A stretch of 51,190 nt of DNA, taken from assembly GCF_000338295.1 (NCBI RefSeq), contig NZ_ANMO01000025.1, positions 1 to 51,190 on the forward strand, written 5' to 3'. Below are positions 1 to 51,190 of the stretch, one piece after another. The notes under the pieces were generated by a model. That model was given only the letters and a program-made list of their open reading frames with translations, was not told the origin of the DNA and searched no databases. The DNA is from Rhodopirellula europaea 6C. Its GTDB lineage: Bacteria > Planctomycetota > Planctomycetia > Pirellulales > Pirellulaceae. A program made the translations under genes and the position numbers. How positions within the stretch are numbered: position 1 is the stretch's first letter; each line of letters begins with the position of its first letter.

Positions 1-552
1 ACTGAGTGCCGAACGGTAGACTTGATCCGTCGTCATCGCGTCAAAGGCACCGGCGATGGACATCATCCGAGCGCCCAGCGGAAGGGCGTCGCCACGAACA
101 TGGTCTTCTTGTCGGCGTGAGTCATACCAGACACCGCAGTACCTCACGATATCTAACAACGATTGGTCGGCGGTGCAGCCACGCAGGATCTCGCAACCAA
201 GTTCCGAACAACAATCCATCGTCAGCTGCTCTTCGATGCTGAGCTTGCCTGGCTTTCGAAGAATGCGATCCGGGATTCCAATCTTGCCGATGTCGTGAAG
301 CAACGCCGCGACTTCGATGCGATCTCGCGTCTGCTCGGCCAATCCCAACCGTTCACACCACGCGGAACAGGCAAGAGCAACGCGTAGGCTGTGGGCCGCC
401 GTGGGGGCGTGCTTGGTTCGAAGAGCATAAAAGAGCGATGTCGCCATGCCCAACCGGGCCATGGCCAAATGATTTTCAAACGGCCGCGTATCTTCTGCCG
501 GAGTGTTCGACGAATCTGTTTGAGCGTTTGCGATCGGAGCGGGTTCAATCAC
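1..552 (-). CDS. HD-GYP-related protein, partial at left edge, degenerate active site
   Basis: This minus-strand frame is open from 597 to the window edge; GTG at 552 is the furthest upstream usable start (ATGs at 462 and 447 are alternatives). A helical stretch (ENHLAMARLGMATSLFYAL) precedes the HD motif LHDIGKIGIPDRIL, with His-Asp at about residues 86-87, and the end reads FDAMTTDQVYR, which matches the end of the HD-GYP core. HD-GYP proteins normally hydrolyse cyclic di-GMP. Here the HHE and GYP positions read RYCGVWYDSRR, and the VAD aspartate is replaced (IAGAFDAM), so several metal ligands appear lost. I infer a regulatory or binding role rather than catalysis. The upstream 553-817 stretch may be its frameshifted N-terminus. 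Family assignment is firm; start and activity are not. Confidence 0.75.
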   Translation of the reverse strand, partial: MIEPAPIANAQTDSSNTPAEDTRPFENHLAMARLGMATSLFYALRTKHAPTAAHSLRVALACSAWCERLGLAEQTRDRIEVAALLHDIGKIGIPDRILRKPGKLSIEEQLTMDCCSELGCEILRGCTADQSLLDIVRYCGVWYDSRRQEDHVRGDALPLGARMMSIAGAFDAMTTDQVYRSALS

Positions 553-817
553 TCCCGGGAGCTGCCCTGTGGCTGCTTCCCCAACCCCATCAACAGCTCA
601 CTCAATCGAGACGCCGAATGTGCGGCATCAGATGGTGCGGCGTCTGATGTCGCGGCATGAGCAGACGAGCCATGGCCCCAGAATTCTTAAGCTGCGGGCG
701 ATCTGATGGATCTGAATTGCTGTTGGCCGCATCCTCGGCAGGAGAAGCTGCGGGAACAGGCACCACGGGTGGCATGCTGTGGTTGGCGAAATCGCTGGGA
801 ACCATTTGGTCGTTCAT
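553..817 (-). pseudogene. Probable frameshifted N-terminal part of the HD-GYP-like gene
   Basis: Two protein-like stretches precede the HD-GYP frame on the same strand. One begins with an ATG at 817 (MNDQMVPSDFANHSMPP...) and is Pro/Ala/Ser-rich. The second, in another frame, includes TSDAAPSDAAHSASRLSE and LLMGLGKQPQGSS. One extra base in the G run near 680 and one in the CCCGGG near 560 would join all three frames into a single linker plus HD-GYP protein. That is an inference from reading-frame geometry. Either the gene is mutated or the sequence has two undercalls, or these are chance ORFs and the gene starts at 552 or 462. Confidence 0.4.
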
Positions 818-1206
818 AGCCGGTATTCTGCGAGACATCGTTGTCGAGATGACGAACCCTACGTCCCATTTTGAACCCAGCTGCCTAAGGATCCCCTGGT
901 GGCATGAATCACTCGGATTTCGCACCCTCACGGGCCCCTAAAGTCCGCACAAACGATACCACTGGTCTACCGAGACAATTTCTGCCCCGTAATTCGCTGG
1001 GGATTGGGAACTTCGGCATCCAAATTTCGGCTCCAATGACTCGAAAACCTCGAGCGATCACCCCGTGCGGAACAATCGCAATCTTCCGCGAAAAACTTGC
1101 CACCGAACCCCCGTCCATCTAACATGGTTACGCGGCTTGTGACGGACCTTTAGCCTTCAGTCCAGAGCCCACAGGCTCAATTCATCTCATCTTCCGGACC
1201 ATCACT
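818..1206. other. Intergenic, no gene seen
   Basis: This 389-bp stretch separates the divergent HD-GYP-like gene and the sigma factor gene. Short frames here show no recognisable family. It presumably holds promoters for both sides, but I could not pick out a convincing consensus. Confidence 0.5.
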
Positions 1207-1830
1207 GTGAGCCTTTCCGACGTCGATCGTCAGCTACTGCAACGTTGCCTCGACCGGGAACCCCGGGCGTGGCAAGACTTCGTCGATCGATTTGTTGGCC
1301 TGGTCGTCCATGTCGTCAATCGGACCGCGATGGGCCGTGGCTTGTCGATGGACGAAGCCACCCGAGACGACATGGTTGCGGAAGTGTTCCTGGTCTACGT
1401 CCGGCATGATTTCGCCGTGCTTCGCCGCTTTCGACGCCAATGCTCGCTCGCGACATACCTGACGATCGTCGCTCGACGTGTTGTGGTCCGTCGCCTGACT
1501 GCCAATTCGGCGGTACCTGGAAACCACACCTCGGCATCTTCCGCGGGGAGCTCGCTGGGTGGCGGAAACTTGGCCAACGGAAACACCGTCAATGGTGCCA
1601 CCAACGGTCACGCCACGCCAACGCAGGTAAACGGCGAACTTCAGCGAATCGAAAACGCCGAAGAAGTCGAGCACTTGATGCTACGTTTGGACGCGCGTGA
1701 AGCGAGCGTCGTGCGGATGTACCATTTGGAAGGCAAGTCCTATCAAGAGATCAGCCAAGCGGTCGGATTGAGCGAAAATACGATCGGCCCATTGCTCCAT
1801 CGTGCCCGAGCCAAAATGGGCCGCGGCTGA
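1207..1830 (+). CDS. ECF-like RNA polymerase sigma-70 factor
   Basis: A 207-residue sigma factor with a GTG start. Residues 10-95 form a region-2-like helical block (LLQRCLDREPRAWQDFVDRF, then DDMVAEVFLVYVRHDFAVLRRF), the part that binds core polymerase and the -10 element. Residues 150-205 form region 4, with the DNA-binding helix-turn-helix YQEISQAVGLSENTIGPLLH. Between them lies an unusually long low-complexity Ser/Gly/Asn/Thr linker (about residues 99-145); ECF factors normally have a short one. No anti-sigma gene is adjacent. It lies 75 bp upstream of recQ on the same strand but is probably a separate unit. The target regulon cannot be told from sequence. Confidence 0.85.
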   Translation: MSLSDVDRQLLQRCLDREPRAWQDFVDRFVGLVVHVVNRTAMGRGLSMDEATRDDMVAEVFLVYVRHDFAVLRRFRRQCSLATYLTIVARRVVVRRLTANSAVPGNHTSASSAGSSLGGGNLANGNTVNGATNGHATPTQVNGELQRIENAEEVEHLMLRLDAREASVVRMYHLEGKSYQEISQAVGLSENTIGPLLHRARAKMGRG

Positions 1831-1905
1831 AAACCCTCGATCGAGTGAACGACACTGTTCACCGAAACTGCTAACCTGTTCGATCTTCTTTTTCGAACGA
1901 TTGCA

Positions 1906-4155
1906 GTGAGTTCTCGGATGTCGTCGCCTTCTGATTCGACCTCAACCTTCGCACCGTCCAACTCTTCCGGAAACGAGATGGACCGAGCCCATTCGGTCCT
2001 GCGATCGGTCTGGGGCTACGACTCGTTTCGTCCGCTGCAGGCGGATGCCGTCCAGGACGTGATCCAGGGGCGGGACAGCTTGGTTGTTTTGCCGACCGGC
2101 GGCGGGAAATCATTGTGCTACCAAGTTCCGGCGCTCGTTCGCGACGGAATGTCCGTGGTCGTCTCACCGCTCATCTCGTTGATGAAGGATCAAGTCGACG
2201 CGTTGACCAGCAACGGTGTCTCAGCGGCGTTGGTCAACAGCACCCAGTCGGTGGAACAGAAACGCGAAACGGCAGAACGGATTCGCCGAGGCGAGATCAA
2301 AATCCTCTACCTGGCCCCCGAACGGTTGCTCACACCCAAGACACTCGACTTTCTACGCAGCCTGCCAATTTCGTTCTTCGCAATCGACGAAGCTCACTGT
2401 GTTAGCAATTGGGGACATGATTTCCGCCCCGAGTACCGCGGACTGCGAATTCTCAAAGAACAGTTCCCCTCGGCGTCCGTGCATGCTTTCACCGCGACCG
2501 CATCCGAACAAGTTCGCGATGACATCGCCGAACAATTGCAACTGAATCAACCAAACGTTCTGGTTGGTGATTTCGATCGACCAAATTTGACGTATCGAAT
2601 GCTTCGCGCCGACGGCAAATTGAACCAGATCCAGCAATGCATCGCTCAACATCCCGGTGAGTCTGGCGTGGTGTACTGCATCACTCGCAAAGAAGTCGAA
2701 CAAACCGCCGGCGCACTCGAATCCATGGGCATTCGAACGCTTCCCTATCACGCGGGATTGCCTGACGAAGTTCGACAGGCAAACCAGGAAGCATTCATTC
2801 AAGAGAAAGTCGACGTCATCGTCGCGACGGTCGCGTTCGGCATGGGCATCGACAAATCCAATGTTCGATTTGTCATTCACGCGGGGATGCCCAAATCTAT
2901 CGAACACTATCAACAGGAAAGTGGTCGAGCCGGACGCGATGGACTGGCCGCCGAATGCATCCTCTTGCACAGCGGCGGCGATCTGATGTCATGGAAACGC
3001 ATTTTGGAAAACGGTGACCGCAACAACTTCCAATCCGCCATGGCCTCCGTTGAGTCAATGGCGGCACTGTGCAACGGTGTGAAATGCAGACATGCATCGC
3101 TCGTCGAATACTTCGGTCAAGAATACGACTCAGACAACTGCAACGCATGCGATGTTTGTCTGGGCGAGCTCGACGTCGTGGACGATCCAATCACGCTTGC
3201 GCAGAAAATCCTGTCGTGCGTGGTTCGGCTGAAAGAGCGATATGGTGCCGGACACACTGTCAAAGTTCTCACCGGGTCGCGTGACCAGAAAGTCATTCAA
3301 GCCGGACACGATCAACTGAGCACCTACAACTTGCTCGCAAGCGAAGGTGCCACCGCCGTTCGCACTTGGATCGAACAACTCATTTCTCAAAACCATTTGA
3401 TTCGGAGCGGCGAGTTTCAATCACTTCGCCTGACCGAATCCGGCCGAGCCCTTCTGAAACGCGAAGGTGAAGTGACGCTCACAAAAGTGTCGGCGAAAAG
3501 CTCATCGCGTCGTCCCGCCGCGAATGAATCTTGGGAAGGTGTCGATCGACAGTTGTTCGATCACCTCCGTTCACTACGCAGCGAGTTGGCATCAGAGCGG
3601 GGCGTGCCGGCCTATGTTATCTTCGGCGACGCCGTCCTTCGCGAATTGGCTCGTGTTCGTCCAACTTCGATTGAGAAACTCACCAACATCCGTGGAATCG
3701 GTGATCGAAAACGCGAAGAGTTTGGACAACTGTTTTTGGATTCAATCGATCAATACTGCGAGGAAAATCCACTGGACAGAAACCAGACCGCCAACTCCTC
3801 TCCGACGACCATTATCAAACCTCGCGTGAACGCGGCGCCCAACGCTGCCATGGTTCAAGCATCTCAGCTTTTCCGTGACGGATGTTCGGTGGAAGAGGTC
3901 GCATCGAAAATGGGCCGAGCTGAGTCGACGGTGAACAAGTACCTCAGCGACTACATCCAAGCTGAAAAAATCACCGATCCATCACAATGGGTTTCCACCG
4001 AAGAATCCGAGGCAATCCGAGCCGCTTTAATGGCCGCCGAAGATGAACGGCTCCGTCCGGTCTTCGAAGCACTCGGCGAAGAAGTCTCCTACGAAAAGAT
4101 CCGCATCGTCGCTTCATGTATGAAGAACGAGATGGCAGATGACCCGGACGACTGA
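1906..4155 (+). CDS. recQ: ATP-dependent DNA helicase RecQ
   Basis: RecQ is a 3'-5' helicase acting in recombination and replication-fork repair. In this 749-residue protein the Walker A motif LPTGGGKS is at about 62-69 and the DEAH box (DEAHCVSNWGHDFRPEYRGL) at 161. Motifs V-VI follow (ATVAFGMGIDKSNVRFVIH; QQESGRAGRDG). A cysteine cluster (CNACDVC) marks the RQC zinc site. An HRDC-like domain lies around 545-620, with the helix-hairpin NIRGIGDRKREEFG. The C-terminus adds a helix-turn-helix extension (VEEVASKMGRAESTVNKYL) as in long RecQ proteins. GTG at 1906 is the longest start; ATGs at 1918 and 1978 are possible. Its end faces the sugar-transporter permease 41 bp away. Confidence 0.95.
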   Translation: MSSRMSSPSDSTSTFAPSNSSGNEMDRAHSVLRSVWGYDSFRPLQADAVQDVIQGRDSLVVLPTGGGKSLCYQVPALVRDGMSVVVSPLISLMKDQVDALTSNGVSAALVNSTQSVEQKRETAERIRRGEIKILYLAPERLLTPKTLDFLRSLPISFFAIDEAHCVSNWGHDFRPEYRGLRILKEQFPSASVHAFTATASEQVRDDIAEQLQLNQPNVLVGDFDRPNLTYRMLRADGKLNQIQQCIAQHPGESGVVYCITRKEVEQTAGALESMGIRTLPYHAGLPDEVRQANQEAFIQEKVDVIVATVAFGMGIDKSNVRFVIHAGMPKSIEHYQQESGRAGRDGLAAECILLHSGGDLMSWKRILENGDRNNFQSAMASVESMAALCNGVKCRHASLVEYFGQEYDSDNCNACDVCLGELDVVDDPITLAQKILSCVVRLKERYGAGHTVKVLTGSRDQKVIQAGHDQLSTYNLLASEGATAVRTWIEQLISQNHLIRSGEFQSLRLTESGRALLKREGEVTLTKVSAKSSSRRPAANESWEGVDRQLFDHLRSLRSELASERGVPAYVIFGDAVLRELARVRPTSIEKLTNIRGIGDRKREEFGQLFLDSIDQYCEENPLDRNQTANSSPTTIIKPRVNAAPNAAMVQASQLFRDGCSVEEVASKMGRAESTVNKYLSDYIQAEKITDPSQWVSTEESEAIRAALMAAEDERLRPVFEALGEEVSYEKIRIVASCMKNEMADDPDD

Positions 4156-4196
4156 CAGTCGCAGCGTTTCAAGCTGCCAAACCATGGTCGATCGGA

Positions 4197-5153
4197 TCAG
4201 CTTCGACTCCATCGTGTTCTCAAGGCGTCGATCAATACCGCCACAACGATCACAACTCCTGTGATGATCTGTTTGCTGGCGTCGGACACTCCGACTTGAG
4301 CCAACCCGGTCTGCAAGACTTGGATGATCAAGACACCGATAAACGATCGGATCACGTTCCCGCGACCTCCCATCAAACTGGTACCGCCGATCACGCACGC
4401 GGCGATCGCCGCCAACTCGATTCCGATGGCCGCGTTGGGATCGGCCGTCGACAATCGCGATGTTTGTGCGAGTCCCGCCAAACCGCACATCATCCCACTG
4501 ATCGCGAAAATTGCGATGCACAAAGGAGCCGACCGAATCCCAGACATTCGAACCGCTTCCGCATTGGTGCCGATCGCGATGCAGTAGCGTCCCCAAACCG
4601 TCCGAGTCAAAAACAGCTGTCCCAGAACCACAGTTGCAATCGCGAACATGAAGGCGGGTGAAACAAACGCGCCGGGCAAAGGCTGACCAAACCATTCGAT
4701 TCGGCTGCCAATGTAAATCGCCTTCGAATCGGTCACCACTTTGGTTGCTCCGCGAGCGATCTCGAGCATGCCCAACGTGACAATGAAAGATGGAATCCCA
4801 AATCCGATTGAAATGGCTCCATTCACCCCACCGCCGATGGATGCCACCAGAACCGCAATCGGAAGCGCCGCCCAAATTGACCATTCATAGTTGACCATCA
4901 AAACGCCCAACACCGCCGACGACACCGCCAGCAACGAACCAACCGACAGATCGATTCCACCGATGATCAACACCAACGTCATCCCGACGACCAAGAACGT
5001 CAGATCGGGAACTTGGTTGGCGATCGAGATCACCGTGGACATTTGGAAGAAGTTATTGCTGAGCGTCGAGAAGATTGCCACCAACACCAACAAAACCGCC
5101 ACCAACCCGAGATGCGGGGCGAGCTGTTTCAAGAATCCTTGCAAACGATTCAT
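4197..5153 (-). CDS. Ribose-type sugar ABC transporter permease
   Basis: Inner-membrane permease of the RbsC/BPD_transp_2 family, 318 residues with roughly eight to ten hydrophobic helices. Family hallmarks include the GGIDLSVGSLLAVSSAVLGV segment after the second helix, FIVTLGMLEIARG in the middle and AACVIGGTSLMGGRGNVI near the end. The ATG at 5153 is chosen because it overlaps the stop of the ATPase gene (ATGA), implying translational coupling; an in-frame start at 5177 would only lengthen the overlap. It is the last gene of a binding protein-ATPase-permease operon. The sugar cannot be told from sequence, and no catabolic gene lies next to it. Confidence 0.93.
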   Translation of the reverse strand: MNRLQGFLKQLAPHLGLVAVLLVLVAIFSTLSNNFFQMSTVISIANQVPDLTFLVVGMTLVLIIGGIDLSVGSLLAVSSAVLGVLMVNYEWSIWAALPIAVLVASIGGGVNGAISIGFGIPSFIVTLGMLEIARGATKVVTDSKAIYIGSRIEWFGQPLPGAFVSPAFMFAIATVVLGQLFLTRTVWGRYCIAIGTNAEAVRMSGIRSAPLCIAIFAISGMMCGLAGLAQTSRLSTADPNAAIGIELAAIAACVIGGTSLMGGRGNVIRSFIGVLIIQVLQTGLAQVGVSDASKQIITGVVIVVAVLIDALRTRWSRS

Positions 5154-6718
5154 GGTTTCGCCTCCTCGTTCTGCCATTTGTCGTCAGATAACGCAGTGGT
5201 CAGCTGCGATTCTTGTCCCGCAAAGGAAGCTTCCAAGATCGCATCCTCGCTGAAGTCATTCCGTTCGTACTTCGTCACCATTCTGCCGGCCGACATGACC
5301 GCGATTGCGTCGCACGTTTCAAACAATTCTTCCAAATCACTGCTCACAATCACGATCGTCTTGCCTTGCTTGGCTAATTCCTCAAACAGTTCGTAAAGCT
5401 TTCCGCGAGCGGCCACATCGATCCCGCGCGACGGTTCATCGAAGAGGTAGACCTCGGCACCGCGAGTCAGCCATTTGGCCACCGCGACCTTTTGTTGGTT
5501 GCCGCCGCTGAGTGTGCCGACAAGTTGTTCCAACGATTGGCATCGAGTTTCCAACGACGCGTGGATCGCACTGGCTGATTCAGCCTCCGCTGTTTGCCGA
5601 ATCCATCCCTTGGCGGAAAACTTGGTGGCAAGCGCGGCCAGCGAAGTGTTGGCTCGGATCGGCTGAGTCAGCAGCAACCCGTTCTGTTTCCGATCTTCGG
5701 TCACCATTGCGAAACCAGCTTCGACAGCCTGACTGGGATGGGTGAAGCGAACTGCCTCGCCACCGGCCAGCAACACGTGCCCCGAATCAGCCACGTCGGC
5801 ACCAAAGATTGCTCGTAGCAACTCCGTTCTTCCGGAACCCACCAATCCAGCGATCCCCAATCGTTCTCCTCGACGAACATCGAACGAAACGTTGTTGACC
5901 ATCCCGCATGAGATCCCCTGAACCGACAAACCGACCTCGTCTCGACGATGACTGACAAAGCTGGCCGCTGGCTGGCTGGAATCGTCGTCCGCTTCTTCCT
6001 CGGAACTCATCCAAGCAACCATCTTTTCACGATTGATGTTTGCGATGGGTTCTGTGGTAACGAGCTGACCGTCGCGCAGCACGCTGACTTCGTCGGACAG
6101 TTGCTGAACCTCTTCGAGTCGGTGCGAGATGTAGATGATCGCGACGCCTTGTTCACGCATGCGGGTGAGATGCGTAAACAACTCTTCGGATTCACTTCCG
6201 GAAAGCGCAGCCGTTGGCTCATCTAAAATCAACACGCGAGCGTCACGGGCGAGCGCTGCCGCAATTTCGACCATCTGTTGTTTGCCAACACCCAAACTGC
6301 CAACGATCGTGTGCGTGTCGACATCGGGCAGACCAAACCGATCCAATATTTCGCGAGCGGAACGATGCAGTTCGCTCATTCGCAAAACGCCCCACCGATT
6401 GGGAAGAGACGCCAGCCGAAGGTTCTCGGCGACCGAAAGCGTTTCGATCAAATTCAATTCTTGTTGAACAATCTGAACTCCACTGGCCTCCGCATCCTGC
6501 TTGCTGCCAGGCTGATAGTCGCCACCACCCAGAGACATTTGCCCTGCGGACGCCGAGACCAAACCGCTGATGATCTTGCACAGCGTGCTCTTGCCAGCAC
6601 CATTGGCACCAAGCAAAGCGTGTAGATGGCCAGCATAAAAATCGATTGAAACATCGTTCAGCACCGTGACGTTGCCGTAAGACTTCGTCAGGCCACGAAC
6701 CGAAAGAGCGACCTTCAT
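5150..6718 (-). CDS. Ribose-type sugar ABC transporter ATPase, two NBDs
   Basis: A 522-residue RbsA/MglA-type ATPase with two fused nucleotide-binding domains that powers sugar uptake. The N-terminal domain has Walker A GANGAGKST (about 37-45), signature-like SLGVGKQQMVEIA and Walker B VLILDEPTAALS. The C-terminal domain has the degenerate Walker A GLVGSGRTELLRAIFG usual for this family, a full LSGGNQQKVAVAKWL signature and Walker B YLFDEPSRGID. It overlaps the binding-protein gene upstream (ATGA at 6715-6718) and the permease downstream (ATGA at 5150-5153). Its length is normal for the family. Confidence 0.94.
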   Translation of the reverse strand: MKVALSVRGLTKSYGNVTVLNDVSIDFYAGHLHALLGANGAGKSTLCKIISGLVSASAGQMSLGGGDYQPGSKQDAEASGVQIVQQELNLIETLSVAENLRLASLPNRWGVLRMSELHRSAREILDRFGLPDVDTHTIVGSLGVGKQQMVEIAAALARDARVLILDEPTAALSGSESEELFTHLTRMREQGVAIIYISHRLEEVQQLSDEVSVLRDGQLVTTEPIANINREKMVAWMSSEEEADDDSSQPAASFVSHRRDEVGLSVQGISCGMVNNVSFDVRRGERLGIAGLVGSGRTELLRAIFGADVADSGHVLLAGGEAVRFTHPSQAVEAGFAMVTEDRKQNGLLLTQPIRANTSLAALATKFSAKGWIRQTAEAESASAIHASLETRCQSLEQLVGTLSGGNQQKVAVAKWLTRGAEVYLFDEPSRGIDVAARGKLYELFEELAKQGKTIVIVSSDLEELFETCDAIAVMSAGRMVTKYERNDFSEDAILEASFAGQESQLTTALSDDKWQNEEAKP

Positions 6719-7722
6719 TCGTTGCTCAGAGTCTCGGACGTGATCAGATCGACGGGCGTTTCAACGTCTTCGATGGAAGCTACCGAGTCCGAAGAATCGC
6801 CGAGCTGTTCCAGCGCAGCTTCGATGCCAAAGACAGCCAACTGATCACCGTGTTGATCCGCGGTGGCCAGCACCTTGCCTTCTTCAATCGCTTGCCGAAT
6901 CGCGGTGATGTTGTCGAATCCAACGATTTGCACTTCGCCCGCACGGCCTGCACTCTTAACCGCGGCGATGGCGCCGAGAGCCATGGAATCATTGGCGGCC
7001 AAGATCGCAGAGATTTCTGGATGCTCGCTCAACATCGACGACGCAACCGTGTTGGCTCGCGACATCTCCCAATCCGCGGATTGGCTGCTGACGATTTCCA
7101 TGTTGGCCTCTTTCATCGCGGCCTCAAATCCTTTCAATCGCTGTTGAGCATTGAACGAAGTGCGAATGCCTTCCAAAATCGCGACTTTGTCGCCTTTGCG
7201 ATTGGCGGCCAAGTAGTCACCCACGGCTTTCGCTCCCGCCAGGTTGTCTGGGCCCACAAAGGGAACCGCGATGTTTTCTTGCTGCAGCACATCCGCATCC
7301 AAACGGTTGTCAATGTTGACCACGACCACTCCCGCATTGATAGCTCGTCGAAGAGCGGGCACCAACACCTTGGAATCCGCGGGCGCGATGACGATCGCAT
7401 CCACACCGCTGGCGACCATTTCTTCCACCAAAGCAACTTGCCGACTGACATCGCGTTCGTCTTTGATACCGTTGACGACCAACTCGTACTGGTCCGAATG
7501 CTCCGCTTGATGAGCCTCGGCCCCTTTGGCCATTGTCGAAAAGAACTCATTGGCCAACGACTTCATGATCAACGCCACTCGCGGTTTTTCATTGCCTTCG
7601 TCCTTGGATTGCGAAGTGGAATTGGACGACGTGCACCCGGTGACCATCAGAGCCAAAACGGCAGCAACGCAAACGACACGTTGGATCGTCGTCGTTTTCG
7701 ACCGACATGCGGACTGAACCAT
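6715..7722 (-). CDS. Sugar ABC transporter substrate-binding lipoprotein
   Basis: Periplasmic-binding-protein-like family 4 (RbsB-type) sugar receptor, 335 residues. I chose ATG 7722 because it gives a proper lipoprotein signal: basic n-region, hydrophobic VVCVAAVLALM, lipobox VTGC with Cys at 30. Longer in-frame starts up to 7848 would bury that signal. The mature part starts RVALIMKSLANEFF and includes VDAIVIAPADSKVLVPAL and EISAILAANDSMALGAIAA, both typical of the two-lobed fold. First gene of the transporter operon. The ligand is unknown; ribose, xylose, inositol or another sugar would fit. Confidence 0.92.
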   Translation of the reverse strand: MVQSACRSKTTTIQRVVCVAAVLALMVTGCTSSNSTSQSKDEGNEKPRVALIMKSLANEFFSTMAKGAEAHQAEHSDQYELVVNGIKDERDVSRQVALVEEMVASGVDAIVIAPADSKVLVPALRRAINAGVVVVNIDNRLDADVLQQENIAVPFVGPDNLAGAKAVGDYLAANRKGDKVAILEGIRTSFNAQQRLKGFEAAMKEANMEIVSSQSADWEMSRANTVASSMLSEHPEISAILAANDSMALGAIAAVKSAGRAGEVQIVGFDNITAIRQAIEEGKVLATADQHGDQLAVFGIEAALEQLGDSSDSVASIEDVETPVDLITSETLSNE

Positions 7723-8029
7723 TGGCAAAGATTCGTTGTTCAATGATTTCGAGACTTGCCCCGAGAGGGTCAGATCTCGTTGCGGACCAGGTCCGGTGAT
7801 GATTGCAGTGAGCATTCGATTGATGCGGTGAGGTGGGGAAGGAAGCATCAGGAAGGTGTGCCAGGCGATAAAGAAACATCACACGGCAGCGACAGCATAA
7901 CCAGTCTATCGATTGACGTGGCGTGAGGCACCAGCATGTTTCGGCAGTGGGGTTGCTCAGCCGGCGATGGCCCATGAAATTGTTTGGAACTCAATTTCGC
8001 TTCGCACCTCGCACCCGATCGGCTCGATC
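7723..8029. other. Divergent intergenic region
   Basis: About 307 bp between the sugar-receptor gene (leftward) and a membrane-protein gene (rightward). It must contain both promoters. I see no convincing operator repeat or riboswitch fold in it. Confidence 0.45.
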
Positions 8030-8557
8030 ATGTTTGCTTTGGATGTCCTATCACGAATCATCCACGTCGGCACGGCGATCACCTTGGTCGGTGGATCAGC
8101 GTTCATGCTGTTGGTGTTGATGCCCTCCGCCAAGATGATCTCCGAAGAAGCCCGCCAAACGCTGGCCCAAGCGGTGACCGGTCGCTGGAAACGCTTCATC
8201 CACGGCGGCATCCTGCTGTTTCTGCTCAGCGGATTCTACAACTACATGCGTGCGATCCCCACTCACAAGGGTGACGGGCTGTACCACGGTTTGCTGGGCG
8301 TCAAAATGTTGCTCGCCTTCGCAATCTTCTTTCTCGCGTCAGCGTTGGTTGGCCGCAGTGCCGCCTTCAACGGCATCCGCGAAAATCGTGCGAAGTGGTT
8401 GAAGGTGATTGTCCTGCTCGCAGCGATCATCGTCGGCATCTCGGGCTTTGTGAAAGTTCGCGGGCCTTCGGTGTCCACGGAAGAAGCCGTCGTTGTTGTT
8501 TCCGGCGAACCCGAATCGGTCGAAGGATTGGAAACGCAACCGGCGATCGCTGAGTGA
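8030..8557 (+). CDS. Four-helix integral membrane protein of unknown function
   Basis: A 175-residue protein with about four membrane helices: IIHVGTAITLVGGSAFMLLVLMP, FIHGGILLFLLSGFYNY, GVKMLLAFAIFFLASALV and VIVLLAAIIVGISGFV. A histidine lies in helix 1 and another before helix 2, reminiscent of CopD-like or haem-binding small membrane proteins, but I do not recognise a specific family. ATG 8030 is preferred because it begins right before the first helix; the longer in-frame start at 7913 adds non-membrane residues. Its last codons overlap the GTG of the following transporter, suggesting one operon. Confidence 0.7.
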   Translation: MFALDVLSRIIHVGTAITLVGGSAFMLLVLMPSAKMISEEARQTLAQAVTGRWKRFIHGGILLFLLSGFYNYMRAIPTHKGDGLYHGLLGVKMLLAFAIFFLASALVGRSAAFNGIRENRAKWLKVIVLLAAIIVGISGFVKVRGPSVSTEEAVVVVSGEPESVEGLETQPAIAE

Positions 8558-9891
8558 CTCGCCTACGCCAGTGGCGTGACAAGTTTTTCCGACCAGGAGA
8601 AATCCGGCTTCTGGTTTGGTCGACGGCATGGTTCTTTTGTTTGCTGGGTGGCTACTACCAGCTTCGGCCGCTTCGCGAAACGGAAGCCTTCACCCGCGGA
8701 AGTGATGAAATCCCGTGGCTGTTTCTGGCGAGCTTCCTGACCATGTTGGTCGCCTCTCCGATCTACGCCTCCGTCGCGAATCGTGGACGTGGAATGCAAT
8801 TGGTCAGCCGCGTCTACCGTTTCTTTGAACTGAACTTGCTGGTCTTCTTTTTCGCGATGCAAGTCAGCGACGCCGGCATCGCCGCTTGGGTGGGCCGCGT
8901 TTACTTTGTCTGGCTGAGCGTTTTCAACCTGTTTGTTGTGTCGTTGATGTGGAGCGTTTTCACCGACGCCTACCGCAGCGACCAAGCCAAACGGTTGTTT
9001 GGGTTCATCTCGGCGGGCGGAACGATCGGCGGGATCACCGGATCAGCATTCGCATCGTGGCTCTCACAACAAGTCGACATCTCGTATGTGCTGATCGCGG
9101 GCATCGTCGCATTAGAATTGTGCCAGCAATGCGGTCGAGTTTTCGCGAAAACGTTGACGTCACAAGACTTGGTCAACCAGGACGCTCAAAACCAAGACGA
9201 CGAAACCGCCGCACTGGCCTCGACTGAACAGACTGCCACATCGAAAGAAAAGCATTCGATGTGGGTTGGGATTCGCACCGTTTGGAAGTCGCCTTATTTA
9301 CTGGGCCTCTGTTTGTTCATGTTGGCACTGCAAGCCTGTGCCACGACGGTCTACTGCGAACAAGCTGACTTCATCCGCGAAGCGAATCTCAACGAAGCCG
9401 ACCGATTCGCGTTGATCTCCAAGATCAACCTCTGGGTGCTGAGCCTCACGTTGGCGGTGCAGCTGCTCGGAACTGCCGCGTTGCTTCGTCGGCTCGGGAT
9501 GGCAATCGTCTTGGGAGTGTTCCCGCTGATCTACGTGGTCGGTTTTGCTGGATTGGCGTTTTGGCCCAGTCTTAATTGGATTGTCGCGTTGGTGGTCGTC
9601 CATCGTGCGGCCAGCTACGCCGTGTTTGCCCCCGCGATTCAAATTTTGTACACAGTCGTGGATCGCCGAACGCTTTATCAAGCCAAGGGATTTCTGGACA
9701 CGGCCGTGGTTCGAGGCGGGGACGTGATGTCGGCCCAGCTATTCGGGGTATTGAGGTTCAACGGTTTGAGTTTGACCGCGATCGCCGCCGGTTTCCTACC
9801 GCTGGCGGTCCTGACTGGATTGCTGGGGATGCGGATTGGTCGCCAGCAGGCCGAAATGCAGCAACGCGGGCGACCGGCCGGCCATGATTGA
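8554..9891 (+). CDS. MFS-type transporter related to the NTP/NDP exchanger group
   Basis: A 445-residue polytopic membrane protein with about 12 hydrophobic segments. The N-terminal YYQLRPLRETEAF and the stretch YFVWLSVFNLFVVSLMWSVF, then SAGGTIGGITGSAFASWL, resemble bacterial MFS proteins distantly related to Tlc-type ATP/ADP translocases. A charged loop (about 205-235) joins the two six-helix halves. The start is GTG, overlapping the stop of the preceding membrane-protein gene (GTGA). The substrate cannot be deduced; the nucleotide link is a family-level guess. Confidence 0.75.
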   Translation: MTRLRQWRDKFFRPGEIRLLVWSTAWFFCLLGGYYQLRPLRETEAFTRGSDEIPWLFLASFLTMLVASPIYASVANRGRGMQLVSRVYRFFELNLLVFFFAMQVSDAGIAAWVGRVYFVWLSVFNLFVVSLMWSVFTDAYRSDQAKRLFGFISAGGTIGGITGSAFASWLSQQVDISYVLIAGIVALELCQQCGRVFAKTLTSQDLVNQDAQNQDDETAALASTEQTATSKEKHSMWVGIRTVWKSPYLLGLCLFMLALQACATTVYCEQADFIREANLNEADRFALISKINLWVLSLTLAVQLLGTAALLRRLGMAIVLGVFPLIYVVGFAGLAFWPSLNWIVALVVVHRAASYAVFAPAIQILYTVVDRRTLYQAKGFLDTAVVRGGDVMSAQLFGVLRFNGLSLTAIAAGFLPLAVLTGLLGMRIGRQQAEMQQRGRPAGHD

Positions 9892-10063
9892 CCCGCTCGT
9901 TGGCCATTCGTAGACTTGACGGGTTTCCGACCAGCAATTCTCGACGAAATTCGCCCACGCCGGCCAGCAATCGCTCGCCGGCATCTTTTTTTCGTTGATC
10001 TTTTCCGTCATTCATCTCTTCCGCGAACCTTCTTTCTACGTCCAACAGGGACACCCGCCGCTC

Positions 10064-10927
10064 ATGGACCAAGCGATTGCGAAAGCCGACACCCTCATCG
10101 AAGCGATGGGTTGGATCCGCCGTTTCCGAGGCAAAACGACCGTCATCAAACTCGGCGGCAGCCTGCTCGAGGACCGAGAGGCCCTGCAGCACTTGCTGCT
10201 GGATGTGATCTTCATGGAAACCGTCGGCCTGCGTCCTGTCGTGGTTCACGGCGGCGGCAAAGCGATCACGGAAGCAATGGCCAAAGCCGGCATCGAAGCC
10301 CAATTCATTCGCGGGCGACGGGTGACGGACGAGAAATCGCTGGAGGTCGTCGAACAGGTCCTCGCGGGAGAACTCAATGTCGAATTGACCGAAATGATGG
10401 AACGGTTTGGTGGTCGCGCTGTCAACTTGTCGCCTCGAACCACGTGTGTCCTGAAAGGCAAGAAGCTGATCGATTCCGAAGGCGACGACCTTGGCTTCGT
10501 TGGTGAAGTGACCGAGGTCGATCGTGACGTGATTGAAAGCTTGGCATACACCGACCAAGTCGCCGTGATCCCTTCTTTGTGCACGGATGAAAAAGGGCAA
10601 CTGTACAACGTCAATGCAGACACCGCCGCGATGGCGGTCGCTCAATCCTTGGGAGCGGACAAACTCGTGTTCTTGTCGGACGTCAACGGAGTTCGCCGAG
10701 ACCCCAAAGATCCCGAGACAATCATTCCAGCGTTGTCGGCCGAGGAAGCTCGCCAATTGATTGCCGATGGTGTGATTCAGTCCGGCATGATCCCGAAGGT
10801 CGAAGCCTGCTTGGAAACACTCGGTCGTGGCGTTCAGAAAGTCCACATCATTGATGGACGACTGCGTCACTCATTGCTGCTCGAAATTTTCACCACCGAC
10901 GGTGTGGGCACGGAGATCCACCAGTGA
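10064..10927 (+). CDS. argB: N-acetylglutamate kinase
   Basis: ArgB phosphorylates N-acetyl-L-glutamate in the second step of arginine biosynthesis. In 287 residues the amino-acid-kinase fold shows [10 protein letters not shown] near the N-terminus, [30 protein letters not shown], the [20 protein letters not shown] core, [14 protein letters not shown] and [17 protein letters not shown] 10064 is chosen over an in-frame ATG at 9995 because the first 23 residues of the longer form do not look like ArgB. Its stop overlaps the GTG of the ArgD-like gene (GTGA), so translation is probably coupled through to argF. Confidence 0.95.
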
Positions 10928-12414
10928 ACGCGTCCGGCAACGGCGATGCCCCTCGCGGCGACAATTGGATCAATGCGATTGCAGGACGTCTCTCTCCGAC
11001 AGGTGAGAACTCGTTCCGGGATGCCTTGCGTCAATTCGCAGATCAACCCGAGTGGTGCGGCGATGCTGACCTGCGAACCAAGATCACGGAGCAACTGCGC
11101 ACGCTGACCAACGCGGATGCTTCAACGCTCGCTGATTGCATTCCAACTTCTTCGCGAGACCAAGCACTCGAACATGCTTTGATCGCGGCTCGTCGACGTC
11201 ATCTGTCACAACACGATGCGGAAGACGCGGCCGCCGAGAATGCATCGGCGCCAAAGTGCCTTTGTTTGGTAGGCAGTGATCACGGACGCAGCATCGTTGC
11301 GAGAATGGCGAGCGGCAAACCAACGTTGCGAGGCAACGAGTGGCCCCTGCTGCCTGGCTTCGTGCACGCGCCGGCGGAACGCTTCGTCGACAAAATCGAT
11401 TCATCAACCGCGGTCGCTTTGGTCGCTCCGGTGGACTTCAGCGGAGTCGGCCAGCCATTGACCGCTGAATGGTGGGCTCGATGCCGTCAACGATGTGATG
11501 AAACGGGCACGCAATTGATCGTCGATCATGGTGACACTCCCGCAGCCGGGAACGGCTACTTCTTTGCTCATGAAATGGTCGCCGGAATCTCTGCCGACGC
11601 GGTCATCCTTTCGGCCGGCTTGGTCGGCGACCTTCCTGGCGGCATGTTGGTTCTATCGGAATCGCTCGCATCGCATCTCGACCAAACCGCTCATTCCAGT
11701 GACTTGGTTGGACATCTTGTTTCCGCCGCACTGTCGACGCTGATTAAAACCGACGCTCTTGCCACGGAAGCGGACGCGTTCGCCATCGCTCTGGCTGAAC
11801 GAATTGCCACCCGCGGGTGCGTCCGAGACCTGCATGCCTGCGGGCACACCGTGATCTTGGAATTGGATGTCGAATCTCAAGCTTGGATCGATCAATCCGC
11901 GGCGGAACAACTGCACGCCGATGTTTGCAGCGAACATTCGGTCCTGTTCCAACCTCCGTTGCTGATGACGGCCGAACAACGGGAAATCCTGATCGACCGA
12001 ATCGATGCGGTGCTGGCGGGGTTGGAAGGAACTCAGGAGTCAACGGAAGCAACCTCATCGGCGGAAACTGAATCGGATCCGATGGAGGAACCCGCTGACG
12101 AAGCCCGACCCGACGAAGCCCAACCCGACGAATCGCCAGTCGACATTTCACTTGATGCGGATATCGATGAAGCCGCATCTGCGGAAGATTCGGACGAAGA
12201 GCTGGATGACGACGAAGACGATGACGATGAGGCAATCGAAGAGGACGAACTCGACGACACGGCCGATGAAGAATCGGCTGAGGAAGATGAAACGGACGAC
12301 GAAGTCGTAGGCGGCGATGAAGACGAAGAGCACGAAACCGAACAAGAAGAAACTGAACTGGAAAACAACGAACTGGACGAGTTCGAATCCAACGAGGAAA
12401 CGGAGAAACTTTGA
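10924..12414 (+). CDS. ArgD-like aminotransferase pseudoenzyme with acidic C-terminal tail
   Basis: A 496-residue protein aligned by eye with class-III acetylornithine aminotransferases (ArgD): [20 protein letters not shown] and LLPGFVHAP match the FHGRTLA...LPPGF block, [20 protein letters not shown] matches the DEVQTGxGRTG...FAHE block, and [17 protein letters not shown] matches VRGxGLMxGIEL. The PLP lysine of the usual AKGLGGG is Ala at 231 ([13 protein letters not shown]). The SGTEA phosphate-binding loop is also replaced (PTSSRDQA). Asp201 survives. Transamination therefore looks impossible. Residues from about 380 to 496 are an Asp/Glu-dominated tail. It sits where argD often sits, overlapping argB and argF, so a regulatory or scaffolding role in arginine synthesis is my inference. 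Confidence 0.8.
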
Positions 12415-13352
12415 TGCGACACTTGCTCACACTCTTTGATCTGACCCCGCAAGAGTTGCGTCAGATTTTGGCAACCGCACAAACCCTCAAATCCAAATTG
12501 AAACAGGGCGAACGGCCCGCCATTTTGGAACGCTACACGCTTGCGTTGTTGTTTGAAAAACCAAGCTTGCGAACCCGTGTCAGCTTTGAGACCGGCATGA
12601 ACCATCTCGGTGGCAGCAGCTTGTTTCTGGGCGACGATGTCGGTTGGGGCAAACGCGAATCACCGTCTGACTTCACTCGCGTGTTGGGACAATTTGTCGA
12701 CGCGGTTGCGTGTCGAGCGAAATCACACGAACGTGTTGAACAGTTGGCGGAATACAATGCTGTCCCGATCATCAACAGCTTGACCGATCTCTGTCATCCT
12801 TGCCAAGCAATCGCCGATGTGTTGACGTTGCTGGAGAATTTTGGCGAAGTCAAAGATCGCCACATGGTTTTCGTTGGCGACGGCAACAACGTTTCGCGAT
12901 CACTCGCTCTCGCGTGTGCGATGCTGGACATTCAATTCACGCTCGCACGTCCGGATGGGTACGAACTCGACCAACCATGGCTCGATCGAATCGGTGAGAA
13001 ATATCCCAACGCGAAAATGAATCAAACGGCCGATCCGATTGCCGCGGTCGAAACCGCTGATGCGATCTACACCGACGTTTGGACCAGCATGGGGCAAGAA
13101 GCCGAATCCATCGCTCGACGAGCCGCTTTCAAGAATTTCCAAGTCAATGAACAGCTACTCGAAGCGGCCCCAAAGACCGCTCGAGTGCTGCATTGCTTGC
13201 CCGCCGTGCGAGGCGAGGAGATCACCGACGCGGTCATGGATGGTCCACAAAGCGACGTGATCGAACAGGCGGGCAATCGAATGCACGCCCAAAAGGCTCT
13301 GATGATTCAGCTCCTGCGACCCGAGTGGATCGCAGAAAACATCAGCGTTTAA
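12414..13352 (+). CDS. argF: Ornithine carbamoyltransferase
   Basis: ArgF makes citrulline from ornithine and carbamoyl phosphate. The 312 residues carry the carbamoyl-phosphate motif as [13 protein letters not shown], then [49 protein letters not shown] for the ornithine side and [11 protein letters not shown] near the C-terminus. ATG 12414 overlaps the TGA of the ArgD-like gene (TGATG), so it is coupled to argB and its neighbour. Length is normal. It ends 28 bp before the stop of the convergent secreted-protein gene. Confidence 0.96.
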
Positions 13353-13380
13353 TGGCCGAGAACTTTCGCCCCACCGCTTC

Positions 13381-13947
13381 CTAACGTCGAGCGAATTGCA
13401 ATTCGCTCGAAACGAATGGGTTGGTACGAACTTCACCTGGAGTGAAACCAGGCGAATTCGAAACAAGCGTTGTGGCGGCTTCAGATTCATCCGACGCGTC
13501 GCTGGACTTTTTAGATGCAGCTTTTGCCTTCGTTACCAAATGCGGTGACGATTCACCTGCTTTGCAGATATAAGGATTCGAAACGGGGCCGACATAGCCG
13601 CGACGCTGATTGATCGGAGCCACTTGGCTGTGGTAACCAGCACCAGGACTCACCACTGGTGGCGATGCAAACGGGCTGATCCCATAAGGACGGTAGTGAC
13701 GCGTGCCGTAGTAAACCGGTGGGTTCGTCGCGAAATACGGTGGGTTTGGAATGTTGGATCGATACACCGATCCGTACGGCTGATAGAAACCGTAGGGCTG
13801 AAACCCGAACGCATAGGGCGATTGAGCGGACGCTTCTTCGGAGCAGGCCACGCATCCAGCCAGAACGGCGACGCCCAAGAAAATGCGCTGAATCGATCGC
13901 TTCAAGCGACTCGAACCTCGCGAAAAGGCAAATTTCTGAGACAACAT
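13381..13947 (-). CDS. Secreted Tyr/Pro/Gly-rich protein of unknown function
   Basis: A 188-residue protein from ATG 13947 with a basic n-region (SRGSSRLKRSIQR), a hydrophobic segment IFLGVAVLAGCVA and a likely signal peptidase I site after EASAQ. A lipobox reading (LAGC) is possible. The mature part is rich in Tyr, Pro and Gly (FGFQPYGFYQPYGSVY, NPPVYYGTRHYRPYG), followed by a Lys/Ser/Ala stretch. No enzyme fold is visible; it may be a cell-surface or envelope component, but that is only a composition-based guess. Upstream in-frame starts at 13968 and 14025 are less likely because they bury the signal peptide. Confidence 0.65.
   Translation of the reverse strand: MLSQKFAFSRGSSRLKRSIQRIFLGVAVLAGCVACSEEASAQSPYAFGFQPYGFYQPYGSVYRSNIPNPPYFATNPPVYYGTRHYRPYGISPFASPPVVSPGAGYHSQVAPINQRRGYVGPVSNPYICKAGESSPHLVTKAKAASKKSSDASDESEAATTLVSNSPGFTPGEVRTNPFVSSELQFARR
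13387..13410. terminator. Perfect 24-bp palindrome between convergent genes
   Basis: The sequence from 13387 to 13410 is its own reverse complement (left arm TCGAGCGAATTG). It overlaps the last codons of the minus-strand secreted-protein gene and lies 35 bp after the argF stop. A bidirectional terminator hairpin is plausible, though there is no loop and no clear T tract; a protein-binding site is the alternative. Confidence 0.4.
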
Positions 13948-14299
13948 AGCTGGCTCGCTTTCTCTCATTGAAAGAGGTGTGGTTGGATCAATTGGCAAAT
14001 GTCGATCGTGAGCACCCCCGTGCATATTCCACCGTAGTCACCCTGCCAACCGTTGCAATCCAAACCACCGGCCCGAAGCCGAATAATTCCTCGAATCTGA
14101 CACAGATTTTCCCCGCACGTCGCCATTTCGTCGCGACGAGTGATAAACGTTCACGAAAGGATTGCCTGGGAAATCGGCGTGACTTGCCTTTTGCCGGAAT
14201 GCCTCCCGTGGGTGCCATCGGGCTGGAGTTGTCTGACACGGATGCCCGGCTTGTTACTAAGCTGTTCACGTAAGACTTCCAATCACGCCGACTCCGCCG
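13948..14299. other. Divergent intergenic region, no gene seen
   Basis: About 350 bp between the leftward secreted-protein gene and the rightward glycosyltransferase gene. No RNA gene or repeat is apparent. Confidence 0.45.
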
Positions 14300-15424
14300 A
14301 TGAAAATGAAAATTGCCTGCGTGATTCATTCGCTCGACGGGGGCGGCGCCGAACGCGTGATGGCGGGGCTCGCTTCTCGCCTGGCAGACCGCTCGCACTC
14401 CGTCACCCTGATCACACTGGATGATGGAAAACACGATCGGCACGAAGTCGACTCCCGCGTCTCGCGCCATTCCATCAACGTCCTGTCGACGCCAGAGAAC
14501 ACCGTTTCAATCTGGTCCCGAACCCGCCGTCTTCGATCGACCATCGCGGCGGGCAAATTTGATGTGGTGCTTTCGTTTTGTGACGCCACCAATTGGCTAA
14601 CGTTGTTGGCAACCACGGGGCTCAGTGTGCCGGTGGTGGTCAGCGAACGAAGCGATCCCAAACATCAATCGCTCGGCCGAGCCCGCGAGTTCTTTCGTCG
14701 CCGACTTTATCCAAAGGCATACCGCGTGGTGTGCTTGAGCGAGGATGTCGAGGCAACGCTGCAATCACAAACACATAGTCATACGCTTGTCATTCCGTCG
14801 GCGATTGAAGTGCCGAAGGAGTTCCACTCAACCGTCGAACAACGCACCGAAAGGGACGCCGACACCGACGAAGAAACTTGCCGTCTTGTCGCGGTTGGAA
14901 GACTGGAACATGAAAAGGGCTTTGACCGTTTGATTCGCTGCTTGAGTGAATTGCCAAACGATGCGCCGAATTGGGAACTCACGATACATGGCGAAGGCAG
15001 CCAGCGTGGTCATTTGGAAAAACTTGCTCGTGAACTCAAAGTTGATTCGCGGGTCAACCTCCCCGGTTGGACGCGACCGATCTGGCCCGTCTATCAATCC
15101 GCGGATTGGTTTGTTCTGCCCAGTCGCTATGAAGGGTTCCCATCCGCGTTGCTCGAAGCAATGGCATGCTCCACCGCGGTCTTGACCGTGGACGCTGGTG
15201 GTGCAGTTCGTGAAATCATCGATCACGGTCGCAATGGATGGCTTGTCACCAACGATGACGCTGCGTTGCGAGCCGGACTACTTCATTGCATGGCGTCGCC
15301 AGAGTTGCGGGAACGGCTCGCTGCCCAAGCGGGCGAAGTGACCAGCCGTTATGGTTGGCCCGCAATGGTGGACGCTTACGAAGCGTGCTTGCAAGATGCC
15401 TGCAAGCATCAGCATCGCGCCTGA
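14300..15424 (+). CDS. Glycosyltransferase family 4 (GT-B fold)
   Basis: A 374-residue glycosyltransferase. The N-terminal half starts with the classic IACVIHSLDGGGAERVMAGL, a glycine-rich acceptor-side loop. The C-terminal half has LVAVGRLEHEKGFDRLI, WELTIHGEGSQRGHLEKLA, DWFVLPSRYEGFPSALLEAM (the EX7E donor-binding motif) and AGGAVREIIDHGRNGWLV. Such enzymes add sugars to lipid-linked glycans or surface polysaccharides in the cytoplasm. It stands alone, with no neighbouring polysaccharide genes, so donor and acceptor are unknown. A second in-frame ATG lies two codons downstream. Confidence 0.9.
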   Translation: MKMKIACVIHSLDGGGAERVMAGLASRLADRSHSVTLITLDDGKHDRHEVDSRVSRHSINVLSTPENTVSIWSRTRRLRSTIAAGKFDVVLSFCDATNWLTLLATTGLSVPVVVSERSDPKHQSLGRAREFFRRRLYPKAYRVVCLSEDVEATLQSQTHSHTLVIPSAIEVPKEFHSTVEQRTERDADTDEETCRLVAVGRLEHEKGFDRLIRCLSELPNDAPNWELTIHGEGSQRGHLEKLARELKVDSRVNLPGWTRPIWPVYQSADWFVLPSRYEGFPSALLEAMACSTAVLTVDAGGAVREIIDHGRNGWLVTNDDAALRAGLLHCMASPELRERLAAQAGEVTSRYGWPAMVDAYEACLQDACKHQHRA

Positions 15425-15686
15425 CCGGTCGGAAAGATGCGTTGTTTGTGAAGCGTACCCGCGACAGCGCCATCGATTGGATTCGCATCATCCCTCCGCA
15501 CGGCAACAAGTTCGAATATTGTCCGGCAATTCTCGTCCCCGTGTGAATCCAAAGTCATTGCGTTTGTGATGACAACGCGAAAATCTTGCGTCGCACCAGG
15601 TTGAAATTCGCACGCCTATCCCTCTTTGCCAAAGGGTGTGGCACAATGAGGTCGCTGATCTTCTCATTCGAAACGGAGTTATTCAG

Positions 15687-16619
15687 ATGAGCAAACCGTC
15701 TGATGCACTGGAACTGAAACCCATCGCTGGCGTTGTCCAGGATCCCAATGAAGTCCCAGTCGTCGTTCACAGCGACGTCAAAGGTGCCATCGACGACATG
15801 ACGTTCTTGCAAAAGTCGTTGCTATTCGCCGAGTTGGCAATGGTCGCCTACAACGATGAGCGAGAAGCCACCGTCGCCGCCGCCATGGTTGGCTTTTCCG
15901 ACGTCACCTTCTTTGATCACGACGGTTCCCAAGCTTACCGGTTTCGCAACGATCACGATTGCGTGATCGCATGCCGCGGTACCGAGCCCAATGAATGGAA
16001 TGACATTCGTGCGGACGCCAACGCCGCGTCGGTTTTGGCCGAGACGGCGGGCAAAGTCCACCGCGGTTTCAAAACCGAAGTCGACGATCTATGGCCAATG
16101 TTGGAAACCGCGTTGGTTGGCAACGAGCAACCCGTTTGGTTCTGTGGCCATTCACTCGGTGGTGCGATGGCCACCATCTGCGCCGGACGTTGCTACCTGT
16201 CTCATATCAAATCCGTGCCGAGTGGATTGTTCACCTACGGAAGCCCTCGGGTGGGTGACAAACGCTACATCAACTACGTCGAATTGCCTCACTACCGGTA
16301 CGTCAACAACAACGACATTGTGACTCGAGTCCCACCCGCGTGGATGGGATACCGCCACTGTGGAACCGAGGTCTATATCAACCGAAACGGACGAATCGGT
16401 CACCTGGGCATGATTCGAAAACGACGCGACCGATGGCACGGATTCCTGCGAGGGCTCAAGCGTTTTCGGGTGGATCACTTCAGCGATCACCCGCTACACA
16501 ACTACATCGATCCCATCCTGGATGCCGTTCAAAAAGAACAGGATGCAATGGGGCGTGGCGAAAGCGCCGTCGATGCTTCAGACTTGACGGGACAAGATCC
16601 CAAAACCGAAGCCTCCTGA
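15687..16619 (+). CDS. Class 3 lipase-family alpha/beta hydrolase
   Basis: A 310-residue hydrolase of the lipase class 3 type. The nucleophile elbow is [18 protein letters not shown], preceded by the oxyanion/Asp-side motif [20 protein letters not shown] and followed by [11 protein letters not shown] and [14 protein letters not shown], which supplies the catalytic Asp. A C-terminal His ([12 protein letters not shown]) completes the triad. There is no signal peptide, so it appears cytoplasmic. ATG 15687 has a GGAG sequence about 10 bp upstream. It is 10 bp from the following AAA ATPase gene and the two are probably co-transcribed. Confidence 0.88.
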
Positions 16620-16629
16620 CGGACACTCC

Positions 16630-17658
16630 ATGAATTCGCCTTCGCCGAATCCATCCGAAGAACGCTCCTCGAAACACTCCGAGTCGGATCGCTTTGCTCG
16701 CGAACCGGAAGTGGTTCAAATTGGTGGCGTTGAACTCAAACTCGCTCATCCATACGAGGCCGCAGGCGATTGGATTGGCCAAAACGAATTGCTGATGCAA
16801 TTGTTGGCCTGCTGGCTGACGGTGGACGAAACCGACATCCCCCTGACGCCGCGTTTGATCGGCTCGCCGGGCGTTGGCAAAACACAACTCGCGATCGCGG
16901 CGACCAAGCGTCAAGGTCTGCCGCTGTATATCTACCAGTGCACCGCCGACACTCGACCGGAAGACTTGTTGATCACACCCGTGCTCAGTCGCGGTGGTGA
17001 GATTGCCTACCATGCTTCGCCCCTGGTCAGTGCGATGATCACCGGCGGCGTCTGCATCTTGGACGAAGGCAACCGGATGAACGAAAAGTCTTGGGCGTCG
17101 CTGGCACCGCTTTTCGACACCCGCCGTTACGTGGAATCCATCGTCGCCGGAATCACGATTCCCGCGTCACCTGAATTCCGTTCAGCAGTGACGATGAACC
17201 AAGACGAGTCGACGTTTGAAATCCCCGATTACATTCTCAGTCGACTGCAACCGACACTGCAGGTTGGGTTTCCAAACAAGCAAGACGAGATGGCCATCCT
17301 GCAGTACCACCTGCCGTTTGCCGAACCAGAGATGTTGGCGCTGACCGTCGATTTCCTGCAGCGTTCGCACGAACTGAAACTCGATTTTTCCCCCCGAGAC
17401 GGTATCAACCTGCTGCGTTTCGCGATCAAGCGAATGAAGCAAAACCCGTCGCATCCGGTCGCTCACGATGCCGCCTGGCAGGAAGCCCTCGAAAAGTGCC
17501 TCGGCGACGAAGCAGTCGATCTGGAATCACTCGCAGAACGCCGCAAACGCACGCTCGGCGGCGACGCGGTGCCTTTGGGACTAGCAGACCTGTTCTTCGA
17601 TTCCGATGATCCACTGCATCCCGATCGCGAAGACGAGGACGACGACGATCTCATTTAA
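16630..17658 (+). CDS. MoxR/CbbQ-like AAA+ ATPase
   Basis: A 342-residue AAA+ protein. Walker A is [16 protein letters not shown] (GSPGVGKT), Walker B is [11 protein letters not shown] with the following Asn-Arg typical of MoxR-like ATPases, and sensor-1 is [10 protein letters not shown]. An arginine-finger-like RLQPTLQV follows, and the C-terminus is acidic (EDEDDDD). Such ATPases act as remodelling chaperones, often with a VWA-domain partner; none is adjacent here. The upstream lipase, 10 bp away, may be a client or functional partner (inference). Confidence 0.85.
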
Positions 17659-17697
17659 AGGGATTGCGCAACATTGCCCCGGACGGGGACCGTGGAT

Positions 17698-17841
17698 GAA
17701 TTGCAAAGTGCAAATTTCCCAATGCAAATTGCAAAGTGATTCAGGTCTACCAAGCCGCGAGATTTTCACCGATCCACGATTGCCAATTTGCAATGTCCAT
17801 TTTGCAATTTGCAATCACCCCGTCCGCCACTTCCCACCTGG
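17698..17841. repeat. 144-bp intergenic repeat, copy 1
   Basis: Nearly identical to 17960-18103 (offset 262 bp), with only a few substitutions. It is internally structured: TGCAAATT-type words occur near the left end and their complements (AATTTGCA) near the right, so a transcript could fold back on itself. The spacing and conservation suggest a mobile or amplified non-coding repeat. Confidence 0.85.
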
Positions 17842-17882
17842 CAATCACGCCAATTCGCCCCGGACGGGGCCGTCGTCCATAG

Positions 17883-17902
17883 CTCGGGGCGGAAGCCCCG
17901 AG
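17883..17902. repeat. Perfect 8-bp GC-rich hairpin
   Basis: CTCGGGGC and GCCCCGAG flank a GGAA tetraloop. It is preceded by GCCCCGGACGGGGCC at about 17855. Without a T tract it is not a standard terminator; it looks like part of a repeated palindromic unit. Confidence 0.6.
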
Positions 17903-17959
17903 AACCATGCCCAAACCCAAACGGTCGCCCCGGAGGGGCCGTCGTGGAGACGCGGTGGG

Positions 17960-18103
17960 GAATTGCAAAGTGCAAATTTCCCAATGCAAATTGCAAAATG
18001 ATTCAGGTCTACCAAGCCGCAAGATTTTCACCGATCCACAATTGCCAATTTGCAATGTCCATTTTGCAATTTGCAATCACCCCGCCCGCCATTTCCCACG
18101 TGG
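17960..18103. repeat. 144-bp intergenic repeat, copy 2
   Basis: Second copy of the 17698-17841 repeat in the same orientation, ending about 100 bp before rpiB. Differences are isolated single-base changes, so the duplication is either recent or maintained by conversion. Confidence 0.85.
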
Positions 18104-18200
18104 ATCTCAAGCCCCGGTTACGAATCGACGCCGAACGACTATCTTGTGGCGTCTTCTTGGCATCTCTTTTTGGCTCGTTCTTTCGTCGGTACTTGGTCCT

Positions 18201-18674
18201 ATGTCGCAAAATGCGGATTCCGTCTCGCCCATTCGCCTGGCTGTTGGTGGCGACCATGCCGGTTTCGCTCTGAAACAACTCGTTGTCGAGCGTTTCGGAT
18301 CGCAGGTCATCAGCCTGACCGACTGCGGAACCAATGACGAAACCTCCTGCGACTACCCCGATTTCGCTGTCGAAGTCGCCGAGCGAATCAACAGCGGCGA
18401 AGCCGATCGTGGGCTGCTGATTTGCGGCAGTGGTGTCGGCGTCAGCGTCGCAGCCAACAAAATCACCGGCATCCGCGCGGCGATCTGTCACGACACTTAT
18501 TCCGCGCGCCAAGGCGTAGAGCACGACGACATGAACGTGCTGTGCATCGGCGGCCGGATCATCGGCAGCGAGCTGGCATTCGAGATCATCTCCTCGTTCC
18601 TGAACGCCAAATACACTCCCGAAGAACGCCATCAGCGTCGACTCGACAAGATCCTGGCACTCGAGTGCGACTGA
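18201..18674 (+). CDS. rpiB: Ribose-5-phosphate isomerase B
   Basis: RpiB interconverts ribose 5-phosphate and ribulose 5-phosphate in the pentose phosphate pathway. In 157 residues the family motifs appear in order: AVGGDHAGFALK, DCGTNDETSCDYPDFA, LLICGSGVGVSVAANK (with the catalytic Cys), GIRAAICHDTYSARQGVEHD and VLCIGGRIIG. ATG 18201 starts just before the first strand; the frame is open much further upstream but only through the repeat region. It reads alone between the repeat spacer and convergent xerC. Confidence 0.93.
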   Translation: MSQNADSVSPIRLAVGGDHAGFALKQLVVERFGSQVISLTDCGTNDETSCDYPDFAVEVAERINSGEADRGLLICGSGVGVSVAANKITGIRAAICHDTYSARQGVEHDDMNVLCIGGRIIGSELAFEIISSFLNAKYTPEERHQRRLDKILALECD

Positions 18675-18736
18675 GCCATCGGAGCAGATCGGTTCCGTGA
18701 GCTCACGAAATCATTGGCTCATCGCCGAACGCGTTC

Positions 18737-19639
18737 TCACGCCGACCGAGGGTGAGCCTTCTCATAAACCTGACGCAGATTTGCTGCACTGACATGCGTG
18801 TAGATCTGGGTCGTTGTCAGCGATTTGTGACCCAGCAATTCTTGCACGCTGCGAATGTCCGCGCCGCGATCGAGCAGGTGAGTTGCAAAGGAGTGCCGCA
18901 ATGTGTGCGGGCTGGTCCGCGTATCCAGCTCCGCCTTGGCAATGTACTTCTCGAGCATCCGACCAACGCTGCGAGTCGTCAGGATGTTGCCAAACCGATT
19001 GACAAACACGGGAGCCGATCGGCCAAGCTTTTCAGCCTCAGGCGATCGGCTGCGACGTCCAGCGTAAGCCTGGATCGCTTTGATCGCGTACGAACCCAGC
19101 GGACTGATCCGCTCCTTGCGTCCCTTTCCGCGGACTCGGGTGATCCCTTGGGAGAAATCCAAATCACCATCGCGAAGTCCCACCAACTCGCTGACCCGCA
19201 GTCCCGATGAATACATCGTTTCCAAGATCGCTCGATCACGAAGTCCCGCTTCGCTGATCGCAGGCGGTGCAACCAAAAGACGGCCGACTTCGTCGCTGGT
19301 CAAAACGTGAGGAAGCTTGCGGTTGCTTCGTGGATTCCGCAGCGGCTTGGCCGGATTGCTGCTCGCCATTCCTTCTCGCATGGCGAACTTGAAGAAGCTT
19401 CGCAACGAGGCGAGCTTTCTCGAGATGGTCGTGCGAGCGTAGCCGGCTTGTTGAAGTGCAGCTTGAAATTGACGCAATTGCTGTGGCGTCAATGAATCCA
19501 GTTGGATGCGTCCCGTCTCGGCTTGTCCGATCCATTCCGCGAACGCGAACAGGTCTTCCCGATACGCTTTGATCGTCAAATCAGACGCATTGCGTTCGGT
19601 CGCCATGTACTGCAGAAATCGGGTGATCGCCGTTCCCAA
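18737..19639 (-). CDS. xerC: Tyrosine recombinase XerC/XerD type
   Basis: A 300-residue site-specific recombinase that resolves chromosome dimers. The N-terminal SAM-like domain reads MATERNASDLTIKAYREDL. The catalytic residues sit in SSGLRVSELVGLRDGDL (Arg I), TRVRGKGRKERISPLG (Lys), HTLRHSFATHLLDRGADI (His, Arg II), VQELLGHKSLTT (second His) and IYTHV (Tyr). A stop codon lies just upstream in frame, so the start is TTG 19639; the next ATG (residue 12) would cut into the conserved N-terminal helix. Whether it is XerC or XerD cannot be settled here. Confidence 0.9.
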   Translation of the reverse strand: MGTAITRFLQYMATERNASDLTIKAYREDLFAFAEWIGQAETGRIQLDSLTPQQLRQFQAALQQAGYARTTISRKLASLRSFFKFAMREGMASSNPAKPLRNPRSNRKLPHVLTSDEVGRLLVAPPAISEAGLRDRAILETMYSSGLRVSELVGLRDGDLDFSQGITRVRGKGRKERISPLGSYAIKAIQAYAGRRSRSPEAEKLGRSAPVFVNRFGNILTTRSVGRMLEKYIAKAELDTRTSPHTLRHSFATHLLDRGADIRSVQELLGHKSLTTTQIYTHVSAANLRQVYEKAHPRSA

Positions 19640-19667
19640 AATCGAGACTCACTGCTGACGGATGGAT

Positions 19668-19913
19668 TCAAACAAAGTCATCAATGGAAAGCGAATCAAA
19701 CTCTGAGCTCGCCGACACTTCGTCGTCCACCACAACCGTTTCGCGAATTTTGCGAGACAACATCGCAGCGTCATACCACGAGAAATCGAGTTCCGGATTG
19801 GCAGCAAAACGTGCCAACTGACGCAGGGTCTCGTCACGGTTCTCGTCGTCGAACAAGAAGATGAAACGTTCTTCGCCTTTGACCAAGGCTAACACGTTGA
19901 CTTCCTTTTCCAT
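19668..19913 (-). CDS. Small conserved protein of unknown function
   Basis: An 81-residue acidic protein from ATG 19913 (MEKEVNVLALVKGEERFIFL, then FDDENRDETLRQLARFAANP). It contains a likely beta-alpha element followed by an acidic, Ser/Asp-rich tail. It lies between xerC (28 bp downstream) and a lipoprotein gene on the same strand. The frame extends upstream to 20006 but then overlaps the lipoprotein gene. I recognise no domain. Confidence 0.6.
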   Translation of the reverse strand: MEKEVNVLALVKGEERFIFLFDDENRDETLRQLARFAANPELDFSWYDAAMLSRKIRETVVVDDEVSASSEFDSLSIDDFV

Positions 19914-19984
19914 CGTTTGATCGTCCTGAGTGCGAATGTCGCGGGTCCGGAGAAACTTCCGCTGGGAGTTTCCCGCGATGCTGC

Positions 19985-21277
19985 TCAGTATCGGCTCACG
20001 GGCCATCGCAGTATGAGGTCGCTTTGGTCACGACCACCCCGCGACTCCAACATTTCGACGATGTGCAAGTGACAACAGAAACGAATGAAATCATCGCTAC
20101 GTTTGATATAACCCTGCCAAGCCATCCCCCGTGCGTCATCCCCCGTCTCAACGTAGTCTGCCAAACGCTGGGTGAAGTAAGGATCGTCGCCGCGATACAG
20201 GCGAGTGTGCGAGATCACGGGATCGTGTTGAACGATCATCGCGGGCGGTGCCATCGCGGGCGGATCGGGAATCAAATCCGTCGGGTCGGGCCAGGCTGGT
20301 GGCAGGGGTGCCATGCTGGCAAACGGCTCGGATCCGCAGGCTTCTTCATACATCACGCCACCGGCATCGACCGAGCCGTCAACGATCACGTCGCCTTCCC
20401 AGCCCATGCCTTGTTCTTGCCAACCAGTGCCGTCTTCCCACACGACTTCTCCATCATTGATGGATGGAGCCATCGTGGGACTGATGACTTGGTGCTCGGC
20501 CACTTCCGCTTGATAGGAATGATGATCCACCAAGCGAATGACGCCGGCGGATTCGGGACCGGCGGGCGATTCCTCATCACCAAAGGGATCCGCTTCTTTT
20601 CGCAATGGGTTTGAACTGGCAAAGTCGGGCTCCGGTGTCTCGACCTCTTCCGCCGCTTTGTCGACCGGTGTTGCCAGGGGAATTCGTTGTGGGATTTGCG
20701 TCTTGAGCTGGCTGCGAGCCAATTCAAATTCAGCTTCCCGAACGATTCGAGCTGGAATTTTCTCTTCGGCTTCGGTCCCCCAAGGCAAACCGTACCCGGG
20801 CGGAATCGTGTGAAACCCTTCGTTGGCAGCGTACCAGTGAACGGTCATCCCCATTCGCGGCGGATAATAAGCGTCGAAATCAGTGACCGATCCGACGACG
20901 ATCGCTTCGACATCCATCATCTGTGCGAGCCGTTGAAAATCGGCTCCGACACGAGGTTCACCGTACTGCATCGAATAGGCTCGATACTGCGTCGAGGTGA
21001 CGCCCACCGGCAACACTTCAAAGCCCGGAATTGCTTGCAAAGCGGCGTAATACGATCGTGCGACTGCCTCGCCGTCCACGTTGGGCTGGTGGCTTTGGTT
21101 GTAGAAAGGCAGCACCGCGACCCGTTTCATTTGCGGGAAGGGGTTGTGCAGCGTGTCTCGCTGACGCGTTTCCGGAACCAGCGTGCATCCACTCAACAGC
21201 GATACACTCAGACACACCCACACCATCGTGGTGCGAGTCCAAGCGGACGCGAGCAAGAATGTCATTTGGCGAGCCAT
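19985..21277 (-). CDS. Outer-membrane-type lipoprotein of unknown function
   Basis: A 430-residue lipoprotein. From ATG 21277 a hydrophobic segment MVWVCLSVSLLSGC gives a lipobox with Cys at 31. The next domain (KRVAVLPFYNQSHQP... DVEAIVVGSVTDFDAYYPPR) looks like the nucleotide-binding-like fold of CsgG/GNA1162-type lipoproteins, which is tentative. A low-complexity acidic/Pro region follows, with DPTDLIPDPPAMAPPAM, then a C-terminal FTQRLADYVETGDDARGM and a helical end. In-frame ATGs nearer the signal (21265, 21223) are also possible. First gene of a possible unit with the 81-residue protein and xerC. Confidence 0.7.
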   Translation of the reverse strand: MARQMTFLLASAWTRTTMVWVCLSVSLLSGCTLVPETRQRDTLHNPFPQMKRVAVLPFYNQSHQPNVDGEAVARSYYAALQAIPGFEVLPVGVTSTQYRAYSMQYGEPRVGADFQRLAQMMDVEAIVVGSVTDFDAYYPPRMGMTVHWYAANEGFHTIPPGYGLPWGTEAEEKIPARIVREAEFELARSQLKTQIPQRIPLATPVDKAAEEVETPEPDFASSNPLRKEADPFGDEESPAGPESAGVIRLVDHHSYQAEVAEHQVISPTMAPSINDGEVVWEDGTGWQEQGMGWEGDVIVDGSVDAGGVMYEEACGSEPFASMAPLPPAWPDPTDLIPDPPAMAPPAMIVQHDPVISHTRLYRGDDPYFTQRLADYVETGDDARGMAWQGYIKRSDDFIRFCCHLHIVEMLESRGGRDQSDLILRWPVSRY

Positions 21278-21558
21278 GTGTTTCACGATCGACCCCTCGG
21301 TCACCGCGCAATGTCTCCACCCCCACAACTCTCATCGGCCCACCGCCCCCCATTTCTTCACCCCAATCCGAAGAATTTCGCTCTTTCTCCTGAAACGAAT
21401 AGTCGGGCAACTTGCTCCGTAACGCCAGCTTCCGAACCAGGAAGCGGCTACATCCGGCGAGACCAACATCCACACCTCAAAAAAGGCCGCACTGCTCTCG
21501 CCACCGAGTCGCTTCTCGTCTGGGCGAAGTCGCGGCGGCCTGCTAAAATCCCTGTTCC

Positions 21559-21645
21559 GGATGGGTGGCCGAGTGGACGAAGGCTCTAGTCTTGAAAACT
21601 AGCGTAGGGGAGACCTTACCGTGGGTTCGAATCCCACCCCATCCG
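21559..21645 (+). tRNA. tRNA-Ser (UGA)
   Basis: Acceptor arms GGATGGG and CCCATCC pair with discriminator G. The anticodon stem CTAGT/ACTAG holds the loop CTTGAAA with anticodon TGA. A long variable arm and a T-arm GTGGGTTCGAATCCCAC follow. The 87-nt length and extra arm fit serine. CCA is not encoded. Confidence 0.96.
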
Positions 21646-21721
21646 CTTCTTTTGATCTCGGACGTTCTCGATGAATGGCGAAGATCCGCGGGGCAATTGC
21701 GTGAGCCATTCCGGCCGCGAA

Positions 21722-22663
21722 TCAGCCAAGCAGTGGCTGCAACAATTGCCGGCGAGTGACCACGCTGCCAATCTTTCCACTGGCTTCGTACAAGACCGCG
21801 ACGTCGCTGTGGGCGTCGTACAAACGCAACAGCACGCCTAGATGCCGGTCGGTCAACGCACCGCGAACGATCGGCAGCGGCGCTGGAACCTGGTCTTGAT
21901 AAACCAGATCAGAGTAGCGGTAAAAACCGATGATCCGGCCTTTGCGACGCACCAAAATAATGGGGTGATTTTGCCGGCGGGCCTGGCGGCGGGCGAGCTC
22001 CAAATCGACGGGTGAATCCACGACCGCCAATCGCTCGGGACGCACGCCAAACTGGACGGCCGGTCCATTGCCAACATCAAAGACATTCTGGGCCAAATTG
22101 CGTTGTCCCACCGCCAGAATCCCCGCGTCTTGCCCCGCCTGAAGCACCTGGTCCAAATCACCACGTGCCATCGACAAACGCAAACGGAACGGCGTTTCAC
22201 CGGTCAGCTTCTGCAGCGCATTGCCCAGCAAGCTGAGCAGCAACGAGATCGGAGAAAACACGATCGTCGCGATCAACAACAACCAACGGGTGCCTCGCAA
22301 GAGTCGATAAGGTGCTTGATAAAACAGGTGTTTTGGCAGCAACTCACCAAACACAAAGACCACCGGCGTCATCATCACGGTGGCAGCCAATTCGATCGCT
22401 TCGCCTCCGCCAATCAATGCACCAACGAACATCACGATCGCCAAACTGGTCAGATAGTTCGCCAGGTTGTTTCCAACCAAAGTCGTGGCAACAAAGATCG
22501 CTGGATGATTGATCATCCACACCAGTCCTCGACCGGCGAACGAACCGCTCAGTCCATCCAGCACTAATCGCGTGCGTGAGACCCGATATAGCCCGGTTTC
22601 GCTGCCGCTGAAAAAAGCGGACAGCATCAATCCAACAAGAAAAACTCCAACAGCCAACATCAT
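21722..22663 (-). CDS. DUF21/CNNM-type membrane protein (short CorC-family member)
   Basis: A 313-residue membrane protein. The N-terminal DUF21 domain contains LMLSAFFSGSETGLYRVSRTRL, then VATTLVGNNLANYLTSLAI and PVVFVFGELLPKHLFY, the hallmarks of the CNNM/CorC magnesium-transport family. A cytoplasmic CBS-like part follows (PIILVRRKGRIIGFYRYSDLV). It lacks the C-terminal CorC_HlyC domain that its upstream paralogue has. Its ATG overlaps the stop of that gene (ATGA). Role in divalent-metal homeostasis is inferred from the family. Confidence 0.88.
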   Translation of the reverse strand: MMLAVGVFLVGLMLSAFFSGSETGLYRVSRTRLVLDGLSGSFAGRGLVWMINHPAIFVATTLVGNNLANYLTSLAIVMFVGALIGGGEAIELAATVMMTPVVFVFGELLPKHLFYQAPYRLLRGTRWLLLIATIVFSPISLLLSLLGNALQKLTGETPFRLRLSMARGDLDQVLQAGQDAGILAVGQRNLAQNVFDVGNGPAVQFGVRPERLAVVDSPVDLELARRQARRQNHPIILVRRKGRIIGFYRYSDLVYQDQVPAPLPIVRGALTDRHLGVLLRLYDAHSDVAVLYEASGKIGSVVTRRQLLQPLLG

Positions 22664-23895
22664 GATGAAGGACGCTCCGAGTCAGGACCCAACCAAGCTT
22701 CGATCCAGATCCCGTCTTCGTCCTCTTCCGTCACCACCAACTCGTATTCCGCCAACGGAGCCACATCACCGGCACGCGGAACGCGTTCGTTGTGACGCTG
22801 AATGTGCCCACCAACGGTCGCCGTGCGTTCTTCGGGCAAATCAATTTCCAACGTTTTCGCGAGTGCACGCAGGCTGGTCGACCCAGGCATTCGATAGTGC
22901 TTGCCACCCAATTGTTTGATTTGATCTTCTGCGGCGTCCAATTGATCCGTGCTCGCCAAAACGCCTCGCAGAATGTCGTCAACGGTCAGTGCACCAACGA
23001 CCTCACCGAACTCGTTGACTACAACCGCCATCGTGATGTCTTGTTCGTCCAACTGGTCGTAAACCTGAGCGATTTTCGCAGACCACGGCACATGCAAGAC
23101 CTTCTCCACCGCCGAAGGCAAATCGTCGATCTGTTGCGGCCTGAGCAGTCGAACCGCGATCGAACCGAGAATGGTTTGGCCAGAAGAATCCTCGGGATCC
23201 GCGACAATCAGATAGCCACCAGGAGGCGACCCTTCCGCCAAAAGAGATGTTTTGAGCGGAGGCGAAACGATCATCAGCTTGCTGCGCGGACGCATCATTT
23301 CGTCGGCTTGAATCTCAGCCATCATCACCAACGACCGCAGTGCCAATCGTTCTCGTCGAAGCAAGGTTGCATCGTCGGTCCCGAGTTCGATCGCACGTTC
23401 AATGTCCGTCAACTCGATCTCTGGCTCGGGCTCAAACGTCGGCCACAACAAACGCCCGGCGGCTTCGTTGGCCCATTTCACGAACGGCAAGATGGGCGAA
23501 ACGATACCGACCGCAATGGTCATGGGAACGCCAACCATCAAAGCGATTCGCGTCGGCGTCATCACCGCGAAACTCTTGGGCAACATCTCGCTGAAGAAGA
23601 TGATCGTGAGCAAACAAACCAGCGTAAAAATTCCCGGGCGCGAAAGATCGGCGGACACGATCGCGACCAACGTGAAGTAAGTCATGTTGATCAGCAGATT
23701 CCAAAACAGGATCGCAGCCAACAATCGATCCGGCTCCGCGAGCAACAACGTCACCACACGTCCCGCCGCTCCGTTGCGACCGATTCGTTTTCGGTCACGT
23801 TCTTTCAGCGAGAACAGAGCGGCTTCGCTGCCACTGAACAGCCCGCTAGCGACAATGAGTACGAGCATCGCGGCCAACATTGGCCACTTCGACAT
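22660..23895 (-). CDS. DUF21/CBS/CorC_HlyC membrane protein
   Basis: A 411-residue CorC-family protein. The DUF21 membrane domain shows SGLFSGSEAALFSLKERDRK, LFWNLLINMTYFTLVAI and IIFFSEMLPKSFAVM. A CBS pair follows, with TMAVVVNEFGEVVGALTVDD as the second CBS core, then a C-terminal CorC_HlyC domain (ATVGGHIQRHNERVPRAGD). ATG 23895 is chosen; TTG 23907 would overlap the ABC-2 gene's stop instead. Implicated in magnesium or cobalt efflux or resistance by family. It is the middle gene of a three-gene overlapping operon. Confidence 0.88.
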   Translation of the reverse strand: MSKWPMLAAMLVLIVASGLFSGSEAALFSLKERDRKRIGRNGAAGRVVTLLLAEPDRLLAAILFWNLLINMTYFTLVAIVSADLSRPGIFTLVCLLTIIFFSEMLPKSFAVMTPTRIALMVGVPMTIAVGIVSPILPFVKWANEAAGRLLWPTFEPEPEIELTDIERAIELGTDDATLLRRERLALRSLVMMAEIQADEMMRPRSKLMIVSPPLKTSLLAEGSPPGGYLIVADPEDSSGQTILGSIAVRLLRPQQIDDLPSAVEKVLHVPWSAKIAQVYDQLDEQDITMAVVVNEFGEVVGALTVDDILRGVLASTDQLDAAEDQIKQLGGKHYRMPGSTSLRALAKTLEIDLPEERTATVGGHIQRHNERVPRAGDVAPLAEYELVVTEEDEDGIWIEAWLGPDSERPSS

Positions 23896-23903
23896 CAGCT
23901 CGC

Positions 23904-25787
23904 TCAATTCGTGGTCCCCGGCAACGCCTCGGGACTGTCACCCGTTGTTCGCGTTGTCTCATTGCCGCGGTCTGGTTCCAACGACACATCAAATTCGCTG
24001 AGCGCGGGAATCATCATCGCTGCGGTCGTGAATCCATAACCGGCAAGCAGACTAAACACGACCCACAAGTGATCGGTTTGCAGCAGAAACTGAGTGATCG
24101 CGTAAAACGTGATCAGCGGCAATGCAAAGGACGCGGCAAAGATCGCCGACGACGGGTTTCGCCACCCAAGTGCGGCGAACAGAGCCAGCCCACCGCCCAG
24201 GATCATCACCAAGAACGGTGCCAACTGAAGCTGGAACGCGCCACGGAAGCTGACCATGATCGTCATGCAAATCGCGATGCCAACGCAAAGGAAGAACACG
24301 GTTCCCAGGCTGGCCAGTGTCGCCGTTCGGCCTGAAACATAGTTCAGCCCGGAGTGAATTCCCAACATGGAAACAAAGACGACCAAGGCGAATCCGCCTA
24401 ACAGCGTGTAAACCATGTTTTCGATGGTCATCACGCCAGACAGCCCTAAATAGATCGTGAGCAACATCGGCAGAATGATCATCTCTTTCGCCGCGTACAT
24501 CACGCCCCAAAGTTTGCCGAATACAAACTCGCTGGGTCGAAGGTCCGTGACCAACAACAAGTCCAACGCCAACCCATCTCGCTCACCGGTGACCGCGTTC
24601 ACGGCCAATGCATTGACCAAGACCAAACTGATCACGCCCAGCACCGCGACCGGAATCGTTACCGCGGGCAAGGCTCGTCCAATGCGGCCTGCTGGTTCCA
24701 TCGCGACGCCGCTTTCCACCTGCAGGTAAACCGCCGTGGCAATGATTGCGAAGATCAAAACAAAGACCGCTCGAATGAGAATGATCTTTCGTCCGTAAGC
24801 CCAAGTTCGAATCTCACGCCAAAGGATTGGGTTGTCCCAAACCGGCCGAGGCTGCCGGACTTTCCAGGACTCAGGATCTTTCTCGCGATCGCGTTGGAAC
24901 GCTTCGCTTTCAAACTCTTCGCTGGTTTCGGCCTCGGGTGCTTTCATGCGAACTTCACGCGATGGGTTCCACACACGAACCTTGGCGATTCCGATTCCCA
25001 AAATCACGGCTGACAAAACGCTGCCAACGAGCACAAATAATCCGCCGCCGTCACTCAGAAACGCTGCCCAACCCGCATCCGCATTGGTCGCCGCCAACAA
25101 AGCTCGTGGAGCACTGATCGCCATCGCCCACTTGGAGTCGTCCCCAAACATCGACGCCGCGATCTCGCCCGCGGCAACCAACAGCAACAACACCAATACC
25201 GTCAGAGCGATCGACTGAAATGTTTTTTCTCGCCACAACGCGACCACGGTACCAACCGCGGCGGAGACGACGACGCTGACCAACGTGACCGCGAAAACGG
25301 CCAAGACTTGTCCCGGTGCGACTCCGCCCAACAAGGGCAACGTCAGAAACAGCGGCAAAGAAATGACGCAAAGTGCAAACGGTGACAACAGGGTCGCTGC
25401 CGCTTTGCCGCCAACGATCTCGAAGCCCGACAAACGGGTCATCAGCATCAAAATCAGGGTCCGGCGGTCCTTTTCCTGAGCCACGCTGCTAGCCGCTCCC
25501 ACCGCCGCCAACGCTGACAAAATCACCAACTGAAGCGGAGCGAGCAAACGGAACATCCAGCCACCAAATTTGGCCGCGTCCGCGTTGGCCGCCAAAGAAC
25601 GCGAACCGTCCAGCACCAAATATCCGGTGCATAGCAACAGAAACAGTGCCATCAAATAGACACCGCGTGTGACATAGGTCGCCGGCCGCTTGGGGACGAC
25701 GGATGCTTCGCGTTGAAAAACGGGGCCGAGCATGACTGGGATCAAACCGTGGGGCAATTGCCGAAGGAGGTCGCCGAGAGGATTCAC
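23904..25787 (-). CDS. ABC-2-type membrane protein, two six-helix halves
   Basis: A 627-residue membrane protein with a GTG start. Two permease-like halves are each preceded by an amphipathic stretch: PVFQREASVVPKRPATYVTR at the start and NPILWREIRTWAYGRKIILI around 310, the NPxxxRE-like pattern of ABC-2/GldF-type permeases. Between them is a charged soluble linker (EETSEEFES-like, about 275-305). It contains AQEKDRRTLILMLMTRL and GERDGLALDLLLVTDLRP, characteristic of ABC-2 family proteins. No ATPase gene is adjacent, so its partner lies elsewhere. It is first in the operon with two CorC-family genes. Confidence 0.78.
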   Translation of the reverse strand: MNPLGDLLRQLPHGLIPVMLGPVFQREASVVPKRPATYVTRGVYLMALFLLLCTGYLVLDGSRSLAANADAAKFGGWMFRLLAPLQLVILSALAAVGAASSVAQEKDRRTLILMLMTRLSGFEIVGGKAAATLLSPFALCVISLPLFLTLPLLGGVAPGQVLAVFAVTLVSVVVSAAVGTVVALWREKTFQSIALTVLVLLLLVAAGEIAASMFGDDSKWAMAISAPRALLAATNADAGWAAFLSDGGGLFVLVGSVLSAVILGIGIAKVRVWNPSREVRMKAPEAETSEEFESEAFQRDREKDPESWKVRQPRPVWDNPILWREIRTWAYGRKIILIRAVFVLIFAIIATAVYLQVESGVAMEPAGRIGRALPAVTIPVAVLGVISLVLVNALAVNAVTGERDGLALDLLLVTDLRPSEFVFGKLWGVMYAAKEMIILPMLLTIYLGLSGVMTIENMVYTLLGGFALVVFVSMLGIHSGLNYVSGRTATLASLGTVFFLCVGIAICMTIMVSFRGAFQLQLAPFLVMILGGGLALFAALGWRNPSSAIFAASFALPLITFYAITQFLLQTDHLWVVFSLLAGYGFTTAAMMIPALSEFDVSLEPDRGNETTRTTGDSPEALPGTTN

Positions 25788-25876
25788 GTGCGGTCGCAGT
25801 CTAATGCATCACCGCCCAATCGAGAATCAAGTCGTTAAGCATTGACTCCAAGAATGGTTCGATTTGGCGAGTATTT

Positions 25877-26620
25877 TCACCCCTTTGCAGGCCCGAGAAC
25901 GCCTCGTTTCTCCATTTCGCGGATGATTTCCGTCGCCTGATCATGAGGCGTCTGGCCCTTCCGCCACTTCAAATGAATTTCAGGCGAGGGCGGTGCGTCG
26001 TAGGGGTCGCTGATTCCGGTGAAGTTTTTGATTTCGCCCGCGATCGCCTTTTGATACAGCCCCTTCGGATCTCGCTGCTTGCAAATTTCCAGAGGCGTGT
26101 CGACAAAAACCTCCAGGAAATCACCTGCTCGGCCACTGCTCTCGATCGTTTTTCGCACCCGATCTCGGTCGCGCTGATAGGGACTCACAAACGCAGCCAA
26201 AACGATCACGCCAGCCGATGCGAACAACTCGGTGACCGCACCAATCCGGCGAATGTTTTCTTCACGATCGATGGGACCAAACCCCAATCCAAACCGCCCG
26301 GCGAACTCCTCGCCATGCTCTTCTTGCAACACGGACGGAGGAGCACACAAACCATGACGCACATTGTCGCCATCCAGCAACGTGCACGTTGCTCCACGAT
26401 CAATCAGCAACCGATCCAACTCATTCGCGATCGTGCTCTTGCCGCACCCGCTCAGCCCAGTGAACCAAACCACAACACCGCGTTGCCCCAATTTGCTTTC
26501 GCGGTCTTCACGAGAAACTGTGTGGGCGTGCCAAACAATGTTCTTTTGCACATCGTCTTGGCCGTCGCCGGCTTTTGGTGCGCTGCTGGCGGCGGAGTCG
26601 TCAGAGTTGGGCTGGCTCAT
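25877..26620 (-). CDS. cysC: Adenylylsulfate kinase (APS kinase)
   Basis: CysC phosphorylates APS to PAPS, the sulfate donor. In 247 residues the P-loop is GLSGCGKST (about 55-63), followed by LLDGDNVRHGL, ENIRRIGAVTELFASAG, AFVSPYQRDRDRVRKTI, EVFVDTPLEICKQRDPKGLY and IKNFTGISDPYDAPPSPE, all family hallmarks. About 17-20 extra residues (APPSVLQEEHGEEFAGR) are inserted after the HGL motif, where the usual enzyme continues directly into NRDLGF. The start is uncertain: ATG 26620 gives a short low-complexity leader; ATG 26686 or TTG 26707 are possible. No cysD/cysN lies nearby. Confidence 0.9.
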   Translation of the reverse strand: MSQPNSDDSAASSAPKAGDGQDDVQKNIVWHAHTVSREDRESKLGQRGVVVWFTGLSGCGKSTIANELDRLLIDRGATCTLLDGDNVRHGLCAPPSVLQEEHGEEFAGRFGLGFGPIDREENIRRIGAVTELFASAGVIVLAAFVSPYQRDRDRVRKTIESSGRAGDFLEVFVDTPLEICKQRDPKGLYQKAIAGEIKNFTGISDPYDAPPSPEIHLKWRKGQTPHDQATEIIREMEKRGVLGPAKG

Positions 26621-26725
26621 GTTTTCGATTGATTGGGAATGACAGGGTGAATGTTCATCGGCCACGTCAGCATTGACGTCGTCCATCCTAATTGCACAAT
26701 CCGGCAATCGACGCCGGTGGAAGAC

Positions 26726-28201
26726 TCAAATGCCGTATCGTTTTCGGAAGCAATCTCGGTGCATCCGAGCGAGATTTTCGTGTGATGTCCACCCGGCGAT
26801 TTGCGTCGCATCGACCAATCGCCCGAGCAGGTCCGCATACAACGTCATCGGCTCGGTGCCCAAATCCCATCCAGCGGCATAGAGACAGCGAACCGCTTCG
26901 GCCGTTTCGCCATTGTTGGCGTTCTGTTCGGCGCGGTCCAAGAAAAACGACGTCAATCGACTGCGTACCGAACCACCTTCTCGGTTCTGCAAACAGTCCA
27001 GGTACTCAGTCATCAAAATGGAATTGGGCACCGCATTGGCTACCGCAAAAGCATTCTCGCCATTTTCGCCCGAAGCGTGATCCCACGATGCCGACGAAGA
27101 CTCATTTTCGCGGCACAACCAATAGGCACCGAACTTGGCCATTCCATCCGATCCGGATGTCGCCCAATGAGTCCGTAGTCGAACGCTTTGGTCAGTGAAA
27201 ACACTGCACCGCAATGAATTCAAAAACGCGACCTTAGCTCCGGCTGAATCACCGCGTTGCAAACGGCAGTACCCCAGCAACTCAGCCGCCCAAGCCAACT
27301 CGGGAACCAAAGCATGAGCCCGCTCACACAGGTCCTCGATTCGCTGCCAATCCTGTTGAGCAGGATCTATGGCATCCGCTTGTGCAACTCCTTCGTCCCG
27401 CAATCGCTGAGCAACCTCGTTGGGCAGCGATCGCAAATCAAATCCCCATCGCATGATGTCGTTCCATGCGATTCCCATCCGATTCGCATCGGCCGGCTTC
27501 AAACGATGTGTCAGCTCGTTGCTCAACGCGTCAATCACCAATTGGCAAGCAATCGCGACGTTGCAAACACCCGCCTCAATCAACGCGTCAATCCAATCGG
27601 TGTCTCCGGCTCGCCAACGTTGCTCTTCTGCAATCGGACGAATGGCATCGGGCAATGATCGTGTCATCCAATCTTGCCAAGCGTTCGCGCCAGGCTGCGA
27701 CGGACGCCCACTGTCCATCGGCGAGGGAATCGCGTGACGCTGATCGCTGGCCGGAAGGTACGGCAAAATTTGATCAAACAACAATGCTTCGGCGAGAGAG
27801 CTTCCCCATGGCAGCCAGTCGCCTCCGCCGTGATACCAATGGCACAGATCGTACGTGATTTCAGACGATGAGTTCTCGCCATCTACCAATCGCAGGCACA
27901 GCCAATCACCAGCGTGGCTGCCCACCAGCGGAAGGAAATTGGGCGGCATCAACGGCGGCCAAACCGGATCTGGGATCGGCTTGAGCAATGTTTCCGGCGA
28001 CACAGCAACGATGAACTCACCATTCCCGGGTGTTCGCCAAACCTCGTCGTCAAACCACGAAACCAAATCGGGTTGCAGAGTCAATCCAAACCGTCGCTCG
28101 AGTTGTTCAGACCACTTGGGCGCAGCATCCAACGCCCGACCTGATTGAACGGAAGCGTTCGGGCCGGTGGGTGTCTCGGCATCGTCCAGAGGATCAGACA
28201 C
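26726..28201 (-). CDS. Large protein with possible SUKH (SMI1/KNR4-like) domain
   Basis: A roughly 491-residue protein of uncertain start (GTG 28201 used; the frame is open to a GTG at 28333, but that stretch does not look coding). The N-terminal part (WSEQLERRFGLTLQPDLVSW, then PPNFLPLVGSHAGDWLCLRL and ICDLCHWYHGGG-like) resembles SUKH/SMI1-KNR4 domains, which bind partners and sometimes act as toxin immunity proteins. The C-terminal half is alpha-helical with TPR-like content (LVPELAWAAELLGYCRLQRG). It lies 105 bp upstream of cysC. Domain assignment is tentative. Confidence 0.6.
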   Translation of the reverse strand: MSDPLDDAETPTGPNASVQSGRALDAAPKWSEQLERRFGLTLQPDLVSWFDDEVWRTPGNGEFIVAVSPETLLKPIPDPVWPPLMPPNFLPLVGSHAGDWLCLRLVDGENSSSEITYDLCHWYHGGGDWLPWGSSLAEALLFDQILPYLPASDQRHAIPSPMDSGRPSQPGANAWQDWMTRSLPDAIRPIAEEQRWRAGDTDWIDALIEAGVCNVAIACQLVIDALSNELTHRLKPADANRMGIAWNDIMRWGFDLRSLPNEVAQRLRDEGVAQADAIDPAQQDWQRIEDLCERAHALVPELAWAAELLGYCRLQRGDSAGAKVAFLNSLRCSVFTDQSVRLRTHWATSGSDGMAKFGAYWLCRENESSSASWDHASGENGENAFAVANAVPNSILMTEYLDCLQNREGGSVRSRLTSFFLDRAEQNANNGETAEAVRCLYAAGWDLGTEPMTLYADLLGRLVDATQIAGWTSHENLARMHRDCFRKRYGI

Positions 28202-28404
28202 AGATTGCGGTGTGCGACAGCAGAAAAGAGGAGAAAAGCAAAGCAACACAGATTGTAGAGCATCTGGCGTTGGCCCAAACACTAACCCTGGATAGGAAGT
28301 TACCGCAAGAGCGTCAGGGCTGCTTCGCCCCACCTTCGCGTCGGGTGAACAACAATCACCGTACTGGGTAGTGGACGAGGCTATGAATCCCGCGCAATCG
28401 ATGA

Positions 28405-28455
28405 AGTGGACGAGGCAACGAATCGAATGCTCAAGGACCCGTTGCCTCGTCCACT
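28405..28455. repeat. 15-bp perfect stem-loop with repeated GTGGACGAGG motif
   Basis: AGTGGACGAGGCAAC at 28405-28419 pairs perfectly with GTTGCCTCGTCCACT at 28441-28455 across a 21-nt loop. A further TAGTGGACGAGGC lies about 38 bp upstream and CCACTACC follows. It sits after the DUF1501 gene (minus strand), so it could act as a terminator, but the extra copies suggest a small dispersed repeat. Confidence 0.6.
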
Positions 28456-28506
28456 ACCGAAATCCCATCCACTACCACATTTCAGCACTGATTATTCAGG
28501 CGATTC

Positions 28507-29922
28507 TTAGCCCTGAATGACCGCGTCCATCACGTGTCCCTTCACATCGGTCAACCGCATATCACGCCCACCGAACCGGAACGTTGACCGCGTGTGGTCC
28601 ACGCCCATCAGGTGCAGCATCGTCGCGTGCAAATCGTGAATCTCGGTGCGGTTTTCGACCGCTTTGTAGCCAAATTCGTCCGTTGCACCGTAAGTGATGC
28701 CCGGCCGAATCCCTCCGCCAGCCATCCAAATCGAGAAACCAAACGGATTGTGGTCACGCCCATTGGCTCCTTGAGCAAACGGCGTTCGGCCGAATTCGCC
28801 CGCCCAAACGACCAACGTCTCATCGAGCAACCCGCGTTGACGCAAATCCTTCAGCAATCCGGCGATCGGTTGATCGACCGCACGGGCGTTGTTTTCATGC
28901 CCGGCCTTCAGATTGTTGTGCTGGTCCCAACGGTCCCCGCCAACTTGCGGGCAAGTCAACTCGATAAAGCGCACGCCGCGTTCGATCAGCCGGCGGGCGA
29001 TCAAGCATTCAGCCGCATAGATTTGGGTCGGCTTGTACTTCGCGTCCAATCCATACAGTTTGCGAATGTGCTCCGGTTCGTCTTTAATCGACATCAATTC
29101 CGGAACCGCCGCTTGCATCTGAAACGCCAGTTCATAATTCGCGATTGCCGATTCAACTGCATCGTGCCGCAGTCCATGACGCATCGCTTCGGAATCCAAC
29201 TTGCCGATCAGATCGAGATGTGCCCGTTGGCGTCCGATGTCCGGTTCAGGTGACTTGATGTTCGCAACCGCGGTTCCGTGGGGCTGAAAGACAGACCCTT
29301 GGTAGGTCGCCGGCAGAAAGCCGTTGCCAAAACAATCCAGCCCACCGGGAGGAATCAGACCTCCGTTCAAGACAACAAATCCGGGAAGGTTGTTGCACTC
29401 CGAACCCAAGCCGTAGTTCACCCAAGCGCCCATGCTTGGACGCCCCTGCAATCCACTGCCGGTGTGCAAAAAATAGTTTGCAAACGTGTGCTCGGAAAAC
29501 TCAGAAACCATCGAGCGAACCACTGCCAGCTCGTCCACACATCCGGCAACGTGCGGGAACAAACTGCTGACCGGAATACCGCTCTCACCGTGTTGTTTGA
29601 ACTTCCACGGGCTGCCGAGAACTTTGCCGTTGTTGTTGAACTGAGTCGGCTCGACGCGGAACAAATCTCCCGGTTCGCGACCATCCATCTTGGTCAACAA
29701 AGGCTTTGGATCAAACGTGTCGATCTGTGACGGTCCACCATCCATGTAAAGGAAGATGACATTCTTCGCCTTCGCCGGATGATGAACGCCATGTCCCGCA
29801 TGATCAGCGGATGCCTCGTTCATGAGCGCAGCCAACGCCACGCCACCAAACCCCATGGAAGTTTGAGCCAACATCTGACGCCGACTGATGGACGGATGCC
29901 CGAAAGTTGAAAGACCGGTCAT
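28507..29922 (-). CDS. DUF1501 secreted protein, sulfatase-like fold
   Basis: A 471-residue DUF1501 protein, part of a pair characteristic of Planctomycetes. A twin-arginine-like leader SISRRQMLAQTSMGFGG is followed by the hydrophobic VALAALM. The body has the family block NVIFLYMDGGPSQIDTFDPK, then LPGFVVLNGG, RLIERGVRFIEL and LVVWAGEFGRTPFAQGANGRDHNP near the C-terminus, an alkaline-phosphatase-like layout. ATG 29922 overlaps the stop of the upstream cytochrome/DUF1549 gene (ATGA), so the two are co-translated. Export through Tat and a role in polymer or envelope metabolism are family-level inference. Confidence 0.9.
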   Translation of the reverse strand: MTGLSTFGHPSISRRQMLAQTSMGFGGVALAALMNEASADHAGHGVHHPAKAKNVIFLYMDGGPSQIDTFDPKPLLTKMDGREPGDLFRVEPTQFNNNGKVLGSPWKFKQHGESGIPVSSLFPHVAGCVDELAVVRSMVSEFSEHTFANYFLHTGSGLQGRPSMGAWVNYGLGSECNNLPGFVVLNGGLIPPGGLDCFGNGFLPATYQGSVFQPHGTAVANIKSPEPDIGRQRAHLDLIGKLDSEAMRHGLRHDAVESAIANYELAFQMQAAVPELMSIKDEPEHIRKLYGLDAKYKPTQIYAAECLIARRLIERGVRFIELTCPQVGGDRWDQHNNLKAGHENNARAVDQPIAGLLKDLRQRGLLDETLVVWAGEFGRTPFAQGANGRDHNPFGFSIWMAGGGIRPGITYGATDEFGYKAVENRTEIHDLHATMLHLMGVDHTRSTFRFGGRDMRLTDVKGHVMDAVIQG

Positions 29923-32900
29923 GGCACAAATATAAATTCTTTGGTGTTGACGATGGCATGAGCCACGTTGGCCCACAACGAGACATCATCCACGGTCGCT
30001 CCCGTAGCCTCACTGGATGCCTGAATGTACTCCCGAATGGAATTCAACTCGGCCTCTTCCGCCGGACGTCCGAGCGCGGTCCAGAACATCCAGTCGATTC
30101 GCTGCTCAACGGTGATCGTCTCAGCCGAACGCGAAGACTCGCCGGAGCCCGAGGAATGATTGGGCGGCACTTCTCGCATCGCTCGCTCGGCAAACAATTG
30201 CGATTGTTTTTTCACCAATGGATCGTTGAGCATCACCAATGCTTGAGCCGGAACGTTGGACGCATTGCGACGCCCCATCGTGCTGAAAGGATTGGGCGTA
30301 TCAAACACGCTCATCATCGGCGACAGAAAATTACGTCGGACGGCCAAGTAAATCGATCGTCGTCGAGCCCCATCCAGCGGACCACTCTTCGCGGGACGCC
30401 CTCGACCGTTCATGAACGATGTCAAGTGAATCGGTACCGAATCACCCTCCAACGATCGATCGAGCTGACCAGAGATCGCCAACAAACTATCGCGAATGAC
30501 CTCTCCCTCCAGCCGATGCAGATTGCTGTGGTGCAGCAACTCGTTCTTGGGATCAACCGACTCGGCATGCGAGGCCATCTCTTCGGAGACACTTTGTATC
30601 GACATCTGATAGGTGTTTGTCAGAGCAATTCGCCGAATCATCCATTTCAGATGACGACCATGACGATCAAAGTCCGTGGCGAGGTGATCGAGCAATTCCG
30701 GGTGCGTCGGACGCATCCCCAACACACCAAAGTCGTCCGTGGTCGGCACAATGCCTCGTCCCAAAAGATGATGCCATAGACGATTGGTGATCACCCGAGA
30801 GGTCAGCGGATTGTTTGGATCGTTGATTTGATCAGCAAGTTCCAAGCGACCACTTCCGGTCGCGTCGCCGATGCGTTCACCGCCCGTGATGGCGGTCAAA
30901 AAATGCCGAGGTTCAATGTCGCCTTCGCTGGATGAATTGCCGCGAATCAAGATTGCCGCGTCCTCACCGCTACCGTCGATCATGCCAATCGCTAATCGCG
31001 ATCGCTTTCGAATCTGCGACGCCAATTCCTGACGTTGGGTCGACCACTCGGATTGCCATTGTGCAACTTCCGATCGAATGGATTCGTCCGAGGCAACTCG
31101 CTCTCGGATCTTTTCTTCCAACGAAGCAATTCGTTCCGCTTCCGCATCGAGCCGACTTTGAATTTCCTTCCGGGTTTCTCCCAAATCCTCCTTGGATGAC
31201 TGAGCCACACAAAGAATTTCGATGCTTTGATTTTCAGCCGGTGTGAATTCCAAGTGCAATCGATGGCCGATGTATCGGCCAAGATTCATTTGGACCCAGC
31301 CGTCAACTTCTTTGAACTTGACGATTGTTTCGCCATGCAACGGACCGTCCACTAGTCGGTGTGAATCAACACATGCGAATACGTTGCCCGTTCCACGAAG
31401 CCGAATCGAAACGACGGGCTCGGTCAATTCAAACGTCGGTAAACGCAGCGTTCGGCCTGGACGTGGGTAAGCCTTCAACTTGCCCCGCGCGTTGGTACTC
31501 TTGGATCGAATGGACTTCAATCCGTTCCAAGCTTCATCGTTTTTTGCAACCGCGTTCTTGGTCAGCGTGACCAATTGCTGAGCGATCACGTCTGCATCCG
31601 CAGCATCCGCCTCGTTCGACGGGATCAGTTGTGGATCGCCCGCGATGAGAGGCCCGGCACCAAAAATGAAACCGTTCTGCCGGAAGTCTTCCGCGTTCAG
31701 TTCATCAAACGAATTCACAACCGCTTCGGGCCAGTCAACATTTAACTCATCGAGCTCAGCAGCCCGATACAGATCCGCAAAAGTCGTCACAAACTTTTCG
31801 CGATAGGTTTCATCCAGTTTCTGAAGTTCATTCGCTACGCGGCCATTGTGCTCGATCGTGTCAAAACGAACTTCGGCGTAGTCGCTGCTCTGCAGAAAGC
31901 CTGACAGCGAGTAGTAATCAGCCGTCGAGATGGCATCAAATTTGTGGTCGTGACATCGAGCACACGCGACCGTGACGCCTTGAAACGTTTTCGACATCAC
32001 ATCGATCATGTTGTCGATGCGATCGGATTCATCTTTTCGAATATCGACTGGCGAGTGAACCCATTCGCCCAGATGCCAAAAACCTGTTCCCAAGATCGAC
32101 TCATTGAACGGGGCTCCACCCTCCGGTCCCTGATAACTCATTCGTGGCTGAGTCATCAGGTCGCCAGCGATGTGCTCTCTCACCCATTGGTCATACGGCA
32201 CATCCGAATTAAGCCCTCGCACGACATAGTCGCGGTACTGCGACGCGTTCGGAATGTCGGCATCAAATTCGTGCCCGCGCGACTCGGCATAGCGAACCAA
32301 ATCCAACCAATGCCGGCCCCAACGGTTGCCAAACTCGGGCGAAGCGATCAGCCGATCCAGCAAACGGTGCATCGCATCCGGACGTGAATCACTCTCAAAC
32401 TTTGCAACCTCTTCTGGTGTCGGTGGCAAGCCTGTCAATGCAAAAGTCAACCGGCGTACCAGCGTCTTTCGGTCGGCTGGGTTTGCTGGCGAAAGCCCCG
32501 CGTCTTCTAAACCAGCCAATATGAATCGGTCGATTGAATCACGAGTCCACTCCGGATTGCTGACCGCCGGAGGTGTGCTGTCACGGACCGGCTGCCACGC
32601 CCAGTGGTTTTCGCGACGGTCGTCCAAGTCAAACGAATCGACTTCGCCTTCGGCTCCTTCGGGCAACGGTTCCTCGGGCCAGTAGGCTCCGTCAGCAACC
32701 CACTTTTCCAACGCCCCGATATCTTCATCGGAAAGCTTGCCCGATGGCGGCATTTCGTAAGATTCAAAACGAACCGCCTCGATCAACAAACTGTCGTCAA
32801 CCTCGCCCGCGATGAGGGCGGGTCCCGAATCGCCACCGCTCAGCAAAAACGATCCGTGGTCGACTCTCAAGCTGCCTTGCCGCTCATCGACATCTGATCC

Positions 32901-33053
32901 GTGGCACTCGTAGCAATGTTCGCTCAACAACGGTCGAATGCGATTCTCAAAAAACTCCCGCTGATCCGATTCATCGTCCGCCCAACAGGTCACCGCCAAC
33001 AACATCAAGAAAGGTGTCAGGTACCTTTTCGGCAAACCGGGTACATCTCTCAT
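29919..33053 (-). CDS. Planctomycete cytochrome c/DUF1549/DUF1553 protein
   Basis: A 1044-residue secreted protein. From ATG 33053 a short hydrophobic leader (YLTPFLMLLAVTCWA) is followed by a PSCyt1 domain with the haem-binding CYECH at about 47-51. DUF1549 follows (WTRDSIDRFILAGLEDAGLS, then GNRWGRHWLDLVRYAESRG), with CARCHDHKFDAIS, a second CxxCH, in its C-terminal part. A long coiled-coil-like middle (EAERIASLEEKIRERVA) precedes DUF1553 (TSRVITNRLWHHLLGRGIV; NVPAQALVMLNDPLV). It overlaps DUF1501 downstream. The frame stays open to 33221, but that extra N-terminus is not signal-like. Confidence 0.92.
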   Translation of the reverse strand: MRDVPGLPKRYLTPFLMLLAVTCWADDESDQREFFENRIRPLLSEHCYECHGSDVDERQGSLRVDHGSFLLSGGDSGPALIAGEVDDSLLIEAVRFESYEMPPSGKLSDEDIGALEKWVADGAYWPEEPLPEGAEGEVDSFDLDDRRENHWAWQPVRDSTPPAVSNPEWTRDSIDRFILAGLEDAGLSPANPADRKTLVRRLTFALTGLPPTPEEVAKFESDSRPDAMHRLLDRLIASPEFGNRWGRHWLDLVRYAESRGHEFDADIPNASQYRDYVVRGLNSDVPYDQWVREHIAGDLMTQPRMSYQGPEGGAPFNESILGTGFWHLGEWVHSPVDIRKDESDRIDNMIDVMSKTFQGVTVACARCHDHKFDAISTADYYSLSGFLQSSDYAEVRFDTIEHNGRVANELQKLDETYREKFVTTFADLYRAAELDELNVDWPEAVVNSFDELNAEDFRQNGFIFGAGPLIAGDPQLIPSNEADAADADVIAQQLVTLTKNAVAKNDEAWNGLKSIRSKSTNARGKLKAYPRPGRTLRLPTFELTEPVVSIRLRGTGNVFACVDSHRLVDGPLHGETIVKFKEVDGWVQMNLGRYIGHRLHLEFTPAENQSIEILCVAQSSKEDLGETRKEIQSRLDAEAERIASLEEKIRERVASDESIRSEVAQWQSEWSTQRQELASQIRKRSRLAIGMIDGSGEDAAILIRGNSSSEGDIEPRHFLTAITGGERIGDATGSGRLELADQINDPNNPLTSRVITNRLWHHLLGRGIVPTTDDFGVLGMRPTHPELLDHLATDFDRHGRHLKWMIRRIALTNTYQMSIQSVSEEMASHAESVDPKNELLHHSNLHRLEGEVIRDSLLAISGQLDRSLEGDSVPIHLTSFMNGRGRPAKSGPLDGARRRSIYLAVRRNFLSPMMSVFDTPNPFSTMGRRNASNVPAQALVMLNDPLVKKQSQLFAERAMREVPPNHSSGSGESSRSAETITVEQRIDWMFWTALGRPAEEAELNSIREYIQASSEATGATVDDVSLWANVAHAIVNTKEFIFVP

Positions 33054-33081
33054 CGCCCCCCGAAGATAACTGACACTTTTC
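33009..33081. repeat. REP-like inverted repeat across the start of the cytochrome/DUF1549 gene
   Basis: GAAAGGTGTCAG at 33009-33020 faces CTGACACTTTTC at 33070-33081, matching in 11 of 12 positions as inverted arms. The start codon at 33053 lies in the loop, and part of the left arm encodes the signal-peptide start. The left arm continues into the palindromic GGTACC. The form resembles a REP pair. Confidence 0.6.
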
Positions 33082-33261
33082 TCACGGACGCTTGCTTGGA
33101 ACGATCGCGCACGGCGGCATTTCGATTGGTATTGCGAGCGATACGACATAGCAGAAATTTGTCGGGTGGGCATCAGGCGGGAATGACTCGGATTGGGGGC
33201 ACAACTCGATTGCCGCGTCAACGCTCACGCCGCAACGAATCCTGGCACTCAAAAACCCTCG

Positions 33262-34365
33262 TCATTTGGAGCGTTCCATTTTAGCTGGTTCCGGAATTGG
33301 GATGTCGCTTAATAGCCGCTGAATCACAGAATCCGTATTCATCCCCTCGGCTTGGGCTTGGAAGTTGGTCGCGATCCGGTGCCGCAACACGGGCAAAGCA
33401 ATTTTCTGAATGTCGCCAGGCTCCACGCTGAACCGGCCATTCATCGCCGCGATGGCCTTGCCACCGGCGATTAAGTTTTGCCCGGCGCGAGGCCCCGCCC
33501 CCCAATCGACGAGTTCTTGAACATACTTCGGTGCAGACTCATCCGAAGGTCGCGTCGCCCGGACGAGCTGGGCCGCGTATCGGATCACAAGCGGTCCGGC
33601 CGCAATGCTGCTGACCAATTTCTGACAATTCAAAATCGCTCGTGCGGAGAGAATTTTGTTCACTGTCGCCGACTCACCTCGCGTCGTCGCCATCAGAATC
33701 TTTTCTTCTTCCTCAGCCGAGGGATAATCGATTTTGATGTTGAACATGAATCGGTCGAGTTGGGCTTCCGGCAACGGGTACGTGCCTTCCTGCTCGACCG
33801 GGTTCTGCGTCGCGATTGTAAAAAACGGCTCAGGAAGAGCGTGCGTCTCCCGTCCCACCGAGACCTGACGTTCCTGCATCGCCTCCAACAGAGCCGCTTG
33901 GGTTTTCGGTGGCGTCCGGTTGATCTCGTCGGCCAGCAGAATGTTGGCAAAGATCGGCCCCTCAACAAACCGGAAACTTCGCCGTCCCGATTCCTCTTCT
34001 TCCATCACCTGAGTCCCGGTGATGTCCGACGGCATCAAGTCGGGCGTGAACTGCACCCGTTTAAACGACACATCCAAAATATTCGCGAGCGTGCTGACCA
34101 TCAAAGTCTTGGCCAGCCCCGGTACACCCTCGAGTAAACAGTGGCCTCGAGTAAAGATGGCCGCTAGCAACTGTTCGATCGTGTCTGTTTGGCCCACAAT
34201 GACCTTTGCCAACTCATCCCGCATCTTCTGTTGATGTTCCGAGAACTCTCGCAACACGTCTGCCAAATTGCGGGGCTTGGACGCATCACCCGAACTCGCA
34301 TTTGACGCTGCATTTCCTGCGGCGGGGTTCATTGGTGGAGGGGTCGGAACCGAAGGATCAGCCAT
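33262..34365 (-). CDS. MoxR-family AAA+ ATPase
   Basis: A 367-residue MoxR ATPase. After a Pro/Ser/Ala-rich N-terminus come VIVGQTDTIEQLLAAIFT, the Walker A GHCLLEGVPGLAKT, LMPSDITGTQVM, Walker B ANILLADEINRTPPKTQAAL, EAMQERQVSVG, the sensor-1 FFTIATQNPVEQEGTYPLPE and RFMFNI. Such proteins work with VWA/DUF58/DUF4159 partners as chaperone-like machines. The DUF4159 protein is divergently encoded next door. The two ATGs share a CATG (34363-34366) if the longer form of that gene is used. Confidence 0.93.
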   Translation of the reverse strand: MADPSVPTPPPMNPAAGNAASNASSGDASKPRNLADVLREFSEHQQKMRDELAKVIVGQTDTIEQLLAAIFTRGHCLLEGVPGLAKTLMVSTLANILDVSFKRVQFTPDLMPSDITGTQVMEEEESGRRSFRFVEGPIFANILLADEINRTPPKTQAALLEAMQERQVSVGRETHALPEPFFTIATQNPVEQEGTYPLPEAQLDRFMFNIKIDYPSAEEEEKILMATTRGESATVNKILSARAILNCQKLVSSIAAGPLVIRYAAQLVRATRPSDESAPKYVQELVDWGAGPRAGQNLIAGGKAIAAMNGRFSVEPGDIQKIALPVLRHRIATNFQAQAEGMNTDSVIQRLLSDIPIPEPAKMERSK

Positions 34366-34435
34366 GAATCACAGTCCAAATCACAATGTATCGAGTCACA
34401 CGGGTTGTCACCGCACGGCTCAAATCGATGGCGTC

Positions 34436-36877
34436 ATGGATCCAAACCATTCCGGCCAAACGCTCGCATGCGGGAGTCTTCGCAGTTTACGCCTTGCGGC
34501 AACCAAGCGATATCGGTGTGCAATCATCGTTGTGCTTTGCATCGCCACCACGCTCACGACCACCGCTCCACACTGCGCAGCTCAAAACAATCGCGGTCGC
34601 ATCGATGCTCCCACGGTACAGCGAGCGATTGATCGAGGAGTCGAATACCTTCGCAAGTCGCAAACCGACCGGGGAGGATGGGATGAGTTTACCGGCCAAT
34701 CCTGCGGCTTGTCGGCACTTTGCACCCTCGCGTGGCTCAACGCGGGAGTGTCCCGCAACGATCCTGACATGGTCCGCGCGCTGAACTACCTTCGCCGCTA
34801 CGAGCCCACACAAACCTACGCCGTCAGTCTGCAAACGCTGGTCTTCTGCCATGTCGGTGCTCTCGGCGACCTGCCGCGAATTCGTCGCAACGTCGCTTGG
34901 TTGACCGAAAATCAAAAAGCCGCCAATTCGAGAAACCCGGGAGCGTGGGACTACGGCGACCGCAGAGGCGATGGCGATCCATCGAACAGTCAATTCGCAT
35001 TGCTAGCTCTCGGAGAAGCCGTCAACCGAGGCGTGGAAGTCGACCCCGCCGTGTTCCAACGAGCCCAAGCCTATTGGCGGAACTTGCAATTGCAGCGAGG
35101 AGGCTGGCCGTACCGATCCAACGATCCAACCGGCAGCATGACTTGTGCAGGAATCGGTTCGTTGCTGATCGCGCAAGACGCTTTGAGCACGCTCGACAGC
35201 GACCAAAAAACGCTTCAGTGCTGCAACGAACAAACCGGTGATCCCGCAATTGAAGATGGATTTCAGTTTCTGAGCAAAATCTTCACGGTCGATACCAACC
35301 CCGGCAGCACTTTATCGAGCGACTTCTATTACCTGTACGCCATCGAACGAGTCGGGCGATTGTCGGGTCGTCGCTTGATCGGTGGACATGATTGGTACCG
35401 CGAAGGCGCCGAACACTTGGTAGGCCTCCAAGACGCTTTTCGCGGATTCTGGATCGGTTCGGGGCCCGCGGAAAGCAAACGGGAAGTCGCCACTTCGTTT
35501 GCGTTGCTGTTCCTTTCCAAAGGCAAACGGCAAGTGGTCGTGGGGCAACTCGACCATCCATCGCTTCGAACACTCGATGCAAACAACACCGCTTCCATTC
35601 CGTTTTCAACTTCGCTCAAGCAACTGGTGCGACACGTCGAACGCGACTGGTCGCAGGAACTGACTTGGCAGACGATCCAAGCCGAAGGTGCCTCGGTCGC
35701 CGATCTCTTGCGAGTTCCCGTGATCGTGATTCGTGGGTCGCAAAGAATTCAATTCAGCAATGAACTGGTCGACACACTGAAGCAATACATCGATCAAGGT
35801 GGAACGATTTTGTTCGATGCGATCGGTGGAGACGGATGCGGCGATGCGTCTGGCTTCCAAGCAAGCGTGATCGACCTCAGTCAACGATGGTTTCCCGGCA
35901 ACCAACTTGAACGCTTGCCACCGTCCCATCCGGTTTGGTTCGCCGAGCGTCCCGTTGATCCAACAGCCATCGGCACGGACTACTGGGTCTACGGCATCGG
36001 TGCCTGCTGCCGAACACCGGTGTTCTATTCGCCGCGAAGTTTGTCGTGTCGATGGCAACACAGCGGACCACTTCTTCGCAACGGCGACATGCCAACCGCC
36101 CTGCGACCTCAAATCGAAGCGGGCATTTCGATCGGCGAAAACATCATCGCTTATGCGACCGGACGAGAACTCAAGAACAAGCTCGATGCAACATCAATCG
36201 TCGATGGATCAACCGCACCTCCACCCACACGCGGAGCCATCCCAATCGCCGTCGGTGCACTTGGTGCGGGCGAAAAACAAGTCCTGCGGGCTCTCCCAAA
36301 TGCCGCCACGCTGATTCGCGAAAAGCTGGCGATCGAAGTCATCGCGGTGAACGATCCGATTGAGCTGACCGAGGAATCACTGGCCCGCGTGGGGGTGCTG
36401 TATCTGCACGGACAAACCGCGGTGAATCTCAAACCATCTGAGAAAGATGCGTTGCGAGCATTTGCATCCCGAGGTGGCATCATCATCGCCAGCCCCATCT
36501 GCGGCAGCGAAGCATTCGGGACATCCATCCGCTCACAACTTGGCGACCTGTTCTCCGGCGAGTCATTCGAGCCGATGGAAAAAGAACATCCCGCCTGGAC
36601 AACTCGATACGGCGGCTACGATTTAAGTGACGTCACCATCCGGCGAACAAACCAATCTGGCGAACGTCAGAAAAACCAAACGCTCAAGATCAGTCGCGTA
36701 CGATCCACACCGATCGTCGATCTACTGCAGGTCGACGACCAAGCGGCGGTGTACTACTCGCCGCTCGATCTTAGTTGTGCACTGGAGTCACAAAACTCGG
36801 TGCAATGCCCGGGCTACAACACCACCGACGCCGCCCGAATCTTGGCCGGCTTGATTCTCTATTCGCTCAACCGCTGA
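34436..36877 (+). CDS. Secreted DUF4159 protein with N-terminal alpha/alpha toroid
   Basis: An 813-residue protein. From ATG 34436 there is a signal peptide (RYRCAIIVVLCIATTLTTT, cleavage near CAAQ). Residues about 50-300 form a prenyltransferase/squalene-cyclase-like alpha/alpha toroid (VEYLRKSQTDRGGWDEFTGQ, ALNYLRRYEPTQTYAVSLQT, RGGWPYRSNDPTGSMTCAG). The rest holds two DUF4159-like modules (VIVIRGSQRIQFSNELVDTL..., then VLYLHGQTAVNLKPSEKDAL...). A longer start at 34364 would overlap the moxR ATG. DUF4159 and MoxR genes often sit together in this phylum, in a proposed envelope-associated machine. Confidence 0.85.
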   Translation: MDPNHSGQTLACGSLRSLRLAATKRYRCAIIVVLCIATTLTTTAPHCAAQNNRGRIDAPTVQRAIDRGVEYLRKSQTDRGGWDEFTGQSCGLSALCTLAWLNAGVSRNDPDMVRALNYLRRYEPTQTYAVSLQTLVFCHVGALGDLPRIRRNVAWLTENQKAANSRNPGAWDYGDRRGDGDPSNSQFALLALGEAVNRGVEVDPAVFQRAQAYWRNLQLQRGGWPYRSNDPTGSMTCAGIGSLLIAQDALSTLDSDQKTLQCCNEQTGDPAIEDGFQFLSKIFTVDTNPGSTLSSDFYYLYAIERVGRLSGRRLIGGHDWYREGAEHLVGLQDAFRGFWIGSGPAESKREVATSFALLFLSKGKRQVVVGQLDHPSLRTLDANNTASIPFSTSLKQLVRHVERDWSQELTWQTIQAEGASVADLLRVPVIVIRGSQRIQFSNELVDTLKQYIDQGGTILFDAIGGDGCGDASGFQASVIDLSQRWFPGNQLERLPPSHPVWFAERPVDPTAIGTDYWVYGIGACCRTPVFYSPRSLSCRWQHSGPLLRNGDMPTALRPQIEAGISIGENIIAYATGRELKNKLDATSIVDGSTAPPPTRGAIPIAVGALGAGEKQVLRALPNAATLIREKLAIEVIAVNDPIELTEESLARVGVLYLHGQTAVNLKPSEKDALRAFASRGGIIIASPICGSEAFGTSIRSQLGDLFSGESFEPMEKEHPAWTTRYGGYDLSDVTIRRTNQSGERQKNQTLKISRVRSTPIVDLLQVDDQAAVYYSPLDLSCALESQNSVQCPGYNTTDAARILAGLILYSLNR

Positions 36878-36884
36878 GACGACT

Positions 36885-36938
36885 CAACGAGTCTCAAGAG
36901 TTCAACGAGTCTCAAGAGTTCAACGCGTCTCAGGAGTG
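36885..36938. repeat. Three tandem 18-bp repeats at the end of two convergent genes
   Basis: Units CAACGAGTCTCAAGAGTT at 36885-36902 and 36903-36920 are identical; the third (36921-36938) differs at three positions. The array begins 8 bp after the DUF4159 stop and its third unit overlaps the stop of the mutase gene (minus strand). It looks like slipped-strand expansion between convergent genes. Confidence 0.85.
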
Positions 36939-38780
36939 CAGGCGAGCGAAGTCACGGACGTCTTCCTCGATCGCACGCAAGCGATCGGACAGCTTGATGT
37001 CCGCTGCACTCGCGTCTTGCGACTCGGCGGCTTCCAAACGAGTGAACACGTAGAACTTCACTTTGGGCTCCGTGCCACTGGGACGAACCGCGACGTAGTT
37101 GCCGTCCATCTCCAAATCCATGATGACCAAGTTGCCACTTGGTCCTTCCAGCGGCGAAGTGGAACCATCGGCGACGTTCAAAATCGTCGCACTACCGTAG
37201 TCTCGTACTTGAGCGACCGCGATTCCGCCCAGCGATTTTGGTGGCTCGGCGCGGAAAGCTTTCATCAAGCCTTGCATCGCAGCCATCCCTTCGCTGCCTT
37301 CCATGAACACGTTGATCAAGTTCTCGCGATGCAAACCGTGTTTGCTATACAAGCCAGCCATGTACTCATGCATGGACTTGCCTTCGGCTTTCAACTTCGC
37401 CGCCAACTCGCCCATCAACATGCAAGCGACCGCGCCGTCCTTGTCCCGAGCGTAAGTGCCGACAAGATAACCGTGCGATTCCTCGCATCCGTAGACAAAG
37501 TCTTCGGGGCCTTCGCGATCCATCGCCTCAGCAATGTATTTGTATCCGACCAACAAATCGCCAACGCAGCGTGCACCGTGCGACTCGGCGATCCGTCGAA
37601 CCAATTCGGTGGTGACCAAAGTCTTGATCACGTAGGAACGATCGGTCAGCTTGCCCGACTTCACTGTTTGCTCCAGCACATAGTCCGCCAGCAAAGCAGC
37701 GATCTGGTTGCCGGTGAATGTTCCCCATTCGCCACTGGGATCGGTCGTCAATGGAGCGGCCACGCCCAACCGATCGCAGTCGGGATCGGTTGCCAAAATC
37801 AGGTCATATCCGCCCGCACGCGCCGTTTCGATGGGAGCTTCGAAAACAGCCGCGTTCTCGGGGTTGGAAACGTGCCCGGGAACATTCGGGAAGTCCCCAC
37901 TTTTTTCGCGGTGCCCTTCGTAGACGTCAAGTTGTGTGAAACCGTCTCGCTTCATCAACGGAACAACGGCTTCTTCGCCGACACCGTGCAGTGGCGAGTA
38001 GAGAACTTTGACATCACGCGAACCTTCGAATGCACACTGCGACGCGGCGTCAATGAAAGCCGTATCAATTTGCTCGGTAACCACTTCGATGCGCCCGTCG
38101 GCCATCGCTTCCGCGAATGGAGTGACGCGAATTTCTTGACAGCTCATCACTCCATCGATGATCGCTTTGTCGTGTGGAGGCAAAACTTGACCGCCCGTGG
38201 ACCAATAAACCTTCACCGCATTGTCGCTCGGTGGGTTGTGACTGGCCGTCACCATGATGCCGCAATCGCAGTTCAAGTGACGCACGGCGAAAGACAACTG
38301 TGGCGTCGCCCGGTAATCATCCAGCAAATAAACCTTGAACCCGGCAGCAACCATGATGCCGGCGCACAACTCGGTGAAGTGACGAGACTTGTGACGCGTG
38401 TCGTAAGCGATCGCACACGACAGTTGCTTGGCACCGCCGTGGTATTGAACCACGTAATCCGCCAACCCTTGGGCGCTCTCACCGATCGTTCGGTCGTTGA
38501 TTGCGTTCGATCCAATTTCGTACATCCGACCGCGACGTCCGCCGGTACCGAATGGAATGATCGTCCAAAAAACGTCATCCAGTTTTTGCCACATGCCATC
38601 GGCGATGTGCTGAATCGTTTGGCCGCGATATTCGCGATATCGATCTTCGGTCAACCAAGATCGAATGTTTTCAACGGCTCCAGCGGTCAGCTTCTTTTCT
38701 TGGCAAGCTTGATCGATTGCGGCCAAGGCTTCGTCGACGGTCATGGAAGGAGACGAAACGGGGTTGGAACCAGAAGTCAT
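36930..38780 (-). CDS. Phosphohexomutase (phosphoglucomutase/phosphomannomutase family)
   Basis: A 616-residue alpha-D-phosphohexomutase interconverting hexose 1- and 6-phosphates. The catalytic serine lies in GIMVTASHNPPSDNAVKVYW, the metal-binding loop is LATDPDCDRLG, the sugar-binding CEESHG is in VYGCEESHGYLVG, and the phosphate-binding VRPSGTEPKVKFYV is at the C-terminus. An N-terminal alpha region (SMTVDEALAAIDQACQEKKL) of about 60 residues precedes domain 1. The product, glucose or mannose, is not decidable by eye; the length fits the PgcA-like group. The last codons overlap a tandem 18-bp repeat. Confidence 0.93.
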   Translation of the reverse strand: MTSGSNPVSSPSMTVDEALAAIDQACQEKKLTAGAVENIRSWLTEDRYREYRGQTIQHIADGMWQKLDDVFWTIIPFGTGGRRGRMYEIGSNAINDRTIGESAQGLADYVVQYHGGAKQLSCAIAYDTRHKSRHFTELCAGIMVAAGFKVYLLDDYRATPQLSFAVRHLNCDCGIMVTASHNPPSDNAVKVYWSTGGQVLPPHDKAIIDGVMSCQEIRVTPFAEAMADGRIEVVTEQIDTAFIDAASQCAFEGSRDVKVLYSPLHGVGEEAVVPLMKRDGFTQLDVYEGHREKSGDFPNVPGHVSNPENAAVFEAPIETARAGGYDLILATDPDCDRLGVAAPLTTDPSGEWGTFTGNQIAALLADYVLEQTVKSGKLTDRSYVIKTLVTTELVRRIAESHGARCVGDLLVGYKYIAEAMDREGPEDFVYGCEESHGYLVGTYARDKDGAVACMLMGELAAKLKAEGKSMHEYMAGLYSKHGLHRENLINVFMEGSEGMAAMQGLMKAFRAEPPKSLGGIAVAQVRDYGSATILNVADGSTSPLEGPSGNLVIMDLEMDGNYVAVRPSGTEPKVKFYVFTRLEAAESQDASAADIKLSDRLRAIEEDVRDFARLHS

Positions 38781-38949
38781 GATGAGATCGCACCGGGGAT
38801 AACGGGGAGACAGGTCGAATCAGTGGGCCCAGATTCTACGCCCCGACGGACTGTCTCACCACCTAACGTCCGCGCGATCCGGTGGTCCATTCATCGGGCG
38901 AAATCGCCTGCATTTGGCCTCAAAAACCGGCCGATTCAGACCAAACCTG

Positions 38950-40128
38950 CTACCCCAACCATCCTTTGCGGTACAAGAAGTACAGCAGGCTCAATGCCAA
39001 AACCATCATCACTGAAAGAGCGAACGGGTAACCAAAACTCCATTCCAGTTCGGGCATGTTCAGCGGTGACGCCTTCTGGTCGAAGTTCATCCCGTAGATC
39101 CCAGCGACAAAACTCATCGGGATGAAAATCGTTGCGATGATCGTGAGCACTTTCATCACGTCATTATTTTTTTGCCCCAACAACGCGAAATACAGCTCTC
39201 GCAATTCGCCGCAGGTCTCGCGGTCGGTGTCCGCGGCTTCCATCAATTGCCCGATGTGGTCCTGGCAATCTCGGAGATACAAACGCGTGTCATTGGCCAA
39301 AATGCCATCGCCTTCCCGCAACAACAACCGCAACGCGTCGCGATGTTGCTGGACCGTTTTCCGAATCGCTAACAAGTCCGCTCGGATGTGGTGCAGGTGC
39401 ATCGGAAGATTGTCGTTGTCCGCATCCTGCAGCAATTCGGCCATCTCGGACAAGTGACTTTCGTAGCGATCAATGATTGGAAAGTAGCCATCGATGATCG
39501 CATCAATGACGGCGTAAACCAGGTAATCGGCGCCGCGATCTCGAATGCGTCCCCGTGCGTGGGAGATCCGATCGCGAACGGGATCCAGACAATCCCCGAC
39601 CTTCTCTTGAATCGTGATGACGGTGTTGCCGACCAAGAAAATGCTGACTTGTTCGGTGTGAAAGCCGTTGTCACCAACCGGCATCCGGGCGATAAAAAAC
39701 AACGTCTCGCCGTAGCGTTCCATCTTTGCGTGTTGATCCATCTGCACCACGTCTTCCAGGGCCAGCGGGTGCAAACCAAATCGTCGCCCAAGTGAACGCA
39801 GTGCGTCCATGTCCCGGATGCCATGCAAATCGATCCAGGTCACAACGTCCGGATTGGCCGAGTCATCAAACTCGATGGATTCAACGACTTCGTTGGTATG
39901 CGTCCGTCCGTCGTACTGGATGACACGAATGTGACTGGGGACGGTGTCCTTCTTCTTCGACGAGACATCGCCCGACAGATCACCAGGAACGTTTCCAATT
40001 TTGGAACGCGAACGAGCCCAGCGTGGACGATGCACACGAAGACGCAGTGGCAACTTCCCCGGAATCGATCCCATCGCGAGCAAGAAATCGCGTTTACGCG
40101 GCGTTGATTTGTCCGTCTTCGCTGACAT
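38950..40128 (-). CDS. corA: CorA magnesium/cobalt channel
   Basis: A 392-residue CorA channel for Mg2+ uptake in the inner membrane. The N-terminal cytoplasmic alpha/beta domain has WIDLHGIRD, GLHPLALEDVVQMDQHAKME, then the long stalk helix, followed by VLTIIATIFIPMSFVAGIYGMNF with the selectivity GMN, and a second helix ending LYFLYRKGWLG. A basic N-terminal extension (about 60 residues, RPRWARSRSK) precedes the conserved part. ATG 40128 overlaps the end of smc by 35 bp; ATG 40074 starts 17 bp after it. Co-transcription with smc is likely. Confidence 0.93.
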   Translation of the reverse strand: MSAKTDKSTPRKRDFLLAMGSIPGKLPLRLRVHRPRWARSRSKIGNVPGDLSGDVSSKKKDTVPSHIRVIQYDGRTHTNEVVESIEFDDSANPDVVTWIDLHGIRDMDALRSLGRRFGLHPLALEDVVQMDQHAKMERYGETLFFIARMPVGDNGFHTEQVSIFLVGNTVITIQEKVGDCLDPVRDRISHARGRIRDRGADYLVYAVIDAIIDGYFPIIDRYESHLSEMAELLQDADNDNLPMHLHHIRADLLAIRKTVQQHRDALRLLLREGDGILANDTRLYLRDCQDHIGQLMEAADTDRETCGELRELYFALLGQKNNDVMKVLTIIATIFIPMSFVAGIYGMNFDQKASPLNMPELEWSFGYPFALSVMMVLALSLLYFLYRKGWLG

Positions 40129-43100
40129 CTTCGAACCGAATCGAGACTTGTTTGCTGACCCCGGACTCTTGCATCGTGACACCGTACAACGTTGTCGCCG
40201 CGGTCATCGTTTTCTTACTGTGCGTCACAACGATGAACTTGGACTGATCCAAAAACTCCGTCAACACGGTCACGAATCGGCCGATATTGGCTTCATCGAA
40301 CGGCGCGTCCACTTCGTCCAGCACGCAGAACGGGCTGGGCCGATACTGGAAGATTGACATCAACAAAGCCACGGCCGTCAATGCCTTTTCACCACCGGAC
40401 AACAACGAGTTGCTGAAACTCGGTTTCCCAGGAGGCGTGGCAACGATCTCGACACCGGCTTCCAAGGGGTCGTCCGACTCTTCCAAAATCAGATCGGCAT
40501 GACCACCACCAAATGATTTGCGATACAGCTTTTGAAAGTTGATTCGGATGGCTTCGAGCGTGTCCAAGAACAACCGCCGAGAATCGGCGTTGATCCGAGC
40601 GATCACGCGTTGAAGCGAATCTTTCGCAGCAGTCAAATCCTGATACTGACCATGCAGCTCGTCATAGCGAACCTGCAACTCGTTGAGTTCTTCCAAGGCT
40701 TCCATGTTGACCGAGCCAACGTTTTGCACCTGGCCTCGAAGACGACTGATCTCTTCATCGACCGATGATCGATCCTCGATTTCAGCGAGTTCTTCTGGCG
40801 GCTCATCATTCCGCAGGTCGATCTGATAATCCTCGGCGATTCGATCGGCCAACGTCGCTTGTTTCAGCGCCGCGGCATCGCGAGCGGAACTGATTGTCGC
40901 GACGGATTCGGTTGCTTTCGCGACGGCCTTGATCGCCGCTTGCGATTCGGTTTGGACTCGGCGAGTGGCTTCGCGTTCTTGATTGGCTTCCGCGGCCAAG
41001 ACTTGCAGTTTGGCGTCGGCCGACTCCATTGCGATCATCAATTCCGCCAAGCGATTGTCGGCTTCCAAGATTCGCGTTTCGATCTCAGTGATCCGCTCTC
41101 GCGTTCGATTCATCGCGTCGCGAACTTCTTGGTTCGCCGCTTCGCGTTGGCCTTGATCGCGACGAGCCACATCGGCAGCGATGGTCAACGATTCAACGCG
41201 TTGTTCGCTACGTGCGGCCTCGACCGAAATGCTCATCGCCTCGGATTGCACTTCGCGAAGTTGCTCCGACGCCGCGGTCAGTTGAACATCGACTTCGGTC
41301 CGCTGAGCTTCCAGCGTCTCGATCTCTTGCTTTCCCTGTTGAATCGAAACAGCCAGCTCGCCGTCTTGTTGTTTGGCCGTTGCGAGCAATTCGTTGTGTG
41401 ACGCCGACGATCGTTTGAGTTCGTCCACGGTCGCCTGACGAGCCGACAATCGCTCGGCAACGTGATGCAGTTTGGCTTCTGCCGCCGCGTGTTCAGTGAT
41501 CCATTTCCGCATCGCCTGCTCGTGACGACCAAGCTCGGCCGCTTCGCTATCGACAACACCGGTCAAGCGACCGACTTCTTTTTCAGCTTCGGCAATCTGA
41601 TAGCTGTAGTGCTGCATCTCGGACTTCGCCGCCGCCAACTCGCTGCGCCGGCTGACCAATCCGGTTTCGCCGCCGGGAGGCCCAACGACACTGGATCCAT
41701 CATTGTCCAACAAGTCGCCCGATGCGGTCACGAATCGCAAACCCGCCGACGAAAGTTTTCGCAAACCAATTGCCGTGCCCAACGTGTCGACCAACCATGT
41801 GTTGCCAAGGAGATGGCGAACTAATGGTTCCAGTTCGACTTCGCAATCGATCATTTTGTCGGCGCGACCGATCACACCAGCCAACCCGTCCAAGCGAATT
41901 TTGTCGCCGGGACGCCGATTGGGAAGTTCATCCAAACGGATGATCCCGACGCGAGTGCCAATCTTGATATCGCCACGGCTAATCGCATCGCTCACCGAGC
42001 CACCGCGAACGATGACGTACTGGCTGCGTGGTCCAAGAGCGGCATCAATCAATGGAGCGACTTGCCGATCGACGGAAAAACAATCCGCGACGATACCGAC
42101 CAGATCTTTTTTCAGCTCAGCATTGTTCATCCGCAGCACTTCGCGAACGCCGCCGCTGACGCCTTCCTGTTTCTGCTGCAGCTCTTCGAGCACGCGAGCA
42201 CGCTCGGTGATCCCTTGCAGCCGAATCTTCAGCGATCCAATTTCTTCGCGGCGTCGTTCCAAGACTCGTCGCGTCTCACACACTTTCGCGTCGGCGATTT
42301 CGACTTCGCGTTGTGCGTCGGTGATTCGTTTCTCAAGCTCAGAAACGTTACGAGCAACTTCGTCGTGATCTCGTTGAGCCGTCTTCAGCCCGTCTTCGGC
42401 TGTCACCGAATTTCGAGCGATCTCTTCGAGAGCACGCGCGGCTTCACGCATTTGCTGAGCCACCCGGCCTCGATTCGCCTCGTGCTCTGCGACGCGACGA
42501 ACCGCAGCCAAATGATCGCGTTGCAAATCATCGCGCGTGGTCTCGATGCGGTGAACGGTCGCTTGTTCCGCATCACGCTTGGCGGCGATTGATTCCTTCT
42601 TCTGTTGGACGTCGGCCAGCTCAGCCTCAGCGACTTCTAACGCAGCGATTGTCTTTCGCAAATCTGCGATCGCCGATCCCGCTTCGGTTCGCATCGCACG
42701 CAAACGACGGTAATGTCCGATCAACGTGCGTCGTTGTTCGACCAACGTCGTCTGATCCGATTCGTGGCGACCACCAATGCGGGCAATTTCGCCTGACAAC
42801 TCGCTGCGGCTTTGCTCCGCTTCGCGAGCCGCTTCGGCAATTGTCTGCAATTGCATCTCGGCGGCTTGCCGTTGCTCTTCCAACGACTCCCGCAACGCGT
42901 CGGCTTCACGATGCTGTCGTTGAGCAGCTTCCAGTTGAGTGGTTGCTTCGTTCAGGTCCGTTGACAACGTCAACCAATCGTTCCAAGCGACAACCGTTCG
43001 AAGCTCCTTCAATCGGTCGCTGGCTTGGCGATAGCGTTCTGCTTTGCCGGCTTGGCTCTTCAGCGTTTTCAGCCGAGTCGCCACTTCGTCAACGATGTCG

Positions 43101-43672
43101 CCCAACCGTGTCAGGTTCGTCTGCACACGTTCGAGCCGCCGCTCCGCTTCCACCTTCTTGGCTTTGAAACGACTGATCCCGGCGGCCTCTTCGAAGATCG
43201 CTCGCCGATCTTTCGCGTTGGCTTGCAGCATCCGATCGACTTTGCCCTGTTCGATCAAACTGTAGGCATCGATCCCGATACCGGTTCCGCGAATCAGAGC
43301 CTTGACGTCCTTCAGCCGGACCGCCTGTTGGTTGATCAGGTATTCGCCTTCGCCGCTGCGATAGACTCGCCGAGTCACGTGGACCTCGGGAGCGTCGACC
43401 GGCATCTGGCCGCCACTGTTGTCGAAAATGATCGTCGCTTCGGCGGCACCGGCGGGCCCGCGAGTTTGTGACCCTTTGAAGATCACATCGGACATGTCCT
43501 TCCCGCGCAGACTCTTGGCACTTTGACTGCCCAAGACCCATTTCATCGCATCGACAATGTTCGACTTTCCGGAACCGTTTGGTCCCACGACGACCGTGAT
43601 GCCGTCGGGAAAATCAAACCGCGTGCGATCAGCGAAGCTCTTGAAACCGGCCAGCTCGAGTGCTTTGAGCAT
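40094..43672 (-). CDS. smc: Chromosome segregation protein SMC
   Basis: A 1192-residue SMC ATPase that organises the chromosome as a coiled-coil dimer. ATG 43672 gives the standard start MLKALELAGFKSFADRT. Walker A is VVVGPNGSGKSNIVDAM (about 28-44). Long coiled coils flank a hinge around 500-660 (VSGGVREVLRMNNAELKK, VADCFSVDRQVAPLIDAALG). The C-terminal signature NSLLSGGEKALTAVALLMS and Walker B FCVLDEVDAPFDEANIGRF complete the head. Upstream frame extension to 43798 is not SMC-like. No scpA/scpB is visible in the window. Downstream corA overlaps its stop. Confidence 0.97.
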   Translation of the reverse strand: MLKALELAGFKSFADRTRFDFPDGITVVVGPNGSGKSNIVDAMKWVLGSQSAKSLRGKDMSDVIFKGSQTRGPAGAAEATIIFDNSGGQMPVDAPEVHVTRRVYRSGEGEYLINQQAVRLKDVKALIRGTGIGIDAYSLIEQGKVDRMLQANAKDRRAIFEEAAGISRFKAKKVEAERRLERVQTNLTRLGDIVDEVATRLKTLKSQAGKAERYRQASDRLKELRTVVAWNDWLTLSTDLNEATTQLEAAQRQHREADALRESLEEQRQAAEMQLQTIAEAAREAEQSRSELSGEIARIGGRHESDQTTLVEQRRTLIGHYRRLRAMRTEAGSAIADLRKTIAALEVAEAELADVQQKKESIAAKRDAEQATVHRIETTRDDLQRDHLAAVRRVAEHEANRGRVAQQMREAARALEEIARNSVTAEDGLKTAQRDHDEVARNVSELEKRITDAQREVEIADAKVCETRRVLERRREEIGSLKIRLQGITERARVLEELQQKQEGVSGGVREVLRMNNAELKKDLVGIVADCFSVDRQVAPLIDAALGPRSQYVIVRGGSVSDAISRGDIKIGTRVGIIRLDELPNRRPGDKIRLDGLAGVIGRADKMIDCEVELEPLVRHLLGNTWLVDTLGTAIGLRKLSSAGLRFVTASGDLLDNDGSSVVGPPGGETGLVSRRSELAAAKSEMQHYSYQIAEAEKEVGRLTGVVDSEAAELGRHEQAMRKWITEHAAAEAKLHHVAERLSARQATVDELKRSSASHNELLATAKQQDGELAVSIQQGKQEIETLEAQRTEVDVQLTAASEQLREVQSEAMSISVEAARSEQRVESLTIAADVARRDQGQREAANQEVRDAMNRTRERITEIETRILEADNRLAELMIAMESADAKLQVLAAEANQEREATRRVQTESQAAIKAVAKATESVATISSARDAAALKQATLADRIAEDYQIDLRNDEPPEELAEIEDRSSVDEEISRLRGQVQNVGSVNMEALEELNELQVRYDELHGQYQDLTAAKDSLQRVIARINADSRRLFLDTLEAIRINFQKLYRKSFGGGHADLILEESDDPLEAGVEIVATPPGKPSFSNSLLSGGEKALTAVALLMSIFQYRPSPFCVLDEVDAPFDEANIGRFVTVLTEFLDQSKFIVVTHSKKTMTAATTLYGVTMQESGVSKQVSIRFEDVSEDGQINAA

Positions 43673-43839
43673 GAATGATTGTGTTGCCGGGAGCGAAAGA
43701 AGAAGTAAACGACGGACGGGTGAAACGTGGTTTCGATGGATCAAGACTAGCCAAAACGCTGGCAAAATCCTAGTTCGATCACGTGAAACGGACCACAATC
43801 CTGGCGATCCAAAAACTGACTATCGAAATCGCCTGGTGA

Positions 43840-44646
43840 TCAGAAAAGCACCCCAAATACGCAGACAACCAAAACCAACAGCCCAGCGACCATTTTCCCA
43901 ACCGTTCCGGTCGTTCGGCCCCAAAACGCGGCCTGGCCAATCCGCCAACTGTCTCGCCAATTCTTCCCGTCGTTCCATTCCGCGAACATGGCTCCCGCGG
44001 TCGCCCCCAACCCTCCGAACAAAATCGCCGCCAAAACCGGACCAACGACGGGAATCGGTAGCCCCACGATTCCTCCCACAATGGCCCCGATGATCGAACC
44101 CACAATCGCCATCATCGTGGCTCGGCGACTCGCCCCCGCTCGGCTGGCCCCCATCGCACCCGCCAAAAACTCAACCAATTCGCCGACCAAACCCAGCACA
44201 AACGCGATCGCCAACGAAACCAACCCGAGCTGCCATCGCCCGGTTTCCGGTCCCAACCATGCGTACAACGCCATCAGGGCAATCGCCAGCCAATTGCCCG
44301 GCAGAGCGACCAAATTCAGCAACCACGCCAACGTGCAGGCGAGAATCAGCCCGATTCCCAGCGCGACCACACCGATCGGCATCATCACATCTCGAATCGT
44401 GTCCCGCGTCCAAACCAACCCATCACTGACTCTCGCCCAAAAGCCGCCGGCTTCTTCCGTCGCGACCGGATCCGCTTGTGCCAACCAATGTCCGGCTGGA
44501 AGGCTCGCAAGCTCCATCGTTTCCGCATCGACGACCGCTACCACGCGATTTTCGGCGAGCGATCCAGCGTCGGTCTCCGCCACCATTCCAAACGCCGTTG
44601 GCGACAGGACCGCGAGAAGCAACCATGCAATTTGCAGTTCGATCAT
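43840..44646 (-). CDS. DUF456 membrane protein
   Basis: A 268-residue membrane protein. From ATG 44646 a signal-like segment (MIELQIAWLLLAVLSPTAFG) precedes a short extracytoplasmic part with an Ala/Asp-rich stretch. The C-terminal half is the DUF456 membrane domain: NWLAIALMALYAWLGPETGR, VLGLVGELVEFLAGAMGASR, SIIGAIVGGIVGLPIPVVG, then a last helix VAGLLVLVVCVFGVLF. Function is unknown for the family. It lies 167 bp upstream of smc on the same strand. Confidence 0.87.
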   Translation of the reverse strand: MIELQIAWLLLAVLSPTAFGMVAETDAGSLAENRVVAVVDAETMELASLPAGHWLAQADPVATEEAGGFWARVSDGLVWTRDTIRDVMMPIGVVALGIGLILACTLAWLLNLVALPGNWLAIALMALYAWLGPETGRWQLGLVSLAIAFVLGLVGELVEFLAGAMGASRAGASRRATMMAIVGSIIGAIVGGIVGLPIPVVGPVLAAILFGGLGATAGAMFAEWNDGKNWRDSWRIGQAAFWGRTTGTVGKMVAGLLVLVVCVFGVLF

Positions 44647-44881
44647 GCTGTGAATTCTGTCAGAAGAATTGAAGTGGAAAGGCAAAATGGACACACGAGG
44701 GTGAACCAGACCCTGTAATTTCCCGTCTCATTGGCGCCTTGGGAACCAGCCCGTCACGTTGCAGGAACGACGGAGCGAAGGTGGAAGAGACGACGAAAAC
44801 TGTGGTTTCTTCTTTTCCCAAACGCTACGATGGAGCAACTTCGAAGCCAACTTTCTGATCGAGGAAAGGACTGACGCAACA

Positions 44882-45487
44882 ATGAGCGGACGGGTTTTAG
44901 AAACCAACGTGTTGGTGCTGAATCGCTTTTACATGGCGATTCGCGTGGTCAATGTTCGTCGAGCGTTGACGCTTTTGTATCGCGATTGTGCGGAAGTCAT
45001 TGACAACGACGATGGACAATTCATCGGATACGACTTCGATAGCTGGTGTGAACTGAGCCAATTGGCATCAGCTCAAAAGCAACCGGAGGACGAATACATT
45101 CAAGCCGTCGGGTTTGAAATGAAGGTCCCCCGGATCACTCGGTTGACGCGGTTCGATCGCATGCCGGCCCAAACGGTTCGATTCAATCGAAAGAACCTGT
45201 TCGCCCGCGACGATCACACTTGCCAGTATTGCGGCAAAGCGGAACCGACGCACAAGCTCAGCCTGGATCACGTCGTCCCCCGCTCTCATGGCGGTGGAAC
45301 GACCTGGGAAAACATCGTGTGTTGCTGCTTGCGTTGCAACAGCCGCAAAGGCGGACGCACGCCGCAACAAGCACGAATGAAGCTGCTGTCTCGTCCGATC
45401 AAGCCCCGGTTCAATCTATTGATGACTCATTCAATAGATGACCCACGCTACGCTTCGTGGAAGACGTTCCTGCAAGCGGCTAAATAA
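44882..45487 (+). CDS. HNH endonuclease-family protein
   Basis: A 201-residue protein with an N-terminal domain (SGRVLETNVLVLNRFYMAIR) and a C-terminal HNH zinc-containing domain. The cysteine pairs are CQYCG at about 114-118 and CLRCN near 149-153, with LSLDHVVPRSHGGGTTWENI carrying the DH and N of the HNH motif. This architecture is a common housekeeping-like HNH protein in many bacteria; its substrate is not known to me. ATG 44882 is preceded by GAGGAAAGG, a good ribosome site 12-20 bp upstream. Transcribed away from the DUF456 gene. Confidence 0.9.
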   Translation: MSGRVLETNVLVLNRFYMAIRVVNVRRALTLLYRDCAEVIDNDDGQFIGYDFDSWCELSQLASAQKQPEDEYIQAVGFEMKVPRITRLTRFDRMPAQTVRFNRKNLFARDDHTCQYCGKAEPTHKLSLDHVVPRSHGGGTTWENIVCCCLRCNSRKGGRTPQQARMKLLSRPIKPRFNLLMTHSIDDPRYASWKTFLQAAK

Positions 45488-45708
45488 CCTGTCTGGGCAG
45501 AACAATTCCAACGATTTGAAAACGGCTTCGCTCGTCATCCCGAAGGGTCGTCAGACTCGCCGGGATCGGCGTGATCGTGTTTAAACGTTGCGTTCCGGTG
45601 TCTCTGGGTCCGAAAATGAGGATTTGCTCGACAAACAATTTTCGGCGTGGTTATACTCGGGACATCATCGGACACGACCCCATCGGACCCGAATCGGAAT
45701 CATTGCTT

Positions 45709-46173
45709 ATGTCCTACGACGACAACCCCACATCGCCCGTTTTCCGCATCGATGTTTCAGCGGAATCAGACGCTGGCGTGCCAGTTTCGAACGAGGAACT
45801 GACGGTTGGGTTGCTGCGTCAATTGGTCGTCAGCCAGCAGCAACAGACCAAATTGTTGACCGAATTGGTTCAACAAAATGCAGCAATGCACAAGCAACGT
45901 GCGGGTGAATTGCAGCAATGGAAAGACGCCAACCCGCAACTTTCTCGGGCCTGCCGACGCGCCGCGGAAACGCTCAGCGAAGTGCAAACTGAATTTTTGC
46001 AAACGTTGACCGAAGAGATCGACGATTCGGGCGATCATTTGGTCGAAGGGGAATACATGCTGAACGAATTCATCGATCGGTTTGGCCCCCGAATGGCCCA
46101 TCTGAACGGAATTTTGCAGGTTCTCGCTCAACTCGGGACCGGCGAACCTATCGCGCAGCAACAACAACACTGA
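45709..46173 (+). CDS. Conserved coiled-coil protein of unknown function
   Basis: A 154-residue protein from ATG 45709 (MSYDDNPTSPVFRIDVSAES). A Gln-rich amphipathic helix (LRQLVVSQQQQTKLLTELVQ) is followed by a Gln/Lys-containing helix and a helical C-terminus (EIDDSGDHLVEGEYMLNEFI). It ends in a Gln run. No membrane segment or catalytic motif is visible. The gene ends 152 bp before tRNA-Pro and is the last core-genome gene before the integrated element. The in-frame upstream start at 45571 is less likely. Confidence 0.7.
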   Translation: MSYDDNPTSPVFRIDVSAESDAGVPVSNEELTVGLLRQLVVSQQQQTKLLTELVQQNAAMHKQRAGELQQWKDANPQLSRACRRAAETLSEVQTEFLQTLTEEIDDSGDHLVEGEYMLNEFIDRFGPRMAHLNGILQVLAQLGTGEPIAQQQQH

Positions 46174-46325
46174 ATGCGAGCGAGGGATTTCGGTCACTGA
46201 AAAAATTCTGTGGCCAGGAACTCCCAAGTGGACTTTCGAGAAACGGAAACGTTCGCTAATCTCTCGCCTTCTCGGACGCGAACGTCTTCCACAGACGTTC
46301 CAAGATCGTCCGAAAACTGCCTTAT

Positions 46326-46399
46326 CGGGGCGTAGCTCAGCCTGGCAGAGCGTCTGGTTTGGGACCAGAAGGTCGCACGTTCGAATCGTGTCGCCCCGA
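46326..46399 (+). tRNA. tRNA-Pro (UGG), integration target
   Basis: Acceptor arms CGGGGCG and CGCCCCG pair with discriminator A. The D-arm AGCTCAGCCTGGCAGAGC, anticodon stem TCTGG/CCAGA with loop TTTGGGA (anticodon TGG) and T-arm CGCACGTTCGAATCGTGTC fit a 74-nt tRNA-Pro. Its last 23 nt are part of the 31-bp direct repeat, so the element restores the tRNA's 3' end on insertion. CCA is not encoded. Confidence 0.96.
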
Positions 46400-46407
46400 T
46401 TTTCTTT
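46377..46407 (+). repeat. Left attachment-site repeat, in the tRNA-Pro 3' end
   Basis: The 31 bp are identical to 50553-50583. They cover the T-loop and acceptor 3' half of tRNA-Pro plus 8 bp. Beyond the block, similarity between both sites continues imperfectly for about 70 bp (for example GTTTTGGTTGACGCCCTGAA) and into the integrase start. Confidence 0.9.
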
Positions 46408-46508
46408 TGCCGTGTTTTACGGTATTTCTGGTTTTGGTTGACGCCCTGAAGTGGACTATTTTTAGGTCCCAGGGTGTCAGGACGAGCGTCAAAGCACCAA
46501 CCAGGAAG

Positions 46509-47963
46509 ATGGCTACCAAGTACAAACTATCTTGGCGGGCGAAAGAGCATCGCTGGCAGAAGAAACATCGCGGGAAAACCTACTACTTCCCTGCGCCGGA
46601 AGGCAAGCTAGCCAGCTACCAGCGATGCCTTCGTGCGTGGAAGGCAAAGAAGGCTGAGATTGAGTCACAGGACGCTGAAGCGAGCGCCGAATCAATCAAG
46701 CGGTCTTGGGATCCGGTTGTGCATCTCGTTTGCGAGATCCAACAGCAAGTTCTCGAAGAGCACGGCGACACCGTAGAAACTCGCGAAGTTTTCGAGGCCC
46801 TGCAGCGCCGTTACATCGACCGGCTCGTCAACGCTTCAATCGCGAGGTCGGTTGGTGCAACTGACGCAGAAATCGAATTCTTCACCAGTGAAGTGAAAGA
46901 GACCGCCGAGCTACTCTCGCAGACGTACTGGCAGCTTCCGAGAAAATTCTTCGACAACACCAAGACAACCCCGCCAGAGATTCCGCTTCGCGTCCCGCCG
47001 TGGGAGTCGGAGGGCGTCTTCGAGGTGCCTAGCGAGCTTCCCTCGCTCGCAGCCCGGTTTGTTGATTCGGTCCGCGCAGACGCAAGCATTCGCCGCGCGG
47101 AGAACGTAAAGCGAGAAATCGACCGCTTCATCAAATGGTTGCCGGACGATAGCTCGCTTGCCGACGCGGTCAGTCCGGTCACGCTCGACCAGTACCTAGT
47201 TCACATCAAGGGGCAGCCGGTCGCTTCAAAGACGAAGGCTGATCGCGTTGCCGCTGTGAAGCAGTTTGTCCTTTGGCTTTACCATCGCGAGCTGATTGAC
47301 GAAATCCCAAGACTGATCACAGCGAGGAAGTTCTCGATTGAAGTCGGCAACTCAAAAATCGAGATCTTCGAAGACTCGGACATCGAGGCGATGCTCAAGG
47401 CCGCGAGAGAGCGGGAGCAGCTTTACATTCTCCTCGCTCTCAATGCAGGCATGACGCAGGTGGACATATCCGACCTTCGCCGCGAAGAGCTGAACCTTGA
47501 AGCAGGAACGATCACCCGCAAGCGATCGAAGACGCGAGACCACAAAACGGTCCCGACCGTGACCTACAAGCTTTGGCCCGAGACTCTTTCCCTGCTGAAA
47601 AAGCATGTTAGCAAGGAAGCCGAAAGGGTCTTGGTAAACATCAACGGCGATCCGCTGGTTGATATCCGCGAAGCTGGTGAAAAAACGAATCGCACTGACG
47701 CAGTCGCGAAGTCAATGCAGCGCCTTCGCAATCGAATGAAGCGGTCAAAGCCAATCAGCTTCAAGATTTTCCGCAAGACTGCCGCGAGCAAGATCGGTTC
47801 AAACGATCGCTTCTCTCGCTGGGCTGGCTACTTTCTCGGGCACGCGCCCGCGAGCACAGCCGACCGCCACTACGTCCGGCCCAATCAACATAGTTTCGAT
47901 GAAGCGATCGACTGGCTACGCGATCAGTTCATTCATGAAGAAGGCGTGAAGGCAGAACCTTAG
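46509..47963 (+). CDS. Divergent phage-type tyrosine integrase
   Basis: A 484-residue integrase starting at ATG 46509 (MATKYKLSWRAKEHRWQKKH), 110 bp after the tRNA. The frame also opens within the tRNA, but those codons are not part of the protein. A SAM-like core-binding domain covers about 180-275 (SLAARFVDSVRADASIRRAE). In the catalytic domain LLALNAGMTQVDISDLRREE has Thr at 316 where Arg I normally stands, TRKRSKTRDHKT supplies a Lys, FKIFRKTAASKIGS has Arg II (422) but Lys in place of the first His, and FLGHAPASTADRHYV has His445 and Tyr455. It would recombine at the tRNA-Pro repeats. Confidence 0.88.
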   Translation: MATKYKLSWRAKEHRWQKKHRGKTYYFPAPEGKLASYQRCLRAWKAKKAEIESQDAEASAESIKRSWDPVVHLVCEIQQQVLEEHGDTVETREVFEALQRRYIDRLVNASIARSVGATDAEIEFFTSEVKETAELLSQTYWQLPRKFFDNTKTTPPEIPLRVPPWESEGVFEVPSELPSLAARFVDSVRADASIRRAENVKREIDRFIKWLPDDSSLADAVSPVTLDQYLVHIKGQPVASKTKADRVAAVKQFVLWLYHRELIDEIPRLITARKFSIEVGNSKIEIFEDSDIEAMLKAAREREQLYILLALNAGMTQVDISDLRREELNLEAGTITRKRSKTRDHKTVPTVTYKLWPETLSLLKKHVSKEAERVLVNINGDPLVDIREAGEKTNRTDAVAKSMQRLRNRMKRSKPISFKIFRKTAASKIGSNDRFSRWAGYFLGHAPASTADRHYVRPNQHSFDEAIDWLRDQFIHEEGVKAEP

Positions 47964-47978
47964 TACTATTACTAGTAC
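47963..47978. terminator. Hairpin at the integrase stop codon
   Basis: GTACTA and TAGTAC flank a TTAC loop immediately at the end of int, followed by AAAA. The stem is short and AT-rich, so it may be a weak terminator or a binding site for recombination accessory protein rather than a strong terminator. Confidence 0.35.
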
Positions 47979-48058
47979 AAAACGGATGGACAATTCCCCT
48001 CAGTTCCGGTAGGTTTAAATTAGAAATTCACGTTTTTCCTTCTTGCAAAAAGGTCGAA

Positions 48059-48241
48059 ATGAAGCTTCTGAAACAGTCGGAAGTTGCCGAGCGTCTCGGT
48101 TTCACTGAACGCTACGTACGCTCGCTGGCCCGACAAAACAAAATTCCCCAGCCGATCCGAATTGGAAGCCGATCGATCAGGTACCGGGAAAAAGAGATCA
48201 ACGAGTTCATCGCGAATGACTGCCGGATGAACAAGTCCTGA
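48059..48241 (+). CDS. AlpA/excisionase-like helix-turn-helix protein
   Basis: A 60-residue DNA-binding protein. KQSEVAERLGFTERYVRSLA is a winged-helix/MerR-like helix-turn-helix with the E-V-A-x-x-L-x-x-S/T pattern, and IRIGSRSIRYREKEINEFIA matches the beta-wing and final helix of AlpA/Xis-type proteins (DNA-binding domain, excisionase family). It follows the integrase by about 95 bp on the same strand. Likely role: excision directionality or regulation of the integrase. Confidence 0.85.
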   Translation: MKLLKQSEVAERLGFTERYVRSLARQNKIPQPIRIGSRSIRYREKEINEFIANDCRMNKS

Positions 48242-48410
48242 AAAGGACAAGACTCGCGAAGAAGGTGCCCCCTTCGCCGCGAAAAGGGCTCAGAGATTTG
48301 AGCACCATCTGCAAGAAAAGAGTTTTTTGCAAAGACCTCGCCTATGACAGGCTGAGTCTCAAAACGTCGCTTGATGCGAACCTTCACCCACAGCAGCGGC
48401 AATCGCTGCG

Positions 48411-48447
48411 CCCTCAGCCGCGTGTTATCCACGCCGCGCGGCTGGGG
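48411..48447 (+). terminator. GC-rich stem-loop after the excisionase gene
   Basis: CAGCCGCG at 48415-48422 pairs with CGCGGCTG at 48437-48444, extended outward by CCC/GGG pairs with a wobble. The loop contains GTTATCCAC. Followed by ATTCTTTC, it could be a terminator about 170 bp after the excisionase gene and just before the small ORF at 48476. Confidence 0.45.
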
Positions 48448-48475
48448 ATTCTTTCACGCACAAGGAATAATTTAA

Positions 48476-48652
48476 GTGTTTGCATTGCCATCAATCACGA
48501 AGAGCAAGAACGACAAGAAGCGACAGAGCTTCAAGCAACAGCAAAAGGATATCGCTTCACGTCACGCGGCGTTCATGGATGAAGCGGTATCGACCCCGAA
48601 AAGCTGCGTATTCGATTTGCTTCGAAGACAGGGAAAGCGTCACAATGTTTGA
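48476..48652 (+). CDS. Small basic ORF in the element, unknown function
   Basis: A 58-residue frame starting with GTG 48476, preceded by AAGGA about 10 bp upstream. The product is lysine/arginine/glutamine-rich (SITKSKNDKKRQSFKQQQKD) and ends with CVFDLLRRQGKRHNV. Its stop overlaps the start of the next small ORF by 8 bp, an arrangement typical of real gene pairs. I recognise no domain; the support is composition, ribosome site and overlap only. Confidence 0.45.
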   Translation: MFALPSITKSKNDKKRQSFKQQQKDIASRHAAFMDEAVSTPKSCVFDLLRRQGKRHNV

Positions 48653-48782
48653 CAACTGCCCCTTGACCAAGCTTGTTAATCGCGAAGCTGATCAGCCACC
48701 TATATTTCGTCGCACCATCCACGAAACACTCTTAAACCTTATTTATGAAGCGGTTTTCTCGAAGCGGGCAGAGAAACGCTGA
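48645..48782 (+). CDS. Small ORF in the element, unknown function
   Basis: A 45-residue frame from ATG 48645 (MFDNCPLTKLVNREADQPPI), ending in LNLIYEAVFSKRAEKR. It overlaps the preceding small ORF. Charged and helical; no motif recognised. It may be part of a small accessory unit with its neighbour. Confidence 0.4.
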   Translation: MFDNCPLTKLVNREADQPPIFRRTIHETLLNLIYEAVFSKRAEKR

Positions 48783-49072
48783 AGAGCAAATAGAGGGCGA
48801 ATGGAGCTATAGAATCCCAAGTTCTTTGATGCATCGCCAATCGAACTTGCAGCGGCTTGTTACCGACGAACTCAGCGCGGCCGGAGCCATATGTAACAAG
48901 CCTGATCAAGCATCTTCCGGGCTACTCCAGGTAGGTTAGGACTGCCCTGTTCCGATCGTGTTAATATCAGGAATTTCAGGTGGAATCAATCGGCGAATCA
49001 GTCGCGAGGATGTCGACCAGATGCAAGTCTTCGCGGCTAATTTTTTTGTTTCACTCTACAAGGAAGCTTTGG
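48783..49072. other. Apparently non-coding stretch within the element
   Basis: About 290 bp without a convincing gene. It holds the perfect 10-bp inverted repeat at 48854-48902 and a purine-rich AAGGAAG about 10 bp upstream of the next gene at 49073. Confidence 0.5.
48854..48902. repeat. 10-bp perfect inverted repeat
   Basis: GGCTTGTTAC at 48854-48863 and GTAACAAGCC at 48893-48902 are exact inverted copies separated by 29 nt containing a GC-rich core. It could be a terminator stem, a regulatory hairpin or an operator inside the element. Confidence 0.6.
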
Positions 49073-49477
49073 ATGATTACTGCGCCAGCATACGGAACAG
49101 ACGTGATTGAATTCGGAACGATCGAACTTGACGGTTCGGAGCTGATTCAGACTTTGACGCTGAGCCTTTTTGACAGCGAGCCTGTCCCCGTCGACACTCA
49201 CGGAACATTCAATGAAGCGATGAAGCGAATCAAGTTTGACGACTTCGACAGCGAAGCGGTTTCCATCGCGGTGACGCCGGTTGAATCTCCAATCACAATT
49301 GAAGCGACTCGGTTCCATCCCCGCGAGTGGACCGTTTACCGGCTCTCTGGCAGCTCTGCTGAGCTGGTTGGTCACTTCACGGGTGAACAGGCGAAGGCGG
49401 AAGCCGAGAAGCTCCAGCGAGCCGGTGAGGGCCTGTTGATCGGTACGCCTTACTTGGCGAGCTATCCCGAGGGGTGA
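49073..49477 (+). CDS. Element-encoded protein of unknown function
   Basis: A 134-residue protein from ATG 49073 (MITAPAYGTDVIEFGTIELD), with AAGGAAG about 10 bp upstream. It is acidic and beta-rich in look (DSEPVPVDTHGTFNEAMKRI; TIEATRFHPREWTVYRLSGS), without a signal peptide or membrane segment. The in-frame ATG at 48980 adds a non-conserved-looking leader and was not used. I do not recognise a family. It is convergent with the next gene, 62 bp away. Confidence 0.65.
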   Translation: MITAPAYGTDVIEFGTIELDGSELIQTLTLSLFDSEPVPVDTHGTFNEAMKRIKFDDFDSEAVSIAVTPVESPITIEATRFHPREWTVYRLSGSSAELVGHFTGEQAKAEAEKLQRAGEGLLIGTPYLASYPEG

Positions 49478-49539
49478 TTTAGAATCGCTTCACGAATGAA
49501 CGCCAGCCCTTGCCGCGTGCGGTGGGGCAGGGCCCCTGA

Positions 49540-49842
49540 TCACTGGCTTTCAAATGCTGACATCATCTTAGCTATAGCCTCTTTCAGTCTTCGGTCACTT
49601 TCACGGCATCGCTCTTCTTGCCATCGCCAGATTGGTGCCTGAAACTGTCTCTGGGACCACCGATACGCGAGGTACTTCTCCCGGTCCCATTTACCATCGG
49701 TTGTGAACAACGAATAGTGAGGCCGCATCGCGGCAACGACCTGACTGGTCTTCAATGCTATCCTGAACGCGTGATCGTCAACTTCAACCTGACTGAGCTG
49801 GGGGCTGAACAAGACCGCCAGGACTACTGCGCTTAGTTTCAT
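49540..49842 (-). CDS. Small secreted protein of unknown function
   Basis: A 100-residue protein from ATG 49842, preceded on the minus strand by AAAGGA at good spacing. MKLSAVVLAVLFSPQLS is a signal-peptide-like leader. The mature part has aromatic residues (RWSQRQFQAPIWRWQEERCR) and a helical, charged end (RRLKEAIAKMMSAFESQ). It is the reverse orientation to the other element genes. No family recognised. Confidence 0.6.
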   Translation of the reverse strand: MKLSAVVLAVLFSPQLSQVEVDDHAFRIALKTSQVVAAMRPHYSLFTTDGKWDREKYLAYRWSQRQFQAPIWRWQEERCRESDRRLKEAIAKMMSAFESQ

Positions 49843-49988
49843 CTTTGAATCCTTTCTAAGAAGCACGGGTGAACACCGCTATCGTCCCAGTGACTCCAGC
49901 GAACAGTTTCCAGTCAAACGTATCGGGCAAGGAGTTGCTTCGTCGACCAGAGCAATTCAGAGAAGCCTTTGTTCTTTCCGTTCGCGAA

Positions 49989-50318
49989 TCAATCGTTGTT
50001 CCTCAAGCATCTTCTCACGCTCCTCTGTCCTCTTCTCACGCTCTTCTCACGCTCTTCTTGCTGCCGAAGGGATCGCTCTCTACTTTCGAGTAGCCTCTGC
50101 CGCATCTCACGAAGTTTCGCTCGCGTCTGCTTACGGCTCATTTCAAGATCATTCTTCGACTTGTCTCTCAAGTACGTCGGAAGTGTCACCGACTTCTCGA
50201 CTCCAAACAAGTCTTGGACGAGCGAATCGACATCTAACGGCTTTTGTCGCATGGACCTGTAGCCCTGTTCGGTGGACAGCGAGAGAACTGAAGCCAGCAG
50301 GGCACACTTGAACAGCAT
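49989..50318 (-). CDS. Small secreted coiled-coil protein, frameshifted C-terminus
   Basis: A 109-residue reading as it stands, from ATG 50318 with a leader MLFKCALLASVLSLS. The mature part becomes a highly charged helix (NDLEMSRKQTRAKLREMRQR, then SRERSLRQQEEREK). The last ~22 codons (SVRRGQRSVRRCLRNND) lie in an 11-bp tandem repeat. Removing one 11-bp unit restores a longer charged coil (EREKMLEEQRLIRERKEQR) ending at 49959. So the present stop is probably a product of repeat expansion. Likely periplasmic; function unknown. Confidence 0.55.
   Translation of the reverse strand: MLFKCALLASVLSLSTEQGYRSMRQKPLDVDSLVQDLFGVEKSVTLPTYLRDKSKNDLEMSRKQTRAKLREMRQRLLESRERSLRQQEEREKSVRRGQRSVRRCLRNND
50033..50054. 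repeat. 11-bp perfect tandem repeat in a coding sequence
   Basis: TTCTCACGCTC occurs twice in tandem (50033-50043 and 50044-50054), with a third copy at 50012-50022. The repeat is not a multiple of three, so copy-number change switches the reading frame of the secreted coiled-coil gene. Confidence 0.9.
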
Positions 50319-50552
50319 GACGATTTCCGTTTAGCCGAGGCGAAGCGTAAGGGTCCGTTGACAAAGTAGCCGAGTCGCTTCAGCAAAACGATGGGGTGTT
50401 TTTGGTCGGCGGTCCTTGCTTGGCGAGCCACTGGGTTTGCAGGTGTCAGCAATGGCTTCAAAACCCAAAAGGTGTCAAGGCAGAAACTCGTTTCACGCCG
50501 CAAAACACGCTATATCGACGTTAAAAAACGTGCCAAAAACGGGCGGTCTACG

Positions 50553-50583
50553 ACGTTCGAATCGTGTCGCCCCGATTTTCTTT
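50553..50583 (+). repeat. Right attachment-site repeat, tRNA-Pro 3' fragment
   Basis: Exact copy of 46377-46407, at the right end of the 4.2-kb element. It contains the T-loop and acceptor 3' strand but no 5' half of the tRNA, as expected at the far end of a tRNA-targeted insertion. Confidence 0.9.
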
Positions 50584-50673
50584 CGCCGTGTTCTACGGCA
50601 TCTCTGGTTTTGGTTGACGCCCTGAAGCGGACTATTTTTGGGTCCTCAGGGTGCTAGTGAATCAACCAGAATA

Positions 50674-50733
50674 ATGGCAACAAAATACCGGTTGATGTGG
50701 CCTGCCACCGATCGGCGATGGCAGAAGAAGCAC
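50674..50733 (+). pseudogene. 5' fragment of a second related integrase
   Basis: ATG 50674 begins MATKYRLMWPATDRRWQKKH, which matches the start of the intact integrase (MATKYKLSWRAKEHRWQKKH) at 14 of 20 positions; the upstream about 100 bp also matches. After about 20 codons similarity stops abruptly and the frame continues as unrelated sequence. This marks a second element whose integrase was truncated. Confidence 0.8.
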
Positions 50734-50860
50734 ATCGCCAATCGACGCCAAAGTGCTTGCAGTACCCTCGCAGCACATTCTTCCCCGTGTATTCGGGCAA
50801 CCAGGACTGCGCCGATGCTAGCCTTGTAGCACGCTTCATCCGTTTCACTCTCGGAGGCAA
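50729..50860 (-). pseudogene. Truncated small conserved gene abutting the integrase remnant
   Basis: A minus-strand frame from TTG 50860 reads RMKRATRLASAQSWLPEYTG, then KNVLRGYCKHFGVDWRCA, a pattern I remember from small Pirellulaceae proteins of unknown function that continue with a further helical part. Here it runs into the antisense of the integrase fragment near 50730, so its C-terminus is lost. Family memory is unverified; a purine-rich run upstream could be its ribosome site. Confidence 0.5.
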
Positions 50861-51014
50861 CGATTTCTTTTTTCTTCTTATGGTTCATTCCGCCCCATCA
50901 CTGGACGGCACAACGCCCAGCGTGATTCGATATCCAATGGACGTCGTCGTGGTTCGCGGGAGCACTGAAACCAATCGGGGAGGACAGCTTGAAGCAAGCC
51001 AAGCGTGTCTGCGG

Positions 51015-51190
51015 TCATTCGTCATCCAAATCCCAACGATCAAGTATGTACGCTTCAGCATCCGGTGGAACGGTCAGGTCCGTGAAAGGATCTCTCGGAT
51101 CGTCAGCGGTCGTGTAGTCATTTCTGAGCATGTTGGGGCGAAACAGCACGTCATGCCCCGCCACAATACGAAAGCCAAGCTCGGCCAACT
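51015..51190 (-). CDS. C-terminal part of a protein running off the right edge
   Basis: The minus-strand frame is open from the window edge to a TGA at 51015-51017. The 58 visible residues (LAELGFRIVAGHDVLFRPNM, then FTDLTVPPDAEAYILDRW) look coding: balanced composition and an acidic end DLDDE. No family recognised. It lies beyond the second integrase fragment, so it may belong to the older element or the host. Confidence 0.5.
   Translation of the reverse strand, partial: LAELGFRIVAGHDVLFRPNMLRNDYTTADDPRDPFTDLTVPPDAEAYILDRWDLDDE

What the first reader, a model, noticed from the sequence alone, without database searches (positions are those of the whole stretch)
10924..12414. ArgD-like pseudoenzyme embedded between argB and argF
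Several blocks of class-III acetylornithine aminotransferase are readable ([55 protein letters not shown]). The PLP lysine position reads Ala (LSAGLVGD at 229-236) and the SGTEA phosphate loop is gone, while the cofactor-ring Asp201 is kept. The gene overlaps argB by GTGA and argF by TGATG, where argD often lies. I infer a non-catalytic subunit that may regulate or scaffold arginine synthesis. An active argD should exist elsewhere in the genome.
Basis: partly seen in the sequence, partly recalled or inferred. Interest (0 to 1): 0.85.

Follow-up and report, generated by a model that had tools for sequence, protein, structure and literature searches.

The report
ArgD-derived pseudoenzyme between argB and argF
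In Rhodopirellula-type bacteria the gene in the usual place of an arginine-synthesis enzyme has lost its active site yet is kept by selection, while a distant cousin gene has probably taken over the chemistry.

Summary
ORF 10924-12414 (496 aa) is a degenerate class-III acetylornithine aminotransferase (Pfam 4e-11; AlphaFold pLDDT 87.8; nearest folds ArgD-like) overlapping argB and argF. The PLP lysine is Ala231; the SGTEA loop, partner-subunit Thr and substrate Arg are lost; Asp201 is kept.

It is not a one-off. Of 199 family genomes, 44 (9 genus codes) carry this form; 43 of 44 loci show both argB and argF. Lys is absent in 44/44, Asp present in 44/44. The gene tree favours one origin from the resident argD. 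The core is under purifying selection (dN/dS 0.10-0.14 against near relatives), with new residues conserved where canonical ArgD is invariant (Phe119 to Asp, Tyr148 to His).

The expected active argD was not found: 0/44 such genomes pass the ArgD model (85/199 overall). argC and argJ are intact, and R. baltica grows on glucose plus ammonium. An unassigned class-III aminotransferase ("D") with ArgD-type residues is in 43/44 and is the best replacement candidate; this is correlation, confounded by kinship.

Most likely a non-catalytic accessory or ligand-sensing protein made with ArgB and ArgF; partner and ligand are unknown. No report was found in the papers searched.

The parts
9995..10927 (+). 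argB, N-acetylglutamate kinase (longest listed start TTG 9995; ATG 10064 used for comparisons)
   Evidence: Sequence reading; orthologues at 57-95% identity beside the slot in relatives.
10924..12039 (+). Pseudo-ArgD, folded core (residues 1-372)
   Evidence: Pfam match 111-364; AlphaFold of 10924-12063, pLDDT 87.8, pTM 0.88, residues 1-12 below 50; dN/dS 0.098-0.137 against the four nearest relatives.
11275..11286 (+). S118-D119-H120-G121: replaces GFHG, the ring-stacking Phe (role recalled) is Asp
   Evidence: Ser118 in 37, Asp119 in 38, His120 in 40, Gly121 in 43 of 43 orthologues; canonical Gly, Phe, His, Gly 13/13.
11524..11526 (+). Asp201, cofactor-ring Asp position, kept
   Evidence: 44 of 44 orthologues, 13 of 13 canonical rows.
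11614..11616 (+). Ala231 at the PLP Schiff-base lysine position
   Evidence: No Lys in 44 of 44; Ala 32, Gly 5, Ser 4 of the 43, one Glu and one Gln.
12040..12414 (+). Polyacidic tail (residues 373-496) and stop; up to 75% Asp+Glu in 40 aa
   Evidence: dN/dS 0.28-0.62 against the five nearest relatives, much laxer than the core.
12414..13352 (+). argF, ornithine carbamoyltransferase (ATG 12414, one-base overlap; alternative TTG 12411)
   Evidence: orthologues downstream of the slot.

Best explanation
The gene is the vertically inherited argD of the argB-argD-argF cluster, which lost its PLP chemistry in an ancestor of a Pirellulaceae clade, most likely once, and was kept as a pseudoenzyme. Shown: loss of Lys, SGT loop, Thr and (in the window) the substrate Arg and N-terminal arm; one origin in the gene tree; purifying selection; new residues conserved at some former cofactor-site columns; no ArgD over cut-off in the same genomes; argC and argJ over cut-off in those tested. 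Inferred, fairly likely: acetylornithine transamination is done by another class-III aminotransferase, best candidate 'D'. Inferred, about even odds: the protein is a non-catalytic accessory subunit, made with ArgB and ArgF, that binds a small ligand in the former cofactor pocket and tunes or holds together arginine-synthesis enzymes; the acidic tail is a fast-changing flexible appendage.
For: Lys and phosphate-loop residues lost in 44/44 orthologues and kept in 13/13 canonical rows (12 genomes); Lys also in 20 of 20 further canonical loci. argB and argF flanks in 43/44 loci (L173 ends before argB). All 36 pseudo-sequences used form one side of a branch against 29 canonical ArgD, SH-aLRT 100. 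Core dN/dS 0.10-0.14, argB 0.02-0.04, argF 0.04. Columns conserved differently from canonical ArgD, among them 118, 119, 231 and 343. ArgD over cut-off in 0/44 pseudo genomes, 85/199 in all. argC and argJ over cut-off in 25/25 genomes, 21 of them with the pseudo-form. R. baltica SH1 cultured with glucose as sole carbon source and ammonium chloride (PMC2754498, passages). D in 43/44 pseudo genomes, 56/68 with neither form, 28/87 with canonical ArgD; D keeps Lys, Asp, Gln, Glu, Thr and the C-terminal Arg in 6 of 6 sequences aligned.
Against: No partner, ligand or phenotype is known. The gene was lost again in at least four genomes of one genus (g60), so it is dispensable there. Core dN/dS is 2.5 to 6 times that of argB and argF. 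With two further canonical genera in the ArgB+ArgF tree the pseudo group is not a single clade, though the forks that split it are not starred. The ArgD-D association rests on few events: 3 independent pairs on starred branches, sign test not significant. Twelve genomes lack ArgD, pseudo-ArgD and D; seven of them are 82% complete or less, G088 is 94% complete, four were not shown. Several pseudo genomes outside the R. baltica group hold other class-III proteins below the ArgD cut-off (to 341 bits, G080) that could also serve. Asp201 may be kept only as a structural partner of His120 (recalled from other fold-type-I enzymes).
Confidence: 0.66

Rival explanations
1. Repurposed pocket outside arginine synthesis: the fold gained a new ligand or a new, PLP-free chemistry (candidates SDHG 118-121, H148, C191, D201, D315, Q343) and stays in the operon by inheritance. 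(Odds of this list are not exclusive of the composite best explanation.)
For: New residues conserved across 9 genus codes, some at former cofactor-site columns; spacers instead of overlaps in other genera.
Against: Only class-III aminotransferases lead the sequence and fold lists; in the arginine cluster in all 44 loci found. That the residues line one cavity was not measured.
Confidence: 0.2
2. Slowly decaying relict, or a spacer kept only so that ribosomes pass from argB to argF.
For: Overlaps on both sides in the window; missing in four g60 genomes with argB next to argF; faster evolution than neighbours; a frame break in one genome of the genus (G012).
Against: Core dN/dS about 0.1, 8 of 343 columns identical in all 43 orthologues, retention over 9 genus codes, confident fold.
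Confidence: 0.12
3. Non-catalytic half of a heterodimer with aminotransferase D, as LCB1 is for LCB2 in serine palmitoyltransferase (recalled).
For: D accompanies 43/44 pseudo genomes; class-III enzymes are dimers with shared active sites (recalled).
Against: The TFGGNP loop, and in the window's genus the N-terminal arm, which serve the partner's site (recalled), are lost; D is common without the pseudo-form: 56 genomes with neither form, 28 with canonical ArgD.
Confidence: 0.08
4. Still an acetylornithine transaminase by an unusual mechanism without lysine.
For: Position in the operon and no ArgD over cut-off elsewhere.
Against: In the window Lys, phosphate loop, Thr, ring-stacking Phe, Glu, Gln and substrate Arg are all gone.
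Confidence: 0.02

Closest known systems
Acetylornithine aminotransferase ArgD (TIGR00707; 1vef, 2eh6, 2pb0)
   Same: Fold (TM 0.77-0.80), operon slot, cofactor-ring Asp, HG motif
   Different: No Lys, SGT loop or Thr; in the window no substrate Arg and no N-terminal arm; 59 bits against a cut-off of 410; acidic tail
TSB-like, plant tryptophan-synthase-beta pseudoenzyme (PMC12727527; abstract and outline seen)
   Same: PLP-enzyme relative without catalysis in amino-acid metabolism, derived from the pathway's own enzyme
   Different: Other PLP fold type (recalled), a noncatalytic paralogue of TSB, with a demonstrated partner (TSA); here the only ArgD descendant found, partner unknown
LCB1 of serine palmitoyltransferase (recalled)
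   Same: Fold-type-I subunit without the PLP lysine
   Different: LCB1 pairs with its catalytic sister LCB2; no sister enzyme in the operon here
PDX1.2 pseudoenzyme of vitamin B6 synthesis (only a reference-list title seen in PMC6522883)
   Same: Non-catalytic relative kept in a pathway
   Different: Other fold and pathway (recalled)

Membership tests
ArgD / acetylornithine transaminase | Class-III aminotransferase fold | tested here: met
ArgD / acetylornithine transaminase | Score over curated ArgD cut-off | tested here: not met
   58.8 bits against 410; 78 against 457
ArgD / acetylornithine transaminase | Schiff-base lysine | tested here: not met
   Ala231; no Lys in 44/44
ArgD / acetylornithine transaminase | Phosphate-binding SGTEA loop and partner-subunit Thr | tested here: not met
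   (the Thr column lies in a gapped stretch)
ArgD / acetylornithine transaminase | Cofactor-ring Asp | tested here: met
   Asp201, 44/44
ArgD / acetylornithine transaminase | C-terminal substrate-carboxylate Arg (RLLP; role recalled) | tested here: not met
   Leu341 (VLFQPP) in the window, Phe342 in the alignment; Arg in part of the other pseudo-sequences
ArgD / acetylornithine transaminase | argB-argD-argF slot of this order | tested here: met
Pseudoenzyme | Homologue of an enzyme without essential catalytic residues | tested here: met
Pseudoenzyme | Kept by selection as a protein | tested here: met
   dN/dS about 0.1 in the core
Pseudoenzyme | No catalytic activity, other function shown | not testable with these tools
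   Needs purified protein
LCB1-like heterodimer subunit | Stable complex with a catalytic paralogue | not testable with these tools
   No complex prediction on hand
ArgD replacement by D | D carries ArgD-type catalytic residues | tested here: met
   6 of 6 sequences (His of the HG motif is Ala in D)
ArgD replacement by D | Association with ArgD loss beyond phylogeny | tested here: inconclusive
   Fisher 1.7e-16 ignores kinship; 3 independent pairs, not significant

The most novel reading that the evidence does not exclude
A pathway enzyme was replaced by an aminotransferase of another subfamily and its orphaned original was rebuilt in place into a ligand sensor: the former PLP pocket, with a new SDHG/H148/D201/Q343 set, binds an arginine-pathway metabolite and sets the activity or assembly of ArgB and ArgF, with a polyacidic tail acquired on opposite ends in different genera.
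Probability: 0.28. Interest if true: 0.82.

Novelty: new variant of a known kind. Interest (0 to 1): 0.62.

Why it matters
Relatives show four states of one story side by side: canonical argD in the slot, canonical argD plus a second aminotransferase, pseudo-argD, and an empty slot. That makes the fate of a displaced pathway enzyme directly testable. It also points to a gap in a textbook pathway in a model planctomycete: a Rhodopirellula that grows on glucose and ammonium appears to make arginine without a recognisable ArgD. Automatic annotation by the slot or by weak homology could misname this protein as an aminotransferase.

Tried and rejected
Chance similarity: rejected. Another lysine at the PLP position: rejected by alignment. 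Sequencing error or single-strain oddity: rejected by 44 orthologues. Catalytic argD elsewhere under the usual model: not found in own genome or genus. BioA, EctB (both of G004) and HemL (own genome) as the hidden ArgD: each is over its own equivalog cut-off and shows no Arg at the ArgD substrate position in the alignment. In-frame stops reported in argC matches: in the one locus read, L225, it is the terminal stop. Polyacidic tails as a general habit: no other open frame of 150 aa or more in this window has one; not tested genome-wide. One search printed wrong frames for L005 and L040, and for all five of its proteins; none was used, D was read. Not examined: class-I/II aminotransferases, and the further class-III proteins of G001, G003, G008, G010 and G012.

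The presence lists typed into one search come from the positives printed; those outputs cut their lists of negatives and weak matches. Of 24 genomes with neither form given to, 17 gave argB; of these 13 show argB next to argF, L207 looks like a pseudo-ArgD start at a contig end (so possibly a 45th), L212 is a canonical ArgD at a contig end, L216 and L222 show no argF in the flank.

Full report
What is there. The ORF at 10924-12414 is real and sits as described, with GTGA and TGATG overlaps to argB and argF. Its residues 111-364 match Aminotran_3 (4.2e-11); the best named families are acetylornithine transaminases, but far below their cut-offs. AlphaFold with 18 aligned sequences gives pLDDT 87.8 and pTM 0.88 for the best of five models. 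Foldseek's first hit is the Thermus ArgD 1vef (2.4e-24, TM 0.77); the 50 hits shown are ArgD, ornithine, succinylornithine and putrescine aminotransferases and scaffolds built on the last. In the window's genus the N-terminal arm of canonical ArgD is absent: the core begins where canonical YLDFFPGW lies; some other genera keep a stretch before it.

What is lost. Against canonical ArgD: Lys is Ala231, SGTE is SRDQ (77-80), the ring-stacking Phe is Asp119, Glu of EPIQ is Ala168, Gln of DEVQ and Arg of GRTG are gone, the TFGGNP Thr is gone, and Arg of RLLP is Leu341 (in one search Phe342 falls there; residue roles are recalled from solved ArgD work). Across the 44 pseudo-sequences the last Arg and the Gln are kept in some, Lys in none. 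Asp201 is kept in all. It need not mean cofactor binding: in fold-type-I enzymes this Asp pairs with the His of the HG motif (recalled), and His120 is mostly kept too (40 of 43).

How widespread. Of 60 relatives, 58 match. Loci were fetched for 30 of them: 13 genus genomes and G023 and G025 (two other genera) hold the degenerate form, the other 15 a canonical gene with Lys (L032 reaches neither argB nor argF). In 199 genomes of the family (code f1; named copies are Pirellulaceae) the core profile A1 found 141 matches at 1e-10; 44 are counted as the pseudo-form (129.9 bits or more and no ArgD over cut-off), over nine genus codes. Named carriers: Rhodopirellula solitaria, R. rubra, Aporhodopirellula aestuarii, Neorhodopirellula pilleata, R. 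maiorica, R. sallentina. In a phylum sample 2 of 392 genomes match at 1e-38, both of this family (the weakest pseudo-forms would miss that threshold). Lys is absent in 44 of 44, Asp present in 44 of 44, and all 13 canonical rows keep both; 20 further canonical loci all have Lys.

History. In the tree of slot proteins all 36 pseudo-sequences used are one side of a branch against 29 canonical ones (SH-aLRT 100, quick search; three long branches, so attraction is possible). In the ArgB+ArgF tree of 76 rows the pseudo group needs 2 changes, consistent with one origin and loss in four g60 genomes. With 87 rows it needs 3: three canonical genomes of genera g7 and g89 fall inside the same starred clade, beside the g52 pseudo-forms at unstarred support. 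One origin from the resident argD is therefore most likely; two are not excluded. Two further lineages have argB next to argF without a gene between.

Selection. Against the four nearest relatives (L008-L011) core dN/dS is 0.098-0.137, argB 0.019-0.043, argF 0.038-0.046; the tail gives 0.28-0.62 with L012 included. More distant pairs are saturated and not relied on. Fourteen of 343 core columns are conserved in the pseudo-forms with a residue other than the nearly invariant canonical one, among them Asp119 (38/43 against Phe 13/13), Ser118, Ser130, Gly131 (42/43 against Ala 13/13), His148 (41/43 against Tyr 13/13), Ala231, Gln343 and Ser24. This looks like remodelling rather than plain decay.

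The acidic tail. 21 of 44 carry a 40-residue stretch of at least 60% Asp+Glu: 10 C-terminal, all in the window's genus, and 11 N-terminal, in g14 and g69; others have weaker stretches or none (N-terminal lengths are stop-to-stop and upper bounds). So the tail arose, or moved, more than once, and is not essential to the core.

Who does the chemistry. The own genome has no ArgD over cut-off, nor has any of the 44. In G004 the five class-III matches are BioA, EctB, HemL, D and the pseudo-ArgD (BioA, EctB and D of G004 and HemL of the own genome were scanned). Other pseudo genomes have more class-III proteins under the ArgD cut-off, up to 341 bits in g69 and 300 in G008, not assigned. argC and argJ are over cut-off in 25 of 25 genomes tested, the own included, so acetylglutamate semialdehyde should be made and acetylornithine used. 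R. baltica SH1 was grown in mineral medium with glucose as sole carbon source and ammonium chloride (PMC2754498, passages seen); that G004 is R. baltica SH1 is my recall of its genome length. D has no named family (best 161 bits against a cut-off of 574) but keeps Lys, SG, Phe, Glu, Asp, Gln, Thr and the C-terminal Arg in 6 of 6 sequences; in the own genome it is split over two contigs. D is in 43 of 44 pseudo genomes, 56 of 68 with neither form, and 28 of 87 with canonical ArgD (85 over cut-off and 2 contig-edge fragments). D-positive genomes with canonical ArgD stand next to each lineage without ArgD on the tree, which suggests that D came first, but independent events are few. A class-I/II aminotransferase as substitute was not examined.

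Mechanism. Shown: no PLP-type transaminase site in sequence, selection on the core, co-location with argB and argF. Inferred: accessory function. Co-production with ArgB and ArgF makes these the first partners to test; loss of segments that complete a partner's active site speaks against a simple heterodimer with D. My odds: not a PLP transaminase 0.96; functional protein 0.87; acts on arginine synthesis about 0.5; D is the acting acetylornithine transaminase about 0.6.

Literature. Searches for Rhodopirellula with acetylornithine aminotransferase (0 papers), Planctomycetes arginine terms (listing only), pseudoenzyme with aminotransferase and PLP (listing), Pirellulaceae with arginine, biosynthesis and auxotroph terms (listing), and acetylornithine aminotransferase with pseudoenzyme (1 paper, a B. 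subtilis survey; passages seen) showed no report of this protein. GapMind (PMC7311316, passages) has no word beginning with planctom, pirell or gemmata in its main text. Most subscription papers are outside this library. The nearest described case by logic is TSB-like in plants (PMC12727527, abstract and outline).

Noticed in passing
L208-L211, L213-L215, L217-L221, L223: argB lies next to argF with no gene between in 13 loci of the family; these genomes also have no ArgD over cut-off elsewhere.
   Followed up: partly
L199:4127-5521 (G004) and orthologues: Unassigned class-III aminotransferase 'D', in 127 of 199 family genomes, no curated family over cut-off; candidate acetylornithine transaminase.
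   Followed up: partly
window 12388-12414: The last residues (NEETEK) of the pseudo-ArgD stay constant in the nearest relatives although the tail varies; the purine-rich codons may serve as ribosome-binding site for argF (inferred).
   Followed up: no
L017 / L074 (R. sallentina): Pseudo-ArgD read in two frames in one draft genome: a frame break or a sequencing error; not mended.
   Followed up: no
L180, L183, L184, L185 (g52): Least derived pseudo-ArgDs, with Ala, Glu, Ser and Gln at the lysine position and partly kept PIQ/DETQ-like motifs; possible intermediates, or a second origin.
   Followed up: partly
G080, G125, G194, G211, G216 (g69); G008, G025: Further class-III aminotransferases at 288-341 bits to the ArgD model, under its cut-off, in genomes with the pseudo-ArgD; function not assigned.
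   Followed up: no
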